DNA of 64,000 nucleotides from positions 1 through 64,000 of the forward strand of contig JAFEBQ010000019.1 of NCBI GenBank assembly GCA_018242585.1. Reading direction: 5' to 3'. Below are positions 1 to 64,000 of the stretch, piece after piece. How positions within the stretch are numbered: the first letter of the stretch is position 1; every line of letters starts with the position of its first letter. A model generated the notes under the pieces. It was not told the DNA's origin, did no database searches, and worked only from the letters and a program-made list of their open reading frames with translations. Position numbers and translations under genes: made by a program. Source of the DNA: Planctomycetota bacterium. Its GTDB lineage: Bacteria > Planctomycetota > Planctomycetia > Pirellulales > PNKZ01.

Positions 1-119
1 GGGAGAAGGTGGTGAGCGCAGCGAACCGGATGAGGGTCGCGCGTCAATCGTGTGCGAGTCCCCCGGCGCAACGTGGACCCTCATCCGGCCTTCGGCCACC
101 TTCTCCCGGAGGGAGAAGG
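1..119. repeat. Dispersed 'gagaagg' inverted repeat, copy 1
   Basis: The left arm reads gggagaaggtgg followed by ccggatgagggtc. The right arm is gaccctcatccgg followed by ccaccttctccc, so the two arms are inverted around about 35 bases of unrelated spacer. The same architecture recurs at 8643-8776 and 36111-36290, with half copies near 22568 and 30103. The window may start inside this copy. It is intergenic and shows no coding potential. Confidence 0.85.
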
Positions 120-207
120 GTTGCTGCGCGCTCGGTGATGGTTGAAACCTGTTGCTGTGCAATGTTATCACTGTCCAATGTCATGACACTTGTGAGCATC
201 GCAACGA

Positions 208-525
208 CTACGTCACTTCCGCGTCGATCCATGCCAGGTACGCGGCGTAGCCGGCGGTGATGTCGTGGGCGGTGATCTGCGGAGTGTCGTAAGGGTGACG
301 CTCGCGAATCGCTTGCTCGACGGCTGGGTAGGCGTCGCAACGAGTCTTCAACATCAACAGCCATTCCTGGGCGGTTTCGAGCTTGCCTTCCCAGCGATAA
401 GCGCTGTCGATCGGCCCGATCATCTGGGCACAAGCCACCAGCCGCCGCTCGACCAATTCGGCCGACAGCCGCCGGGCGTCCTCTCGCGAGGGTAACGTGG
501 TCGACACGGTGATGTAATTGCTCAC
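208..525 (-). CDS. cutA: CutA-like divalent-cation tolerance protein
   Basis: This 105-residue protein matches CutA1 in length and in its conserved stretches: an N-terminal [12 protein letters not shown] segment, the [17 protein letters not shown] core, and a C-terminal [10 protein letters not shown] motif. CutA proteins form small cytosolic trimers with a ferredoxin-like fold linked to copper tolerance, although the biochemical role remains unsettled. The start is a GTG at 523-525; a longer upstream reading frame exists in another phase and was rejected. The gene is transcribed away from pckA, leaving about 260 bases between them for divergent promoters. Family assignment is firm; function is known only by analogy. 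Confidence 0.9.
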
Positions 526-783
526 GACGAGTCCCTTGTTTCAGATCACTACCCATCCCGCCAGCACGCAAAGTGTCAAATCGTCCGCGCCGGCGAGTTC
601 ACGAACCGTCATCTTAACTCAACCTCGCCAACGCCGCGTGCCTTTTCGCACGCCTGTAACCCGAACCGCGCGCTGGCTTGCGTGCCCGACAAGCATCCGG
701 CTACGATTGCGATTGTTCCGGGGCGTTGCGACCGAAGGGCGCGAGCGCGCCCACTGATTTGTACGCAACCGAGGCGGCTCACC

Positions 784-2370
<1,587 letters not shown>

Positions 2371-2443
2371 AGAGAGCAGAGGGAATGTTCGGTGCGCTAG
2401 CAACGCGTATGCAGGGTGCATATCGAGACGGGGCGGGCACTGC

Positions 2444-5400
2444 TCAAGGCTTCGCAGCAGGGGCCGCGCCTGCGGGTGGAGCGGCCGGCGCGATCATGCC
2501 GGCGGCTGGCTTGTCACCCGCCGCTTTATCTGCCGCCGCCTTGTCGGCGGCGGCTTTGTCAACCAGCGGCGGCGGAGCGGTGTCTTCGCGCTTGGGCGGC
2601 GCGCCGGTGTCGGCCAGCAAGAACGACGACCAGAAGAACGGATGATCCCCCTTGGGCGCGGTCGTCAGCCCGGCCGAGTTCAAGCGCGGCTCGGCCGTGG
2701 GATTCAACTCGCGCTCCGACACGACCAGCACCGCCCGCTGCCAGGCGTCGGCCGCGTAGGTGTGGGGCATTTCCTGCGTGAACTCGCGGACCAGGTCATA
2801 GCTGCTCTGACCGCCGGTGCGCCAGCGACTAATCAGCACGGTCCGCGCGCCGCAACCCATCAAGCTGGTAATGCCCAGGAACAATTCCTGGCCCGCGGCC
2901 GGCTTCTTCAGTGAATTCTCGGCCGGCGTGCGGAAGCCGGGCAGGATGACCAACTCGGGCGTCGACATCGGCACCGACATCCACGCGGCCAGTTGCGCGC
3001 CCGGCGAGCCTGCGTCCAACGGTATCGGCGCCCATTCGCGCGGGCTGCTCTCGTTGGGCAGAATCTCCGACAACACCACCAGCCGATCGAACAACCGGGC
3101 CAGCAGTCCGCTCGGCGCGTGCAAGTGCCCGTGGATCGACGTCGGGCTGACCAGCGCGCGCTCCATGTCTTCGTAAGCGCGCTGGGTGACGTCGGCGGCG
3201 TCTTGCGGATACATCTTGCCCAGCACCACGCCGGTCGTCCCCCCTTGCCGGTGCGGGCGCGTATCGCCGACGGCCAGCCCCACGGTCGGCGCATAGCGAA
3301 TCTTCAGCTTGGTGATCAGCGGCGCTTGCTCGCTGCCGTCCATGTTGCTGACCAACAGCGACTCGAACGGCACGTACCAGAGCAAATTGTCCGGCACGAT
3401 GATCAGCTCGGTGAAGGTGTAAGGGAGCACGACCTTCGAATCGCGCATCAGCGTGTCGAGCAGTTCCTTTGCCGGCTTCTTCCAGGCCGCTTCCTGCAAG
3501 TCCTGGCCGCGGAGCTGCTTGTTCTGTTCCCAATTGCCCATGCCACGCAGCAAGTCCTTGGTCAGCTTTTCGACGGCGCTGGGCGAGGCCAACAGCCAAT
3601 AGCCGTACTTGTCGTTGGTCATCAAAAAGGCGTGCGTCTGCCGCGACGTCGAGTAGAACGACAACAGCGCCTGCCCCTGGGTGAGCAGCTTCTGCGTGTC
3701 CTTGTAGTTGCGCATTGGCGGGAAGACAATGTTCGCCGGCTCGCGCCGCAGCGCGATCTCGCGGAGGATGACCTCCTGGGCCTGCGACGTGCTGGCCAGC
3801 TCGGCGAGTTTGGCGGCTTGCTGCTTGGCGGCCGGCGCTTCGGTAAAGAACAGTTGTCCAGCCCGCAGTTCGGCCAGCAGCTTGCGCGACTTGTCTTGCA
3901 GTTCCTTGTAGCGCGGATACTTGGTCAACAGATCTTGCCGCTGCAACGTCGTCGTCTGATCGAGCGCTTCGGCCGGCCCTTCGAGCAGCCAGCGCAAGTT
4001 CATCAGCCGGCCGCCGAAATCCATCTGGCTGAGGAAACGATGCCGCCGCGTCAGATCCGAGATTTCGAGCGCCCGTTCGTATTCCTTCCGCTTGATGGCC
4101 GCCTCGAACCAGTTTTCATAGCTGGCTTCGTGCGGCACGCCCATCACCGATAGCGACTCCATCGGTTCGGTCAGCCAGTCGGCCGGCTTCGGATCGCGCA
4201 GCAAGATGTCATAGAGATCGATCGCCACGCGGTCGGTGATCGCGGCATTCTTGTACAGCGAATCGACCACCGATATCTGGTACAGCCACAACGAACCGCT
4301 GCGCTGGAACGCCAGGAACGCTTGCAGCGGTGTTTCGACGCCAGTGGGGTTGCCGCTTTCATACAGCGCCGTCGCGTGCAGGTAATTGACCCGCGCGCCG
4401 ACCCGGGCGATGTTCATATCGCTGCGGATCATGGCGGCTCGGGCCTTGGACACAAAGTCGAGGGCGGCCTTAGGCTGGCCCAGCGCAATCGCGTTCTCGG
4501 CGCTAAGTGCCAACAGCGACGCATAGACATGCGCGTAACCTTGCCGGCGGGCCCACTCGGCGGCCGGCAGCAGTAGAGGATACTCCCCTTTGCGGTTGGC
4601 CATCAGATGGGTCATCAGGCCGTAACGGAACGACTCTTCCAGGACGTCGAGTCGTCCGTAGTTGACGGCCGAATACGAGGTCTCGCGGTACAACTTCTCG
4701 GCGGCTGGATAGTCGCCAGCAATCAAGGCAATCCGGGCCAACTCAACCAGCGCGATCGGCGTCAGCGGGTGGTCGTACTGGCCGTTGGCCAGCATGCCCC
4801 GTTCGAGCGCCGTCTTGGCCTGGGCCTCTTTGCCGGCGGCCGAGAAGGCCAGGCCCAGCATCACGTCGATGTAGCATTCGGACCAGTGGTTCGGCTGCCC
4901 CGGCCGGCGCTGCAACGCCGACAACACCTGTTCGGTCAGCGGGTCGTGCGGGCAGCTTGGCCCCATGATCTCGCGCCGGCGGCGAATCGCCTGGGCCGTG
5001 CAGCGGACGATCTCTTGCACGTTGATCGGCATTAGCACCGGATTCTGGACCACGCCGCCGCCGCGCTGCAAGACCGAGGCCGCCGACGTCAGCGAGCCTT
5101 GCTGGATCATCGTGTTGGCCGGAATGTTGGCGATCGTCACCGGTCGCTCGGTGCGCCCCCAGGGGACGGTCGCCTGGGCGGTGACTGACGCCGAGGCGGT
5201 GAGTTCGGCCGGGAACTGGACATTGATCATCCAGCTTGAGTGCTGCACGAACAGGTTCAACGCGGCGATGTATTGCTCGTTGGCGTTGGCGAATTGCCCC
5301 AACTGATAAAACGCGTCGCCGGCCATCGTGTGGTAACAGATCGAATCGATCCAGCGCTGCGTCCCCGCCTTGATCGCGCCCGATTGCGCGCTGACCAGAA

Positions 5401-5620
5401 AGTCGCGCGCGGCGGCGCGGAACTGGCCGTCGTGGAACTCTTCGATCGAGGCGAAATAGGCCACGCTGGGGACGGGCTGGTTCTGGGCCCGGGACGTGGC
5501 GGCGAACGCGCCCAGCGCGAACGCCAGCGCCCACAGCGCGGCCGGGATGAACCGCGCGTGTGCCGTACATGAAGTCCGTCGTGGCCGCTCAGCTATCAGT
5601 CGAACGTGCGTGCTCGTCAT
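2444..5620 (-). CDS. Secreted TPR protein with degenerate CHAT-like C-terminus
   Basis: A protein of about 1058 residues. The N-terminus has a signal peptide (hydrophobic LWALAFALGAFAA, then TSRAQ). Helical repeats resembling TPRs fill roughly the first 650 residues, for example GDAFYQLGQFANANEQYIAAL. The last 350 resemble a CHAT (caspase-HetF/TPR) domain, with FTELIIVPDNLLWYVPFESLL and a terminal MGCGARTVLISRWRTGG. The place where CHAT proteases carry LSACET reads LPGFRT, so the catalytic cysteine seems absent. The tail is an Ala/Lys/Pro repeat (DKAAADKAAADKAAG). I chose the ATG at 5620 because it gives a signal peptide; the frame extends 73 codons upstream. A periplasmic scaffold is more likely than a protease. 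Confidence 0.75.
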   Translation of the reverse strand: MTSTHVRLIAERPRRTSCTAHARFIPAALWALAFALGAFAATSRAQNQPVPSVAYFASIEEFHDGQFRAAARDFLVSAQSGAIKAGTQRWIDSICYHTMAGDAFYQLGQFANANEQYIAALNLFVQHSSWMINVQFPAELTASASVTAQATVPWGRTERPVTIANIPANTMIQQGSLTSAASVLQRGGGVVQNPVLMPINVQEIVRCTAQAIRRRREIMGPSCPHDPLTEQVLSALQRRPGQPNHWSECYIDVMLGLAFSAAGKEAQAKTALERGMLANGQYDHPLTPIALVELARIALIAGDYPAAEKLYRETSYSAVNYGRLDVLEESFRYGLMTHLMANRKGEYPLLLPAAEWARRQGYAHVYASLLALSAENAIALGQPKAALDFVSKARAAMIRSDMNIARVGARVNYLHATALYESGNPTGVETPLQAFLAFQRSGSLWLYQISVVDSLYKNAAITDRVAIDLYDILLRDPKPADWLTEPMESLSVMGVPHEASYENWFEAAIKRKEYERALEISDLTRRHRFLSQMDFGGRLMNLRWLLEGPAEALDQTTTLQRQDLLTKYPRYKELQDKSRKLLAELRAGQLFFTEAPAAKQQAAKLAELASTSQAQEVILREIALRREPANIVFPPMRNYKDTQKLLTQGQALLSFYSTSRQTHAFLMTNDKYGYWLLASPSAVEKLTKDLLRGMGNWEQNKQLRGQDLQEAAWKKPAKELLDTLMRDSKVVLPYTFTELIIVPDNLLWYVPFESLLVSNMDGSEQAPLITKLKIRYAPTVGLAVGDTRPHRQGGTTGVVLGKMYPQDAADVTQRAYEDMERALVSPTSIHGHLHAPSGLLARLFDRLVVLSEILPNESSPREWAPIPLDAGSPGAQLAAWMSVPMSTPELVILPGFRTPAENSLKKPAAGQELFLGITSLMGCGARTVLISRWRTGGQSSYDLVREFTQEMPHTYAADAWQRAVLVVSERELNPTAEPRLNSAGLTTAPKGDHPFFWSSFLLADTGAPPKREDTAPPPLVDKAAADKAAADKAAGDKPAAGMIAPAAPPAGAAPAAKP

Positions 5621-6002
5621 CGGTTCCCCTGCGATAGCAATTCCCGGCCGAGCAATTGCTTGCGGTGACCACACCTGCCAGCTTTCCGAGGCAAGTTCCA
5701 GCATAGCGGGGAGCAAACCAACAGGCAAAAACCAGGGATTGAATGTCGCTTTTTTCACCTCATCCGCAGCCCGTTCGCGCGAAACCGGCCCGCACGCCCC
5801 GTCGGACGCCAAACCAGGAAAACTGCGCGACCCAGGCACCCGCTAGCACCCCGCGTGCTGGGAAACTTTTCCGATTTTACTCAAAGTTAGGCCAGACTTT
5901 GTCCGATATCTGAGTACCAATGATGCCGGATAGGCAGAGGATTCCGGCGGTGCTGGCTTAGTAGCAGTGTGGCGGCGAAACCATTAGGGAAGGATCCCGG
6001 AA

Positions 6003-6407
6003 ATGACGACTCGATTGACTCCCCGTTCGTGGCCGCTTGGTCTGGCAGCCTTGGTGTTGCTGGCCAGCAGCGTGGGTTGCCAATCCGACTTTAATGGTCA
6101 AACGCTCCCCAGCGCCTGGTGGCAGACGGACGACGTCCAGTACTTCCCGCCAGGGGCCGAGTTCAAGCTCGCTCGCGAAGCCGCCGCCATGCAGGCCGCC
6201 AAGCGCGACGCCCTGACACCGAACCGCGGCTTGCCAGGCGTGGCGCCGGGCCCCGCGCCGCTGGTTGCTCCGCAAGGAGCCGTGCCAGCGCCGGCGGGCG
6301 CTCCCGCGCCGTTGGGCGCGCCAGCGGGCGCCGCGCCAGGGGCCGCACCCATGGGCGAACCGGGCGCCGCTCCGGCCGCGCCAGCCAACCCGTTCGGCGC
6401 GCCGTAA
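6003..6407 (+). CDS. Small Ala/Pro-rich lipoprotein
   Basis: This 134-residue protein opens with a signal peptide and a lipobox-like VGC placing the acylated cysteine at residue 26. A compact middle segment (residues 27-75, with WWQTDDVQYFPPGAEFKLAREAA) is followed by about 55 residues of Ala-Pro-Gly low complexity. Such tails are typical of planctomycete envelope proteins and may span the cell-wall layer. I do not recognise a family. It begins about 380 bases from the divergent CHAT-like gene and precedes the GlsB-like gene by about 70 bases, possibly in one transcript. Confidence 0.72.
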   Translation: MTTRLTPRSWPLGLAALVLLASSVGCQSDFNGQTLPSAWWQTDDVQYFPPGAEFKLAREAAAMQAAKRDALTPNRGLPGVAPGPAPLVAPQGAVPAPAGAPAPLGAPAGAAPGAAPMGEPGAAPAAPANPFGAP

Positions 6408-6476
6408 TCTAACCTTCGATCATCGGTTCAATCGTCAACCGCCTCGGGCAACGTCGGAACAGTGCGGAACAATGCG

Positions 6477-6869
6477 ATGGAACCGTTTGAATTGCCCTCG
6501 CAACTTCAGCACATCCTCAGCGACGTGCTGATTTGGATCGGGTTTGGCACCGTCGTCGGCTTGGTGGCCAAGGCGATCATGCCAGGACGCGACCCCGGCG
6601 GCGCGATCGCCACCTTGATGATGGGCATCGGCGGCAGCGTGATCGGCTCGGGCCTGCTGTCGTATTGCTGGAACGGACACCGTGTCACGCCGATCAGCCC
6701 GATCGGTTTCGTGGTGGCCACGGCCGGCGCGTTCGTGCTGCTGTTCTTCTATCGACTGCTCAGCGGCCGGTTCCAACTCGAAGCGGGCGACAACGTCCGC
6801 GGCACGGAACCTTACTATCGCCGCTACGGCCGCCGCCGCGCCGACTACGCGCGACGGTACGATGACTAA
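6477..6869 (+). CDS. GlsB/YeaQ/YmgE-like small membrane protein
   Basis: The 130-residue product has three hydrophobic segments. The conserved transglycosylase-associated (GlsB/YeaQ/YmgE) pattern is visible: IGFGTVVGLVAKAIMPGRDPGGAIATLMMGIGGSVIGS, given here as adjoining motifs IGFGTVVGLVAK, IMPGRDPGG and MGIGGSVIGS. Members are stress-associated inner-membrane proteins of unknown mechanism. The C-terminus is an Arg/Tyr-rich tail (YYRRYGRRRADYARRYDD), unusual for the family and probably cytosolic. An in-frame GTG at 6462 is an alternative start. The gene sits just downstream of a lipoprotein gene on the same strand. Confidence 0.8.
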   Translation: MEPFELPSQLQHILSDVLIWIGFGTVVGLVAKAIMPGRDPGGAIATLMMGIGGSVIGSGLLSYCWNGHRVTPISPIGFVVATAGAFVLLFFYRLLSGRFQLEAGDNVRGTEPYYRRYGRRRADYARRYDD

Positions 6870-6997
6870 GTAGCCTGAGTCGACGGGGCGATCGACACTC
6901 ATTCACGGTTCGGGCGCCATGCTCAAACTCCTTGTTTGATCATGTGAAGCGCCAGGTCGACATGCTCACGGCTTAAGGGCTTGGGCATGGCCCTCTT

Positions 6998-7534
6998 TTA
7001 CACTTTGTCAGTCTGCCGCGCGGCTGCCTGAGCTGACTTGCGTTGCAACTGCTGCTTGCGAATCAGGGCCGCCTCGTCGGCGATATTGAGCAGCGACAAG
7101 CGCGTGGCGCGGAACAACGCCCCGCTTCCCAATACCAGGCCGGTCACGCCCAGGAACCCGAGCAGCAAGCCCAGCCCCGCCAGGGCCCAAAACCAGACAG
7201 CGTCCTGATAATTGACCAAAGCCGCGCCCAGCAGCGTCACCAGCGTGGCGGCGGCAAACGCCCCCAGCGCCAGGTAGACGTCGCGCAAGGCCCGCAGCAG
7301 CAGGCCTCCCTGAATCTCGACGCGATTGACCTGATCGATCAGCAAGGCCGTTTGCTCTTCGGAAAGATTCGGCGACTCGGCCTTGGCGAATAGTTCCTGC
7401 ATCCGATCGCGGGTGCGGAGCATTCGGTTGGTGGTGCTCAAGGCCAGCACGCTCGACGCATTGGTCAACAGCGCCGGCGCGGCAATGAAGGTCAACACGG
7501 CAAACGGACTTTGCGACACCGAGATTGCATCCAT
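6998..7534 (-). CDS. DUF2721 family membrane protein
   Basis: A 178-residue protein with an N-terminal hydrophobic helix (SPFAVLTFIAAPALLTNASSVLAL), then the TNRMLRTRDRMQEL segment typical of DUF2721, and two further membrane helices near residues 90-145. The ATG at 7534 is preferred because the 54 upstream codons have no membrane-protein character and run into a dispersed repeat. DUF2721 proteins have no established function. The gene is convergent with the GlsB-like gene and appears monocistronic. Confidence 0.8.
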   Translation of the reverse strand: MDAISVSQSPFAVLTFIAAPALLTNASSVLALSTTNRMLRTRDRMQELFAKAESPNLSEEQTALLIDQVNRVEIQGGLLLRALRDVYLALGAFAAATLVTLLGAALVNYQDAVWFWALAGLGLLLGFLGVTGLVLGSGALFRATRLSLLNIADEAALIRKQQLQRKSAQAAARQTDKV

Positions 7535-7636
7535 CGCACGCGCCTGTTGCTTGTCAGCAGGGAACCGATCACGACGATACTTTAGCGGATGGCTAGCGTT
7601 TGGGAGAAGGCTTCCATCGGAAGGACAAACGCGATT

Positions 7637-7797
7637 TGAACCGCAAAGACGCAAAGGGCGCAAAGGCGGACAGAAAGGAATTGAAGCGCAGTGCATAGAC
7701 CTCGAACTGATTTTAATTCCTCAGCTGCTCTCTGCGCCCTCCGCGATTAGCCGTCTTTGCCTTTTCTTTGCGCCCTTTGCGTCTTTGCGGTAAAAAC
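7637..7797. repeat. 'aaccgcaaagacgcaaag' MITE-like element, copy A
   Basis: The ends are inverted: aaccgcaaagacgcaaaggg at the left and ccctttgcgtctttgcggt at the right, with more divergent inverted segments inside (cgcagtg and ctctgcgccctc). Length is about 160 bp. Close relatives lie at 24389-24562 and 39128-39298, always between genes, and a more diverged nested version lies at 33998-34358. No protein is encoded. The layout fits a miniature inverted-repeat element, but no target duplication could be defined by eye. Confidence 0.8.
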
Positions 7798-7913
7798 TTC
7801 CGTCACGCCGCCGTGCTGAGCCTGGCGATGATCCCCCATGCCCCGGACACCCTGTTCTTGGTACATTATCCGCATCCATGCAACCATCCTGCTGGCCCCG
7901 AGTCGATCGCCCG

Positions 7914-8591
7914 ATGACGTTCACTTCTGGTTCCCACTGGGATGCCGCCTCCGTCGAGCGGCGCATTGACGAGTGGGCCAACAGCTTGACTCACGGCGTC
8001 GGCTTTGTCGCCAGCGTCATCGGTGCCGTCGCCCTGATGTCTCAAGCGTCGCTGACCGGCGGCACGGCGCGGCTGATCGGCTGTGCCATTTACGTCACGA
8101 CGTTGGTGGCCGTGTACGCCGCGTCGACATTGTCCCATGTGTTCGCCCAGCGCCGCTGGCGTCGGCTGTTCCGCACGCTGGACCAAGCGTTCATTTATCT
8201 GTTGATCGCCGGCTCGTACACGCCGCTGGCCTTGCTGTGGTTGCACGGCGGCTGGCTCACCGCGTTGTGCGTCGCCATTTGGATCATCGCGCTGTTCGGG
8301 TTTTTCTCCAAGCTGATCCTGCAACATCGCATCGAAGGGGTCAGCCTGACCTTATATGGCGTGTTGGGCTGGCTGCCGGCGGCGGCCGTACCGGCCGCGT
8401 GGCTGGCGATTCCCCACGGCGTCCTTTGGCTGTTTTTCGCCGGCGGGCTGTTCTATACACTCGGCATGGCATTCCTGATCTTCGATCAGCGCGTCCGCTA
8501 CTTTCACGCCGCCTGGCATGTGATGGTCATGGCCGGCAGCGTCTGCCACTACGTCGCGATCTTTTGGTACGTCGCCAGGCCCGCGGATTGA
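7914..8591 (+). CDS. PAQR / hemolysin III family membrane protein
   Basis: About 225 residues with seven predicted membrane segments. Diagnostic PAQR/HlyIII features are present in order: a cytosolic ERRIDEWANSLTHGVG, the YAASTLSH motif ending helix 2, DQAFIYLLIAGSYTP at helix 3, and HAAWHVMVMAGSVCHY near the C-terminus. The conserved Ser, His, Asp and His residues could form the metal site known in eukaryotic adiponectin receptors. Bacterial relatives act in membrane-lipid homeostasis; direct haemolytic activity should not be assumed. An in-frame ATG 12 codons upstream (7878) is possible, but its extra residues do not look like the family. Confidence 0.9.
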   Translation: MTFTSGSHWDAASVERRIDEWANSLTHGVGFVASVIGAVALMSQASLTGGTARLIGCAIYVTTLVAVYAASTLSHVFAQRRWRRLFRTLDQAFIYLLIAGSYTPLALLWLHGGWLTALCVAIWIIALFGFFSKLILQHRIEGVSLTLYGVLGWLPAAAVPAAWLAIPHGVLWLFFAGGLFYTLGMAFLIFDQRVRYFHAAWHVMVMAGSVCHYVAIFWYVARPAD

Positions 8592-8642
8592 AGACTTGCG
8601 CAGCGCGATTGCAGATGTGGTCTCCATCGCGCGAGCCGGCGT

Positions 8643-8776
8643 ACTACCCTTCTCCCTCGGGGAGAAGGTGGTGAGCGCAGCGAACCGGATGAGGGTCCCG
8701 CGTCAGTCTGGTGCGATCTTGGGCAATGTTGACCCTCATCCGGCCTTCGGCCACCTTCTCCCGGCGGGAGAAGGGT
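8643..8776. repeat. Dispersed 'gagaagg' inverted repeat, copy 2
   Basis: This copy closely matches 1-119: cccttctccctcggggagaa and ggtggtgagcgcagcgaacc, a spacer, then ggccttcggccacc and ttctcccggcgggagaaggg. It matters because the intact sequence ccttctccctcggggagaag shows what the mobile element at 8977-11934 interrupted. The remaining bases 8777-8967 show no gene or recognisable site. Confidence 0.88.
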
Positions 8777-8976
8777 TACTTCACGCTGAAGTGAATAGGC
8801 CTCGTGTTCTGATCATTCACACCTGCTCTCGTTTCCGTGAGTTTTTGCTTGCCTGGCGCAGGTGGGCTTGAAAGTATAGGCAACGCGGCTAAGCTCGCGC
8901 TGTCCGCGCCCCGGCGCTGCGGTAAGCGACACATGGAATAGTAATTGGCTCAGCGCATAGCCCTTCTCCCTCGGGG

Positions 8977-8997
8977 GGCTTTGCATAACAACCCCCG
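8977..8997 (+). repeat. Left terminal inverted repeat
   Basis: 21 bases starting ggctttgcataacaaccccc match the reverse complement of the right end without mismatch. The heptamer tgcataa inside it recurs in subterminal sites at 9020-9035 and 11869-11907, suggesting repeated transposase-binding motifs. Confidence 0.93.
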
Positions 8998-9059
8998 TTT
9001 GCCCACAAACGAACCCGCCTGCATAAGTACCGGCGGCCGCGCGGCTTGTTTAGTAGATA

Positions 9060-9290
9060 CTAAGCAACGCCATTTCACGTGCACCTTCTGGGAATAGGAT
9101 GATCCGAGCTTGGAAGGCTTGGCTCATCCCTAGTTGGCTGTAAGAGCAGCCAACACACCAGAACAGGAGGTGTTCAGTGCGGTTAATTTACTGCGCGTTA
9201 TTACGCACGCGAGCGGCGGTACAGGTTTAATGTCGGCGGTTGCCCGCCAACCGCCCGGCAATAAACGGGAGTCTACCCGCCTATTTGCTT
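9060..9290 (+). other. Hairpin-dense non-coding left arm of the mobile element
   Basis: Between the left end and the small regulator gene are several consecutive stem-loops: gagc/gctc within ggat/atcc near 9097-9130, ttggctg/cagccaa at 9134-9153, acacc/ggtgt just after, ggcggttg/caaccgcc around 9235-9252, and cggg/cccg near 9265. A short open frame (9134-9319) overlaps but resembles no protein. The region may be a transcribed structured RNA or a structured transposon end; nothing proves transcription. Confidence 0.35.
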
Positions 9291-9302
9291 TTTGCAACTC
9301 CG

Positions 9303-9470
9303 TTATGGCTTGTACCTAACAAGTTGCAACAAAACCATCCGCGCCCAAGTCGATGTATTGAGCACCTTGCTGTTGGCCGCTTGGTCCAACGCTTTGCGTT
9401 CTCCATCGGTTAGCCGGATGCGCAACACGTTGGTGCGGTTTTCATCTTTGGGTTTCTTTGGTCGTGCCAT
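9303..9470 (-). CDS. Small ribbon-helix-helix-like DNA-binding protein
   Basis: A 55-residue basic protein. After MARPKKPKDENRTN comes a predicted beta strand (VLRIRLT) and two helices (DGERKALDQAANSK, TSTWARMVLLQL), the pattern of ribbon-helix-helix repressors. It is transcribed divergently from the transposase across a 114-base region with repeated operator-like sequence, so autorepression and control of transposase expression are plausible. Start at 9470 was chosen over two in-frame ATGs six and three codons upstream because conserved-looking basic sequence begins there. An 8-bp inverted repeat, ttgcaact/agttgcaa, brackets the 3' end and may aid termination. Confidence 0.62.
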   Translation of the reverse strand: MARPKKPKDENRTNVLRIRLTDGERKALDQAANSKVLNTSTWARMVLLQLVRYKP

Positions 9471-9478
9471 GCCCCACA

Positions 9479-9567
9479 TTGTAGCCACAAAAATAATTGC
9501 CGCAAGCTCCTGGGAATGAGGCTACGTTGTAGCTACAGTAACTCACGTTACGAATACACGTAGTTAC
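9479..9567. promoter_or_regulatory. Divergent operator region between regulator and transposase
   Basis: Two copies of ttgtagcyaca (9479-9489 and 9527-9537) lie in direct orientation; the second is near-palindromic with gctac upstream. Beside it is an almost perfect inverted repeat, gtaactcacgt (9538-9548) with acgtagttac (9558-9567). These symmetrical sites between divergent genes are natural targets for the ribbon-helix-helix protein. No clear -10/-35 pair was identified. Confidence 0.5.
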
Positions 9568-9584
9568 GCAAGGGGTTTACGCCA

Positions 9585-10814
9585 ATGGACGCCCGGGAAC
9601 AACGCGGTTTAGTGATTGCCGCCCTCTGCAAGATCGACCGTAAAGGCGGCATCTTTTTAGTACCAAGCCAAAGCGGCAAGGGGCGGTATACGGTCTGCCC
9701 CGACCCCGCCAGCCCGCATTGCAGTTGCCCGGACCACGAGGCAACCGGTCAACGCTGTAAGCACATTTTTGCCGTCGAGTTCAGTATGAAGCGGGAGCAA
9801 AACAACGACGGCACGGTAACCGTTACCGAACAAGTCACCATTACCAAACGGCAGACCTACCCGCAGCAATGGGAGGCGTACAACGCGGCCCAAACGCATG
9901 AGAAGGAAAAGTTCTTGGACCTGCTGCGGGGGCTGTGCGATGGCGTTAGCGCGCCCCGTACCGGCCCCAAGGGCGGCCACCCCCGCTTGCCGTTGGGGGA
10001 TGCCGTATTTGCCGCCTGCTATAAGGTCTACAGCACGGTATCCGGCCGGCGGTTTATGTCCGACCTGCGGGCCGCGCAGGCCGCCGGCTACCTTATGCGG
10101 TTGCCGCATTTCAATTCCATCTTTAAGGCGTTGGAAAACCCCGCCCTGACGCCGGTCTTGCGGGCCATGATTGCCGAAAGCAGCTTGCCCCTAAAAACGG
10201 TTGAGCGGGACTTTGCCTGCGACTCATCGGGCTTTACTACGTCGCGGTTTATCCGCTGGTACGACCACAAATACGGGCAAGTCCGGCAACAGCACGAATG
10301 GGTCAAGGTCCATCTAATGTGCGGCGTCAAAACCAACATCGTTACCGCCGTTGAGATCCGGGATAAGCAAGCGCAGGACGCTCCTTTGATGCCGGCATTG
10401 GTAGACGCGACCGCCCGGCATTTTACGTTGCGGGAAGTAACGGGCGACAAAGCCTACGCCAGCTACAAGAACTACGATGCCATTGAGGCGCATGGCGCAA
10501 CACCCTTCATTCCCTTCAAGGAAACCATCCACACCGGCAAACGGGGCGGCTTGTGGACCAAGATGTACCACTACTTCCAATACCGCCGGGAAGAGTTCCT
10601 GGAGCATTACCACAAGCGCAGCAACGCCGAGTCGACGTTCAGCATGATTAAGGCCAAGTTCCGCGACCATGTCCGCAGCAAAACCGATACGGCGATGGTT
10701 AATGAGGTGTTGTGCAAAATCCTTTGCCACAACATTTGCTGCCTGATCCAAGAAAGCCATGAGCTGGGGATCAGCCCGGTGTTTTGGGACACCCCGGCCC
10801 CGGCCTGCTGCTAG
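9585..10814 (+). CDS. DDE transposase with N-terminal SWIM zinc finger
   Basis: The 409-residue protein begins with a SWIM-type zinc finger, HCSCPDHEATGQRCKH, giving CxCx9CxH at about residues 46-60. The catalytic part follows: first Asp in FACDSSGF, second Asp in VTGDKAYAS, and Glu in YHKRSNAESTFSMIK. That last motif fits Y-x2-R-x3-E-x6-K, the signature of IS4-superfamily enzymes. All three acidic residues are present and the frame is intact, so the enzyme is probably active. A Shine-Dalgarno-like aagggg lies about 10 bases before the ATG. The SWIM finger probably helps recognise DNA ends. A GC-rich hairpin (gccggccgccgcccggcggc) follows the stop codon. Confidence 0.92.
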   Translation: MDAREQRGLVIAALCKIDRKGGIFLVPSQSGKGRYTVCPDPASPHCSCPDHEATGQRCKHIFAVEFSMKREQNNDGTVTVTEQVTITKRQTYPQQWEAYNAAQTHEKEKFLDLLRGLCDGVSAPRTGPKGGHPRLPLGDAVFAACYKVYSTVSGRRFMSDLRAAQAAGYLMRLPHFNSIFKALENPALTPVLRAMIAESSLPLKTVERDFACDSSGFTTSRFIRWYDHKYGQVRQQHEWVKVHLMCGVKTNIVTAVEIRDKQAQDAPLMPALVDATARHFTLREVTGDKAYASYKNYDAIEAHGATPFIPFKETIHTGKRGGLWTKMYHYFQYRREEFLEHYHKRSNAESTFSMIKAKFRDHVRSKTDTAMVNEVLCKILCHNICCLIQESHELGISPVFWDTPAPACC

Positions 10815-10932
10815 GTTGCCGGCCGCCGCCCGGCGGCATTAAACTAGGGGCCGCTAAACGTACTTTGCCCGGAGGCCTTTGTCCGCAATTTGACACAATT
10901 TGAATGACGCGCGTGCGTCAAGTTTACCGCTT

Positions 10933-11084
10933 CCCAACGAACGACCAACCTGGGCCATAACAGCCCTTGTACGCAGAAGCAGGTACTTGGACCGCGCCCC
11001 CGCAAGGGGGCGTCGGCCGGTATCGTTCTGCGTGCCCCTTGGTCGGGGTGTTGGGAGCGGTCACGGTTCGGCGCTCCTTTTTTT
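10933..11084 (+). ncRNA. Structured leader RNA / attenuator candidate
   Basis: Several stems can be traced: gggc/gccc (10952-10966), acgcagaa/ttctgcgt (10971-10978 with 11026-11033) enclosing cgccccc-gcaa-gggggcg, and cccc/gggg (11035-11048). An outer stem pairs ttcccaac (10931-10938) with gttgggag (11050-11057); ccaac at 10945-10949 is an alternative partner. The outer stem shares bases 11054-11057 with the terminator stem, so the two cannot form together. This is the logic of a riboswitch or attenuator ahead of the lipoprotein gene at 11101. A self-contained small RNA is the other possibility. I recognise no known class. Confidence 0.5.
11054..11084 (+). terminator. Intrinsic terminator upstream of the element's lipoprotein gene
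   Basis: The stem ggagcg (11054-11059) pairs with cgctcc (11072-11077) and is followed at once by seven T residues (11078-11084). It is only 16 bases before the ATG of the next gene, a position expected for conditional termination rather than for the end of an upstream gene. Confidence 0.8.
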
Positions 11085-11100
11085 ATTGGGGTTTAACCAA

Positions 11101-11463
11101 ATGGTTAAGGCGTTGTTTTTGGCGGCGGTGGGGTTGTTGGCGTTAACAGGTTGCGGCAACAAAGAGGCGTTGCGGGCGACGCAGGCCGAGTACGACCAAG
11201 CGGTTGATGACTTGGCGCAGATGGAAGCGGAGGCCAAGAAAATGCAGGGGGTGCTGGATATGATCCAGCGCGTTGCCGATGCCAAGGCGGCGGCCATGAC
11301 CAAGGAGGAGCGGCTAAAGTACCTCAAAGGGCAGCTTAACGGCGAGAAAGACCCGCGGGTTGCATCCGGCGAGGAAACGCTTGCCCAAATGCAAACGCGC
11401 ATTGCCGAGCAGCGGGCTTTAATACGCGAGTTGGAGAAGCGGCTCAACCAGCTAAAAATATAG
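11101..11463 (+). CDS. Passenger lipoprotein with coiled coil
   Basis: A 120-residue protein with a short signal sequence ending in LTGC, placing the lipidated cysteine at residue 18. The rest is charged and helical, with heptad-like spacing (ATQAEYDQAVDDLAQMEAEA and ELEKRLNQL), so a trimeric or dimeric coiled coil is likely. It lies inside the mobile element and is not a transposition gene by any visible motif. The frame is open back to 10900, but that would translate through the terminator, so ATG 11101 was chosen. Expression is probably governed by the structured leader. Function unknown; entry-exclusion or phage-shielding lipoproteins are possible analogies only. Confidence 0.7.
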   Translation: MVKALFLAAVGLLALTGCGNKEALRATQAEYDQAVDDLAQMEAEAKKMQGVLDMIQRVADAKAAAMTKEERLKYLKGQLNGEKDPRVASGEETLAQMQTRIAEQRALIRELEKRLNQLKI

Positions 11464-11523
11464 CCCGGCAGGCGGCTATTGGGTTGATAGAATGCGGCCC
11501 CCAAACCTTCAGGAGGCTGCGAT

Positions 11524-11709
11524 ATGACAGCGGCAGAACTGGCCAAGCTACAAAAGCAACTTACGAAATTGGCCAAGCGAGAAGACGATGCCGGGACACT
11601 CGCTAGAGCAATCCAGCATCTAGCAGACTGCGCGAATGTGCAGGCCATGCGGACAACAAAGCTCGAAAAGGATTTCCAAAGCCTGCGGCGGGCGCTACTT
11701 TCCGGCTAG
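11524..11709 (+). CDS. Small helical protein in mobile element
   Basis: 61 residues, charged and helical (MTAAELAKLQKQLTKLAKRE at the start, KLEKDFQSLRRALLSG at the end). An unusually good ribosome-binding site, aggagg, lies 9 bases upstream, which supports real translation. It follows the lipoprotein gene by 60 bases and is probably co-transcribed with it. No family recognised. Confidence 0.6.
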   Translation: MTAAELAKLQKQLTKLAKREDDAGTLARAIQHLADCANVQAMRTTKLEKDFQSLRRALLSG

Positions 11710-11808
11710 GCATTGCCGGACAATTTTGCGGATGGCGGCTTCAAGCCGTGGCGATATTGCCAGCGGCCGGGCGCGTTTGCGTTTGGCGGTTTGCTTTTGC
11801 TTGGACAT
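11695..11808 (-). CDS. Possible 37-residue basic peptide
   Basis: An open frame on the minus strand encodes MSKQKQTAKRKRARPLAISP followed by a short amphipathic helix and ends in LAGK. It is strongly basic and could bind nucleic acid. It overlaps the 3' end of the preceding plus-strand ORF by 15 bases and lacks an obvious ribosome-binding site, so it may be fortuitous. Confidence 0.25.
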   Translation of the reverse strand: MSKQKQTAKRKRARPLAISPRLEAAIRKIVRQCLAGK

Positions 11809-11868
11809 TGCCGATACTCGCGGTAATGATAGTGGCCCCGCTTAGTATCGGCGCGTGTCGTGCCCCCG

Positions 11869-11907
11869 GGTACTTATGCAGGAGTTCAACTTGCATAAGT
11901 ACCGGCG
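11869..11907. repeat. Subterminal hairpin at right end of element
   Basis: ggtacttatgca (11869-11880) is the exact inverse of tgcataagtacc (11892-11903). The longer form tgcataagtaccggcg at 11892-11907 is repeated in the same orientation at 9020-9035 near the left end. These are likely binding sites for the transposase or its SWIM domain. Confidence 0.75.
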
Positions 11908-11913
11908 CTAAAT

Positions 11914-11934
11914 CGGGGGTTGTTATGCAAAGCC
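11914..11934 (-). repeat. Right terminal inverted repeat
   Basis: Exact inverse of 8977-8997. The base after the 21-bp match differs between ends (t versus a), defining the repeat length. The 9-bp duplication ccctcgggg follows directly. Confidence 0.93.
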
Positions 11935-12000
11935 CCCTCGGGGAGAAGGCCGCTACGAGCCGAGGTGAGTGGCATCGCGTTTGCACGAATCCATCAATTC

Positions 12001-13173
12001 ATGAACGCCATTTCATTTTATATCGTACGCGCCGTCAGCGTCGTAACGGCCTTTCTGATTGCGACAACGCCCACCGTGCGCGCCGAAGCGCCGGCCACGC
12101 CCGAACTGGTTCACGCCATCGACGCCCTGGTGGCCAAGGCGGGCGTCGGGCCCCACACTCCCGGCGTGGCGATCCTGATCGTCCAACCCGGCAAGTGGCG
12201 GTTTGCCAAAGGCTATGGACTGGCCGACGTCGAAAACGAGAAGCCGATCAATCGCAAAACCCGCTTCGAGCTGGCCTCGGTCTCCAAGACCTTCACCGCC
12301 ACGGCGGTTCTGATCTTGCACGAACGCGGCAAGTTAAGCTTGGATGACGACGTGCGGAAGTTTCTGCCCGAGCTGCCGGTCTACAATCGCGCGCGGCCGA
12401 TTCGCATTCACGACCTGTTGCGTCACGTGTCGGGCCTGCCCGACTACATGGAGATCGAAGACGTGCCCGCGGCGCACAAGGCGTACTGGACCAACGACGA
12501 CTACCTACCCGAGTTCGCCAAGCAGCAAAAGAAGTTTCCCGCGAAGTTCACTGCCGGTGAACGGTTCGCCTACAACAACACCAACTACTTGTTGTTGGCG
12601 GCGCTTGTGGGGCGCGCCACCAAGCAACCATTCCGCGATTTCATGCGCGAGTCAGTGTTCGAGCCCGCCGGCATGCGGGCCACGTTCGTCTGTGACCATC
12701 CCCGCGCGGGAACGACCTACGCCGCAGCCGATTGCTACAACGCCATCGGATACCAAAAGGGCAAGCGCGGCGCCTGGGTCGCTTCGTGGGGCGCGCCCCC
12801 GGCGCGACACGAAGAAGTTCTGACCGTTGGCGACGGCGCCGTCTGGAGCAACCTGGAAGACATGGAGCGCTGGGACCAGGCCATCCGCCAGCACAAGCTG
12901 ATCAAGGCCGAGACCATGCGCGAGGCGCTCAGCCGCACGCTGACCGACGACGGCACGGTCAATGACTATGGCCTGGGCTGGCAAGCCTATCGGAACGACG
13001 AAGGCAAAATAAATGGTTTCGGCCACCAGGGAGAATGGGCCGGCTTCCGCACCTTGTATTACCAGTACACCTTGGCCGACCGGACAACGGTCATCCTCTC
13101 GAACCGAGGCAATTTCGATACCGACCGGTTCTGGTATCCGCTCGAAGAAGCGGTCGAAGCCCACCAGCCATGA
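12001..13173 (+). CDS. Serine hydrolase of the beta-lactamase/PBP fold
   Basis: A 390-residue exported protein: signal peptide to about residue 28 (FLIATTPTVRAEA). The three active-site elements of class C-like serine hydrolases are present: S93-V-S-K96, Y191-N-N193 and H342-Q-G344 in place of KTG. Relatives include esterases, D-aminopeptidases and muropeptide-acting enzymes, so resistance to beta-lactams should not be inferred. The mobile element ends only 66 bases before the start codon, so the native promoter has probably been displaced, and expression may now depend on the element. The ATG at 12001 restores a proper signal peptide; the longer frame begins inside the element's end. Confidence 0.88.
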   Translation: MNAISFYIVRAVSVVTAFLIATTPTVRAEAPATPELVHAIDALVAKAGVGPHTPGVAILIVQPGKWRFAKGYGLADVENEKPINRKTRFELASVSKTFTATAVLILHERGKLSLDDDVRKFLPELPVYNRARPIRIHDLLRHVSGLPDYMEIEDVPAAHKAYWTNDDYLPEFAKQQKKFPAKFTAGERFAYNNTNYLLLAALVGRATKQPFRDFMRESVFEPAGMRATFVCDHPRAGTTYAAADCYNAIGYQKGKRGAWVASWGAPPARHEEVLTVGDGAVWSNLEDMERWDQAIRQHKLIKAETMREALSRTLTDDGTVNDYGLGWQAYRNDEGKINGFGHQGEWAGFRTLYYQYTLADRTTVILSNRGNFDTDRFWYPLEEAVEAHQP

Positions 13174-13327
13174 CACGCGGGAGTTGGCTATCACCCCGAT
13201 CGCCGGCCCAAAACGGCCGAAACTTTTTGCCCCGTGCCGGGTAAGATAGGCTGAAGTCGCGCTGTTCTTGCGCGCGGAATTCACTTTGGCCGTCGTACGC
13301 AACGCATTTTGATCGGGGTTCTCAGGC

Positions 13328-14887
13328 ATGGCACGTTTGGCTGGCATGGTTCTGTTCGTCGTGGCCCTGACGGTGGTGGCCGAGGGGCGGACGGTGACGT
13401 TCAACGAAGACATTGCCCCGCTGGTCTGGAAGCACTGTGCCCATTGCCATCGACCTGGCGAGGTGGCGCCGTTCCCGCTGTTGAGCTACCACGATGTCAG
13501 CAAGCGGGCCGAGCAGATCGTCGATGTCTGCGAGCGCCGCTCGATGCCCCCCTGGAAGCCGATCAACGGTCACGGCCAGTTCGCCAACGGCCGCCAGTTG
13601 GCCGATGCCGAGTTGGCGCTGTTGAAGCAATGGGTCGAGTCGGGCCTGGTCGAAGGGGACGCCGCCCAGCAGTCGTCGCCGCCAACATTCGCGTCGGGCT
13701 GGCAGCTTGGCACACCCGACCAGATCATCACCATGACCGAGGCGGCCCAGGTTGCGGCCGACGGGCGCGACCTGTACCTGAATGTGTTGCTGCCGGTCGA
13801 GGTGCCTGCGGGACAATACATCAAGGCGATTGAATTCCGCCCGGGCAATCGCCGCGTCGTCCATCACGCGGTCTTGTTCTACGACACCAGCGGCAAGGCG
13901 CGCGAGCGCGACGAAGCGGACCCACGCTACGGGTTCGAAGCGGTCTCGCCGCCGGGGCGGTTCCTGCCGGGCGCGCTGGCCATCTGGACGCCGGGGCGCA
14001 ACGCCATGCCGCTGCCCGAGGGGTTGTCGATGCCCTGGCCGGCCAAGGCCGACCTGGTGTTGAACCTGCACTTGCATCCCAGCGGCAAGCCCGAGAGTGA
14101 GCAGTCGTCGATCGGCATCCATTTCACGTCGGAACCGCCGCGACGGACGATGGTTGACGTGACATTGATCGACACGCGCATCGACATCGCGCCGGGCGAG
14201 GCACGCTACGAGACAAGCGACAGTTGCGTCCTGCCGATCGACCTGGAAGTGCTGACGATCTTTCCGCACATGCACATGATCGGCAAGCAGATGAACGTGA
14301 CCGCCACGCTGCCCGACGGAACGGTTCGCTCGCTGCTGCGGATCGACGACTGGGACTTCAACTGGCAGGACTTGTACGAATACGCCCCGCCAATCCGTTT
14401 GCCCAAGGGAACCAAGATCGAGATGACCGGCGTGCATGACAACTCGGCCGACAACCCGCGCAATCCTTCGGCGCCTCCCGAGCGCGTGCGGTGGGGTGAA
14501 CAGACGCGGAACGAGATGTCGATCGCGTTCCTGAACCTGACGCCGGTTGACGAGCGCGACCTGGTCAAGGCCAACACCGAGAAAATCAAGAAGAAGTTCC
14601 GCGCGGCCATCGTGCCCGACGCCACCAAGGCGGCGCTGGCCGCGGCGCCCGTGGGACCGGGCGAAACCGACGAGGAAAAAGTGACGCGTCAAGCGCGCGA
14701 GTTCTTGAAGCATCTCGACATGGACCGGAACGGCAAGCTGAGCCGGCAAGAGCTGGACATTGTCGCCGGCAAGGCGGCCTCGGCCGAGGAGCTGGACCGC
14801 CGGATGAAGCAATTTGACCGCGACCAGGACGGCGAACTCGACGACGCCGAACTGATGGACGCGATCAAGGCGCTACGGAAGAAATGA
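13328..14887 (+). CDS. c-heme / copper monooxygenase-like / EF-hand protein
   Basis: 519 residues, exported (signal peptide to about residue 20). A single heme-c site, C37-AH-C40-H41, opens the mature protein. The middle resembles the two-domain copper type II ascorbate-dependent monooxygenases: RRVVHHAVLF, LNLHLHPSG and FPHMHMIGKQ supply His and Met candidates for two copper sites. The C-terminus has two EF-hand loops, DMDRNGKLSRQE (from residue 464) and DRDQDGELDDAE (from 497), with linkers rich in charge. The fusion suggests electron delivery from heme to a copper centre in the periplasm. Substrate unknown. Similar fusions are common in planctomycetes. Confidence 0.82.
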   Translation: MARLAGMVLFVVALTVVAEGRTVTFNEDIAPLVWKHCAHCHRPGEVAPFPLLSYHDVSKRAEQIVDVCERRSMPPWKPINGHGQFANGRQLADAELALLKQWVESGLVEGDAAQQSSPPTFASGWQLGTPDQIITMTEAAQVAADGRDLYLNVLLPVEVPAGQYIKAIEFRPGNRRVVHHAVLFYDTSGKARERDEADPRYGFEAVSPPGRFLPGALAIWTPGRNAMPLPEGLSMPWPAKADLVLNLHLHPSGKPESEQSSIGIHFTSEPPRRTMVDVTLIDTRIDIAPGEARYETSDSCVLPIDLEVLTIFPHMHMIGKQMNVTATLPDGTVRSLLRIDDWDFNWQDLYEYAPPIRLPKGTKIEMTGVHDNSADNPRNPSAPPERVRWGEQTRNEMSIAFLNLTPVDERDLVKANTEKIKKKFRAAIVPDATKAALAAAPVGPGETDEEKVTRQAREFLKHLDMDRNGKLSRQELDIVAGKAASAEELDRRMKQFDRDQDGELDDAELMDAIKALRKK

Positions 14888-14988
14888 CAAACCACCAAAG
14901 CACGGGGACATGGAATTGAGCACGAAGGATGAGGAGGGAGTGAGGGAACTTTTACGATGCTTGCTCACGGGGTCGCTGACTCCGTGGT

Positions 14989-15981
14989 TCACTTCACCGC
15001 GGTCTTGAGCCACTCGTGCATCACCCAGCCGACTTTGGCCAGGCTTAACGCCGAGCAGCGCGCGGCGTTGTCCTGGGTCGTGTGCCAATACGGGTAGTCG
15101 AAGTCGATCACGTCGATGGTTGGAATCTTGGCGATCCGGTTCAGCGGCATGTGATCGTCGTTGACTTCGTAGTTCGGATAAGGGCTGAACTCGCGCACGC
15201 CCAGCCGCCGCGCCGTCGACCAGACTTGCTTGACCACGTCGGGCGCGAACTGATTGCTTTGCTGCTCGACGTAAATCTGCAAGTCGGCGTCACCGACCAT
15301 GTCCAACAGCACTCCGGCGGTGTACTTGTAAGCCGGCGGAGTCGTGGCGTACTGCCGCGCGAAATGGGTCGAGCCCAAGAAGTACGGGTCGGGGGGATCG
15401 GTGTAGACCAGCTCCTCGGCGTCGAACAAGACAAAGTCGACGCCCAGTTGCCCTGCGAGCTTGGGCATATGCCGGCCCAGCTCCATCAAGACCGCCACGC
15501 CGCTGGCTCCGTCGTTGGCGCCGACGAACTGTCCGCGCGGGTTCCGCGGATCGCGATCGGGGTAAGGCCGCGTGTCATAGTGGGCGCACAACAGTAGCCG
15601 ACTCATGCGCTCGGGATGCCAGTGGACGATCAGGTTCACCAAGGACGCGGCCGAGCCGTCGCGCGGATTGCGGCCGACGAACTCTTGGCGTTCGACCTTG
15701 CCGCCGAGTTCCTCGAAATGCTTGGCCAGCAACTCGATCTGCCGCGTCATCCCCGGCGTGCCGGCGACCCGCGGGCCGATGGCGCAAAGTTGCCCCAAAT
15801 ACTTGTAGGCGCTCGTGCCGTCGAACGGGATTTGATTCAGCCGCAGGCCGGAGCGCATCTGCTGGGCTTCGAGGGTCGACGCCGTGCCGCCGCTCATCAG
15901 CACGTAACCGATGGCGGCCGCGCAGACGAGCCCGACGATGGCGATGTAGATAGTCTGGCCGCTGAGACGCATGGACACCAT
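14989..15981 (-). CDS. M28-family zinc peptidase / glutaminyl cyclase-like
   Basis: 330 residues with an N-terminal membrane anchor or signal (IYIAIVGLVCAAAIGYVL). Metal-binding residues of the M28 family are visible: H134 in CAHYDTRP, D157 in GANDGASG, E189/E190 in FDAEE, a later Asp in LDMVGDAD, and a C-terminal His in YWHTTQD. The FDAEE and MVGD contexts resemble glutaminyl-peptide cyclotransferases more than leucine aminopeptidases. It would act outside the cytoplasm on peptide N-termini. It converges with the copper-protein gene, and an alternative start three codons in (MRLSGQ) is possible. Confidence 0.87.
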   Translation of the reverse strand: MVSMRLSGQTIYIAIVGLVCAAAIGYVLMSGGTASTLEAQQMRSGLRLNQIPFDGTSAYKYLGQLCAIGPRVAGTPGMTRQIELLAKHFEELGGKVERQEFVGRNPRDGSAASLVNLIVHWHPERMSRLLLCAHYDTRPYPDRDPRNPRGQFVGANDGASGVAVLMELGRHMPKLAGQLGVDFVLFDAEELVYTDPPDPYFLGSTHFARQYATTPPAYKYTAGVLLDMVGDADLQIYVEQQSNQFAPDVVKQVWSTARRLGVREFSPYPNYEVNDDHMPLNRIAKIPTIDVIDFDYPYWHTTQDNAARCSALSLAKVGWVMHEWLKTAVK

Positions 15982-16023
15982 TCCGGGCGCGAAAGCAAAC
16001 CACCAGCAGGGGGTGAATCGGTT

Positions 16024-16150
16024 GGGTAGCCCGGACAGCTTGTCTGTCCGGGTCGCGTCCGCGACAAGAGGGTTCGTGTGCGGCCGGTGGCGTCGAAACG
16101 CGCCCTCTTGTTGCTGCGCAACCCCGACAACAAGTTGTCGGGGCTACCCC
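16024..16150. repeat. REP doublet (two REPs head to head)
   Basis: The left unit reads gggtagc, then cccggacag/ctgtccggg hairpin, gtcgc/gcgac hairpin and aagagg. The right unit is the inverse: gggtagc, ccccgacaac/gttgtcgggg, gttgc/gcaac, aagagg. Both match the REPs around the RAYT gene at 30192-30841 in conserved bases and architecture, although the stem sequences differ. This is a non-autonomous doublet upstream of the M28 peptidase gene. The rest of 15982-16340 holds one more GC-rich inverted repeat. Confidence 0.85.
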
Positions 16151-16227
16151 GGTGATTCTAGCAACTTGCGGCCTGGGCGTCGGCGTCAGTCTGATCGTTC
16201 ACTTTGCGATCTGGGTCGCGCGCGTAC

Positions 16228-16296
16228 CCGCTTCCCACCCCTCACCCCGCTCGCCATGCGAGCGACCCTCTCCCGCAAGGGGCGAGGGTGGTCGAG
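16228..16296. repeat. GC-rich intergenic inverted repeat
   Basis: The tract contains cccctcaccccgctcgc, cgagcgaccctctcccgc and ggggcgaggg, forming cctctccc/ggggcgagg-type hairpins. It resembles widely dispersed 'ctcaccc' repeats. No gene is present. It lies downstream of the GH57 gene's stop codon and might also slow transcription. Confidence 0.5.
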
Positions 16297-16340
16297 GCTG
16301 CGCCTCGACAGGTGAAGGAAGAAAACTAAAGAAGCACTGC

Positions 16341-18512
16341 TTACGACCGCGCCACGGCCAGCGCTCGCTGGGCCATCCGGCTTTCGGCCAACGACGTGTC
16401 GACCGCCATGCGGATCGTCACGCTCCAGCGGCCGTGCGCGTCGGCCTGGACGTGCCAGTGGGGCAGCACGGCAACCGACTGGTGAACCAGCTCGAAGCCC
16501 CCTTCGCTCTGGCTGACGCTTTCGACCGGCGTGGTCCAGAAACGCGTCGGCTGCGAGACTTGCAAGCCGACGTCGATCCCCAGCCATTCATCGACCAGGT
16601 TCAACGTCGTGACACCCGACAGATCGAGTTGCTTGCCCAGTTGTCCCAGCCGCTGGTGCCGGCCGTCGTGGAAGTAGCGATCGTCGGCGCCCGAGGGCAT
16701 GCTGCTGAAGTTGAACTCGACGCCGAAGTGGCACTGGTGTCCCGGCGGCAAACCTTCGAGCACATAGGCGATCTCGATGGTCGAGCTGCCCGAGTCGAGC
16801 GTGACGCCTTTGTTGATTCGCACCGGCGTGCCGGCCACGTTCCCCTGGCGACTGAGCACGACCTGCAACCGATCGGGGTTGCGGCGGACGCGGGCCTCGT
16901 AGGTGCCGTGGACAAAGTCCCCTAGTTCCTGCGCGCGGCCGGCCACGAACTCGCCCAGCGACAAGTCGTTGGTCCAGAAGTGATCGACCAGGCTCTTGCG
17001 CAGATAGTCGTCGTACTGCAACCGCTGATCCAAGTCGGGCTGCTTGAACACGACCATGTCGTGGATGCTGGCCACGTCGCCGTTCGCTTGCTTGGCGCCC
17101 CCCAGCACCTTGCGGTGATAGGCCTCGGGCCGCCGGGCGATCGTCGCCAGCAGGTTCAAGCAGATCGAGCGCACATCCAGCTCGTACAGCATGCCGCCGT
17201 GGTGCGGCGTCAGCAGCAGCGCGAGCTTGTCGTTGGTCAGGTAAACTTCCTGCCGCGCGTCCAAATTGAAGTCGGCCACCACGGCATCGACAAACGGCTC
17301 GCTCCGCTCGGCGGCGCGATCGAGCAGGTTGTCGGCCGAAATCAAGCAGCGATAGACCGCGTTGCGCAAGTGGGGCAAGTAACAACCGCCAAACGCCCCG
17401 TGCCAATAGCTGCAATTGCACTGGCCGCGGTACAGTTCGGCCCGGGCCATGTCGGTCAATTCGCGGTCGTGACCCGCCTCGACGGCTTGTTGCAGCCGCT
17501 GGCTGATCATCAGCATGCGCGTGTACATTTCGTCGGTTTCAGGGTACTTCACTTTGAAGTTCCGCCAGAAGCCGCCGCGCATAAAGGCCACGGCCTGCGA
17601 GCCGAGCGCATCGTGTTCCAACTCGTGCCGGGCGTGCTCGTACTTGACCAGTTGCTCGGGAGGCAGCACCCACTCGGTCATCTCGCGGTAACTGCTGTCG
17701 GGCAGATAGATCTTGCCGGTCGGCGGCACGCTGTCGATCGATTCGGACAAGGTGGTGACCTTGATCCACGACTGGTTGGCGACCAGCTTGTCGAAGAATT
17801 GACGCAGCCAGCCGCGCTCGTAGACGTGGGCCTTGGTCCCCGGCCAGGTGCCGAACTTCTCGCCGTCGTCGCCAAACACGACCACGCTGCCCGGGTGATC
17901 GTGCGCGATCTGCCCCAGGTAATCGATCGTCTCTTGCGGCGCGGCAAAGGGAATGAGGTATCGCAGCCGCTCGCTGCCGGGGAACACGCCCATCAACTGG
18001 CCGTCGTCCTCGGTCACGTAGTAGCCGTGCAGCTCTTCGGCTTTGAGGCCGGCGCACTTGAAGTGAAAGTCGTCCAGGATCGTGTACTGAATGCCCGCGG
18101 CGGCCAGGTCGCACGTCAGGCTCTGTTCCCAGACGCGCTCGGGAATCCAAATGCCGCGGACCTTGCCCGGGAAGCGCTGTTCGAGCCAGTCGGTGTAGCG
18201 ACGGATTTGCCCGACGCGATCGCGCCGCGGCAGCATGGGCAGGATCGGTTCATAGTACGCGCCGCCGATGATCTCGACGCGCCCTTCGGCCACCAACTCG
18301 GCCAAGCGGTCGAGGTACTCGGGATGGCGCTCGGCCAGCCAATCCATCAGCGAGCCGCTGGTGTGCAGCCCGATGCGCAGGGTCTTGTATTCGCTGAAGA
18401 CCTCGAGAAACGGCAGGTAGCTGTCCTGGTAGGCCTGCTCGATGATCCCTTCAAAGTTGCCAATCGGCTGATGGTTGTGAAAAACGAGAGCCAGGCGCAA
18501 CGGCTGTGACAT
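16341..18512 (-). CDS. GH57 4-alpha-glucanotransferase / alpha-amylase
   Basis: 723 residues. The GH57 catalytic barrel occupies the N-terminal 300: FHNHQPIGN opens it, the nucleophile is E125 in GIWIPERVWE, and the acid/base is D215 or D216 in FGDDGEKFG. Positions and motifs match the Thermococcus-type 4-alpha-glucanotransferase. The C-terminal half contains the beta-rich domains found in that subgroup (ELDVRSICLN, MVVFKQPDLDQRL). The reaction would be transfer or hydrolysis of alpha-1,4-glucan segments in glycogen turnover. No signal peptide is seen, so it is cytosolic. It shares a strand with galT and a second GH57 gene. Confidence 0.9.
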   Translation of the reverse strand: MSQPLRLALVFHNHQPIGNFEGIIEQAYQDSYLPFLEVFSEYKTLRIGLHTSGSLMDWLAERHPEYLDRLAELVAEGRVEIIGGAYYEPILPMLPRRDRVGQIRRYTDWLEQRFPGKVRGIWIPERVWEQSLTCDLAAAGIQYTILDDFHFKCAGLKAEELHGYYVTEDDGQLMGVFPGSERLRYLIPFAAPQETIDYLGQIAHDHPGSVVVFGDDGEKFGTWPGTKAHVYERGWLRQFFDKLVANQSWIKVTTLSESIDSVPPTGKIYLPDSSYREMTEWVLPPEQLVKYEHARHELEHDALGSQAVAFMRGGFWRNFKVKYPETDEMYTRMLMISQRLQQAVEAGHDRELTDMARAELYRGQCNCSYWHGAFGGCYLPHLRNAVYRCLISADNLLDRAAERSEPFVDAVVADFNLDARQEVYLTNDKLALLLTPHHGGMLYELDVRSICLNLLATIARRPEAYHRKVLGGAKQANGDVASIHDMVVFKQPDLDQRLQYDDYLRKSLVDHFWTNDLSLGEFVAGRAQELGDFVHGTYEARVRRNPDRLQVVLSRQGNVAGTPVRINKGVTLDSGSSTIEIAYVLEGLPPGHQCHFGVEFNFSSMPSGADDRYFHDGRHQRLGQLGKQLDLSGVTTLNLVDEWLGIDVGLQVSQPTRFWTTPVESVSQSEGGFELVHQSVAVLPHWHVQADAHGRWSVTIRMAVDTSLAESRMAQRALAVARS

Positions 18513-18743
18513 AGGTGGGGATTTAGCTGCGTGGAGAGTCGGGGAAATGCCAAGCCCAGGGGTTTCATCCCCCGGGTGCCTTCGTAAGCCGCGCCAGATG
18601 TCAGGACGCGACGGTTCAGCCAGATACTAGGCCAAGGGTGCCGATGTTGCCTATCCCGCTTTGACTTACAAATCGGTTGGCAGCATTGCTAGCTGCCGGG
18701 AGCTGCCCGATTCGTGGTCGTCGCGATATTGGATCATCGGAAG

Positions 18744-18865
18744 TGGGTCAGTTTGCATCTATGACGTTGGGTGGCGGGGTCAGAGCGCAGCGATGGCCCC
18801 GTGGTGACGGTTCGGGGCCATCACTTCGTTCTGACCCCGCCACCCCGATTCATCAAACTGACCCA
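18744..18865. repeat. Large nested hairpin element
   Basis: The outer arms tgggtcagtttg (18744-18755) and caaactgaccca (18854-18865) are perfectly inverted. Inside them gggtggcggggtcag (18769-18783) pairs with ctgaccccgccaccc (18831-18845), and within that gatggcccc pairs with ggggccatc. Together they form a cruciform-sized 122-bp element in the 406-base gap between two genes. The remaining gap 18513-18918 shows nothing else recognisable. Confidence 0.85.
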
Positions 18866-18918
18866 AAACCGAGCCGTCGGCAGCCGGCCGGCTCGCCAGC
18901 CCGCACAGCTTACGCAGC

Positions 18919-19974
18919 TTACTTGGCAGTCTTTTTCGGCAGATCTTTTGCGGGTGCCGCAATCGAAACTGGCAAATCGGTGTCGGTTTCTCGCAAGAAG
19001 GCCGCCGCCTCCTCCGGAGGAACCGGATTAATGTAAAAACCGGTCCCCCATTCAAAGCCCGCCGTCTTGGTCAGGCGCGGGATGATCTCGATGTGCCAGT
19101 GGTAATGGCCCAACTCGCCGGTGTCGAACGGCGCGGTATGCACGATGTAGTTATACGCCGGCCGGTCGAGCGCCCCTTCGATCTTGCGCATCACCTGCTT
19201 CATCACTCGGGCCAGCTCCTCGGAGCCGTGATGGGACAGGTTCTCGTAATGGCTGTTGTGCGCCTTGGGCAGCACCCAAACCTCGAACGGAAAGCGACTG
19301 GCAAAGGGACAGAACGCCACAAAGCCCGGCAGGTCGAGGACGATCCGCTTCTCTTGGCTGAGCTCTTGTTGGATCATGTCGCAGAACACGCACCGTCCGC
19401 GGAACCGGAAGAACTCGGCCGAGCCGGTCATCTCTTCGGCCACGCTGATCGGCACGATGGGGGTAACGATCAGTTGGCTGTGCGAATGTTCCAGCGACGC
19501 GCCCGCTTGCTCGCCGGCGTTCTTGAAGATCATGCCATAGACCAAGCGCGGGTCGCGCTTCAAGTCGAGCAGCCGATCCCGATAAGCGCGGAACACCTCG
19601 GCCAGGTGATCGTCCGGCAGGTCCGAGATGCTCAGCAGGTGATTCGGCGACTCGACGATCACTTCGTGGGCGCCGACGCCGCGCATCATGTCGTAAATGC
19701 CGTCGCCGCGCTTTTGCAGATCCCCTTCGATTTCCAAGGCGGGGAACTTGTTGGGCACCACGCGGACGCGCCAGCCGGGTTTGTTGGCCGGCGCGCCGTT
19801 GTTCCGGTACGAGAGGACTTCGCCCGGCGTCTGGTCCTCGCTCCCCTCGCAGAACGGACAGAAGCTGTTCGCGCGCAGCGCGGGCGTGCTGTTGAAATCG
19901 TGCGGTCGCCGCGCTCGGCTTTTGGCCACGATTACCCAGCGACCGACAATCGGATCTTTACGCAGGTCAGGCAT
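18919..19974 (-). CDS. galT: Galactose-1-phosphate uridylyltransferase
   Basis: 351 residues. GalT exchanges UMP between UDP-glucose and galactose-1-phosphate. The zinc-site pair CPFC (39-42) and a second CVFCDM are visible. The catalytic region is [10 protein letters not shown], with H163-S-H165-S-Q167 in place of the usual HPHGQ; the nucleophile is the second His. A C-terminal [12 protein letters not shown] supplies further active-site His residues. The ATG at 19974 was chosen because the 17 upstream codons fall in a short-motif repeat (cgagaaacg). Neighbouring GH57 genes suggest a shared role in nucleotide-sugar and polyglucan metabolism. Some relatives act as ADP-glucose phosphorylases, so substrate is not certain. 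Confidence 0.87.
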
Positions 19975-19978
19975 AGGG

Positions 19979-20085
19979 GAAACGAGAAACGATGAAGTGG
20001 AAACGAGAAACGGAGGACTTGGCAAATCTAGCCGCAGCCATTTTGCCTCGCCGTTTATCGTTCATCGTTTCTCGTTGATCGTTTC
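19979..20085. repeat. Short-motif 'gaaacgagaaacg' inverted repeat
   Basis: The left half has gaaacgagaaacgatgaag and gaaacgagaaacgg. The right half has cgttcatcgtttctcgttg and atcgtttctcc, the approximate inverse. It occupies nearly the whole space between galT and the next GH57 gene and touches the galT start region. It belongs to a group of stuttering repeats next to start codons (see 37995, 46499, 47424, 49535). Confidence 0.75.
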
Positions 20086-20092
20086 TCCTTGT

Positions 20093-22291
20093 TCACGCTT
20101 GCCACATCATTAATTCAAACTCCGGCGAGGGAACCACTGTCTCGATGGCTCCTTCGGCCGGGACGCGCTCGACCGACGATTCTTTCTGCTCTAGGTCCAA
20201 ACGCAGGTGAATCGGTTCGTCGGTCGTCGCCCGCAGCGCCCGCAAGGGAACGCTGATTTCCAAGATTTGATCACAGGCCGCCCGGGCCCCGCCGTCACCG
20301 GCGGCCGTTCCCTTGCGGAACAGTCGCATTCGCGGTTCCGGCTGGCAGGGCTGTTCGACAACGATTTCAATCGACTCGGGGCGAACAAAGCTGATCCGCA
20401 GGGCGTCGACCTCGGCCAATCGTTCGCGCGCCGGCCCGTTGCGCGTGTCGATCCGCAGGAACAGGTGAGTTTCGTCGAACCCGAACCAGATGCCCGCCAC
20501 ACGCCCTTCTTGCACCATGCTCATCGACCCCCGCGAACCGCCGGCGATGAACTGACCGGCGTTGATCCACTCGAAGTAGGTCCGCCGTCCGTCGAGCTTC
20601 ACGTTCAGCAGACTCGTCGGCTGGGTATAGGGCTGGGCGTGCTGGTGCGACTGGCTGATCGGGCGCATCAACTCGGGCGGACATTCCTGGCCGATCAATT
20701 GGTAGACGTTTTGCAGGTGCTTGCGGAACAGCCGGTCGAACACGGCGTCTTGCGCGCTCGAATGACTGTCGCCGAACCACCAGAACCAATCGCTCCCCTC
20801 GGCGATGTACAGCTCGCGCCATGCCTTCTCAAGCTGCTCGGGCGGAGCCGACTTCTTGCGCTGGGCGGTGGTCAGCGCCTGGCGCGTCTCGGACACATAG
20901 TCCCAGGCCTGGTTGCACTCGGGATGCCCGATCCAGATGCCGAAATTGTGCGAAATCCAGCTACCGGCGAACAAGTTGCCAATGCGATCGGTGGCCGGGT
21001 GTTTGCGGACGTAATCCCCCACGCGGGTCGACTTGATGCGCGGGTGCGACGCCACGCGCTGGTACAAGCTGCGCAGGAATTCGCGCCCGCCGTCCGAGTA
21101 ATACTCCCAGCAGTTTTCGCCGTCGAGAATGATGCTGACCAGCGACGGCCGCTGGCCGGCGTTGGCGGTGGTGGCGCGGCCGATCGCCTCGAGCTTGCCG
21201 ATAAAGTCATCCACGGCGTGCTGCGGCTGGTAGCGCTGGTAGTGGAAGCCAATTTGGTCGCTCATGGCGTGATCACGAAAGACCATTTGCACGTCGTGAC
21301 CGCGCTCCTCGGCGCGCCACGGACGGTACAACATTTCGGGATGGCGCAGGAAGCCCTGGCCATCGCGCGAGACCCAGCCGTCGGTCGAGCAACTGAGAAT
21401 CTCTTCGTCAGTCGCGATCCATTCGATGCCCGCCGAGGCCACGGCCGGGATCATCGCCTGACAGACTGAGCCTTCGCTGGGCCACATGCCGCGCGGCTTG
21501 ATGCCGAACAACTCCTCGTGGAACTTGACGGCCTCTTGCAGGTGGAACTCCAGATCGGCCGGATAGCCGTCCAGGTGCTTGGGCAACTGGACGTGGGGCA
21601 TCGCCTGTCGCGCCAAACGCTTATCCAGCAACAATGGCGAGATCGGGTGATAGAACGGCGTGGTTGTCAGCTCGACCTGTCCGCGCTCGGCCAGCTCGCG
21701 ATGCAGCGGGATGACCTGGGCCATCAGCTCCATCTGCTTCTTCAAGAGCCATTGCTTGTCGGCTTCGGTGTAGTGCTTGCCGCGGGCGCGAAACTCGGCC
21801 AGATCGGGGTCGATTTCAAACGCAATCGGGTGAATCCAGGTCAGGTTCGACCAGCATTGCAGGTCCAGCACGTCGCGCTTGGTGAACCGCTTGGCCGCCC
21901 GGTGGGCCGGATCGACGCCAATACCGCGCATCTGGTACAGCTCGTTGTACCGCGGGTAGGGGCGGATCATGTGGTCCGGGTGGACCATGAAGAAGTTATC
22001 GAGCAGGAAGTGCAGATCGTTCTCGGCCAGCCCGTCGGCCGGCAGCCGGCTGACCCGTAGGTGTTCGTCTTCGTGCCCGTGCTTCAGATAGCCGAGCAAC
22101 TGGACCAGCAAGCTGGGAACCAGGTTGATCGTGGCGTGAAACTCGGGGACTTCCTTCAACTGCATGGCCATGCCCCAGTAGTCCTTGGTGGCGTGCAGGC
22201 GCACCCAGGGCATGGGGTTTTCGTGGCCAATGTCGTCGGGGTAATAGGGCTGGTGTTGATGCCAAACCAGCGCCAGCGAGACGTCGTGCAT
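20093..22291 (-). CDS. GH57 family glycoside hydrolase, long form
   Basis: 732 residues of a second, distinct GH57 type. WHQHQPYY opens the barrel, the nucleophile is E273 in GMWPSEGSV, and the acid/base is D390 in SIILDGENCWEYY. This arrangement is that of the amylopullulanase/alpha-amylase branch. The C-terminal 250 residues form a beta-rich domain, with FEWINAGQF and FRIDTRNG-like segments. No signal peptide is seen. Paired with the glucanotransferase-type GH57 it could complete intracellular glycogen remodelling. The start at 22291 directly precedes the family motif and is secure. Confidence 0.9.
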   Translation of the reverse strand: MHDVSLALVWHQHQPYYPDDIGHENPMPWVRLHATKDYWGMAMQLKEVPEFHATINLVPSLLVQLLGYLKHGHEDEHLRVSRLPADGLAENDLHFLLDNFFMVHPDHMIRPYPRYNELYQMRGIGVDPAHRAAKRFTKRDVLDLQCWSNLTWIHPIAFEIDPDLAEFRARGKHYTEADKQWLLKKQMELMAQVIPLHRELAERGQVELTTTPFYHPISPLLLDKRLARQAMPHVQLPKHLDGYPADLEFHLQEAVKFHEELFGIKPRGMWPSEGSVCQAMIPAVASAGIEWIATDEEILSCSTDGWVSRDGQGFLRHPEMLYRPWRAEERGHDVQMVFRDHAMSDQIGFHYQRYQPQHAVDDFIGKLEAIGRATTANAGQRPSLVSIILDGENCWEYYSDGGREFLRSLYQRVASHPRIKSTRVGDYVRKHPATDRIGNLFAGSWISHNFGIWIGHPECNQAWDYVSETRQALTTAQRKKSAPPEQLEKAWRELYIAEGSDWFWWFGDSHSSAQDAVFDRLFRKHLQNVYQLIGQECPPELMRPISQSHQHAQPYTQPTSLLNVKLDGRRTYFEWINAGQFIAGGSRGSMSMVQEGRVAGIWFGFDETHLFLRIDTRNGPARERLAEVDALRISFVRPESIEIVVEQPCQPEPRMRLFRKGTAAGDGGARAACDQILEISVPLRALRATTDEPIHLRLDLEQKESSVERVPAEGAIETVVPSPEFELMMWQA

Positions 22292-22684
22292 AGGCGATAA
22301 CGCTCCCTCGGTGTGGGGCGACGGCGCGAATAGTTAAGATAAGGAAGAAGAAAAGTTCAACGCGCTGGCGTGCGTTGCGGGCGCCGATAGGGCAGATTAT
22401 GGCCTAATCGATGGGGATAGGGAACCCATAAAGCGCCCCGCGCGCTAACTCGTTGTGCGCAACGGCACTGGGCACGTTGTGAGCAGCGTGCTGGTTTTCG
22501 TCACGCATGAATGAAATCACGAACCGGGGCGAGAGAGCGCATCCATCACGCGCGACGCTGCACAAACCCTTCTCCCCCGGGGAGAAGGTGGCCGAAGGCC
22601 GGATGAGGGTCCCGCGTCAATCTCGTTTGGCCCCGCGCAAAGAAAGCCGCCAAGCAAATCAAACTAGCTTTGTGAATACGCCCC
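22292..22684. other. Intergenic region with half repeat
   Basis: About 390 bases separate divergent genes. The stretch 22568-22614 is a half copy of the dispersed repeat (cttctcccccggggagaagg followed by ccgaaggccggatgagggt). Nothing else recognisable is present; promoters for both flanking genes must lie here. Confidence 0.6.
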
Positions 22685-23512
22685 ATGCCAAGCTTCCCGC
22701 CGCGGATTCATGTCCTTTTGGCCAGCGACGCTGACGTCGGACTGGTCATTCGGCGCGGACCGTCGAAATGTGTCGCGACCATCGGTTGGAATCGCACGAC
22801 CGATGAGTTTCAGCTTGGTCAGTGGCTGAAGGGAAAGATCTTCGAGCGTCGATGCGATCTGTCTGCCGACGGAAAGTACCTGCTTTATTTCGCCATGAAC
22901 GGCAAGTGGCACAGCGAATCGCGCGGCTCTTGGAGCGCCATCTCACGCGCGCCGTATCTCAAGGCCATCGCCATGTTCCCCAAGGGTGATTGCTGGCAAG
23001 GCGGCGGGCTGTGGATAGCGCCGAGAACCTATTGGCTGAATGGACAGGGATACACCACGCTCCATGATTCCCCTGAAGTGCTGCGTGACGCGAACTATTT
23101 TCCTGCCGGCAGATACGGGGCGGAATGTTTGGGCGTTTACTATCCTCGGTTGCTCCGTGACGGCTGGACGCAGACCGAGGAGATTCGCCTTCGTGACGGG
23201 GGCGACCAAATCCACCGCTTCGAGAAGAAGTTGCCACACGGCTGGATGCTGCGGAAGCTGGCTCACGCTCAGCATCACCGCGCACCGGGCAGGGGCTGCT
23301 ACTGGGACGAGCACGAGGTGGTGAATGCGGCAACGAATGCCGTACTACCATGTCCGCGGTGGGAATGGGCGGAACGGGACAAAGAGCGAGTCGTCTGGGC
23401 CGCTGACGGAAGACTGTTCGCTGCGACAGTCACCCAAGCGGGGCTAGGCATACAACGCGAACTTGCCGATTTCCGCGACCTGACGTTCACGCCGATCAAA
23501 GCGCCGTATTGA
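22685..23512 (+). CDS. Conserved protein of unknown function
   Basis: 275 residues without signal peptide or membrane segments. Distinctive stretches are PPRIHVLLASDADVGLVIRR, a WNRTTDEFQLGQWLKGKIFE region, the LSADGKYLLYFAMNGKW motif and ISRAPYLKAIAMFPKGDCW. The LSADGKYLLYF segment resembles a beta-propeller blade, so a WD-like fold of few blades is possible. I have the impression of a recurrent family in many bacteria, but know no function. It stands alone between a repeat and a convergent hydrolase gene. Confidence 0.7.
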   Translation: MPSFPPRIHVLLASDADVGLVIRRGPSKCVATIGWNRTTDEFQLGQWLKGKIFERRCDLSADGKYLLYFAMNGKWHSESRGSWSAISRAPYLKAIAMFPKGDCWQGGGLWIAPRTYWLNGQGYTTLHDSPEVLRDANYFPAGRYGAECLGVYYPRLLRDGWTQTEEIRLRDGGDQIHRFEKKLPHGWMLRKLAHAQHHRAPGRGCYWDEHEVVNAATNAVLPCPRWEWAERDKERVVWAADGRLFAATVTQAGLGIQRELADFRDLTFTPIKAPY

Positions 23513-23549
23513 GCGCTATTGGACATCCATCGCGCGCGAGATTGCTTGA

Positions 23550-23573
23550 GCTCTTCTCCCCCGGGGAGAAGGG
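23550..23573. repeat. Palindrome abutting a stop codon
   Basis: cttctcccccggggagaag is an imperfect palindrome ending directly against the stop codon of the alpha/beta hydrolase gene. It is a fragment of the dispersed 'gagaagg' repeat and could act as a hairpin at the 3' ends of both convergent genes. Confidence 0.6.
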
Positions 23574-24365
23574 TTAAGACGTCATGAACGCGCGAATCTT
23601 TGCGTTCACCGCGGCTGGGGCTTCCAGGGGCGCCATGTGCCCGGCTCCCGGCACGACGAACAGTTCGGCCCCCGGAATGGCCGCGGCCATGCCGGTCATT
23701 TCCTCGACCGTCGAGATCTGATCTTCTTGCCCCACGATCAACAGCGTCGGCTTATTGATCGTTGCCAGCAGCGGGCGCGCGTCCTCGCGCTCGGCCATGC
23801 CCCGCTGCGACGCGGCAATCCCCTCGGGCTGATTCGCCAGCATCGTTTCGCGCGTCTGGTCGATCACGGCCGGTTGGTCGCGCGCGGTTCGCTCGGCGAA
23901 TAACTTGGGCAACATCAACATCGCCGCCACGCGCGAACCTTCGCGCAGCACCTGATCGGCCATCTTGTGACGCCCCGCGGCCCCCTCGGGCGTGTCGGCG
24001 ACGGCGCGAGTGTCGCAGAGGATCAGCCGCTCGACGCGCCATCGTCGTTGCCTGAGTAATTGCCAGGCGACATAGCCACCCATCGACAATGCACAGACAG
24101 CGGCATTGCCGATTCCCAAGGCGAACAGCAGCGCCGAGCAATCGGCGGCGTGCTGGGCCATCGTGACCGTGCCCGGCGTGACGCTGCTGCGGCCAAAGCC
24201 GCGCAGGTCGGGTGCGATGACGCGAAACTTGTCGGCCAAGGCGTCGAGCTGCCCGCGCCACATCGTGTGATCCAACGGGAAGCCGTGCAGGAACAGCATC
24301 GGCGGTCCCTGGCCGGCGTCGTAGTAGGCGAGCGTGGCGTCGTTGAGGGTGACAATTTTAAGCAT
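23574..24365 (-). CDS. Alpha/beta-fold hydrolase
   Basis: 263 residues. The oxyanion-region LFLHGFPLDHTMW, nucleophile S94 in CALSMGGY, acid Asp in LIVGQEDQIS and His in GAGHMAPLE form a complete catalytic set. The sequence resembles 3-oxoadipate enol-lactonase-like and related esterases, but no substrate can be named from neighbours. The nucleophile elbow has Ala in place of the first Gly of GxSxG. The ATG at 24365 was chosen; upstream codons encode part of the 'aaccgcaaag' repeat. Confidence 0.88.
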   Translation of the reverse strand: MLKIVTLNDATLAYYDAGQGPPMLFLHGFPLDHTMWRGQLDALADKFRVIAPDLRGFGRSSVTPGTVTMAQHAADCSALLFALGIGNAAVCALSMGGYVAWQLLRQRRWRVERLILCDTRAVADTPEGAAGRHKMADQVLREGSRVAAMLMLPKLFAERTARDQPAVIDQTRETMLANQPEGIAASQRGMAEREDARPLLATINKPTLLIVGQEDQISTVEEMTGMAAAIPGAELFVVPGAGHMAPLEAPAAVNAKIRAFMTS

Positions 24366-24388
24366 GGATAGCTCCGTCGCACTCAAAA

Positions 24389-24562
24389 GATTTGAACCGC
24401 AAAGACGCAAAGGGCGCAAAGCAGACTATTTGAATCGCAGAGAGCGCAGAGGATCGCGGAGCGGTATAGAGCGAACTTGGATTCCCTGCGATGCTCCGCG
24501 CTCTCTGCGTTTAATTTCCCTGGTATTTCCTTTGCGCCCTTTGCGTCTTTGCGGTGAAAAAA
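24389..24562. repeat. 'aaccgcaaagacgcaaag' MITE-like element, copy B
   Basis: The outer arms aaccgcaaagacgcaaaggg and ccctttgcgtctttgcggt are inverted. An inner pair, cgcagagagcgcagaggatc and ctccgcgctctctgcg, forms a second nested hairpin. It fills the gap between two same-strand genes. Confidence 0.85.
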
Positions 24563-24587
24563 TGCGCTAGGATGAAACCTCAAGGCG

Positions 24588-25922
24588 TCAGTTCGCTTCG
24601 ATCACTCGCACGCGGATGCTGCCCCGGTTGTCGGCGCGCTCGGACGGGGCGTCGTTCAGCTTCAGGTACAATGTTCCCGTCACTGTCGGGCTGAGCGTTC
24701 CATGCGACCCGAGCGGCAGGGGCGCGCTGAACGGGCTGGCGCGCTCGGCGGCTGGCTCGTCCGGACGAACTACCGCCAGCAACTTGCCGAGCAGCTGTCC
24801 GGCATGATAGCGAATCGACACGCCATTCGCCTCGCTGGTCCACGGCGTGGCGCCGCCGACAATCGTGAACTGCCCCGCCGCTTCCAGCCGGTAGCGCTGC
24901 CCCGATTGCAGCGTGATTCGCGCGCTTTGCCAGCCCCGGTCGCTCGTCATCTCGACGGTCTTCCCCTCGCGCGGCAATGGCGCGCCCGGTGCGAATTGAA
25001 TGGCCGCGCGCTCGATGTCGTAGCCGTGTTCGATTTGCGAGGTGAACTCGGCCCAGTCGTCGTGCAACTCGGACCAGCCGCTTTTCAGCTCGGCGCGGAA
25101 CAGCCCATCGACGTCTTTGGCTTCGAGCCGAGGGAACAACGAATGAAGCGTGGCCCGATAGCGCGGCATCCCCTCCAGCAGCGCGCAAAACGCCCACGAC
25201 CAGGCGTACCGGTCGTTGTCCCACGGCGCGCGGATGTCGTAGTTCATCACTTGTTCCAAAGTCGGGCGGCGACCGGCCGCGGTCTCGTCGCGCACTTGCT
25301 TGATCCGACCAAGCTGCGGCGTCTCGTCACGCGAACGGGGCATGATACCCAGCACCAGCCGGCCATTTTCCCAACGGTGCGTAGCCAGCAGCTCGGCCAT
25401 CCCTTCGGCCAGCCACGGCGGGCCGCAACTCTTGAGCCGCGAGAGCATGAAGGCGTGCGTCCCCTCGTGCAGCAGCAGGTGTCGCCGATAGTACTCCGAC
25501 GGTTGTTCGTCGAGCCAAACGGTCGTCCCCCAGGCATACCCGTGGCGAAAGACGACCGATTCGGGGGGCAACACGCCGGCGCGGCGAAAGCGCGCCCGAT
25601 CGCTCATCAGGAACGCCCGCATGTGCCAGTCGGCCTCGGGCTGGGCCGGAACCTGAAAGTAAGCGCACCAGGCGTCGTAGGCCCGATCGATCAGGGCGTG
25701 CAGCTCGTCGAGTTCGCCACTCGGCGGCAGATCGGTATAGAGCGTGAGCCGGCCCTTCACCACGCGGCGGATGCCGGCGGCGGACACTTGGTTTTCGTCG
25801 ATGGGGCCGATCAGCCGGGCGCTAGTGGCCGCCGGCGGCGAGGCCCGCAGGTCGGCCGTGGCAAAGCCCATGACAAGCGTAACGAGCAGCAACCAGCCGT
25901 AGGTCAGGCCTTGGCCTGACAT
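24588..25922 (-). CDS. Secreted HEXXH metallopeptidase
   Basis: 444 residues. A signal peptide (GWLLLVTLVMGFATADLRA) is followed by a gluzincin-type domain: H152-E153-G-T-H156 binds zinc with E153 as base, and E173 in WLAEGMAELLA is the likely third ligand. The C-terminal third is beta-rich and resembles a carbohydrate-binding or NPCBM-like module. The preferred start codon and the first eight residues (MSGQGLTY) lie within a perfect 23-bp inverted-repeat element, so the repeat appears to have supplied the translation start. An upstream in-frame ATG at 26030 gives a longer but unconvincing N-terminus. Substrate unknown. Confidence 0.78.
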   Translation of the reverse strand: MSGQGLTYGWLLLVTLVMGFATADLRASPPAATSARLIGPIDENQVSAAGIRRVVKGRLTLYTDLPPSGELDELHALIDRAYDAWCAYFQVPAQPEADWHMRAFLMSDRARFRRAGVLPPESVVFRHGYAWGTTVWLDEQPSEYYRRHLLLHEGTHAFMLSRLKSCGPPWLAEGMAELLATHRWENGRLVLGIMPRSRDETPQLGRIKQVRDETAAGRRPTLEQVMNYDIRAPWDNDRYAWSWAFCALLEGMPRYRATLHSLFPRLEAKDVDGLFRAELKSGWSELHDDWAEFTSQIEHGYDIERAAIQFAPGAPLPREGKTVEMTSDRGWQSARITLQSGQRYRLEAAGQFTIVGGATPWTSEANGVSIRYHAGQLLGKLLAVVRPDEPAAERASPFSAPLPLGSHGTLSPTVTGTLYLKLNDAPSERADNRGSIRVRVIEAN

Positions 25923-25981
25923 TGCTGTGCAATGAATTGAGGTCGCCAGCCACAATCGTGTCAGGCCAAGGCCTGACCTAC
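25899..25981. repeat. Inverted-repeat element overlapping a gene start
   Basis: Perfect 23-bp arms lie at 25899-25921 (gtaggtcaggccttggcctg...) and 25959-25981 (the exact inverse). Each arm is itself partly palindromic (caggccttggcctg). The element overlaps the first codons of the peptidase gene on the minus strand. Confidence 0.93.
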
Positions 25982-26063
25982 GGGTCTGAGTCGGGGCGAG
26001 GCGTAAGTTTCGAGCGGCTTGGAGTGCCATAGGTTCCAGTGTACCTACCGCGCGCAAAAAATA

Positions 26064-26095
26064 AGCCCCCGGCGTTGTCACCGGGGGCTTCGTGT
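26064..26095 (-). terminator. Intrinsic terminator of the DUF1573 gene
   Basis: gcccccgg and ccgggggc form an 8-bp GC stem. Read on the minus strand it is followed by ttatttttt. It lies about 55 bases beyond the stop codon of the minus-strand DUF1573 gene and upstream of the peptidase gene, separating their transcripts. Confidence 0.85.
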
Positions 26096-26150
26096 CGTGA
26101 CGACAACTAAAGCGATCATCCGCCGCGAGGCAGGGTATTTTGAGCGAGTC

Positions 26151-27131
26151 CTATTTCTTGGCCAGGCCGACCACTTCGACGTGAACCGGCACGTCGATCG
26201 ACGCCCCCTGGCCCAGGTCGGTCTCGACGTGGAGCTTGCGGTCGATCTGCCCGGCTTCGTTGGCCACGAACGTGATGGCCACCATCTGCCAGGTCTTGGC
26301 TTCGTCCGAGACCGTGGTCTGTAGCGACGGGTCGTCGCAGGCGATCTTGGTGATCTTGAACGGCTTCTTGGCTTGCAGGACGAACTGCTTGGTCACCTTC
26401 TGGCCCATCGGCACGGCCCCCAGGATCAGGTTCGCCGGGTTCGCGGTCAACTCGGCCACCACGCGCCCTTCGACCATCAGACCGATCTGCGGCGTGCCGG
26501 GGTCGCTGGTCAGCAACGTGATTTCGTCACGCAGATAGCCGACCGGAGCGTCCGGCTTGAGCGAGACCTGCAGTTGGCTCTGGCGAGATTTCTTGTCCCC
26601 TTCGACCAGCTTGGCGTCGAGGTACGGGCTGTTGACCCTGACTTCGTTGATCTTCCAGGCCGACGAGCCGTGGTAATCGACCGTCACGGTTCGCTCGACC
26701 AACGCGCCCCGATCGACGCTGCCAAAGTTAACCACGCCTGGGTTGATCGAGATGTCGGTGCGGATGACGCCGTCGATTCGCAGTTGCACCTCGGCGTATT
26801 GCGGCTTGTCGATCGTCACGGTCAATGTGGCGCCGCGCTTGCCGGTGAAGCGGTCGGTGTTGAAGTGGGCGAGAATCTCACCCTGTTCATCGAACTTGAC
26901 GTCGTTCTTCACCACGGTTGGCGTGGTACAGCCGCAACTGGTCCGCACGCCCGTGATGTGAATCGGGTCGCGGTAAGGATTGTTGAAGGTGAAGCGGAAC
27001 TCGGTTTTCGAGTTCGCCGCCACCGTGCCAAAGTCGTGCGAAGTGGCTTCAAACATTTCCTTGGCCCATTTTTGGGCCGAGGCCGTCGAGGCCAACAGGC
27101 TGATCGCCACCACCAGCAGAATGCGCCGCAT
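26151..27131 (-). CDS. DUF1573 secreted protein
   Basis: 326 residues with a clean signal peptide (RILLVVAISLLASTASAQ). The DUF1573 domain is recognised by FEATSHDFGTV, FRFTFNNPYRDPI and the cysteine motif GVRTSCGCTTP. The fold is an immunoglobulin-like beta sandwich of the ASPM/SPD-2/Hydin type. Two further sandwich-like units follow (NFGSVDRGALVERTVTV and LILGAVPMGQKVTKQF), so the protein looks like three tandem domains in the periplasm or on the surface. Function is unknown. It ends before a strong terminator and is probably monocistronic. Confidence 0.87.
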   Translation of the reverse strand: MRRILLVVAISLLASTASAQKWAKEMFEATSHDFGTVAANSKTEFRFTFNNPYRDPIHITGVRTSCGCTTPTVVKNDVKFDEQGEILAHFNTDRFTGKRGATLTVTIDKPQYAEVQLRIDGVIRTDISINPGVVNFGSVDRGALVERTVTVDYHGSSAWKINEVRVNSPYLDAKLVEGDKKSRQSQLQVSLKPDAPVGYLRDEITLLTSDPGTPQIGLMVEGRVVAELTANPANLILGAVPMGQKVTKQFVLQAKKPFKITKIACDDPSLQTTVSDEAKTWQMVAITFVANEAGQIDRKLHVETDLGQGASIDVPVHVEVVGLAKK

Positions 27132-27575
27132 GATCGTTTCCCCTAATTACCAACAACTCGAAAGCACGTGCGAGAGCTGGCCGTTGGTTCGGGGGAAGTT
27201 TGCGTTTCGGCGAGCGCTCGGCTCCCGGGCGGCTGGGCCGTCGTAACGACCGCCAGGCAGACCGGAAAGGGAGTGCCGCAAACTTGCAGAGAACCAACGC
27301 CTAGGAATTATAGACGCCAGGTCAAAAGAGGCGCGGAAAAATGTCGATTTTGCGACCGACTGGCCAGCCGTTATGATCGGCATTCTCAGAAGCGTCGGCA
27401 GGTTAGCCACGGAGGCACGGAGACGCGGAGGTCTGCACGGAGAAGAGACTGAGAATTGAAAAGAAGGTTTCAAAATAGCGCGAACACAAACCAATCGCTA
27501 ACATCCTCCCTAGCCCTAGCCCTAGCCCCTCTTTCCCCCTTCTAGCAACCAGCAACTAGCCACAAGCAACTTCTT
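27132..27575. other. Intergenic region of mixed short repeats
   Basis: A divergent promoter region of about 440 bases. It contains fragments of the 'cacggaggcacggagacgcgg' repeat (27403-27440), a ccctagccctagccct tract near 27510, and at 27541-27570 tagcaaccagcaactagcc directly before the dipeptidase ATG. No gene is seen. Confidence 0.6.
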
Positions 27576-28646
27576 ATGCTGACCTTCGACGCCCACCTTG
27601 ACCTGAGCATGAACGCCCTGGAATGGAACCGTGACCTTACACAACCGCTGGCCGACATTCGCGCCCGCGAAGCGTCGCTCAAGGACAAGCCCGACCGGGG
27701 CGCCGGCGTGGTTTCGTTGGGCGAGATGCGCCGCGGCCAGATTGGCATCTGCGTGGCCACGCAAATTGCCCGCTATGTGCCCCCCGGCGGCAAGCTGCTG
27801 GGCTGGAACAGTCCCGAGATCGCCTGGTCGCAAACCCAAGGGCAGTTGGCCTGGTACCGGGCCATGGAAGAAGCCGGCCAGATGTTCCCGATTGTCGATC
27901 GGCGCGGCCTCGACCGGATGGTCGAGCTGTGGAGTAACGACCCGCCCGCCGATGCCCCGATTGGCTACATTCTCAGCCTGGAAGGGGCCGACTCGATCCT
28001 GACGCCGCGCCACTTGGAGCGGGCCCACGCCCAGGGTTTGCGCGCCGTCGGCCCGGCTCACTATGGCCCCGGCCGTTATGCCCAGGGAACCCATGCCACC
28101 GGCGGGCTTGGTCCGCGCGGCAAGGAACTGCTCGACGTGATGCGCGAGCTGAACATTATTCTCGACGCCACTCACTTGTGCGATGACAGCTTCTGGGAAG
28201 CGATCAAGGTCTGGGACGGCCCGGTCTGGGCCAGCCACCAGAACTGTCGCGCGCTGGTGCCGGGCAATCGGCAATTCAGCGACGAGCAGTTAAAAGAGCT
28301 GATCGGGCGCGGCTGCGTGTTTGGCGCGGTCTTTGACGCCTGGATGATGACCCCCGACTGGACGATCGGCAAAACGCGTCCCGAGCAGTCGGGTTTGAAG
28401 ATCGAACGGATCGTCGACCACATGGACCATATCTGCCAACTGGCGGGCAATGCGCGGCACATTGGCATTGGCTCGGACCTGGACGGCGGCTTTGGCCGCG
28501 AGCAATGCCCCCAGGACATGGATTCGATCGCCGATCTGGCGCGGATACCCGACATGCTGGCCCGCCGGGGTTACTCGCCCGAGGACGTGGCGGCGGTCAT
28601 GCACGGCAACTTCCTGCGGTTCTTGCGCGAAGCCTGGCGATCGTAG
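27576..28646 (+). CDS. Membrane dipeptidase (M19 family)
   Basis: 356 residues. M19 amidohydrolases cleave dipeptides, including D-amino-acid-containing ones. Metal-site motifs occur in order: H7-L-D9 in DAHLDLS, Glu in LSLEGADSI, His in LDATHLCDDSFW, His in ASHQNCR, and Asp in GIGSDLDGGFG. No signal peptide is present, so despite the family name it should be cytosolic. A HGNFLRFLREAW C-terminus agrees with the family. The 30 bases before the ATG are a short-motif repeat (tagcaaccagcaactagcc) with no Shine-Dalgarno sequence. Confidence 0.9.
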   Translation: MLTFDAHLDLSMNALEWNRDLTQPLADIRAREASLKDKPDRGAGVVSLGEMRRGQIGICVATQIARYVPPGGKLLGWNSPEIAWSQTQGQLAWYRAMEEAGQMFPIVDRRGLDRMVELWSNDPPADAPIGYILSLEGADSILTPRHLERAHAQGLRAVGPAHYGPGRYAQGTHATGGLGPRGKELLDVMRELNIILDATHLCDDSFWEAIKVWDGPVWASHQNCRALVPGNRQFSDEQLKELIGRGCVFGAVFDAWMMTPDWTIGKTRPEQSGLKIERIVDHMDHICQLAGNARHIGIGSDLDGGFGREQCPQDMDSIADLARIPDMLARRGYSPEDVAAVMHGNFLRFLREAWRS

Positions 28647-28764
28647 GCGGGATTTCGTTACCGTCGAGCCGACCGGCGACGTTACGATAGATGATGTCGT
28701 CTGAAACAAGCCTGAGGGCCTTGCCCCTTGGGGAAGTTCCTGTCGTACTTGCCGCGCTTCTGCC

Positions 28765-30075
28765 ATGCCCATTCGCTTCTTCTGCCCGCTGGGACATCGA
28801 CTGATCGTTCCTCGCGCTCGGGCGGGTAAGAAAGGGCGCTGCCCCCTCTGTCACCAGAAGCTCTACGTGCCGGTGCCCGATCCTCTGGCGCAGCGCAAGA
28901 AATCGACCGCTGGCCAGCCAGTGAAGGTCACTTACAAGACGATGGCCGACCCGCCAGCCACGGCCAAGCAAGAGCGGTTTGCCGACGCCGTGGCCGAGGA
29001 GTTGGGGCTGGGGGCCGGGGCGTCCACCGCTGGCCAAGCGCCGCCGCCGGACGCCGATGCCGACGCACCACCCCGCCCGGCGACTCGTCCGCCCGCGCCG
29101 AGCGCCGCCCCGCCGTCGATCGAAGACCTGGCCGCGTCGGCCATGGCCGAGGAAGCCGCCACACCGCCGGTGCCGACCGCTCCGGCCCGGTCACCGACAT
29201 CCGCGCGGCGACTGCCGGTCGATGACGGCCTGCCGCCGAGTTTCGACGACGCGGGAGAGTTGCCAGCCCAGAGCGCGCCATCGCCACCTGCCACGCCGCC
29301 GGAGGCGAGCGCTCCGCAACCGCCGAAGCAACCGCACGGCAGCAGTGTGTACGAGGCGTTCGAGCGCCCCGCGGCCTCCGTTGGGGAAGCGACACCGCGC
29401 ATTCCCGGCCAGGAGTTCACGCCATACGACACTTACGGCGTGGGCCCCGAGCCGGAGAAGCCCGATCGAACCGCGGCGTTGGAAGCGGAGTATGCGTCGA
29501 TTGGCACGCGGCGAAAGTCGTCGAGTGGCGGCATGCGGCGGCCGGCGATCTATGTCGACCATGCCCCGCCGAGGCACGAGCCCCCGCCCTCGCCCCCCGT
29601 GAGTCGCGATCGCTGGTTCCAGCCGGTGCCGTCCCTGGCAGTAGCAACCGCGATGCGTCCCTCGGCCGACTTGTTGATGATCTTGTACTGGCTGGCCGGC
29701 GGGCTGGCGGTGGTCGGCATCGTGGGGGTGGTGCTGGCCTTGTTCGAATCGCGCGGCGAGCTGATTCCCACCTGGGCGCAATACACGATGGCCCTCAGCG
29801 TGGCCCAGGTCTTTTGCGGCACCTGGCTGGTCACGCTACAGCACTGGCGCGCGCTGCGCGTGGCGGCGCTATTGTGCGTGGTCAGCGCCATTCTCTATGC
29901 CGTCGGCGTGGGGCTGTTCATCGGCTACCGCGGCGCGTCGATGCCGCTCGATCTGTTCGCCGTGCGGCGCTGGGCCGGGGCCTGGTGCGCGGCCCACGTC
30001 TTTCTCTTGGGTGGCCTGGCCCACGGCTGCCGCTACTTGTCGAACGTCTGGCGCACGCAACTCGCCGGCCGTTGA
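28765..30075 (+). CDS. Zinc-ribbon, Pro/Ala-linker, membrane protein
   Basis: 436 residues in three parts. Residues 1-35 form a zinc ribbon (C7-x3-H11 and C26-x2-C29) starting MPIRFFCPLGHRL, a pattern common in planctomycetes. Residues 60-280 are low-complexity Pro/Ala/Ser/Glu linker. The last 130 residues have four membrane helices, for example LMILYWLAGGLAVVGIVGVV, AQVFCGTWLVTL and AGAWCAAHVFLLGGLAHG. The zinc ribbon would be cytosolic. Function unknown. Confidence 0.75.
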   Translation: MPIRFFCPLGHRLIVPRARAGKKGRCPLCHQKLYVPVPDPLAQRKKSTAGQPVKVTYKTMADPPATAKQERFADAVAEELGLGAGASTAGQAPPPDADADAPPRPATRPPAPSAAPPSIEDLAASAMAEEAATPPVPTAPARSPTSARRLPVDDGLPPSFDDAGELPAQSAPSPPATPPEASAPQPPKQPHGSSVYEAFERPAASVGEATPRIPGQEFTPYDTYGVGPEPEKPDRTAALEAEYASIGTRRKSSSGGMRRPAIYVDHAPPRHEPPPSPPVSRDRWFQPVPSLAVATAMRPSADLLMILYWLAGGLAVVGIVGVVLALFESRGELIPTWAQYTMALSVAQVFCGTWLVTLQHWRALRVAALLCVVSAILYAVGVGLFIGYRGASMPLDLFAVRRWAGAWCAAHVFLLGGLAHGCRYLSNVWRTQLAGR

Positions 30076-30102
30076 GACGATGGGATAGAGCGCGCCTCGA
30101 CC

Positions 30103-30147
30103 CTTCTCCCTCGGGGAGAAGGTGGCCGAAGGCCGGATGAGGGTCCA
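30103..30147. repeat. Dispersed 'gagaagg' repeat, half copy
   Basis: cttctccctcggggagaagg followed by tggccgaaggccggatgagg corresponds to one arm of the repeat seen at 1-119 and 8643-8776. The partner arm is missing. It follows the zinc-ribbon gene's stop codon. Confidence 0.8.
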
Positions 30148-30191
30148 CAAACCATTGGAGTACCAACTCAGCCTGAGGCGCGACCCTTATT

Positions 30192-30841
30192 GGGTAGCAC
30201 CGGTTGCTTGCAACCGGTATCGCGCCAGCGACAAGAGGCAGTGGTCACGGCATGAATCGTGAACCTGATACGAATCGAAACCAGCGCCGCATCATCGACA
30301 GTCCGCACTACGCGCACTTCTTGACGTTTACCGTCTACCGCCGGAGACGACTTCTCGATCACGACGTTCCCAAGCGATTTGTCCTCGGCATCCTCAATCA
30401 CCAACTCACCGCGTTCAGCGCTCAATGCGCCGGCTTCGTGATTATGCCGGATCATGTGCATGCCATCGTGAGAATCTCAAACTCTCGGCCCCTCACACAG
30501 TTCATGCACGGTTGGAAACGAATGTCGAGTTTCAAGATTCGCGAGTGGTATCGAGAGCACGCACCGGAATACTGTCGAGAGTTCGGCGAAGGAGATCGTT
30601 TCTGGCAAGCGAAGTATCATTCGTTCGAAATCGAGCAGGAGGCCAAGCTGCGCGAGAAGCTGGAATATATGCACATGAATCCGGTTCGCGCGGGACTCGT
30701 CGAGCGAACCGTCGACTGGCCGTGGAGTTCGGCGCGCTGGTACGAACAGCAACGTACCGTGGGTGTGCCGATCAGTTGGCTCGAATGACACGATGCCTCT
30801 TGTGGCTGCGCCACACCGGTTGCAAGCAACCGGTGCTACCC
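30192..30841. mobile_element. RAYT gene bracketed by its REP pair
   Basis: Exact 27-bp inverted repeats flank the transposase gene: gggtagcaccggttgcttgc... at 30192-30218 and its inverse at 30815-30841. Beyond each hairpin lies a second small hairpin (tcgc/gcga at 30220-30231, gtggc/gccac on the right) and the shared caagagg. The unit is a REP-RAYT-REP cassette. The same REP design recurs at 16024-16150. Confidence 0.92.
30252..30788 (+). CDS. REP-associated tyrosine transposase (RAYT, Y1/HUH)
   Basis: 178 residues of the IS200-like Y1_Tnp superfamily. The HUH motif is IMPDHVHAIV (H68-V-H70) and the nucleophilic tyrosine is Y139 in KLEYMHMNPVRAGLV. The C-terminal WPWSSARWY is characteristic of RAYTs. 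Such enzymes nick single-stranded DNA at REP hairpins and spread them. The flanking inverted REPs are its expected substrates. The ATG at 30252 was chosen; the open frame upstream overlaps the left REP. Confidence 0.93.
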   Translation: MNREPDTNRNQRRIIDSPHYAHFLTFTVYRRRRLLDHDVPKRFVLGILNHQLTAFSAQCAGFVIMPDHVHAIVRISNSRPLTQFMHGWKRMSSFKIREWYREHAPEYCREFGEGDRFWQAKYHSFEIEQEAKLREKLEYMHMNPVRAGLVERTVDWPWSSARWYEQQRTVGVPISWLE

Positions 30842-30890
30842 CAAGGCGCCCATCGGCTCCCGTCGAAACGACACCACACGCCACTCGCGC

Positions 30891-32177
30891 CTAGGAACCG
30901 GCCGTCACGGCGGCCGCGCCGGGCAGCGTGTTGTAGAACCCGAAGTTCATGCTCGTGGTGAACGGAAATACGCGGTAGATGCCGTGCTGGAAAATAATTT
31001 GCGCCCAGTCGTCGAACACCAACAACGGCGACTTCGGCACCACCACGATGTCCGAGTCGTTGATCCAGACCTCATCGGCCGGGCAAGGCGTCCGGGCATA
31101 AACCGCGCCGCGAATGTCGAGCATCGTGGCCAGCAGCCGCCAATCGTCGCCACGGCGAAAGATGATCACTTGCCGCAAGTTGCCGCCGACGTTCCAACCG
31201 CCGGCCATGCTGATCGACTGCATGACGGTCGTCGGCCCTTCCAGGGTGTACCGCCCCGGCGTCCGCACCTCGCCCAAGACATACACATAGCGGGGCGCGC
31301 GTTGCAGCAGCACCGGCGTCACCTCGAGCCCCTCGACCTCGACGGCGTACCGTTCGTCGAGCTCGCGCTTCAACTCGCCCAGCGTCAATCCCTGGGCTGG
31401 CACATTCCCCACGGCCGGCAGGGCGATGGTCCCCTCGGGCGTGACCCGGGCTTCGCGCGACTGGCCGCCGAAGCCTTGCCGCTTGTCGACCGTGGCGCGC
31501 AGATCTTCGAGCTTGGTATTCACCTTGAGCGGGGTGACCGTGATCGACGGGCTCTTGTAATAGTGCTGGTAGGCGTCGTCGATCACCTCGCGCAATTCGG
31601 TGACCGTCAGCCGTGTGGCCTTCACTTGCCCCACCAGCGGCAATGTGATCGTGCCGTCGGGCTGAACGATCAGGTTCTCGCGGTTCAACGTCGGATCGGT
31701 CAGCGACTCGACCTTGATCTCATCACCCACGTTCAAGCGATAGGGCTGCGACTGCTCGTCGCGGGTCACGCGGAACACGCATTCGAGCAAGTCATCGGCC
31801 CGCAAGCGATATTCACAGACATGCGGGCTGCGGGCGTGGCCGACGTATTCGCCTTGCGCGTACGGTTGCCAGTCGAATGGTTGAGACAGTCCCCAACCGG
31901 CTGGCTGCGGCGCGGCCGTCGTCGTGTCGATAGCCCGAATCGGATACGGCGCAGCCGGCGACAAATGCTGGCACAAGACAATGCCCGCGTCGGCCAATGA
32001 TTGTCGCACGTCGTCGGTTGGTTCGGTCGCCGACGTCGTCGCGCTGACAACCTCCGCGGGTTCGACCATCGGCGCTTCGTCCGCTGGCAAGCCCAGCGTC
32101 ACGAGCCCCCCCAGCGCAAAGCAGGAGAGCGTCCACAGCAACCAGCGCGACTTGGTGTTCAACAGCTTCATCGTCAT
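30891..32177 (-). CDS. Polysaccharide export protein with SLBB-type domains
   Basis: About 428 residues with an N-terminal hydrophobic signal (LLWTLSCFALGGLVTLGL). Two export-type units follow: YRLNVGDEIKVESLTDPTLN with VQPDGTITLPLVGQV, then VTPEGTIALPAVGNVPAQGL, the classic Poly_export pattern. The SLBB-like YVLGEVRTPGRYTLEGPTTVMQSI follows. Wza-like proteins form the outer-membrane channel for capsule or exopolysaccharide. No lipobox cysteine is seen. The 'GGQSREA' insert before the second unit is typical of planctomycete forms. No glycosyltransferase cluster is adjacent. Confidence 0.88.
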   Translation of the reverse strand: MTMKLLNTKSRWLLWTLSCFALGGLVTLGLPADEAPMVEPAEVVSATTSATEPTDDVRQSLADAGIVLCQHLSPAAPYPIRAIDTTTAAPQPAGWGLSQPFDWQPYAQGEYVGHARSPHVCEYRLRADDLLECVFRVTRDEQSQPYRLNVGDEIKVESLTDPTLNRENLIVQPDGTITLPLVGQVKATRLTVTELREVIDDAYQHYYKSPSITVTPLKVNTKLEDLRATVDKRQGFGGQSREARVTPEGTIALPAVGNVPAQGLTLGELKRELDERYAVEVEGLEVTPVLLQRAPRYVYVLGEVRTPGRYTLEGPTTVMQSISMAGGWNVGGNLRQVIIFRRGDDWRLLATMLDIRGAVYARTPCPADEVWINDSDIVVVPKSPLLVFDDWAQIIFQHGIYRVFPFTTSMNFGFYNTLPGAAAVTAGS

Positions 32178-32207
32178 AGTTTGCTCTGCACGGCGCATGC
32201 CCGATTG

Positions 32208-32258
32208 CCAAGCCGGCGGCTCCGCCGCCGAACCAGGGCGGCAGAGCCGCCGGCTTGG
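32208..32258. repeat. GC-rich hairpin element
   Basis: ccaagccggcggctc (32208-32222) pairs perfectly with gagccgccggcttgg (32244-32258) around a 21-base loop. It lies upstream of the export gene, just after the stop codon of the next gene, where it could terminate or stabilise that transcript. Confidence 0.85.
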
Positions 32259-32290
32259 TAGGTTGATGGCATACTTTTCATCCGAACACG

Positions 32291-33775
32291 CTAGTTATTC
32301 CAAGTAGAACGGCGAGCTTCGCGCAGCTCGGGCCGGGCGTTGCGGCCGTTTTCAACCGACAGCGCGGCGGCGTTCGACACCGCCGGCGTCGTCACGGTTC
32401 GCGGGTCGGTGGCCGGCGCGCTGGTTCCGGCAAAATCGCCGGGCTGCATCCAGCGGACATTCAACCACGGGGCCAGGGCCGGATCGTTCACGGCGCGCGA
32501 ACCACCGGCGGCAACCAGCGCCGATCGCTCCGCATGTTCGGCGGCTCGTTGCTGGCCCAAGTTGGCTTGCGCGACGGCCAGATTGTGCCAGGCCGCGGCG
32601 CTGGGTTGCAGCGACAGGCTATAGGTCAGCCAGCCAGCCGCGTCACTCCAGCGTCCCTCCTGAGCCAACAGCACCGCCAGATCGTTCGCCGCCAGGTGAT
32701 GCCGCGGCGCGGCCAGCAGCGTGGCGTGATGAAAGGCGATCGCCTTGCCGGTCGCGCCCCGATTGATCCGCGAAGGCTGCGCGGCCAGCAAGCCATAGGT
32801 CTTACCCAGCCCATGCAACAACTGGGCTCCGACGGTTTCACGTTCAACGGCCGCCGACAAGCGCTGCGCGGCAAAGGCCAGGTACGCCTGCTGCATGGTC
32901 GATGCGTTCGGCTCGCGATCGTCGCTCGGCACGATCGGCGTGCGATGGCTGCGCATGGCTCGGGCCACGTCGGCCTCGGTGGGCCAGGGGCCCGAGCGAG
33001 GCGAGAAATCGTCCGCCTCTTCCAGGGCCCGCAGCCCGACGGCCAGCAGGTCACTGTGGGTCGAGCGGCCGCTGTCGGCGTCGAAGCCTTCGGCCAGCGC
33101 CCGCAGCCCGGCCAGCAGTTCAGCCCGCGCGGCAAAGGCCGCGCCCCGGTTGGCCAGCTCGAACGCCCGGCGGTAATGCACGCCCGCCTGGTTCACGGCG
33201 GCCAACGTGGCGCTTCCGCGCAGGACGTTGGTGGCCGCGAAGGGCTCGCCATGGGCCGGCACGATCCAACGCTCGGTGGCTGGGTCGGTGGCGCTGGCGC
33301 GCTCGTCGCTGAACTGGTCCTGTCGAGCGACGCGGCGCGAATGGGCGTATTTCGCCGGCGTGCTGCGTGGTTCGGCCGCGAATGAAGAATCGTCGGTCTC
33401 GCGTGATTCGTCGGCCCGCTCGTCGGTGGGCTCGTCATCGGCGGTTGCGTCGTGCGCTGCCGCAAGAGGCGACATGCGCACGCGGGTCGGCGTCGGGCTG
33501 GGCTCGAACGGAGACCAGCGCGGCGCTTCCGTCCGGCACAACGGGTCGTAGGGCTGGCCGGCCTGCTCGATCGAATAAGCGCCAGTCATCGGCTGAAACG
33601 ATTGCGGCGGCGCGAAGTACGCCGCGCCCTGGTAGGCGTCGCGCGAGGGGCCGCTGTCGCTGCAACCGACCAGAGCCGCGGCGCACACCAATGGCGCGAG
33701 CCAACTCGGCCAGCGCGCGAGCGCGCGGCAAGTCAACGTACCGTCGGTGGTGGGTGCGGCCAGCGGTTCGAACAT
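32291..33775 (-). CDS. TPR-containing lipoprotein
   Basis: 494 residues. The N-terminal hydrophobic stretch LAPLVCAAALVGC ends in a lipobox, so the protein is probably lipidated. Residues 90-180 are acidic low complexity. The C-terminal half has TPR-like helices, such as HLAANDLAVLLAQEGRWSDA and AAWHNLAVAQANLGQQRAAE. It precedes the export-protein gene on the same strand with about 110 bases between, so the two may function together in the envelope, perhaps like the TPR partners of exopolysaccharide export systems. That pairing is inference. Confidence 0.72.
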   Translation of the reverse strand: MFEPLAAPTTDGTLTCRALARWPSWLAPLVCAAALVGCSDSGPSRDAYQGAAYFAPPQSFQPMTGAYSIEQAGQPYDPLCRTEAPRWSPFEPSPTPTRVRMSPLAAAHDATADDEPTDERADESRETDDSSFAAEPRSTPAKYAHSRRVARQDQFSDERASATDPATERWIVPAHGEPFAATNVLRGSATLAAVNQAGVHYRRAFELANRGAAFAARAELLAGLRALAEGFDADSGRSTHSDLLAVGLRALEEADDFSPRSGPWPTEADVARAMRSHRTPIVPSDDREPNASTMQQAYLAFAAQRLSAAVERETVGAQLLHGLGKTYGLLAAQPSRINRGATGKAIAFHHATLLAAPRHHLAANDLAVLLAQEGRWSDAAGWLTYSLSLQPSAAAWHNLAVAQANLGQQRAAEHAERSALVAAGGSRAVNDPALAPWLNVRWMQPGDFAGTSAPATDPRTVTTPAVSNAAALSVENGRNARPELREARRSTWNN

Positions 33776-33997
33776 CGAGTTCCCGGTGCGCGGAGCGATT
33801 CAGCGACTCGCGCGCCCAGTCGAACCGTGGGCCGGTGGGCGCGGAGTTGTCCACTCTTAACGATCGTCCCGATTGCGCCATCGGCTCCAGCATCAAGCGC
33901 AGGCACGGCATAGTCCGCCAGGTCGAGCCGCCGCGCCGCCCCTCAAGTCTATTCAAGCGTTAAAGCTTTCCGCACGGCTGCTAGCACTTCGGGGGAT

Positions 33998-34358
<361 letters not shown>

Positions 34359-34402
34359 TCTCGGCTTTGTCATTAGCGACGCCGACGGTTACCATGTTCA
34401 CC

Positions 34403-35143
34403 ATGCCTACTCTCAATGTTCACTTGCTGCCCGAGTTGGTCGAGCCCGAGCGGCTGCGCGATCGGGCTGTCGTGGTAATCGACGTGCTCCGGGCCACGAC
34501 GACGATCGCCTTTGCTCTGAACGCCGGGGCGCGCGAGGTGATTCCTTGCCTCGAGGTCGACGACGCCCGGCGTCGCGCGGCTCAGTACCCGGCGGGCACG
34601 GTGCTGCTCGGCGGTGAACGGCTGGGCGTGCGGATCGAAGGCTTCGACCTGGGAAACTCGCCCACCGAGTACACGGCCGAGCGAGTGATCAACAAGACGG
34701 TCGTCTTCACGACCACCAACGGCACGCGCGCCATGGAGCGCTGCCGGCTGGCCCGCCGGGTGTTGCTCGGCGCGCTGGTCACGCGCCGCGCGGTGGCCAA
34801 GGCCCTGGCTGGCGAGACCGACGTCGACATCGTTTGCGCCGGGACGCGCGGCGAAGTCGGGCTCGACGACGCCCTGACGGCCGGCGCGATCGCCGAAGAG
34901 TTGCTCATGCAGTGGATCACGCACGTGCCGGCGCTGAACGATCAGACCCGGATCGCGATGGACGCCTGGGGCCGGGCCGAGCGGCGCGGCGTGCTGCCGG
35001 CGCTCGAGGAAAGCTACGGCGGGCGGAACCTGATCGAGGAGGGATTCAAGGACGACATCTTCATCGCGTCGGACGTCGATCTGTTCGACCGCTCGCAGGT
35101 ACCGACGCTCGACGTGCCGGCCTGGTCGATCCGGCTGGCTTGA
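34403..35143 (+). CDS. ComB-like 2-phosphosulfolactate phosphatase
   Basis: 246 residues. Recognisable ComB features are VVVIDVLRATTTIAFALNAG at the N-terminus, GFDLGNSPTEYT, TTNGTRAM, and CAGTRGEVGLDDALTAGAIAE. ComB is a magnesium-dependent acid phosphatase in coenzyme M synthesis. Many bacteria without coenzyme M carry homologues, so the true substrate here is uncertain. Three in-frame starts lie close together (34367, 34394, 34403); the last gives the usual family N-terminus. Upstream sequence is repeat-derived. Confidence 0.86.
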   Translation: MPTLNVHLLPELVEPERLRDRAVVVIDVLRATTTIAFALNAGAREVIPCLEVDDARRRAAQYPAGTVLLGGERLGVRIEGFDLGNSPTEYTAERVINKTVVFTTTNGTRAMERCRLARRVLLGALVTRRAVAKALAGETDVDIVCAGTRGEVGLDDALTAGAIAEELLMQWITHVPALNDQTRIAMDAWGRAERRGVLPALEESYGGRNLIEEGFKDDIFIASDVDLFDRSQVPTLDVPAWSIRLA

Positions 35144-35283
35144 GGGAGCTATCCACGGACGGAAGCTAACCACAGAGGCACGGGGACACGGAGGTTGGCA
35201 CGGAGCAGCGAAGGAGACGGGAGAGGCAGGGGGGAAGAAGCAGGGACGCGCGTGCGTTCGGAAGTATTGCTTGCGAGGGGCTT

Positions 35284-35892
35284 GTGAACGACCGTTGGTT
35301 ACGCGTCAAGCGCGTCCTGATGTATGCGCTGCTCCTCTTCTGGTGCGGTCTCTTCTTCGATTCGATTTCACGCGCTAATGCCCATCGCTACCGTGCCGGC
35401 GACTGGTCGACGATGGGGGAAGTGCGCGCCGTCAACGGTGAATGGCGGGCGGTGCTGTACGAGAGGCGCGATCTGCCCGATGCGTTGCATCTGGGGCTCA
35501 TTGGTCTGAGATGGATCGTTGGTCTGACGCTTGAAGGCTGGGTGATCTACAAGTTACTGGCACCCGTGCTGAAGTCGTTTCGTGAGCAAGACAGTCGTGC
35601 GCGCTGCATTGCCGCCGGCGCGTCATTAGTCGGTGGGTTGATTGTCATCGTTGGCGGATTCGTCATCTATTTGGCGACCGCACCCCGTCTTGATATGCGC
35701 GATGTTTTCTTTATTCCCGGCTTTGAGAGCTTTTGGATTCTGATTGCCGTGATCAATCCGCTGGTGGGGCCGCTGATTGGCCTGGGGTGCGGCATCCTGG
35801 CCCATTACCCATGGCGTGGGCTAGGCTACGGTCTGTCATTCCACGTGGCCGTGTATTTGGCCATGATGCTCCTTTCCCCCGGGTTCACGTGA
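35284..35892 (+). CDS. Hypothetical four-helix membrane protein
   Basis: 202 residues with membrane segments near 12-27 (LMYALLLFWCGLFFDSI), 70-90, 110-132 (GGLIVIVGGFVIYLA) and two near the C-terminus. The start is a GTG preceded by gaggggc, an adequate ribosome-binding site. Base composition is lower in GC than in neighbouring genes, hinting at acquisition. No family recognised. It follows a 'cacagaggcacggggacacgg' repeat at 35168-35200. Confidence 0.65.
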   Translation: MNDRWLRVKRVLMYALLLFWCGLFFDSISRANAHRYRAGDWSTMGEVRAVNGEWRAVLYERRDLPDALHLGLIGLRWIVGLTLEGWVIYKLLAPVLKSFREQDSRARCIAAGASLVGGLIVIVGGFVIYLATAPRLDMRDVFFIPGFESFWILIAVINPLVGPLIGLGCGILAHYPWRGLGYGLSFHVAVYLAMMLLSPGFT

Positions 35893-36110
35893 GCTGCCAC
35901 GATCGACATCGAACCTTCGATGAGGCGCGCTGGTGTTGCCGAGAGTGCCTGCCAGCGTTGGATCGGAATGCTGCAAGCCCGGTAGACCATCTGCCGGGCG
36001 AACCGTTACACTGTTGCGATTGTCTTACTGTCGGCGGCCCGTTATCAGCGATTGAATCCAAAAGCCTTGGGCATGACCCACGGCTTGAGTTGGGCTGCGG
36101 TATCCATCAA

Positions 36111-36290
36111 CCCTTCTCCCCCCGGGAGAAGGTGGCGGCGATAGCCGCCGGATGAGGGTCCCGCCTCAAGCTGGTTCCGTTTCGCGCGAAGTGACTCGCT
36201 CACCGATTCTTCAAAACAATCGAGACATCCCTCAAGAAGCAAAGACCCTCATCCGGCCTTCGGCCACCTTCTCCCGGAGGGAGAAGGGTC
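36111..36290. repeat. Dispersed 'gagaagg' inverted repeat, copy 3
   Basis: The left arm is cttctccccccgggagaagg with ccggatgagggtcccgc; the right arm is accctcatccggccttcggc and ccaccttctcccggagggag. The spacer is longer (about 70 bases) than in the first two copies. The element occupies much of the 447-base gap 35893-36339; nothing else was recognised there. Confidence 0.85.
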
Positions 36291-36339
36291 TGCTTCATAC
36301 TCGTCCCTAGTCTCAAGCCCCTAGCCCCTGCGACTTCCC

Positions 36340-37986
36340 ATGGACATGGAAAAACTGGTCTCGCTCTGCAAGCGGCGAGGCTTCTTGTTTCAATCGAGCG
36401 AAATCTACGGCGGCCTCAACGGCTTTTGGGATTACGGCCCGCTGGGGGTCGAGCTGAAGCGGAACATCAAAGACGCCTGGTGGCGCGACATGGTCAGCGG
36501 CCACGACGACCTGGCCGCGCCGGCCGGCGCGCCCGAGGCCTATGAAATGGTCGGCCTCGACTGCTCGATCATCATGCACCCGCAGGTTTGGAAGGTCTCG
36601 GGGCATTTTGATTTGTTCTGCGACATGATGGTCGATTGCCGCGAAACCAAGAAGCGCTATCGCTTCGACCAGGTCCGCGGCCGCTGGGTCAGCAAAGGGG
36701 GCGCGCCCGACTTCAACGCCGCCACCGCACAGCAACTATTCGTCACCACGACGGCCGAAGCCGGGCAAGAGCTGGCCGACATCCAACAGCGGGCGCTCAA
36801 GCTGTTCGACCTCCGCGCCAAGGACGCCGAGCGCTTGGTCTGGCAAAGCGAATTGGTGTCGCTGGCCACGGTCTCGCCGGCCAAGTTTGCCCAGATCCTC
36901 GCCCCCGACGCCAAGACGCTCGGCACGCTGACCGAGCCGCGCGAGTTCAACTTGATGTTCAAGACGATCGTCGGCGCGATGGGTGGCGAAGAAGACGCCG
37001 CCTTCCTCCGCCCCGAGACCGCACAAGGCATCTTCGTCAACTTCAAGAACGTCGTCGACAGCTCGCGCGTTCGCGTGCCCTTCGGCATCGCCCAGACGGG
37101 CAAGAGCTTTCGCAACGAGATCACGCCGCGCAACTTCACCTTCCGCTCGCGCGAGTTCGAGCAGATGGAAATCGAGTTCTTCTGCCATCCCAAGAGTTCG
37201 TTCGATTGGTACCAGTACTGGCGCGATCGCCGCATGAAGTGGTACACCGACCTGGGTCTGGCCAGCGACAAGCTGCGACTGCGCGAGCACGACAAGGACG
37301 AACTCAGTCACTACTCGCGTGGCACGGCCGACATCGAGTACGCGTTTCCGTTCCTGCCCGCGGGTGAGTTCGGCGAGTTGGAGGGGATCGCTCATCGCGG
37401 CGACTTCGACCTCCGCAGCCACATGGAAGGGAAGCTCGACCCCAAGACCAATCCGCTGACGGTCGAGTTGTTGCCCGACGGCAAAACCCCGCGGCATCGT
37501 GGCAGCGGCAAGGACTTGAGCTACTTCGACGATCTGGCCAAGGAACGGTACGTGCCGCACGTCATCGAGCCGTCGGCCGGCGCCGATCGGGCCACGCTGG
37601 CCTTCTTGTGCGAGGCGTACTACGAGGACCAGGCTCCCGACGAGAAAGGCGAAATGCAAACCCGCGTGGTCATGCGTTTCCATCCGCGGATTGCGCCGAT
37701 CAAGGCCGCGATCCTGCCGCTGGTCAAGAAGGACGGCATGCCCGAGCTGGCCCACGAGATCTATCGCGCGCTGAAGCGGCGGTTTAATGTGTTTTACGAC
37801 GAGAAGAGCGCCGTTGGCCGCCGCTATCGCCGCCAGGACGAGGCGGGCACGCCGTACTGCATTACCGTCGACGGACAATCGCTGGTGGATCGAACCGTGA
37901 CGTTCCGCGACCGGGACAGCCTGAAGCAATGGCGCGTGCCGGTGGCCGATTGCTTGGCAGAGCTTGAGAAGTTGATTAGTGGTTGA
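36340..37986 (+). CDS. glyS: Glycyl-tRNA synthetase, homodimeric class II type
   Basis: 548 residues. It charges tRNA-Gly. The family is shown by KRRGFLFQSSEIYGGLNGFWDYGPLG at the N-terminus (given in part), class II motif 2 FRNEITPRNFTFRSREFEQMEIEFFC, and motif 3-like region near FHPRIAPIKAAILPL. This is the single-subunit alpha2 enzyme, not the GlyQ/GlyS heterotetramer. C-terminal anticodon-binding segments FDEKSAVGRRYRRQDEAGTP-type are intact: here YDEKSAVGRRYRRQDE. No signs of frameshift. The upstream tract ctagtctcaagcccctagcc lies just before the ATG. Confidence 0.95.
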   Translation: MDMEKLVSLCKRRGFLFQSSEIYGGLNGFWDYGPLGVELKRNIKDAWWRDMVSGHDDLAAPAGAPEAYEMVGLDCSIIMHPQVWKVSGHFDLFCDMMVDCRETKKRYRFDQVRGRWVSKGGAPDFNAATAQQLFVTTTAEAGQELADIQQRALKLFDLRAKDAERLVWQSELVSLATVSPAKFAQILAPDAKTLGTLTEPREFNLMFKTIVGAMGGEEDAAFLRPETAQGIFVNFKNVVDSSRVRVPFGIAQTGKSFRNEITPRNFTFRSREFEQMEIEFFCHPKSSFDWYQYWRDRRMKWYTDLGLASDKLRLREHDKDELSHYSRGTADIEYAFPFLPAGEFGELEGIAHRGDFDLRSHMEGKLDPKTNPLTVELLPDGKTPRHRGSGKDLSYFDDLAKERYVPHVIEPSAGADRATLAFLCEAYYEDQAPDEKGEMQTRVVMRFHPRIAPIKAAILPLVKKDGMPELAHEIYRALKRRFNVFYDEKSAVGRRYRRQDEAGTPYCITVDGQSLVDRTVTFRDRDSLKQWRVPVADCLAELEKLISG

Positions 37987-37994
37987 CGAAGTAT

Positions 37995-38098
37995 CGTGTC
38001 AGTTGTCCGTGGTCAGTTGTCAGTTGCAGCAGACAGGACGGCCAGCCACGCGTGAGAGTTTCTTAACAACGGACCACGGACTACTGACAACGGACACT
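37995..38098. repeat. 'gtcagttgtc' stutter repeat with inverted partner
   Basis: gtcagttgtccgtggtcag and ttgtcagttg at the left match, inverted, aacggaccacggac and ctgacaacggac at the right. It lies wholly between glyS and the DHH gene and ends five bases before that gene's ATG. Confidence 0.75.
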
Positions 38099-38103
38099 CC
38101 CCC

Positions 38104-39102
38104 ATGCCCATCGACTGGTCGCAATTCGCCAAGCAGATCGCTCCGTACCAGAAGTTCATTCTGACCAGCCATATTCGGCCCGACGCCGACGCGCTGGGCA
38201 GCGAGCTGGGCATGGCCGGCGTGCTGCGCGCGTTGGGCAAGCACGTGCGAATCGTCAACGGCCAGAGCACGCCGCCGAATCTCAAGTTCCTGGACCCGGC
38301 GGGCGAGATCAAAGCCATTGGCGTCGACGTGACGGCCGAGCAACTGGCCGATGCCGACGCGCTGATCGTGCTGGACACCAGCGCTTGGGCCCAGTTGGGG
38401 CCGATGAGCGACGTGATCCGCACCACCAAGGCCAAGAAGTTCGTCGTCGATCATCACCTCAGCGAAGATGACCTGGGGGCCGAGTCGTTCAAGGACACCT
38501 CGTCCGAAGCGACGGGGCGGCTGATTACCGACGCGGCCGCGGCTCTGGGCGTGAAGCTGACGCCCGAGATCGCCACGCCGCTGTTCGCCGCCTTGGCCAC
38601 CGACACGGGCTGGTATCGGTTCTTGTCGACGACCGGGGGAACCTATCGCGCGGCTGCCGCGCTGGTCGAAGCTGGCGCGGTGCCGGGACAGATTTACAAG
38701 CAGCTTTACGAGCAAGACACGCTCGGCCGGATTCACCTGATCGGCCGCGTGCTGGAACGGGCCGAGGCGGAAAAGAATGGCAAGTTGATTCACACCTACG
38801 TCCAGTTGCCCGACTTCAGCGCGTGCGGCGCACAGCCGACCGACACCGAGGACGTGATCAACATGACGCTGCAAGTGGCCGGCACCGAGGTGGCGGTGAT
38901 CGCGGTCGAGCAAGCCGGCGGCGCGGTGAAGTTCAGCTTCCGCAGCCGGCCGGCGGCCAATGGTGGCCAGCTCGATTGTCGGCTACTGGCCGAGCAATTT
39001 GGGGGCGGCGGTCACAAGGCGGCGGCCGGCGCGACGCTGCGCGAGCCGCTGATGGCCGCGCGGTCGAAAGTGCTTGAAGCGGTCCGCGCCGCGATGGGGT
39101 GA
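38104..39102 (+). CDS. NrnA-like DHH/DHHA1 phosphoesterase
   Basis: 332 residues. N-terminal DHH domain: HIRPDADALGS (H23, D27, D29) and VVDHH (about residue 115) form the di-metal site. The C-terminal DHHA1 domain carries the substrate loop FGGGGHKAAAG. Relatives act as oligoribonucleases on nano-RNA (NrnA) or dephosphorylate pAp. Length and motif order match the stand-alone bifunctional enzyme. In a lineage lacking orn this would be the main nanoRNase; whether that is so here cannot be seen. Confidence 0.9.
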   Translation: MPIDWSQFAKQIAPYQKFILTSHIRPDADALGSELGMAGVLRALGKHVRIVNGQSTPPNLKFLDPAGEIKAIGVDVTAEQLADADALIVLDTSAWAQLGPMSDVIRTTKAKKFVVDHHLSEDDLGAESFKDTSSEATGRLITDAAAALGVKLTPEIATPLFAALATDTGWYRFLSTTGGTYRAAAALVEAGAVPGQIYKQLYEQDTLGRIHLIGRVLERAEAEKNGKLIHTYVQLPDFSACGAQPTDTEDVINMTLQVAGTEVAVIAVEQAGGAVKFSFRSRPAANGGQLDCRLLAEQFGGGGHKAAAGATLREPLMAARSKVLEAVRAAMG

Positions 39103-39127
39103 GCCGTTCGGCGCTCTCGCAGGAGAA

Positions 39128-39298
39128 TTTGAACCGCAAAGACGCAAAGATCGCAAAGCGGACATTTTGAATCGCAGAGGGCGCAGAGGATCGCGGAGAA
39201 AGGGTTTTAGCTTTCCTTTCCCTGCGTTCCTCTGCGCCCTCTGCGTTTAGTCTCCTTGCATTTCCTTTGCGTTCTTTGCGTCTTTGCGGTGAAAAACT
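39128..39298. repeat. 'aaccgcaaagacgcaaag' MITE-like element, copy C
   Basis: Outer arms aaccgcaaagacgcaaag and ctttgcgtctttgcggt, inner arms cgcagagggcgcagagg and cctctgcgccctctgcg. Structure and size (about 170 bp) match copy B at 24389-24562. It separates the DHH gene from the Rieske operon. Confidence 0.85.
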
Positions 39299-39444
39299 CC
39301 CCGAAGAATTGGGCACCCAGCCCGCTTCCGCCAGGGTGTAGGAATCGTCGCTACGGCGATTTACACTAGACGGCGCAAGACGCCCCCGCCCTTTGCCGCG
39401 GCCCGTTTGCCCTGAACCTCTCACCTTTTGGAAGGCGGCACGCC

Positions 39445-40053
39445 ATGAGTGACGAAATTCCGCTGGCCCCGTTGCCCGACAAGCCAGCCACCAAGTATTC
39501 GACCCCCCAGGCCCCGGAAACTCCGCCGCGGCGCGGCTTCTTTAGCGGGGCGGCCTCGATCGCCATCGGCGCGTTGATCGGCGTGGTGCCGACGGCGGCC
39601 GGGTTGGCCACGCTGTTCGATCCGCTCAGACGGAAGGGGAGCGGAGCGAAGCTGCTGCGCGTCGCCTCGCTCGACACCTTGCCCACCAGCGGCGAGCCGC
39701 GGGCGTTTCCGATCTTGGCCGATTACGTCGACGCCTGGAACCGGCTGCCGAACCAGCCGATCGGGACGGTTTATCTGCGCCGCTTGCCGGGAACCGACAA
39801 GGTCGAGGCATTCAACGCCACCTGTCCGCACGCCGGATGCATGGTCTCGTTCAAGCCCGAGCGCAATCAGTTCCAGTGTCCGTGTCATACCAGCGCGTTT
39901 GAAGCCGATGGCAGCCGCGTGATGCCGTGCGTCTCGCCGCGCGACCTGGACGGCTTGAAGTGCGAAGTGCGCAAGGAAGAGGGACAACCGGTGGTGTACG
40001 TCGCGTTTGAGAACTTCTACTCGGGCATGCACGAAAAGAAGGCCAAAGCATGA
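39445..40053 (+). CDS. Rieske iron-sulfur subunit of a bc-type complex
   Basis: 202 residues. One N-terminal membrane anchor (ASIAIGALIGVVPTAAGLATLF) is followed by the Rieske fold. Cluster ligands are C127-P-H129 and C145-P-C147-H148, with C132 and C147 able to form the stabilising disulfide. The RRGFFSGAAS segment before the helix suggests Tat export. The protein takes electrons from menaquinol and passes them to cytochrome c. A ggaagg ribosome-binding site lies 10 bases upstream. Its stop overlaps the start of the cytochrome b gene by four bases (atga), indicating translational coupling. Confidence 0.92.
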   Translation: MSDEIPLAPLPDKPATKYSTPQAPETPPRRGFFSGAASIAIGALIGVVPTAAGLATLFDPLRRKGSGAKLLRVASLDTLPTSGEPRAFPILADYVDAWNRLPNQPIGTVYLRRLPGTDKVEAFNATCPHAGCMVSFKPERNQFQCPCHTSAFEADGSRVMPCVSPRDLDGLKCEVRKEEGQPVVYVAFENFYSGMHEKKAKA

Positions 40054-41927
40054 GAGCGCTGCTTGACTGGTTGGACGATCGAACCGGCATTCGCGAGCTG
40101 CTGCACGAGGCGCTGTACGAGCGCATTCCCGGGCACGCGCGGTGGCGCTACGTGTGGGGGAGCACGCTGGTGTTCGCCTTCACCGTGCAGTTGATCACCG
40201 GCGTGTTCTTGTGGATGAGCTACAGCCCCAGCAGCCAGACTGCCTGGGAAAGCGTCTATTACATCCAAAACGAGATGTGGGGAGGCTGGCTGCTGCGCGG
40301 CATTCACCACTTCATGGCCCAAGCCATGATCGTGCTGCTGGCGTTGCACTTGCTGCAAGTGGTCATCGACGGCGCGTATCGCGCCCCGCGAGAGGTGAAC
40401 TTCTGGCTCGGCTTGATCCTGATGAAGATCGTGCTCGGGCTGTCGCTGACCGGCTACCTGCTGCCCTGGGATCAGAAGGGTTACTGGGCCACCCGCGTGG
40501 CGACCAACCTGATGAGCCTGGTCCCGTTTGTCGGCACCGATATTCAGCGCGTGGTCGTCGGCGGGGCCGACTATGGGCACCATACGCTGACGCGGTTCTT
40601 TGCGCTGCACGCGGGCGTGCTGCCCGGGTTGCTGATTTTCTTCCTGGTGCTGCACATCGCGATCTTCCGCCGGCACGGCATTCACGCCAAGGATCCCAAG
40701 AAGGGGGTCGAGACGACGTTCTGGCCCGACCAGGTGTTGAAGGACTCGGTGGCGTGTCTGGCGGTGCTGCTGGTGGTGCTGTTCTTCGTGGTCCGACCGG
40801 CGCTGTTCGGCGCGCAGGTCGGCGAGCACCCGGGACACTTGCTGGGGGCCGAGTTGGGCGCGCCGGCCGATCCGGCAAACCAGTACTCGGCGGCGCGACC
40901 GGAGTGGTACTTCCTGTTCCTGTTTCAGTTCTTGAAGTACTTCCCGGGGGATAAAGAGATTTACGGCGCGCTGGTGATCCCGGGGCTGCTGATGCTGGGC
41001 CTGGCGCTGATGCCGATTGTCGGTCGTTGGAAGCTGGGGCATCGGTTCAACGTGCTGTACATCCTGATGCTGCTGCTCGGCGCTGGCGCGCTGACCGGCG
41101 TGGCCTGGTACGACGACAATATGGCTCGGTTCGAAACCAACGTGCCGGTGCTGGCCACGGACGCGAAGCGCAAGGAATCGCAAGGCTACCTCGAAGCGGT
41201 GGCTGACGCCGAGCAACAGACGCACCGCGCGCTCGAGTTGGCCTCGGCGCCGTCGGGCATTCCGCCGGCCGGCGCGGTCTCGCTGATGCGCAGAGACCCC
41301 ATGACCGAAGGGCCGCGGCTGTTCGCGCGCTATTGCGCCAGTTGCCACAGCCACACGAACCCGCAAGGCGTCGGCATCAAGGCGCCCGAGTCGTCGGCGC
41401 CGAACCTGTATGGCTTTGCCAGCCGGCAATGGATCGCTCGGGTGCTCGACCCGGCGCACGTGGGCGGCCCGGAAATGTTTGGCAACACCAAGCACAAGGA
41501 AGGGGACATGGTGACCTTCGTCCGCGACACGTTGGCCAAGGAAGACAAAGCGCAAGTCGCCAAGGTCGTGGCCGCCCTGTCGGCCGAAGCGGCGCTGCCC
41601 GAGCAGGCCGCGGCGGACAAGCGCGACGCTGCCCAGATCACCGAGGGGCGCGAGCTGGTGGCCAAGCTGAGTTGCACTGACTGTCACAAGTACAACGACG
41701 AAGGGTCGCTAGGGACCGCTCCCGATCTGACCGATTACGGGTCCGAAGAGTGGCTGACGGAGTTCATCTCGAACCCGGCCCACGAGCGGTTCTACGGCGA
41801 CCGGAACGACCGGATGCCGGCCTTTGCCGACGGGGACGAGCCGACGCGGCACACGATCTGGGCCCACGACTTGCGGCTGTTGGTGATGTGGCTGCGCGGG
41901 GACTGGTACCGGGCCGAGGGCAAATGA
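40050..41927 (+). CDS. Cytochrome b fused to a two-heme cytochrome c
   Basis: 625 residues. Residues 1-360 form a full-length cytochrome b of about eight helices, with heme-b His pairs in RGIHHFMAQ/LLALHLLQ and RFFALHAG/LVLHIAIF, and the PEWYF quinol-site motif in the second half. After a linker, the last 220 residues hold two heme-c sites, C429-x2-C432-H433 and C542-x2-C545-H546. The fusion replaces a separate cytochrome c1. Together with the Rieske protein it makes a compact quinol-oxidising complex. Distal methionine ligands were not assigned. Confidence 0.92.
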   Translation: MRALLDWLDDRTGIRELLHEALYERIPGHARWRYVWGSTLVFAFTVQLITGVFLWMSYSPSSQTAWESVYYIQNEMWGGWLLRGIHHFMAQAMIVLLALHLLQVVIDGAYRAPREVNFWLGLILMKIVLGLSLTGYLLPWDQKGYWATRVATNLMSLVPFVGTDIQRVVVGGADYGHHTLTRFFALHAGVLPGLLIFFLVLHIAIFRRHGIHAKDPKKGVETTFWPDQVLKDSVACLAVLLVVLFFVVRPALFGAQVGEHPGHLLGAELGAPADPANQYSAARPEWYFLFLFQFLKYFPGDKEIYGALVIPGLLMLGLALMPIVGRWKLGHRFNVLYILMLLLGAGALTGVAWYDDNMARFETNVPVLATDAKRKESQGYLEAVADAEQQTHRALELASAPSGIPPAGAVSLMRRDPMTEGPRLFARYCASCHSHTNPQGVGIKAPESSAPNLYGFASRQWIARVLDPAHVGGPEMFGNTKHKEGDMVTFVRDTLAKEDKAQVAKVVAALSAEAALPEQAAADKRDAAQITEGRELVAKLSCTDCHKYNDEGSLGTAPDLTDYGSEEWLTEFISNPAHERFYGDRNDRMPAFADGDEPTRHTIWAHDLRLLVMWLRGDWYRAEGK

Positions 41928-42349
41928 CGAAGCCCGATTGATGAAGATAATTCGACCACGACGACACGACATGGGTAGTGATGAATGATGAGTGCTGAGT
42001 GATGAATGCGGAAGGGAAGCGCGCGGGCCCATGACCCTGCGGCTAAACCGCAAGCGTGTTTCACTCCCGCGCTCCCCTCCCATGTCTTTCTTTGTGCCCT
42101 TCGCGTCTTTGCGGTTCAATTTTCTTCGTATTTTCCGGCGTCGTGCCCGTTGTGTCGTCGTGGTCGATTTTCCTTCCTTCTTCGGACGTTATCTGGCCGA
42201 CTCTTTTCGGCCGGGCGGGTTTGAGCTACGCTCTGTGCGTCGCACGCGGCTCGCGGTAGGGATGCCCGGCGAATCACTCGTATTGAGAGTGTCCTCGGGC
42301 GGACTCCTTTCAATGGCGTGGAACCTCTCTAAGTACAGGAGCTGTTCGA
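41928..42349. other. Intergenic region with repeat fragments
   Basis: This 422-base gap has a gatgaatgatgagtgctgag stutter at 41978-42005 and a half copy of the 'ctttgcg' element (ttcgcgtctttgcggttcaa at 42099-42118). No gene is visible. The amt promoter should lie in its right half, and an aggag ribosome-binding site occurs at 42337-42341. Confidence 0.6.
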
Positions 42350-43834
42350 ATGACCCAACGCCAGGCAGGCGCGCCGAGTTGCGACTCGGCCCAAGTAGCC
42401 ACTTCTTGTGAGTCAAACGGTTGGCGTCTCGACATCGCGCGCGGACTGAGATTCATATTCACAGTCGCGGTCCTGTCGCTGCCCGGCGCGTTGGCCTGGG
42501 CCGAGGATCCCAAGCCGAGCGCGCCTGCGCCGGTGGCCACGCTCGACAAGGCCGATCAGGCCTGGATGCTGATGTCGTGCGCGCTCGTCTTCTTGATGAC
42601 CGCGCCGGGGCTGGCGTTGTTCTACAGCGGCCTCGTGCGCAAGAAGAACGTGCTGGGCGTGATGATGCAGTGCCTGATGCTGGCCGGGCTGATGACCGTG
42701 CTGTGGGGACTGTATGGCTACTCGCTGTCGTTTGGCGGCGCGCCCGGCGAGGCGGGCTTCAGTCCCTGGGTTGGCAACGGGGACTTTGTGCTGATGCGGA
42801 ACGTCACCTCGACGTTCAACGAAGCGACCGGTCTGGTCGAAACGCCGGTCGAAGGGAGCATCTCGCGGCTGACCCACATGCTGTTTCAGGGGATGTTCTT
42901 CATCATCACTCCGGCGCTGATTTGCGGCGCGTTCGCCGAGCGGATGAAGTTCAGCACGATGGTTGCGTTCATGATCCTGTGGGGGACGCTGGTTTACTGC
43001 CCGTTGTGTCATTGGGTGTGGGACGGGGGCATCCTGGCCTTTGGCGCGGCCGACGCCAAGTTCGGCGCGCTCGACTTCGCCGGTGGCACGGTGGTACACA
43101 TCAGCTCGGGCGTGTCGGCGCTGGTCTGCGCACTGGTCATGGGCAAGCGTCTCGGCTTTGGTCACGAGCCGATGCCGCCGCACAACTTGACCTATACCGT
43201 GGTTGGCGCGGCCCTGCTCTGGTTCGGCTGGTTCGGCTTCAACGCCGGCAGCGCCCTGAATTCCGGAGCGCAAGCGGCCAGCGCGTTTTGCGCCACCCAT
43301 TTCGCCGCCGCGGCCGGCGCGCTCGCCTGGCCGTTGCTCGAATGGGTCTTCCGCGGCAAGCCGACGGTGTTGGGCTGTGCCTCGGGAGCCGTGGCGGGAC
43401 TGGTCTGCATTACTCCGGCGTCGGGCTACGTGGCGCCGATGCCGGCGCTGGCCATGGGACTGGCGGCTGGCGCGGTCTGCTTCTATGCCTGTACGGCGCT
43501 AAAGTCGAAATTCGGCTACGACGATTCGCTTGACGCCTTTGGCGTGCATGGCGTCGGCGGCACGCTCGGCGCGGTGTTGACCGGGGTGTTCGCCACGCGA
43601 AACATCACGCCCGAGGGGACGTCGGGGGGCAAGTTGCTGGGGCTGTTGGAAGGGGGACCGCTGCTGACGCCGCAGGTGATGGCGGCGCTCGTCACTTGGG
43701 TCTATGCCGCGGTGGCGACGTTCGTGCTGTTGAAGATTCTCGACGTGGCGATGGGCCTGCGGGTGACGCAGCAAGACGAAGTCCAAGGCCTCGACTACAG
43801 CCAGCACGGCGAAGAAGGGTATATTTTCATCTGA
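42350..43834 (+). CDS. amt: Ammonium transporter
   Basis: 494 residues. An N-terminal signal (FIFTVAVLSLPGALAWAED) precedes eleven membrane helices. Amt hallmarks are ALVFLMTAPGLALFYSGLVR, the FQGMFFIITPALICGAFAERM region, GTVVHISSGVSALVCALVMG with the first pore His, and DAFGVHGVGGTLGAVLTGVF with the second. It conducts ammonium or ammonia into the cell. The PII gene follows by 113 bases on the same strand, the classic amtB-glnK arrangement in which PII blocks the pore under nitrogen excess. Confidence 0.95.
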   Translation: MTQRQAGAPSCDSAQVATSCESNGWRLDIARGLRFIFTVAVLSLPGALAWAEDPKPSAPAPVATLDKADQAWMLMSCALVFLMTAPGLALFYSGLVRKKNVLGVMMQCLMLAGLMTVLWGLYGYSLSFGGAPGEAGFSPWVGNGDFVLMRNVTSTFNEATGLVETPVEGSISRLTHMLFQGMFFIITPALICGAFAERMKFSTMVAFMILWGTLVYCPLCHWVWDGGILAFGAADAKFGALDFAGGTVVHISSGVSALVCALVMGKRLGFGHEPMPPHNLTYTVVGAALLWFGWFGFNAGSALNSGAQAASAFCATHFAAAAGALAWPLLEWVFRGKPTVLGCASGAVAGLVCITPASGYVAPMPALAMGLAAGAVCFYACTALKSKFGYDDSLDAFGVHGVGGTLGAVLTGVFATRNITPEGTSGGKLLGLLEGGPLLTPQVMAALVTWVYAAVATFVLLKILDVAMGLRVTQQDEVQGLDYSQHGEEGYIFI

Positions 43835-43881
43835 GCGCCGGTTACACGGAACGCGACTTCGCGAACGCTGTGGCAACAATG

Positions 43882-44286
<405 letters not shown>

Positions 44287-44316
44287 AGTCGCTGTGTTCG
44301 TTGAGATTGCGACAAG

Positions 44317-44343
44317 CCCAGGGATCCCACCCCCGGGTTTTTT
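44317..44343 (+). terminator. Terminator after the PII gene
   Basis: cccaggg and cccccggg form an interrupted stem (one A/C mismatch) followed by six T residues. A similar sequence without a T-run occurs at 18555-18580, so this may be a repeat that has been recruited as terminator. Confidence 0.65.
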
Positions 44344-44387
44344 CATGCGCAGTTTAATTCACGCAACACAATGCGATAAAAGCAGTT

Positions 44388-44430
44388 ACGGCACGCATGC
44401 CGTGTTTTTCGCATAGTCCGTTGCTATAAT
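44388..44430 (+). promoter_or_regulatory. Candidate promoter and operator of the suf regulator
   Basis: A perfect tataat lies at 44425-44430. Upstream, acggca (44388-44393) and tgccgt (44398-44403) form a symmetrical site that overlaps the expected -35 zone, which itself has a weak match. An autoregulatory operator for the SufR-like protein is a reasonable reading. Confidence 0.45.
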
Positions 44431-44506
44431 TGAGGTAACTGATACGATGACAGCAGCCCCCTTGGGCTAGCTTCTCTCACTTAACGCCCCGTCGGGCGCT
44501 GCGACC

Positions 44507-45184
44507 ATGAGCACGCAATCGGAAACTTCGGACGGCATGCTGGTCGATCTGCTGCGCCGCGGCGGCCCATTGAGCATTGCCGAAATGGCGACGGCGCTGG
44601 CGGTTACAGCCACGGCCGTGCGGCAACGGCTGACCCGGTTGATGGGCCAAGGGCTGGTCGAACGGGACATCAATCGCACCGGGCGCGGCCGGCCCAGTCA
44701 CAAGTACCGCGCCACGGCCAAGGCCCGGCACCAGGCCGGTACCAACGCCCCCGATCTGGCGCTGGCGTTGTGGGACGAGATTCGCGCGGTCGCCGACCCG
44801 GCGGTTAAGCGCGGCTTGCTCGAGCGGTTGGCTCAGCGGCTGGCCCGGTTTTACGCTCCGCAAGTCATGGGCGAGTCACTTGACCAGCGCGTCGAGTCGG
44901 TGCGCAACGTGTTTGCCGAACGAAACATTCCGCTGGTGGCTACGTTGACCGAGGCCAGCGCGCCCGTTGAAGCCAACACCCCGGCTGAGGCGACTGGACC
45001 GGCAGCGGTGGCGACCGGCCTGACGTTGCAGGTGCTCGACTGCCCGTACGGCGAGCTGGCCGAGCACGATCGGGGCGTATGTGCGATGGAGCGAATGCTG
45101 TTTTCCGAGCTGTTGGCGACGCCGGTCAAGCTGACCGAGTGCCGGCTGGACGGCCACGCTTGTTGCCAGTTTCAAACGACTTAG
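44507..45184 (+). CDS. sufR: SufR-like Fe-S-sensing transcriptional regulator
   Basis: 225 residues. An N-terminal winged helix (residues 10-65, with PLSIAEMATALAVTATAVRQ and GRGRPSHKY) precedes a regulatory domain. Its C-terminus has cysteines at 179, 192, 212, 219 and 220 (CPYGELAEHDRGVC, TECRLDGHACC), the pattern of SufR proteins that bind an iron-sulfur cluster and repress suf genes when clusters are plentiful. Its position ahead of sufC, sufB and sufD supports this. An Ala/Thr-rich linker near 145-170 is unusual. Confidence 0.85.
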   Translation: MSTQSETSDGMLVDLLRRGGPLSIAEMATALAVTATAVRQRLTRLMGQGLVERDINRTGRGRPSHKYRATAKARHQAGTNAPDLALALWDEIRAVADPAVKRGLLERLAQRLARFYAPQVMGESLDQRVESVRNVFAERNIPLVATLTEASAPVEANTPAEATGPAAVATGLTLQVLDCPYGELAEHDRGVCAMERMLFSELLATPVKLTECRLDGHACCQFQTT

Positions 45185-45287
45185 GTGAGCGATATATTGC
45201 TGGATTCCGCAGGTTTTGACGAACTTCGCTGTTCCCAGCCGGCCTGCCGGTGAACCACCCCCGGACCAGAGACGAAAGCCAAACGCT

Positions 45288-45494
45288 ATGACCGAGATAG
45301 TTCAGAAGCTCTTGGCGTCGTTTGGAGAGTTGTCGGACGCGGATCAAGCTGCGTTTGCGAAGTTAATTGTTGCGCAAATTCGGGCTCGACGAGAGGAAAA
45401 GACTGACGAATCACCTGCCAGTGATGAAGAAATGGCATTTTTGGCCGATCAGTTGTTCCTGATGTACGACGCGGAGGAAAGCGAACATGCCTGA
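45288..45494 (+). CDS. Antitoxin of a PemK/MazF-type module
   Basis: 68 residues, acidic and helical (MTEIVQKLLASFGELSDADQ, then an EEKTDESPASDEEM linker). It overlaps the downstream toxin by eight bases, the usual layout of type II antitoxin-toxin pairs. No DNA-binding motif is evident, so it may rely on helices that clamp the toxin. GC content is visibly lower than in the flanking genes, suggesting transfer. Confidence 0.72.
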   Translation: MTEIVQKLLASFGELSDADQAAFAKLIVAQIRARREEKTDESPASDEEMAFLADQLFLMYDAEESEHA

Positions 45495-45879
45495 GCCGCG
45501 TCGCGGCGAAGTTTGGATCGTGGATTTAGGTTATCAGGCAAAGACGAGGCCCTGTGCGGTGTTGAGCGTTCCTGTCCGTGATAACGAACGGGCATTAGTT
45601 AGCTTTGTGCCACGTACAACTCAGGTGCGCGGAACTCGATTTGAAGTTGCAAGCAACGCAGATTTCTTTGACCAACAAGGTGTGTTTGATGCCCAAGCGA
45701 TTGATACGATCGATCGCAGTAAGCTTAGGCGCAGAATTGGTGCTTTGACGTCAGCAGAGTTGCATGAGGTGGAAAACGCAGTCAAACGCTGGCTTGGTTT
45801 CGAGGCTGATCCAGGCAGTGCATCACCCCCACAGGGGCCTCACGAACGTGACCTTGGAATTACGCAGGAACTCACATGA
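45487..45879 (+). CDS. PemK/MazF-family endoribonuclease toxin
   Basis: 130 residues. The family core is [25 protein letters not shown] at the N-terminus (in part), [17 protein letters not shown] and the [21 protein letters not shown] segment near the end. MazF-like toxins cut mRNA at short motifs. The last 20 residues ([19 protein letters not shown]) look like readthrough into the former leader of nuoB, and its stop overlaps the nuoB start by four bases. The module lies between sufR and nuoB and is AT-richer than both. Confidence 0.85.
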
Positions 45880-46493
45880 CCAAGCCATGGATTGAAGGAC
45901 GGTTCGAGGAAAACGTCATCACGACGTCGGTCGAACAGGCGATCAACTGGGCCCGGCAAGCCAGCGTCTGGCCGATGACGTTCGGGCTGGCCTGTTGCGC
46001 CATCGAGATGATGGCCGCCGGCGCCAGCCGATACGACCTCGACCGGTTTGGGGCTGGCGCGTTTCGCGCCACGCCGCGGCAAGCCGACCTGATGATCGTG
46101 GCCGGCACCGTGACCTACAAAATGGCCAGCCGTGTCCGCCGGCTTTACAACATGATGCCCGACCCCAAGTTCGTCATCGCCATGGGGGCCTGCACCGTCG
46201 GCGGCGGACCATACTTCAAGTACGGCTACCACGTGGTCAAGGGGGTCGACCTGGTCGTGCCGGTCGACGTCTATGTGCCGGGCTGTCCGCCGCGCCCCGA
46301 AGCCCTGCTCGAAGGGCTGATGCGCATCCAAGACAAAATCCGCGGCTACAAGATCAGCAAGCAGCGCGGCTCGGCCCCGCGATTCCAGGAAGGCATTCAG
46401 ACTGAGCTCGAGCTGCCGGTGCCGCACCACTCGGGCTACGTCGATGTCGAAGAGAAGCAGCCGGTGTTCGATCATCAGAAGATTACGGGTTAA
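45876..46493 (+). CDS. nuoB: NADH-quinone oxidoreductase subunit B
   Basis: 205 residues. NuoB binds the N2 4Fe-4S cluster of complex I. The ligands are visible: C40-C41 in [12 protein letters not shown]106 in MGACTVGGG and C137 in [14 protein letters not shown]. The [13 protein letters not shown] segment confirms the true complex I form, not a hydrogenase paralogue. No other nuo gene is nearby, which is odd; it sits between a toxin gene and sufC. The C-terminal extension ([20 protein letters not shown]) is longer than usual. Confidence 0.92.
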
Positions 46494-46498
46494 GCCGA

Positions 46499-46587
46499 AG
46501 TTGCTAGTTGCTGGTTCCTGGCAGCTAGTAAAAGGCTTGGGCCTGATGCGTTTTAACTAGCAACCAGCAACTAGCAACCAGCAACTT
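46499..46587. repeat. 'agttgctagttgctgg' hairpin repeat before sufC
   Basis: Left half: gttgctagttgctggttcc. Right half: aactagcaaccagcaactag and caaccagcaac. The two halves are inverted and the right half ends a few bases before the sufC ATG. A sister copy precedes sufB and a half copy precedes the dipeptidase gene at 27576. Confidence 0.85.
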
Positions 46588-46590
46588 TTC

Positions 46591-47418
46591 ATGTCCCAAG
46601 AAACTCTCAAAATCTCCAACCTGCATGTTTCGGTCGAAGGCAAGTCGATCTTGCGCGGCGTCGACATGGTCATTCGCCGTGGCGAAGTCCACGCCTTGAT
46701 GGGCCCCAACGGCTCGGGCAAGACCACGCTCGGCTACGCCATTATGGGTCACCCGAACTACGAGGTGACCGAGGGCTCGATCGAGATCAACGGCCAGGAT
46801 GTGCTGGCCATGGACCCCAACGAGCGCGCTCGCGCCGGCATCTTCTTGGCCTTTCAGCGGCCGATGTCGATCCCGGGCGTGAAGATGGCCGACTTCTTGC
46901 GCCACGCCACGACGAACGTCCGCCGCCCCGACCGCAAGGAAGGGGAAGAACTGATCCCGATGCGCGAGTTCCGCAAGGAACTGAAGGCCAAGATGGAACA
47001 GTTGCGAATGGACCCCGAGTTTGCCCGGCGTTACGTCAACGACGGGTTTTCTGGGGGCGAAATGAAACGGGCCGAGATTTTGCAGATGGCCATGCTGCGT
47101 CCCAAGTTCGCTATCCTCGACGAGACGGACAGCGGGCTGGACGTCGACGCGGTGCGACTGGCCAGCCAGAGCATTGCCGAGATCGGCGGCGCCGAGATGG
47201 GCATCTTGATCATCACCCACCACGACAAGCTGTTGGAACATAACAAGCCGAACTTCACCCACGTGATGCTCGGCGGTCGAATTGTGGAAACCGGCGGACC
47301 CGAATTGGCCGTCGAGCTGCACGAGCGCGGCTACGACCGGATTCGCGCCGCCCACCCCGAAGCGGCCGCGGCCGAAGACGCGATGAAGCAACCGCAAGTG
47401 GCCGAAGTGGGGACGTAG
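46591..47418 (+). CDS. sufC: SufC ATPase of iron-sulfur cluster assembly
   Basis: 275 residues, an ABC-type ATPase. Walker A is GPNGSGKTT (residues 38-46), the signature is FSGGEMKRAEILQM and Walker B is AILDETDSGLD, followed by the switch His in IITHHD. SufC dimerises with SufB and SufD to build clusters on the SufBCD scaffold. A C-terminal extension (HPEAAAAEDAMKQPQVAEVGT) exceeds the usual family length. No ribosome-binding site is evident because the repeat occupies the leader. Confidence 0.96.
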   Translation: MSQETLKISNLHVSVEGKSILRGVDMVIRRGEVHALMGPNGSGKTTLGYAIMGHPNYEVTEGSIEINGQDVLAMDPNERARAGIFLAFQRPMSIPGVKMADFLRHATTNVRRPDRKEGEELIPMREFRKELKAKMEQLRMDPEFARRYVNDGFSGGEMKRAEILQMAMLRPKFAILDETDSGLDVDAVRLASQSIAEIGGAEMGILIITHHDKLLEHNKPNFTHVMLGGRIVETGGPELAVELHERGYDRIRAAHPEAAAAEDAMKQPQVAEVGT

Positions 47419-47423
47419 GAGGG

Positions 47424-47515
47424 AAGTTGCTAGCTGCTAGTTGCTAGCGGCTAGTAAGAAACACCAGCTTCCTTGTCTTTAACTAGCAACTAGAAACCAG
47501 CAACTCGCAACTTTT
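47424..47515. repeat. 'agttgctagctgctag' hairpin repeat before sufB
   Basis: Left half: gttgctagctgctagttgc. Right half: aactagcaactagaaacc and agcaactcgcaac. Same family as 46499-46587; it fills the sufC-sufB gap and ends four bases before the sufB ATG. Confidence 0.85.
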
Positions 47516-47518
47516 ATC

Positions 47519-48931
47519 ATGGCCACCGAAATTAAACCTGATTTCGACGTCGCAGCGGGCGAAATCAACAAATACGACTTCCGTAACGAAGAGAAGTACG
47601 TCTTCAAAAGCCGGAAGGGGCTCGATGCCGAAATCGTGCATCAGATTTCGGACATGAAGAACGAGCCGCAGTGGATGCGCGACTTCCGCTTGAAGAGCCT
47701 GGACATCTTCAACAGCAAGCCGACGCCCAAATGGGGCGGCGCGATCGACCTGAACTTCCAGGACATCTACTACTACATCAAGCCGTCCGATCGTCAGGGT
47801 CGCAGTTGGGAAGATGTGCCCGCCGACATCAAGAACACCTTCGACCGCCTGGGCATTCCCGAAGCCGAGAAGAAATTCCTGGCCGGCGTGAAGGCCCAGT
47901 ACGAAAGCGAAGTGGTCTACGGCTCGCTCCGCGAAGACCTGGCCAACCGGGGCGTGATCTTCACCGACACCGACTCGGCCGTCCGCGAATACCCGGACCT
48001 GGTCCGCGAGTATTTCTCGACGGTCATTCCCTCGGCCGACAACAAGTTCGCGGCCCTCAACTCGGCGGTCTGGTCGGGCGGCTCGTTCATTTACGTCCCC
48101 AAGGGAGTGAAGATCGAGTTCCCGCTGCAGGCCTACTTCCGCATCAATGCCGAGAACATGGGCCAGTTCGAGCGGACGCTGATCATCGTCGACGAGGGGG
48201 CGCAGATTCACTATGTCGAAGGCTGCACCGCGCCGATGTACAGCACCGAAAGCCTGCACTCGGCCGTCGTCGAGGTGATCGTCAAGAAGCACGCCCGCTG
48301 CCGCTACACCACGATCCAGAATTGGGCCAACAACATCTACAACCTGGTGACCAAGCGGGCGATGGCCTATGAAGGGGCCACCATGGAGTGGATCGATGGC
48401 AACCTGGGCAGTCGGCTGACCATGAAGTACCCGGCCGTCTACATGATGGAGCCCGGCGCGCGAGGCGAGATCCTATCGATCGCCTTTTCGTCCAAGGGTC
48501 AGCACCAGGACGCCGGCGCCAAGGTCGTCCACTGTGCCCCGCACACCAGCAGCCGAATCATCTCGAAGTCGATCTCCAAGAATGGCGGCCGGGCCAGCTA
48601 TCGCGGGCTGGTCAAAGTCGAGCCCGGCGCGCACAAGAGCAAGAGCAACGTCGTCTGCGACGCCTTGATCCTCGACTCGCACAGCCGCAGCGACACGTAT
48701 CCTTACGTCGAAGTGGCCGAGCAGGACGTGTCGATCGGCCACGAGGCGAGCGTCTCGCGCATCGGCGAAGAGCAGTTGTTCTATCTGACCAGCCGCGGCC
48801 TGAGCGAGCCCGAGGCCAGCACCATGATCGTCAACGGCTTCGTCGAGCCGCTGGTCCGCGAGTTGCCGATGGAATACGCGGTCGAGATGAACAAGCTGAT
48901 CGAGCTGCAAATGGAAGGCACGGTCGGGTAA
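47519..48931 (+). CDS. sufB: SufB scaffold protein
   Basis: 470 residues. SufB is the beta-helical scaffold of the SufBCD complex. Family stretches include [26 protein letters not shown]-like [28 protein letters not shown] with the conserved Cys, and the C-terminal [20 protein letters not shown]. The core [19 protein letters not shown] is intact. sufB follows sufC by about 100 bases of repeat. A Uma2-family gene separates it from sufD, which is normally adjacent. Confidence 0.96.
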
Positions 48932-48951
48932 CCGACCGCGAAGCAGGCGTC

Positions 48952-49500
48952 ATGGCTACCGTCGTTTGGAACGCCACCGTCGATGATTTGTACCGCGTCG
49001 AGGGGAAAGCGGAACTCGTCGATGGAGAACTTGTGCATATGCAGGCGAACGGCGATTGGCATGGCATTGTAACGGGAAACATTTTCATAAGCTTGCACGC
49101 TCACGTGAAGCAGCTTGGCGTGGGGGTGGCGTACGGCGACAGCATTGTGTTCCTCTGCGATTTGCCGAACCGGCGCTCGTTCAGCCCGGACGCGGCCTAC
49201 TACACTGGTCCGCGGGCCAAGATGAAGTTCCTGCCGCAGCCTCCCGACTTCGCCGTCGAGATTCGCGGTGAGGATGACTACGGCCCAGGCGCCGAGCGAC
49301 GCATAGCGAGGAAGCGAGCTGACTATTTTGCGGCTGGCACGAAAGTAGTTTGGGACGTTGACGTGGCCGACAACTTGACGATTCGTGTCTATCGCCCAGA
49401 AGCGCCGGATACCCCGATCGTGTTTAACACCGGCATGTCCGCCGACGCCGAGCCGGCGGTCCCTGGCTGGCGCTTTCCCGTCGATGAACTTCTTTCGTGA
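48952..49500 (+). CDS. Uma2 family (DUF820) putative endonuclease
   Basis: 182 residues. The restriction-endonuclease-like fold of the Uma2 family is suggested by GKAELVDGELVHM at the N-terminus, SFSPDAAYYTG with the metal Asp, and PPDFAVEIRGEDDY with the second acidic pair, followed by KRADYFAAGTKVVWDVD. Uma2 proteins are abundant in planctomycetes and cyanobacteria and remain without a firm function. It begins 20 bases after sufB and precedes sufD, as an insertion within the suf operon. Confidence 0.85.
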   Translation: MATVVWNATVDDLYRVEGKAELVDGELVHMQANGDWHGIVTGNIFISLHAHVKQLGVGVAYGDSIVFLCDLPNRRSFSPDAAYYTGPRAKMKFLPQPPDFAVEIRGEDDYGPGAERRIARKRADYFAAGTKVVWDVDVADNLTIRVYRPEAPDTPIVFNTGMSADAEPAVPGWRFPVDELLS

Positions 49501-49562
49501 CAGTCATTCGCAAGCCAGACGTCGTCCCTTCCCAATTAAGCATTTCGCATTAAGCATTTCCC

Positions 49563-50879
49563 ATGCAGACTTTGACCGCGACCGGTTTTACTCACGAAGC
49601 GTTCGAGGCCTTTCTGGCCGCTCGGCAAGAGCCGGCCTGGCTGACCGAGCTGCGCCGCCAGGCTTGGGCCCGGTTCGTGGCCTTGAACCTCCCCTCGCGC
49701 AAAGAAGAAGAGTGGATGCGAACCGACATCCGCTTGTTCCGCTTCGATAAGTTCGGCTTGCCAGCCGGCGGTGGCGCCGTCGAAGCAGCGGCCAGCGAAG
49801 CTATTCCCGCCGGGCTGCTGAATCAGGGCGTCGATCTGGCCGGCCGCGCCGCGACTGTCAACAGCCAGCACCAGGTGGCTCAACTGGCCAAGCAGTACGC
49901 CGACCGGGGCGTGATCTTTGGCAGCCTCGACACGCTGGTCAACGATCATCCCGAGCTGGTCCGCAAATACCTGTTCCAAGCCGTCGACTCGACGGTCGAC
50001 AAGTTCGCCGCCTTGCACGCGGCCTGTTGGTCGGGCGGGACGCTGCTGTACGTGCCGCGCAACGTGCGCGTCGACGAGCCGTTGCACCTGCTCAACGCGC
50101 TGGAACATGGCCAAGTCGACTTGGCGCATCAACTCGTCATCCTCGACGAAGGGGCCGAGGTGACGCTGTTGGCCGAGACGGTGGGCGATGAGCAGGCGGC
50201 GTTGCATTGCGGAGCGATCGAGCTGTTCGTCGGGCCGCGAGCGTCGCTGCGGTATGTGAACCTGCAAAACTGGGGACGCGGAACCTGGCACTTTGCCCAT
50301 CAGCAAGCCCACGTCGAGCAGGATGGCCGACTGCAATGGACGATCGGCGCGCTGGGCAGCCGGCTGGCCAAGGTGAACCAGCACGTGGCCCTGGTCGGCC
50401 CGCGGGCCGAAGCGCAAGTCAACGGCGTGATGTTCACCGAAGGCTCGCAGCATCTGTCGTATCACACCTTGCAGCACCATCGCGCCGCCGAGTGCCGCAG
50501 CGACCTGCTCTACAAGGGGGCGCTGCAGGACGAATCGCGCGTCGTCTGGCGCGGCATGATCAAAGTCGACGTTGGCGCCCAGAAGACCGACGGCTATCAG
50601 CGCAACGACAACTTGATGTTGTCCGAGTCGTCCCGGGCCGACTCGATCCCAGGCTTGGAGATCGAAGCCGACGACGTCCGCTGCACCCACGGCGCCACGG
50701 CCGGCCGCGTGGACGATCAACAGGTGTTCTACGCTCGCTGTCGCGGCCTGACCCGCAATGAAGCGGTGCGGATGATCGTGGCCGGCTTCTTCCAGCAAGT
50801 GTTCGACCGGATCACAATCGAAAGCGTGCGCAACGCGCTGGGCGAAGCGATCGGCCGCCGGATTCGCAACTACGACTGA
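49563..50879 (+). CDS. sufD: SufD scaffold protein
   Basis: 438 residues of the SufB/SufD beta-helix family. Features are LPSRKEEEWMRTDIRLFRFD at the N-terminus, GTLLYVPRNVRVDEPLHLL, LQNWGRGTWHFAHQQAHVEQ, and the C-terminal THGATAGRVDDQQVFYARCRG with H and the SRG-like turn. It partners SufB and SufC. The leader contains the direct repeat ttaagcatttcgcattaagc ending just before the ATG, with no clear ribosome-binding site. Confidence 0.95.
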   Translation: MQTLTATGFTHEAFEAFLAARQEPAWLTELRRQAWARFVALNLPSRKEEEWMRTDIRLFRFDKFGLPAGGGAVEAAASEAIPAGLLNQGVDLAGRAATVNSQHQVAQLAKQYADRGVIFGSLDTLVNDHPELVRKYLFQAVDSTVDKFAALHAACWSGGTLLYVPRNVRVDEPLHLLNALEHGQVDLAHQLVILDEGAEVTLLAETVGDEQAALHCGAIELFVGPRASLRYVNLQNWGRGTWHFAHQQAHVEQDGRLQWTIGALGSRLAKVNQHVALVGPRAEAQVNGVMFTEGSQHLSYHTLQHHRAAECRSDLLYKGALQDESRVVWRGMIKVDVGAQKTDGYQRNDNLMLSESSRADSIPGLEIEADDVRCTHGATAGRVDDQQVFYARCRGLTRNEAVRMIVAGFFQQVFDRITIESVRNALGEAIGRRIRNYD

Positions 50880-50915
50880 CGCGCGGCCTGTGCGTGATAG
50901 CGTGGTCCCCTTTGC

Positions 50916-50943
50916 CGTCATTCCCGCCTGCGCGGGAATGACG
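50916..50943. repeat. Hairpin repeat after sufD
   Basis: cgtcattcccgc and gcgggaatgacg form a perfect 12-bp stem around ctgc. The motif belongs to a hairpin repeat common in many bacteria. It lies 36 bases beyond the sufD stop codon and may protect or end the suf transcript. Confidence 0.8.
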
Positions 50944-51148
50944 AACACAAAGGATACGCCGACGCGCCCTCGAATTGAGAACCGCTAGCTTCCCTTTGGC
51001 CGATAACCATGAATCGCGGGCTTTTACGCGGTTTTGGCCCGCTGGCCCCCGGCCTTGTCCCCTCGCCGGGACGGCGATAAAATGTTGGGTTCACTCAAGT
51101 TCTAACCATCCTTACTGTTGGCGTCCGGCCGCGCAAGGTGCATCAGCC

Positions 51149-51409
51149 ATGAAAAAAGACATCCATCCCAAGTACATGAATACCTCGGTCAAGTGCGGCT
51201 GCGGCAACTCGTTCGTCACCCGCAGCACGTTGCCCGAGATCAAGGTCGATATTTGCAACGTCTGCCACCCGTTCTACACGGGCAAGTTGAAGTACGTTGA
51301 CACCGCCGGCCGCATTGAGAAGTTCAAGAACAAGTTCGCCGCGGCGGGCTATGCCAGCCTGGGCAAGGACAAGAAGGCCGCCAAGACCGAAGCCGCCCCG
51401 GCCAGCTAA
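51149..51409 (+). CDS. rpmE: Ribosomal protein bL31 (zinc-binding form)
   Basis: 86 residues. Family features are MKKDIHPKY at the N-terminus and [20 protein letters not shown]. Zinc ligands C-x-C (KCGCGN) and C-x2-C (CNVCHPF) show the zinc-containing paralogue. The C-terminal Lys/Ala-rich extension ([15 protein letters not shown]) is longer than in E. coli. The start at 51149 is the only one consistent with the family. A strong terminator follows. Confidence 0.95.
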
Positions 51410-51464
51410 GCGCCAAGCGATTTCCTTCCGGGCGCGATCGGCACGACCGTTACGAATCCAACAC

Positions 51465-51496
51465 AAGCCCAGTGGTGAATACCACTGGGCTTTTCT
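51465..51496 (+). terminator. Intrinsic terminator of rpmE
   Basis: aagcccagtgg (51465-51475) pairs perfectly with ccactgggctt (51482-51492) and runs into ttttcttttg. It is 55 bases beyond the rpmE stop codon. Confidence 0.93.
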
Positions 51497-51664
51497 TTTG
51501 CGCAATCAACTCCCCGCGCGCGACGGTTCCACTTACATCTTCGTCAGTTTGCCTGCGCGTTGCGACCTGCCCAGCCGCCGCTCGCGTAACGAAGTGCAGT
51601 GGCTTCAAACCGTGCGGTCCACGCGACCGCGATGCAGGGAACTTTTTAGCAAAGGGGTTCGATC

Positions 51665-52165
51665 ATGTCTCGTTGGATTTCGATCGTCTCGTGCGGGTTG
51701 TTGGCAAGCGCGGTGATGTTGGGAGTGCCGGGCGCGGTCTTTGCCCGCGGGGGCGGACATGGCGGTGGGCATGGTGGTGGCCACCACGGCGGCGGGCATC
51801 ATGGCGGTTCGCATCATGGCCACGGCTTCGGCCATCGCGGTCATTCGTCTCATCACTCGTTCAAGCACGCGAGCAACTCGCGCGGCAAGCACCATACGAA
51901 TTACGCCATGCGCAACGGCAAGTACAGCGGCGCCCAGTTCGCCCGTCGCGGCGGCTTTGGCAATGGCTATGTCAGCGGCGGCGCCGGCGGCTACAACAAC
52001 GGCTCTTGGTCTGGCCTCTGGAACAATCATCGGCACTATCGCCGGCCCATGATGCGGCCCTCGAACAGCATCAAGCAGGGGATCGCCGCCGGTTCGACGA
52101 CGGCCGGGACGGCGAACATCGGCAAGACACGCGCCGCCAGCGGCAAGAGCGCCGGCGGCAAATAG
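51665..52165 (+). CDS. His/Gly-rich secreted protein
   Basis: 166 residues. After a signal peptide (LLASAVMLGVPGAVFA) comes a His-Gly repeat tract, GGGHGGGHHGGGHHGGSHH, extending to about residue 70, then Gly/Asn/Ser-rich sequence with a basic C-terminus. Such tracts bind zinc, nickel or copper, so metal buffering in the periplasm or surface is plausible. No enzymatic motif is visible. A terminator follows, so it is a single-gene unit. Confidence 0.75.
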   Translation: MSRWISIVSCGLLASAVMLGVPGAVFARGGGHGGGHGGGHHGGGHHGGSHHGHGFGHRGHSSHHSFKHASNSRGKHHTNYAMRNGKYSGAQFARRGGFGNGYVSGGAGGYNNGSWSGLWNNHRHYRRPMMRPSNSIKQGIAAGSTTAGTANIGKTRAASGKSAGGK

Positions 52166-52196
52166 TCGCCACGCTCGCTTGTCATCGCACGCAAGG

Positions 52197-52229
52197 AACC
52201 GGGGACGCCACCGTCCCCGGTTTTGTTTT
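52197..52229 (+). terminator. Intrinsic terminator of the His-rich gene
   Basis: aaccggggac and gtccccggtt form a 10-bp stem with a six-base loop, followed by ttgttttg. It begins 31 bases after the stop codon. Confidence 0.9.
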
Positions 52230-52257
52230 GCGCGTGACAAAGGTTGACCGCATCTTC

Positions 52258-52393
52258 GTAGGGTGCATTCTATGCACCTTAAGCCGACGTCGCGAGCCGA
52301 ATACCTCGATGCAAATAAACCGGCGAGCGCCTTCACGCCTGTCAGCTCGCGCGGCTACGATGCCACAGATAAGGTGTATGGAATGCACCCTAC
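52258..52393. repeat. MITE-like element whose end supplies a stop codon
   Basis: gtagggtgcattctatgcac (52258 onward, 24-base arm) and taaggtgtatggaatgcacc (52370-52393 arm) are inverted with few mismatches. The right tip ctac, read on the minus strand, is gtag, and provides the TAG stop of the DUF2071 gene at 52390-52392. Confidence 0.88.
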
Positions 52394-53154
52394 AATTTAC
52401 GATCCTCGTCAAGTCGCCCGAGCCGTTCCAACGGCCACAGCACCACGTCGACCCGCTTGGCAAAGTGCAAGAGCGGTGGCCCCGACACTTGAATCCCATG
52501 CACGGCCAGCAACTGGCCGGCGTCGACCGCGCCGGCGGCCGGCTGCAGCGGCCAGGGGACGTGATGTACTTCGCCGCGGAAGAACACCCCATTGGGCGCT
52601 CGCGCGTACAGGCAATAGCGCTCGACCAGAAAGTGTTCCAGCGTCCCGGGCCGGGCCGGCGCTAGCGGCGCAATCGGCGTGAAGTCGGCGCTGAACCGGC
52701 CGCGCGCTTTCCGCGGGGCGCGCTCGGATCGGTACCGGTGTCGCTCGCCCGTTTGCTGGTGCGACATCCGCGCGCGAACGTACGGCAAATGCCACCATCG
52801 CCGCGCCGCCCAGATCGCCAACCGGTTCGTGGCGTCCAGACTCAGGAACCAGATACCCGGCTTGCCGTCGCGCTCGACGTAGACCCGCACGTTCAGTTCC
52901 GGGAAGGCCGAGACGCCCGGCAGGTCGGGCCAGGGGCGGCGCATGACGCCGGTCATGTGAAACGGGATCACGGCCACCCAGGAGACGCCGCTGAATTCCT
53001 GGACGGTCAGCTCGCGCGGCACCAGCGGCCGCAAGACTGCGGCCGACACGGGCCAATGCGCGAACAGCAAATCGTGCCAGACCTGTCGCCAGGTCCACGG
53101 CCCCGTTGGCACGGGCCACGGTCGATGATCGGTCTCGGCGAACGCCGGATGCAT
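52390..53154 (-). CDS. DUF2071 (YqjF-like) protein
   Basis: 254 residues. The family is shown by WRQVWHDLLFAHWPVSAAVL, the PRELTVQEFSGVSWVAVIPF segment and FPELNVRVYVERDGKPGIWF. DUF2071 proteins share a fold with acetoacetate decarboxylases, but their activity is unknown. The reading frame ends in the tip of an inverted-repeat element, so the last residues may differ from the ancestral protein. It is divergent from the histidine-kinase gene. Confidence 0.85.
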   Translation of the reverse strand: MHPAFAETDHRPWPVPTGPWTWRQVWHDLLFAHWPVSAAVLRPLVPRELTVQEFSGVSWVAVIPFHMTGVMRRPWPDLPGVSAFPELNVRVYVERDGKPGIWFLSLDATNRLAIWAARRWWHLPYVRARMSHQQTGERHRYRSERAPRKARGRFSADFTPIAPLAPARPGTLEHFLVERYCLYARAPNGVFFRGEVHHVPWPLQPAAGAVDAGQLLAVHGIQVSGPPLLHFAKRVDVVLWPLERLGRLDEDRKL

Positions 53155-53392
53155 GGCTGCCCCTGGGCCCCACCGCCTGGTTCGGCTGAATCACGCGGCC
53201 TGGCGACTTTACAGGTCTTCGTTCCGTATCCAGGGTAACAACCGGGGCGCGAGGCGCGAATTAACCCGCCGCGCCGACCGCGGAGACCCGAGCGGGCGAA
53301 AAGTGGCCCGGCGAACCGATGCCACCGGCCTGTCCCCCCAGGTACAATCGCCAGTGCCGACTTTTCTTCGCCGCCGTTCGGAGATCACGCCC

Positions 53393-55612
53393 ATGCATGC
53401 TGCCCGGGGCCAGCCATGGCGCAATTATGGCCTTGCGTTGTTCGCCATCGCCATCGCCGCGGCGCTGCGCGTGACGTGCGAGCCATTCTTGCAGCATCGA
53501 GCGACGTATGCGTTCTTTTCCTTGGCGGTGATGTTCGCGGGGCGCTACGCGGGGTTCGGGCCGTCGTGCCTGGCGCTGGGGCTGGGCTGCCTGGGATCGA
53601 TCGGCGTATTTTACTTTCGCGCAGGGGCGATCGACGTCCACGACCAGATCTTTCAGGGGGGCATGATCGCCTATTGGCTGCTGGGCATCGGCATCGTGCT
53701 GCTGTCGCGCGGCGAGTGGAACGCCCGCGGCGCGGCCGAGCAAAGCGCGGCCGAGGCCCTGCGCCAGCAGCGAATTCTGGAACACGAAGTTTCGGAGCGC
53801 GCCGAGCTGGAGCACCAACTGCGCGAACGGCAGCAGCACCTGGAGCTGACCTTGCAGGCCGGCCGGCTGGGGCTCTGGTCATGGGATTTGCGAACCGGCC
53901 TGGTGCAATCGTCCGCGACCCAGCAGTTGATTCACGGCCGTTCCCCCGCGCAGCGCGTGGCGCCGATCGGCGCCTCGGACGAGAACATCCACCCGGAAGA
54001 TCGCGAGCTCGTCCGCCGAGCAATTGAAACCGCCGTGAGCGACAACGCCGAGAAGAAGGTGACCTACCGGGTGATCTGGCCCGATGGCGGCATTCATTGG
54101 GTCGAGGCCTCGGGGCAGGTGATGCGCGACGCCACCGGCCAGCCGATCCGCGTGCTGGGCGTGTGCGCCGACATTACCGACAGCAAGCAGCGCGAGCTGC
54201 GCCTGCGCGCCGCCGAGACCCAGTTCCGGCAACTGGCCGAGCAGGCGCCGGTGGGTATCGCTCAAGGCGACCTGACCGGCCACATCTTCTTCGTCAATCG
54301 ACAATGGTGCGAGCTGAGCGGTTGCACGCCCGACGAGGCGATGGGGCTGGGCTGGATAAGCTTCATTCACGCCGACGACCGGAACCAGGTCGTCACCTTG
54401 TGGCGAGAAGTGATCTCCGCCGGTGAGGACTTTCAGAGCCCCGAATTTCGCGTCACCCGCAAGGACGGCTCGATTCGTTGGGCGGTGGCTTCGGCCAAAC
54501 TGTTCTACGACGATCAAGGCCAGCCCCTCGGCCAGATCGGCATGGTGCTCGACATCACCGACCGCCGGCTGGCCCAGGACGAGTTGCGGGCCACGCACGC
54601 GCGCTTGCAGGCCATCCTCGATAACACCACGGCCGTCATGTACGTGAAGGGGACCGACGGACGATACTTGCTGGTGAACCGGCAATATGTCGACGTGATC
54701 AAGATTCTCCCCGACGACATCCTGGGCAAGACCGATGAGGAGACCTTTCCCCCCGAACTGGCCGCGCAGTTCGTGGCCAACGACAAAGAGGTGATTCGCC
54801 TGGGCGAGCCGCTGGTCTTCGAGGAGGTCGCCCCGCACCGCGATGGCGAGCACCATTACATCTCGGTCAAGTTCCCCATCAAGGACGCGACGGGCAAGGT
54901 GCTTGCCATGGGGGGCATCTCGACCGACATCAGCGAGCTGAAGCGAACCACCGAGGCGCTGCGCGCCGAGCGCGAACTGCTGCGCAACCTGATCGAAGTC
55001 CAGGAAAGCGAGAAGCAATTCATCAGCTACGAGGTTCACGACGGGCTGATTCAATACGTGGCCGGCACGATGATGTCGCTCGAAGGTTACCAGCGCAGCC
55101 ACCCCGCGCAGAGCGCTTCGGACGTCATTCCCCGGGCCATCGCCAATCTCCGCCGCGCGGTCGACGAAGGGCGGCGGATCATCCGCGGCGTGCGCACCAC
55201 GGTGCTCAACGATTACGGCGTGATCGCCGCCATCGAGGATCTGATCGACCAACTGGCCGACTCGGGCATTGCGATCGAGTTCACGCATCCGGCGACGATC
55301 GACCGGCTGTCGCGGCCGCTGGAGACGGCGATCTATCGTGTGGCGCAAGAGGCGCTCAACAACGCTCGTCGCCACAGCGGCACGCGCCGCGTCCGCGTCG
55401 AGCTGCAATGCCGCGCCGCCGAAATCGCCCTGGCGGTCCAGGACTTCGGCGCCGGCTTCGACATTCGCGCCGTGCCCAGCAGCGCCTTCGGCGTGCGCGG
55501 CATGCGCGAGCGCATCCGCCTCTTGGGCGGCAGTTGCTCCATCGAAAGCACGATCGGCAAAGGGACGCGCGTCGAAGCCGTGCTCCCCATCGCCCCGAAC
55601 GGCGACGAATAG
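53393..55612 (+). CDS. Membrane PAS sensor histidine kinase (HisKA_3/NarX type)
   Basis: 739 residues. Three or four N-terminal membrane helices (ALFAIAIAAALRV to LLGIGIVLLS) resemble a DUF4118/MASE-like sensor. A coiled linker and three PAS/PAC units follow: about 150-270 (ending VLGVCADITDSKQ), 275-400 (IGMVLDITDRR) and 405-525 (MGGISTDISELKR). The phosphoacceptor is H549 in YEVHDGLIQY. The ATPase has AIYRVAQEALNNARRHSG (N box), DFGAGFD and GVRGMRERIRLLGG. This kinase class usually pairs with LuxR-type regulators; none is adjacent. The ATG at 53393 was chosen because upstream codons lack membrane character. Confidence 0.9.
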   Translation: MHAARGQPWRNYGLALFAIAIAAALRVTCEPFLQHRATYAFFSLAVMFAGRYAGFGPSCLALGLGCLGSIGVFYFRAGAIDVHDQIFQGGMIAYWLLGIGIVLLSRGEWNARGAAEQSAAEALRQQRILEHEVSERAELEHQLRERQQHLELTLQAGRLGLWSWDLRTGLVQSSATQQLIHGRSPAQRVAPIGASDENIHPEDRELVRRAIETAVSDNAEKKVTYRVIWPDGGIHWVEASGQVMRDATGQPIRVLGVCADITDSKQRELRLRAAETQFRQLAEQAPVGIAQGDLTGHIFFVNRQWCELSGCTPDEAMGLGWISFIHADDRNQVVTLWREVISAGEDFQSPEFRVTRKDGSIRWAVASAKLFYDDQGQPLGQIGMVLDITDRRLAQDELRATHARLQAILDNTTAVMYVKGTDGRYLLVNRQYVDVIKILPDDILGKTDEETFPPELAAQFVANDKEVIRLGEPLVFEEVAPHRDGEHHYISVKFPIKDATGKVLAMGGISTDISELKRTTEALRAERELLRNLIEVQESEKQFISYEVHDGLIQYVAGTMMSLEGYQRSHPAQSASDVIPRAIANLRRAVDEGRRIIRGVRTTVLNDYGVIAAIEDLIDQLADSGIAIEFTHPATIDRLSRPLETAIYRVAQEALNNARRHSGTRRVRVELQCRAAEIALAVQDFGAGFDIRAVPSSAFGVRGMRERIRLLGGSCSIESTIGKGTRVEAVLPIAPNGDE

Positions 55613-55875
55613 ACCACCTGCGTCACTCTGTCGCGGTTGCGGTCAGTCGCGCAAAAAAAGTTTCGGACGTCGTTGGCAGCGTGTTTCAGAGCGCTCGCGC
55701 ACACCCATCGACGGCGCAATCACTTACCGCGCGGCTCGCGTGTTCGTCCGACTTTCTGTCGGACTTGTTGCCCTGGCGGGTCATGCATAACGTGAACATT
55801 GTTGTTCTCTCATCAAGTGCATCGCGGGTGGCAGCCGATGATGCCTAATGCCCCCTCTGGTTAGTCGAGGTTCTC

Positions 55876-56019
55876 ATGCGTGCAACTCGTCGTACCAAGA
55901 AACTGGTGAATGCTCCCGAGCAAGTGGCGACCCAAAGCTCGCCGTCGTGGGCTTGGATGTTGATCGCTGGCGGCTTGCTGGTCTTCTCGCTGGTGACGAT
56001 GTTCCGTCCCGGCTTCTAA
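55876..56019 (+). CDS. 47-residue single-pass membrane protein
   Basis: A short gene with basic N-terminus (MRATRRTKKLVNAPEQ), a single membrane helix (WAWMLIAGGLLVFSLVTMF) and the ending RPGF. A gagg ribosome-binding site lies seven bases before the ATG, which supports translation. It stands alone between the kinase gene and a convergent gene. No family recognised; a small regulatory subunit is possible. Confidence 0.6.
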   Translation: MRATRRTKKLVNAPEQVATQSSPSWAWMLIAGGLLVFSLVTMFRPGF

Positions 56020-56076
56020 GCGCGGCACACACACTGATTGAAGCGCGTTCCATCCGTTTCGATGCGCACTAATCAT

Positions 56077-56177
56077 GGGTGGCACGTCCCCAGCGCAGCG
56101 TAGGGCGTGGTGAGTCGCCGCTCGAACATCGCGCTTTGTACACGCTTCCCCACGCCCGAAGGACGGGCGTGCCACCC
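56077..56177. repeat. Inverted repeat 'gggtggcacg'
   Basis: gggtggcacg (56077-56086) pairs with cgtgccaccc (56168-56177), and an inner cgcccgaaggacgggcg hairpin lies at the right. The element fills the gap before the convergent prenyltransferase-like gene. Confidence 0.75.
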
Positions 56178-56201
56178 CGCTGCGACAGCGCGCAAGACGC
56201 G

Positions 56202-57434
56202 CTAGCGATCTGCCACGCTTTGCCCTTGGGCGTTGGCGTCCAACTGGGCGGTGATCAACTGCCGACAATGGGCCAACGCCGCCAAGGCCGCCGGCGTGGC
56301 CACCAGCGGATCGTCCTCACGCACGTCCACCGCAGTGTTCGACCAACTGCCATCCACGGCCTGCCGTCGCACCAGCGCGCGGGCCAGTGACTCGGCGCGG
56401 CTGGCCGTCTCGACCGACGGTTCGCGCCCCAACCACGCCCGAGTGAGCGAATGGGCGTAGTAGTAATACAGCGCCGGCTGCGCCGCCGTGCGCCCGCGCG
56501 CATATTCGCCGGGGTGCCGCTCGGGATCGAAGTGCTCGTCCAGCCAACGCCACGCCGCCGCGACGCGCGGATGCTTCTCGTCCAGGCCACAGGCCTGCAG
56601 CGCGCGTAGCCCGTCGGCCGTGGCGCTGCCATAGGAGCTGAACCGCTCGCGGCCTTGCGCGTCGTGGCCGCGCGCGCCAGCTTTGTTGCGCACTGGGTCG
56701 CGCTGGATGAAAAAAAATCCACCGTCATCGAACGCCGGGTCGTCGCCAAAGTTCTGACAACGCTCGACGAACCGTCGCGCGGCAGTCAGCGCGGCGCGAT
56801 GTTCCGCGCGGCCGTTCGCGGCCAAGGCTTCGATCGCCGCCACGGTGGCCGACAGGTTCGGCTCGGCCAGTGGTCCCAGCGGCGCGCCGCCCTTGGGTTT
56901 GCGAGTCGGCTCGTGCGCGTAGTTCCAACCACCGTAGACGTCGTCGTCTTCACGCCAGTCAAGCGCTGCGTTCAGTTGCCACTCGACGAGCAGGTCGGTC
57001 CACATCGTTCGCAGCGTGAAAGGGTCGGCCGCGCAATCGCGCGCGAGCAAGGACGCCATCGAGCCAGCCGTGTAGACCGGGTAGCTGAGCTGGCCAGTGT
57101 CCGGGCTGCCGCAATCCCCCAGCGCACGCCAGACGAACCAATCGAGTCCGCGGGCACGGGCTTCGCGAGCCGGTTGCTGGTCGGGCAGGGTCGACAAGGC
57201 TTCCAGGATCGCCGCCGTCAGCGACGCGCCATCGCCAAAGGGCGGGTACCGGGTCGAGCGCCACGCGCCGTCCGGGGCTTGCTGCGTGATCAGATAGGCG
57301 ACTCCGCGCTCCAGGGCGCGATCGATCGCCGCCAGGTCGCTCGCCTCGCCCGCCACGGCCGGCGCGCCACCAGCGACGAGTAACAGGCAACCGGCCACCA
57401 ACAGCCAGACAAAGGGGCGCCAAGTGGGCGTCAT
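56202..57434 (-). CDS. Secreted prenyltransferase/squalene-cyclase-repeat protein
   Basis: 410 residues with signal peptide (WLLVAGCLLLVAGGAPAVA). Repeats of the alpha/alpha-barrel type are visible: ALERGVAYLITQQAPDGAWR, DDVYGGWNYAHEP and SSYGSATADGLRALQACGL, each with the QxxDGxW or GGW pattern. No DXDD or DDXD catalytic motif was found, so terpene cyclase activity is unlikely. A neighbour (57563-59047) on the same strand carries the same repeat type. The ATG at 57434 gives the proper signal peptide. Confidence 0.78.
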   Translation of the reverse strand: MTPTWRPFVWLLVAGCLLLVAGGAPAVAGEASDLAAIDRALERGVAYLITQQAPDGAWRSTRYPPFGDGASLTAAILEALSTLPDQQPAREARARGLDWFVWRALGDCGSPDTGQLSYPVYTAGSMASLLARDCAADPFTLRTMWTDLLVEWQLNAALDWREDDDVYGGWNYAHEPTRKPKGGAPLGPLAEPNLSATVAAIEALAANGRAEHRAALTAARRFVERCQNFGDDPAFDDGGFFFIQRDPVRNKAGARGHDAQGRERFSSYGSATADGLRALQACGLDEKHPRVAAAWRWLDEHFDPERHPGEYARGRTAAQPALYYYYAHSLTRAWLGREPSVETASRAESLARALVRRQAVDGSWSNTAVDVREDDPLVATPAALAALAHCRQLITAQLDANAQGQSVADR

Positions 57435-57562
57435 TTGATTCACCCCGATCAGGATCAATGGAAACGGGAGCCGTTGACGCCAGCCGGCGGTTCAACTGAC
57501 AAGGCACGCCAGGCTCCAGGAGGTTGACCCCTCGCTGGGCCTGGCGTCTGCCCCAGCGGCGC

Positions 57563-59047
57563 TTACTTCTGGGCGGTCTCGGCCTGGGCCTTGGGGGCCT
57601 TGATCGGCGCGCGATCGGCCATCAGGGTCAACAGCGCCGTCGCCGACGTGAACGTGCGGCCGGTAATGCAGTGGTGCCCCGACCAACTGCCGTCGCCGTT
57701 TTGCACGCGCTGGAGGTTGGTCGAAATCTCGCGGTCCCACTTCAGCCATTCCTCGCCGCCGTTGGTCCGCATGGTCTCGCTGATGTTCATGTAGCTGAGG
57801 AACTCTTCGCCGCCGTTGTTGCCAAAGCCGGCCACGAATTGCTTCTCGCCCAGCTTGTCGACCAAGTCCTTGTTCGCCGCCCGCTTCTCGTTGTCCATTT
57901 TGCGAGCGCGGTCGAGTTGTTGCTGGGCTTGTTGCTTTTCGTCTTTACTGGCCTTGTCGCTGCGGAGCGTGCTCTCGGCCTGAGCGATGAGCGGCGCGTT
58001 GCTTTCGACGTTGTCGGCGGCCACGGCGTTGCCAACCGACAAGCGATACAGCGACACGCCGGCGTCGCTCGTGCTGCCGCCCAAGGCGCGCCCCGCCACG
58101 GCCGACGAACTGGCGACGGGGCCCGCAAGGGGCACCGCCGCGGTTGGCGCGGTCCCAGGGCCCGCCATCCCACCGATGGCTCCTCCACCCAGGCCGCTGG
58201 TCCGTCCGACCGGCTTGGTCTCGGACAAGGCCAAGTCAGCGACAGCGGGCTTGGTCGCGGCTTGGGCCACTTTGAAGTCCCGATCGAGCGTCTCTTGCCG
58301 CACCGCCACGCCGTTCTGGAACGCGCGGTTCAGCGCCTTGCTGCACAGCCCTTGCGACAGAACCGAGGCCCAGCCGCCGTTGCCGGCAAAGGTGCCGTCC
58401 TGCTGCTGGTTGCGCTCGATCTTGGCGACTACTTTGTCCATGGCCTTGTTGGCGCGGATCGCCAACTCGACTTGTTCGACCTTGCCGCGCAACTCGCTGA
58501 GCACCAGGCCAGCCAGGAAGGTGTCGACGTATTGACCGATTTTGCTTTGCAATTGGGTGTCGCGCACTTCGGTGATGTACATTGAACTGGCGTCCGACTT
58601 TTCGACCCGGGCGACGATGTACTCGGTCGCCTTGGCGACGTTGGCCGAGTAGCTGCCGGTCGTGGTGCTGTTGCCGGCGCGGATCAGCGCCAGCGTGGCG
58701 ATGCAGGTGTTGCCCAGATCGGTTGGGTCGGGAATATTTGCCCCATCGACGCGGCCATTCTGGTTGCTGCCGACACGCCAGCCACCCCCTTGCCCCCAGC
58801 CTCCGTCCGACTGTTGCTGGCTGACCAGGTATTCGAGGCCTTTTTTGGTGGCGTCGCCCAACGGCTTCGGCGGGGCCGGGGTAGCCGCGGGTTTAGCCTT
58901 GGCCGTGGGCTTCGCCTCGGCCGCGGGTTGTTTCTCGTTCGATGTGGTCGGAGCGCCGGGCTCGACGGCCCAGACCAAGGAAGCCAGCCCCAGGGAAGTG
59001 GCGATCGCTAGCGAGCGGACGAACGGTCGATTCCAGAAGTAACGCAT
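57563..59047 (-). CDS. Second prenyltransferase-repeat protein with long linkers
   Basis: 494 residues, signal peptide (SLAIATSLGLASLVWA), then an Ala/Lys/Pro linker. Repeats include GLEYLVSQQQSDGGWGQGGG, KIERNQQQDGTFAGNGGW and LQRVQNGDGSWSGHHCITGR. Between repeats lies about 150 residues of low-complexity Ala/Gly/Gln with a coiled-coil stretch (DEKQQAQQQLDRARKMDNEK). The frame stays open a further 458 codons upstream, but those are an antisense artefact of another gene. It may form an operon with the preceding paralogue; both are probably periplasmic scaffolds. Confidence 0.78.
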   Translation of the reverse strand: MRYFWNRPFVRSLAIATSLGLASLVWAVEPGAPTTSNEKQPAAEAKPTAKAKPAATPAPPKPLGDATKKGLEYLVSQQQSDGGWGQGGGWRVGSNQNGRVDGANIPDPTDLGNTCIATLALIRAGNSTTTGSYSANVAKATEYIVARVEKSDASSMYITEVRDTQLQSKIGQYVDTFLAGLVLSELRGKVEQVELAIRANKAMDKVVAKIERNQQQDGTFAGNGGWASVLSQGLCSKALNRAFQNGVAVRQETLDRDFKVAQAATKPAVADLALSETKPVGRTSGLGGGAIGGMAGPGTAPTAAVPLAGPVASSSAVAGRALGGSTSDAGVSLYRLSVGNAVAADNVESNAPLIAQAESTLRSDKASKDEKQQAQQQLDRARKMDNEKRAANKDLVDKLGEKQFVAGFGNNGGEEFLSYMNISETMRTNGGEEWLKWDREISTNLQRVQNGDGSWSGHHCITGRTFTSATALLTLMADRAPIKAPKAQAETAQK

Positions 59048-59446
59048 GGGGAACCTGCCTTTGCCAAAAGGTTTAACCGCCGTAGGACGGAAAGATTGCT
59101 GAACGGAATTCACGCACGAAGTAGCCGGGCACGCCGCACTCGCGCCAGCAGATTCGACGCGACCAGCCGCCGCCAGGTTCCCGAGACCAGCCATGAGGAT
59201 GTCAAATCGACCAGGGAGCCACGACGGCGGCTGAATAACGAACGACGAAATCTGAATGACGAAGGGGAGTTCGTCCTTACGCTGCAATTGTTTAGGGCGC
59301 GGCATTGTGACCAAAACTGACTCGGCGGCATCGTATCTGGGCCGTTGGGTGAACCCGATCGGGGACGCCTGCGTAAGATAATTACGGCCATTCTGGCGCG
59401 GCGGGGCGACGTTGCGCGCCGACTTCCGGCGCCTTGGACAATCGAT
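59048..59446. other. Divergent intergenic region
   Basis: A 399-base region between divergent genes. It has a stuttering tract (aataacgaacgacgaaatct and gaatgacgaag at 59233-59262). No gene or terminator was recognised. Promoters for both sides should lie here. Confidence 0.5.
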
Positions 59447-60424
59447 ATGGCGCTTCGCACGAAACCATTCTTGATCGTCGTGGGTGTCGCCGCGGTGGCG
59501 CTCGGTGCTTTCGCGCGGCAGCCGATCGCCGAGTGGCTCGCGCCGCCGCCGGTGGCGCAACCCGTCGCGGTGCAGTTGCCGCCGGCCACTCCTCCCGCGC
59601 CGTCCCCCCAGGAGATCGCCAGTCCGCACCTGGCCTGGGCCGCGACCGAGTCCGAGCGCGCCGTCGATGAACACCTGCTCGCGCTCGATCGGTTCTTTGC
59701 CGACGCCCAGCGCAACACGCCCGCCTTTGCCCACGAAGCGCTCGGCTGGGGGAGCAAATGGCGGCTGGTGGCGGACTATGTTCCCTTCACCCGTGGCGGA
59801 CGTCACGAGGCGTTCATCCGCGGCAAGTTCGAAGCGACCGTCTTCAAGCCGGAGCAAGTCGAGACGGCTGTCCGGCAAGTGGTCGACAGTTACCTGCGTG
59901 AATTGAAAAGCATCGAGAGCACGATGCTGGTTCGCATTCGCACCGACGCCGCCGACTTTCCGCTGGCGTATCCGGTCAGCACGTTCGATCGCCAGCGACT
60001 CGACGAGATTTATGCGCAAGCGATTGCCCAGGCGATCGGCCACGCGCGGCGCGACGCGGCCAGCGGGGCATCGCTGGAAGTGATGTCGATCATCGTCGGC
60101 GAGGTGCTGGCTCAAGTCGCCGTCGAACTGGGCGTCTCGGCCGGCGTGCTGGGGACCGGCGCGGCGCTGTCGTGGGAAACCTTCGGCATCGGGCTGGTCG
60201 TGGGCATCATCGTCGACGCCGTGATTAGTTGGGTCTGGGACTGGTACGCCGACCCGCGCGGCGAATTGGCCGCCAAGGTGAACGCCAAGCTCGACGAAGT
60301 GCGGCGGCTGATCGTTGACGGCTCGGACCAGGTGCAAGGGCTGCGCAGCCGACTGAAACAACTCGCCGCCGAGCGGGCCGGGGTGCGCGAAGCCGCGGTG
60401 TTGAGCCTTTTGCAAACCCAATAA
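59447..60424 (+). CDS. Membrane-anchored protein of unknown function
   Basis: 325 residues. An N-terminal helix (FLIVVGVAAVALGAFA) anchors a mostly helical domain. Near residues 215-265 is a hydrophobic, Gly-rich region (LGVSAGVLGTGAALSWETFG, then GLVVGIIVDAVISWVWDWY) resembling a membrane-inserting hairpin. The tail is a coiled coil (QVQGLRSRLKQLAAERAG). It is followed by the next gene after 12 bases, so the two form an operon. No family recognised. Confidence 0.68.
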   Translation: MALRTKPFLIVVGVAAVALGAFARQPIAEWLAPPPVAQPVAVQLPPATPPAPSPQEIASPHLAWAATESERAVDEHLLALDRFFADAQRNTPAFAHEALGWGSKWRLVADYVPFTRGGRHEAFIRGKFEATVFKPEQVETAVRQVVDSYLRELKSIESTMLVRIRTDAADFPLAYPVSTFDRQRLDEIYAQAIAQAIGHARRDAASGASLEVMSIIVGEVLAQVAVELGVSAGVLGTGAALSWETFGIGLVVGIIVDAVISWVWDWYADPRGELAAKVNAKLDEVRRLIVDGSDQVQGLRSRLKQLAAERAGVREAAVLSLLQTQ

Positions 60425-60436
60425 GCAGGGTCAGCC

Positions 60437-61267
60437 ATGAACCTCTTTTCTACCATTCGATCCATCATTGTCGTGACTTGCGTGACGTTGCTGCTGGCCA
60501 GCAGTGCGCTGGCCGGCGTCAGTAGCAAAGCCGTCCAGGAAGTGGCCGAGCTCGTCTTTCGTCGCGGCGGCAAGGAAGCGACCGAGATGGGACTGGAAAC
60601 CATCACCCGCAAGGTCGAGTTGCTGGCCGCGCGCTATGGCGACGAGGGCTTACGGGCGGCGCGGCGCGTCGGCCCGCGGACGTTTCACATTGTCGAACAA
60701 GCCGGCGACCAGGGACGGCAAGCGGTTCGGCTGTTGGCGCGCTATGGTGACGACGCGGCCTGGGTGGCGGCCAAGGGGAACCGGTTGGCAATTGCCTCGC
60801 GCCTGGGGGACGACGCGGCCGAGGCGATGATCCGTCACGGCGAAGTGGCCGAGCCGCTGTTGAACGCGCTGGGCGAGCCGGCGGCCAAGGCCTTGAAAGA
60901 AGTGTCCAGTCAGAACGGCCGCCGGCTGGCCATGCTGGCCGAGGACGGCACGCTCGGCCAGTGGGGACACACCGACCAGTTACTGGGCGTGATCGGCCGC
61001 TATGGCGACCGGGCGATGGACTTCATTTGGAAGAACAAGGCGGGGCTGGCCGTCGGCACGGCCCTGGTCGCGTTTCTGGCGAACCCCGAGCCGTTCATCG
61101 ACGGCACGGTGCAACTCGGTGGCAAAGTAACCGAAAACGTGGCCCAGCCGGTGGCGCACGAAATGGCCAAGAGCACGAACTGGACCACGGTGCTGCCGGC
61201 ATTTGCCGTGGTGCTAGCCGCGGTCGCGGCGTTCCGCATGTGGCTGCACAAGCCGCGGGCGGCTTAA
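60437..61267 (+). CDS. Envelope protein of unknown function with internal repeats
   Basis: 276 residues, signal peptide (IIVVTCVTLLLASSALAG), and a C-terminal membrane helix (VLPAFAVVLAAVAAFRMWL) with basic end. The middle contains related units: ARYGDEGLRAARRVGP, ARYGDDAAWVAAKGN and GRYGDRAMDFIWKN, suggesting tandem helical repeats. A second hydrophobic segment lies near 199-215. Operon partner of the preceding gene. Function unknown. Confidence 0.7.
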   Translation: MNLFSTIRSIIVVTCVTLLLASSALAGVSSKAVQEVAELVFRRGGKEATEMGLETITRKVELLAARYGDEGLRAARRVGPRTFHIVEQAGDQGRQAVRLLARYGDDAAWVAAKGNRLAIASRLGDDAAEAMIRHGEVAEPLLNALGEPAAKALKEVSSQNGRRLAMLAEDGTLGQWGHTDQLLGVIGRYGDRAMDFIWKNKAGLAVGTALVAFLANPEPFIDGTVQLGGKVTENVAQPVAHEMAKSTNWTTVLPAFAVVLAAVAAFRMWLHKPRAA

Positions 61268-61429
61268 GGCCAGCCACGGAGAGGAGAAACGATGGTTATT
61301 ATTGAATGATCAATGTCGAAGTCCCCAGGCCCCAGTAAGTCGCGTTCGACTCTTCCAGATTGGCCATTTGGACTAGCACCCTTTTTCTCGGTGCAAAGCT
61401 CGATGTCACGGCGCCTTGGTTAACCGGCG

Positions 61430-61930
61430 CTAGATCAAGTCGAGCGCGCTGGTGCGCCGTTTCGCTTTCGCACAGTCGGCGCAGATGCCTTGGATGATCA
61501 GCCGGTGACCCAGCACGCGGAAGTTGTGCTGGCGGGCCACGGCGTCGCGGATCGCTTTGACTTCGTCGCTGCTGAACTCGATCAGCCGTTCACAGCGCTG
61601 GCAGTAAAGATGGTCGTGCTGGGGATAGCCGTAGTCGTGCTCATAGACGCTGCGGCCGCCGAGGGTCATTTGCTTGAGTAAGCCCGCGTCGACCAGCTCG
61701 GTCAGCGTGCGATAGACCGTCGGCCGGCTCACCTCGCGCGAGCCGAATTGCTTCTGCAACTGGCTCAACAGCTCGTCGGCGTCGAAGTGCTCGTGCCGCG
61801 CGAACACCTGCTCGACCAGCACCTTCCGCTGCTTGGTCACGCGTTTGCCGCGGCTTTGCAGGAATTCTTCGAACCGCTCCAGCGGCGTCGAGGCCACTTG
61901 CACGGTGCCGAGGGAAAAATCGTCACTCAT
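61430..61930 (-). CDS. Fur-family metal/peroxide regulator
   Basis: 166 residues. The winged helix includes RVTKQRKVLVEQVF and SRPTVYRTLTELVDAGLL. The structural zinc site is C110-x2-C113 and C150-x2-C153. The regulatory site includes H105 and H107 in PQHDHLYC. The HDHLYCQRC signature is standard for Fur. Fur, Zur or PerR function cannot be separated by eye. The ATG at 61930 matches family length; 26 upstream codons are not conserved-looking. It does not lie close to iron-transport genes. Confidence 0.92.
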   Translation of the reverse strand: MSDDFSLGTVQVASTPLERFEEFLQSRGKRVTKQRKVLVEQVFARHEHFDADELLSQLQKQFGSREVSRPTVYRTLTELVDAGLLKQMTLGGRSVYEHDYGYPQHDHLYCQRCERLIEFSSDEVKAIRDAVARQHNFRVLGHRLIIQGICADCAKAKRRTSALDLI

Positions 61931-62082
61931 ACGGATCGATCGAACGAAGCTTGGGGGCGGAAGAGCGAACCTGCCGGCGCGCGATGGCCAGACACTCCAT
62001 TCTAGCATCGACGGCCCACGCGGACGAGGGAGCGAACCTGCGGAAAACGCCGCAATTCCGCGCGTAACCTGGCCGCCGGACG

Positions 62083-63072
62083 CTAGTTGTTATCGCGCGG
62101 CTTGGGGATTGATTGCACGGTGTTTTCCAGTTCTCGCAAGCGGCGCTCCAGTTCCAGCAGCCGGCGTTCGAGCGCTTCGACGCGGCCATCGTTCGTCGGC
62201 GCGAAGCCCGCCCCAGGTGGCGGCGGCGGCGCGCCGGGCATTGCTCCCGCGGTCGGCGGGCCACCCGGCGCTGCGCCTGCGCGCGGTGCGTTCGGCGTGT
62301 CAAGCGTGACGCGCTTCTCGCGCAACTCGCCCCCCGCGTAGTAGGCCAGCACGACCTCGGCCCCTGCGCCGGCGTCGGTGATGATTTGCGTGACGTCGCT
62401 CGAACTCAACACCGGCTTGCTGTTGATCGACACGATCACCGCTTCGAGCGGGATGCCGGCCTTGTCGGCAACCGAACCTTGCATCACGCCGACAACGACC
62501 GCGCCGCCGACCGGCTGGCCCACCGGCGCGGGAACCTTGAACCGCGCTTGCATCTCGGGCGTCAGCGTCGCCAAGCGCAGCCCCAACAGCGGGCGCGGTT
62601 CCGTGGCGGGCGGAGTGCCAGGCGCGGACCCCGGCATCGCCACCGGCGGTCGACCGAGCACGACGGTGACATCGACCGACTGGCCGGCGCGCTGGACTTG
62701 CAGCTTGATCGGCGTGCCCGGCCCTTGGCCGGTGATGGCGCGGGCAAAGTCGTCCATCGACCGGGTCGGATTGCCGTTGATCGAAGTGACCACGTCCTGG
62801 GCCTTCAACCCGCCGCGCTCGGCCGGCCCGCCAGGCATCAGGTCGGTGACGCGAATCCCTTGGCCGTTGTCCTGGCGATCGTCGGCCACCAGACCCAGGA
62901 ACCCAGTCTCGCCGGCCGCAACCGGCGGCAGCGACGGCGGCGCTCCCGGCGCCCCTGCCGGCGGCACCCCTTGCTTGATTTGCGCTTCGACCTGGTTCAA
63001 CAGTGTTTGAGCGTGAACCGTCGGCGCCACCAGCAACCCAACGGCCACCACCAACCAGATCGCGCGTGACAT
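62083..63072 (-). CDS. Secreted protein with two PDZ domains
   Basis: 329 residues. Signal peptide (IWLVVAVGLLVAPTVHA), then PDZ 1 at about 55-140 (FLGLVADDRQDNGQGIRVTD, GGLKAQDVVTSINGNP) and PDZ 2 at about 160-255 (VVGVMQGSVADKAGIPLEAV, VSINSKPVLSSSDV). An Ala/Pro/Gly linker leads to a C-terminal coiled coil (RVEALERRLLELERRLRELE). No protease domain is present, so it is probably an adaptor or peptide-binding scaffold in the periplasm. Confidence 0.82.
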   Translation of the reverse strand: MSRAIWLVVAVGLLVAPTVHAQTLLNQVEAQIKQGVPPAGAPGAPPSLPPVAAGETGFLGLVADDRQDNGQGIRVTDLMPGGPAERGGLKAQDVVTSINGNPTRSMDDFARAITGQGPGTPIKLQVQRAGQSVDVTVVLGRPPVAMPGSAPGTPPATEPRPLLGLRLATLTPEMQARFKVPAPVGQPVGGAVVVGVMQGSVADKAGIPLEAVIVSINSKPVLSSSDVTQIITDAGAGAEVVLAYYAGGELREKRVTLDTPNAPRAGAAPGGPPTAGAMPGAPPPPPGAGFAPTNDGRVEALERRLLELERRLRELENTVQSIPKPRDNN

Positions 63073-63186
63073 GGCGAAATCCTTGCGAAGAAAAGCGGGG
63101 CGTCGCAGCAGTTTGATACCCCCAGACCGCGGGCCGACGCCGCCTGGTTCGATTATACTCTGGCCGTCGTGTGGCGTGGAACTGAA

Positions 63187-64000
63187 ATGAACTCTGATCT
63201 ATCAAGCATCGACGTGCAAGTCGCCTCGGTCGCCGAGCGTGCGGGGGCGTTCGCGCTGCTGCTGTGCGCCGTGCCCGAGGCCGAACGCTTCGCGCAAGTG
63301 GCCGCGCTGTTGGCCGAGGTCTCCCGGCAGCCCGACGCTTGCAATGGCTTGCTGGTCGCGCGACAGCGGGGAGCGGTCGTCGGCGCGATCTGGCTGCAAC
63401 TGCTGGCCGGTGGTGGCGCGAATGTCTGGCCGCCCCGCGCGACCGAAACAGCGCCGGCCGGCACGCTGGGCGCGCTGGTGTCGGCCGCGGTCGAGCGCGC
63501 TCGCGCCGCCAAGTGCGCGATCCTTCAGGTCTTGCTGCCGAACGCCGAGCAGCCACTGGCCGCGCTGTTCGCGAGCGCCGGCTTCGCGCACGTGGCCGAT
63601 CTGATCTACTTGGTCGCGCTGCCGAACGCCGCGGCGAATGCGCCAAGCCAATCGCCAATCAGCTTCGAATCGGTCACCACGGCCGGCGTGACGCGCCTGG
63701 AACGTGTCCTCGAGCAGACCTACGCCGGCTCGCTCGATTGTCCGGCCCTCAACGGCCGTCGCACGCCGGCCGAGGTGCTCGACGAGTATCGACATATCGG
63801 CGTATTCGATCCCGCTCGCTGGCTGCTGGTGCAACAGGCCGGCCGCGACATCGGCTGCCTGATCTTGAACGCCCACGCCGATCGCACGACGTGGGAGCTG
63901 GTCTACATGGGGTTGGTCCCCAGCGCACGGGGACACGGCTTTGGCCAGCTCGTGGTCGGTCAGGCCCGGCAACTGGCCGCCGCGGCCGGCGCGCGGAAAA
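63187..64000 (+). CDS. GNAT-family acetyltransferase, partial
   Basis: At least 271 residues; the gene runs beyond the window. Two related halves can be seen: residues 1-135, with a degenerate acetyltransferase-like fold (ALVSAAVERARAAKCAILQV, LFASAGFAHVADLIYLVALP), and the C-terminal half with GCLILNAHADRTTWELVYMG and the acetyl-CoA loop VPSARGHGFGQLVV. Tandem GNAT organisation recalls mycothiol synthase-like enzymes, but no substrate can be inferred. It is divergent from the PDZ gene. Confidence 0.78.
   Translation, partial: MNSDLSSIDVQVASVAERAGAFALLLCAVPEAERFAQVAALLAEVSRQPDACNGLLVARQRGAVVGAIWLQLLAGGGANVWPPRATETAPAGTLGALVSAAVERARAAKCAILQVLLPNAEQPLAALFASAGFAHVADLIYLVALPNAAANAPSQSPISFESVTTAGVTRLERVLEQTYAGSLDCPALNGRRTPAEVLDEYRHIGVFDPARWLLVQQAGRDIGCLILNAHADRTTWELVYMGLVPSARGHGFGQLVVGQARQLAAAAGARK

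Follow-up and report, generated by a model that had tools for sequence, protein, structure and literature searches.

The window analysed here (the whole stretch of DNA, 64 000 nt) carries a structured RNA element flanked by a transposase gene (DDE_Tnp_1; 9585–10814) and a gene for a 120-aa lipoprotein-like protein (Table 1). Conservation of the RNA core runs from ACAATTTGA to a U-tract that lies ahead of the lipoprotein ATG at 11101. A multi-stem fold, as claimed in a preliminary description of this locus, was present, with a z-score of −4.2 and none of 200 shuffled sequences as stable; a second stability computation gave a z-score of −4.7 and the sequence again surpassed all 200 shuffles. The preliminary description was correct in placing an RNA and a T7 run here, although the conserved core begins approximately 40 nt earlier, at 10893, than was proposed. 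Two further observations were made in the surroundings. The transposase has a weak N-terminal match to a SWIM-like zinc finger (E=0.0055), and a perfect 12-nt inverted repeat (GGTACTTATGCA/TGCATAAGTACC, 11-nt spacer) is found at 11869–11903 before a beta-lactamase-family gene.

Table 1. Features of the RNA element and its surroundings in the window
Feature	Coordinates	Strand	Remarks
Promoter-like TTGCCG-N18-TAAACT	10816..10845	+	consensus match only
GGAGG, Shine-Dalgarno-like	10871..10875	+	similar place in many copies
Conserved RNA core, window copy	10893..11086	+	model R1, 180.7 bits
P0, 5' hairpin (GACGC/GCGTC)	10906..10919	+	98.8 % of cells paired (102 copies)
ALT 5' strand	10928..10933	+	partner 10976–10981; state B
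P1 5' strand (outer stem of the preliminary description)	10931..10938	+	partner 11050–11057; state A
P1b 5' strand (GACCAA region)	10942..10948	+	partner 11039–11045
P2 hairpin	10950..10969	+	E=0.03 and 0.04, two pairs
P3 5' strand	10971..10993	+	partner 11015–11033; state A; six pairs E≤0.02
ALT 3' strand (GAAGCA region)	10976..10981	+	partner 10928–10933
P4 GC hairpin, GCAA loop in window copy	10995..11012	+	98.7 % paired
T* 5' strand	11007..11019	+	P4 3' strand plus start of P3 3' strand
P3 3' strand	11015..11033	+	first part doubles as T* strand
P5 hairpin	11034..11049	+	99.0 % paired; double changes at 4 of 5 pairs
P1b 3' strand (loop of P5)	11039..11045	+	tree-aware covariation
P1 3' strand	11050..11057	+	tree-aware covariation
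Local hairpin ggagcg/cgctcc	11054..11077	+	possible in window copy; not conserved as helix
T* 3' strand, proposed terminator	11064..11077	+	U-tract directly after
U-tract	11078..11084	+	T7 run
120-aa lipoprotein-like gene (LTGC lipobox)	11101..11463	+	presumed regulated gene

The RNA was found to be one member of a large family. A DNA search detected copies in 24 of 97 genomes, host included, with the copies of relatives approximately 70–80 % identical; four copies, including that of the window, were present in the host genome, in agreement with covariance model R1. This model was built on an alignment of 40 copies (A1), and a further 102 copies not used for building it formed a second alignment (A2). 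Searches with R1 covered 396 genomes of the order, of which 81 had copies (a maximum of six per genome), and a phylum sample of 392 genomes, of which 31 had copies, among them members of another family of the class and of other classes. Named matches were labelled Pirellula, Rhodopirellula, Planctomyces, Gemmataceae and Phycisphaerales, and roughly adding up the places listed puts the family total at about 200 copies. No copies were detected in nine genomes from other phyla, and no match to the RNA was found in the phage and plasmid records searched. A contig search with a short pattern gave mostly chance matches, with a strong R1 match in 17 of 129 stretches; the ten viral contigs carrying this pattern all failed confirmation, and a phage or plasmid element was rejected as a candidate. 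One strong copy (L126) lay on a 5.9-kb contig labelled Verrucomicrobiales, possibly as a result of transfer or misbinning. Two copies approximately 0.5–1.4 kb apart occurred at four loci (L275, L280, L117 and L163), and at three loci (L060, L069 and L078) the match was good only as far as P4, beyond which the 3' half had strongly diverged or been lost.

Covariation was assessed in 134 non-redundant copies (mean identity 67 %) by comparing APC-corrected G scores, in the manner of R-scape, with those of 100 null alignments evolved on a FastTree tree. Eighteen pairs were detected at E<0.05, comprising five in P1, four in P1b, six in P3, one in P4 and two in P2, with none elsewhere. The five P1 pairs (97–98 % paired) had no equal score in the 100 tree-based nulls, and no null score was as high as those of the four P1b pairs (95.8 % paired) or of the P4 column pair 119–133. 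The stems acgcagaa/ttctgcgt (P3), the gcaa-capped GC stem (P4) and ttcccaac/gttgggag (P1), all read from the window by the preliminary description, are among those with tree-aware covariation. Covariation above the phylogenetic null marks the element as a structured RNA. Together with P0, which had double changes at five of five pairs in the 102 copies, these helices form a fully nested fold, state A (P0, P1, P1b, P2, P3 and P4). In the 102 copies outside the model 96.3 % of state A was paired, as against at most 47 % for slid control structures, and there were 919 double-change cells compared with 231 in shuffles; the A2 alignment had been fitted to most state A helices, but not to P1b. P2 is missing from a few copies (e.g. 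L077 and L080). P1b is nested inside P1 and crosses P5; for P5 to be present in state A, a pseudoknot would be needed. An obligatory P1b/P5 pseudoknot was considered and dropped, since both folds of the RNA are fully nested.

The second fold, state B, consists of ALT, P5 and the long-range helix T*, within which P5 is nested. The lowest eight pairs of T* were paired in 320 of 320 cases in A1 and in 99.0 % in A2, with double changes at six of the eight, even though the A2 fit had used the local hairpin. Against the tree null, P values were between 5e-5 and 2e-4 for the T* pairs 133–211, 134–210 and 138–206, and the ALT column pair 41–97 was standard in 132 of 134 copies (P=5e-4). This significance holds only for pairs named in advance, and in a test over all pairs no single T* or ALT pair passed. 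The two strands of T* were co-adapted, with −22.4 kcal/mol for a strand and its own partner versus −18.9 for the partner of a random copy. The ALT helix (TGCTTC/GAAGCA) was 94.9 % paired over five pairs and competes with upper P3 and lower P1. Overall, state B was 96.1 % paired in A2, compared with approximately 51 % or below for slid controls, and had 235 double-change cells versus 58 in shuffled alignments. In 98.6 % of 142 copies, at least five of the nine nucleotides following the helix were U. The loop of T*, which encloses P5, is approximately 50 nt, and a long loop is unusual for an intrinsic terminator.

Two exclusions have been kept by evolution, one between P4/P3 and T* and the other between P3/P1 and ALT. 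Positions used in both states were more conserved than those used in state A only (0.87 versus 0.73, P=8e-4). The helix that ends at the U-tract, T*, is mutually exclusive with another conserved helix, P4/P3, which is the arrangement of an attenuator.

The genes following the RNA were examined by a crude ORF call. Among 141 copies, the longest frame 250–320 nt downstream was on the same strand in 108, on the opposite strand in 28 and absent in five; the corresponding split upstream was 68:63 and the downstream bias had a P value of about 1e-12. The median gap from the RNA to the downstream gene was 20 nt. Most copies of the RNA are positioned in front of a same-strand gene, as is a cis-regulatory element. 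Coupling of the RNA to the lipoprotein itself was rejected, as no homologue of this protein was found in any of 145 other genomes of the order; the lipoprotein is likewise missing beside the remaining copies of the RNA. Recurrent targets were GYF_2, PEP-CTERM, dynamin-like GTPase, DnaJ-domain, kinase, YukD and zinc-ribbon proteins. GYF_2 proteins made up about a tenth of targets (seven of approximately 40 and five of 78) and are rare in relatives, with only about four matches per genome. Small LuxR-type HTH proteins accounted for nine of 78 targets, and in a single family of genomes a gene for a secreted-looking protein often came after the LuxR-type gene. Some copies precede a primase-like gene plus a tyrosine recombinase, an integrase or an excisionase-like gene, and mobile elements therefore use the RNA too. 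At three loci (L066:1373–3961, L355 and L357) a primase-like and then a tyrosine-recombinase-like gene lie directly behind the RNA; the primase-like gene of L066 has a weak Toprim match, RHS/YD-repeat-like frames adjoin the pair in L066 and L357, and these loci are possibly a mobile element of Planctomycetota. At a further locus (L248) a reverse-transcriptase-like frame ends 569 nt upstream of the RNA copy.

The element is probably a cis-acting, riboswitch-like transcription attenuator and one copy of a Planctomycetota-wide family. The analysis showed directly the family and its structure, the two sets of helices, a U-tract in nearly all copies and a downstream gene on the same strand; for the working of the switch, we infer transcription of the RNA, termination at T*, the assignment of ON and OFF, and the existence of a signal. 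A −35-like hexamer and a TAnnnT, together sigma-70-like, stood directly before the core in 26 other copies, whose RNA start is therefore expected at the core itself. In the window, a promoter-like site directly follows the transposase stop codon (10812–10814), shares TAAACT with the own-genome copy on C16 and, judged by its sequence, is expected to set the RNA start near 10852; TANNNT was enriched 85–107 nt before the core in many copies. In state A, P1 and P1b would close a multi-stem domain in which the P3/P4 arm holds 11007–11019. As long as P3/P4 is intact, T* would be blocked, the polymerase would pass and the gene would be ON. In state B, ALT would open the top of P3 and 11007–11019 would pair with 11064–11077. 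A GC-rich helix ending at a U-tract is the textbook signal for intrinsic termination, and T*, with P5 in its loop, would end transcription before the gene (OFF). The 3' strand of P4 (11006–11012) would be the hub of this switch, and a signal, whether a small molecule, a protein or folding kinetics, would choose between the states. In computed energies state A lies approximately 8 kcal/mol below state B, so a signal or a kinetic effect must favour B. The gene may be ON by default, with a signal favouring B, or co-transcriptional folding, in which ALT emerges first, may set the choice; the direction of ON and OFF could also be the reverse of that proposed.

The attenuator reading has two narrower forms, which differ in what would act on the RNA. 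In the first, a metabolite or second-messenger riboswitch proper, state A would be a ligand-binding aptamer. The complex fold, with P1, a junction and a possible P1b/P5 pseudoknot, is in line with this, as are the many unrelated targets, which include several membrane or surface proteins (GYF_2, PEP-CTERM and PrsW), as expected for a signalling ligand. However, the targets have no metabolic theme, and strong conservation is seen at few unpaired positions (just a handful exceed 90 %; the conserved unpaired bases are AAA at 51–53, CGG at 190–192 and the 5' ACAATTTGA), which is atypical for a metabolite-binding pocket. This form is tentatively entertained, at somewhat less than an even chance. 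In the second form, an RNA-binding protein would stabilize one of the states. Conservation is concentrated in paired and dual-use strands, and the 5' ACAATTTGA with P0 could be a protein site, but no common partner gene adjoins the copies and such protein control is judged rather unlikely.

A different assignment of the helices was proposed in the preliminary description, with the local hairpin as terminator and P1 as its competitor; T* would then be the antiterminator. The local hairpin can form in many copies (median −9.4 kcal/mol), and its overlap of 4 nt with P1 makes their exclusion real on paper, whereas the exclusions that evolution preserves are those of P4/P3 with T* and of P3/P1 with ALT. 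As a helix the hairpin fared poorly, with 81.8 % of its cells paired compared with 80.1 % in shuffles, no covariation against the tree null and about 25 % mismatches at two pairs. Its arms were barely co-adapted (−10.4 kcal/mol with the own partner and −9.9 with a random one), and it was weaker than −6 kcal/mol in 15 % of copies while the U-tract was kept in nearly all. The 3' strand before the U-tract is complementary less to ggagcg (11054–11059) than to 11007–11019. Once the local hairpin had failed, the long-range helix was dropped as an antiterminator, both folds being fully nested. This arrangement is considered improbable.

An independent small RNA, with a promoter and terminator of its own and with merely incidental downstream genes, was also weighed. 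The 26 copies that have a promoter directly before the core and the near-universal 3' U-tract would suit such a molecule. However, the 108:28 strand ratio and 20-nt gap of the downstream genes and the recurrence of target families speak against a free-standing molecule, and a simple small RNA would not need two conserved alternative folds. We regard this explanation as quite improbable.

Very unlikely is a leader-peptide attenuator, in which ribosomes on a short frame before the core would choose the fold. Of 139 copies, 97 had a Shine–Dalgarno-like motif approximately 40 nt ahead of the core, compared with 39 in a control window further upstream, and some copies had ATG-started mini-frames. 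However, no conserved reading frame followed the motif, with start codon, length and codons all varying, and the 26 copies that begin at the core have no long leader. Long-leader copies had a GGCC hairpin after a Shine–Dalgarno-like AGGAG. A helix between the upstream AGGAG and CUCCU in the 3' strand was rejected, as by eye it failed to track changes there.

The preliminary description had set the RNA inside a transposon. Full-length relatives of the transposase were found in four other genomes of the sample, and no second close copy of it was present in the host genome. That the RNA is part of a transposon, as an end, a guide or an internal regulator, is suggested by the end of the transposase gene 79 nt before the core and by the copies ahead of integrase or primase genes, but is highly improbable given that the other own-genome copies have no adjoining transposase, that the RNA was absent, within the fetched flank, from six full-length related-transposase loci and that no terminal inverted repeats enclose the transposase and RNA. 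At one locus (L071/G005:C124) a transposase relative and an RNA copy were approximately 3 kb apart and oppositely oriented, which is probably a chance arrangement.

Rfam 15 (4227 families) gave no match to any known class in the window, and 20 copy-bearing loci likewise had none at E≤1. The best sub-threshold match by E-value was Transposase-2 RNA (RF03015), which involved a short GC hairpin only and, at 18.1 bits versus a gathering score of 42.7 (E=0.49), was due to chance. The earlier view of a riboswitch-like or attenuator RNA before a gene is borne out by covariation, the lack of an Rfam match, the cis position and two exclusive folds, but not in its terminator hairpin or its transposon. 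The element shares with terminating riboswitches and attenuators a location in the 5' leader, two exclusive folds and a U-tract helix before the gene, but its proposed terminator helix is long-range and both its sequence and its architecture are outside the Rfam families. In T-box and other tRNA-sensing leaders the choice between terminator and antiterminator is likewise made in the leader; unlike T-box targets, those of the Planctomycetota RNA are not amino-acid genes, and it has no Rfam match. A possible earlier account of the family is the Rhodopirellula-1 motif, given in Table 1 of Weinberg et al. (2010; PMC2864571) for Proteobacteria and Planctomycetes with no Rfam number and graded there as ambiguous as an RNA and probably cis-regulatory. 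A Planctomycetes host, probable cis-regulation and the missing Rfam number are points of likeness in that table entry, whereas the listing of Proteobacteria and the ambiguous grade fit the element poorly; compared on this description alone, there is a small chance that the two are identical. As a kind, a leader attenuator, the RNA is known; as a family it appears to be new, with Rhodopirellula-1 compared by description only. The main texts of two surveys of bacterial noncoding RNAs (PMC8632094 and PMC11109978) do not mention Planctomycetota.

Regulatory RNAs of Planctomycetota are little known. The approximately 200 copies, whose alignment reveals both switching states, provide a directly testable switch, and two-state covariation of this type would serve as a test case for RNA-switch prediction. 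It is conceivable, although we put it forward only tentatively, that the family is a hitherto unreported, phylum-wide riboswitch class responding to some signal; by swapping two complete folds around a hub strand it would control, as a scattered regulon, genes for surface, GYF-domain and small LuxR-type proteins and genes of mobile elements. Its targets may reveal a signalling pathway.
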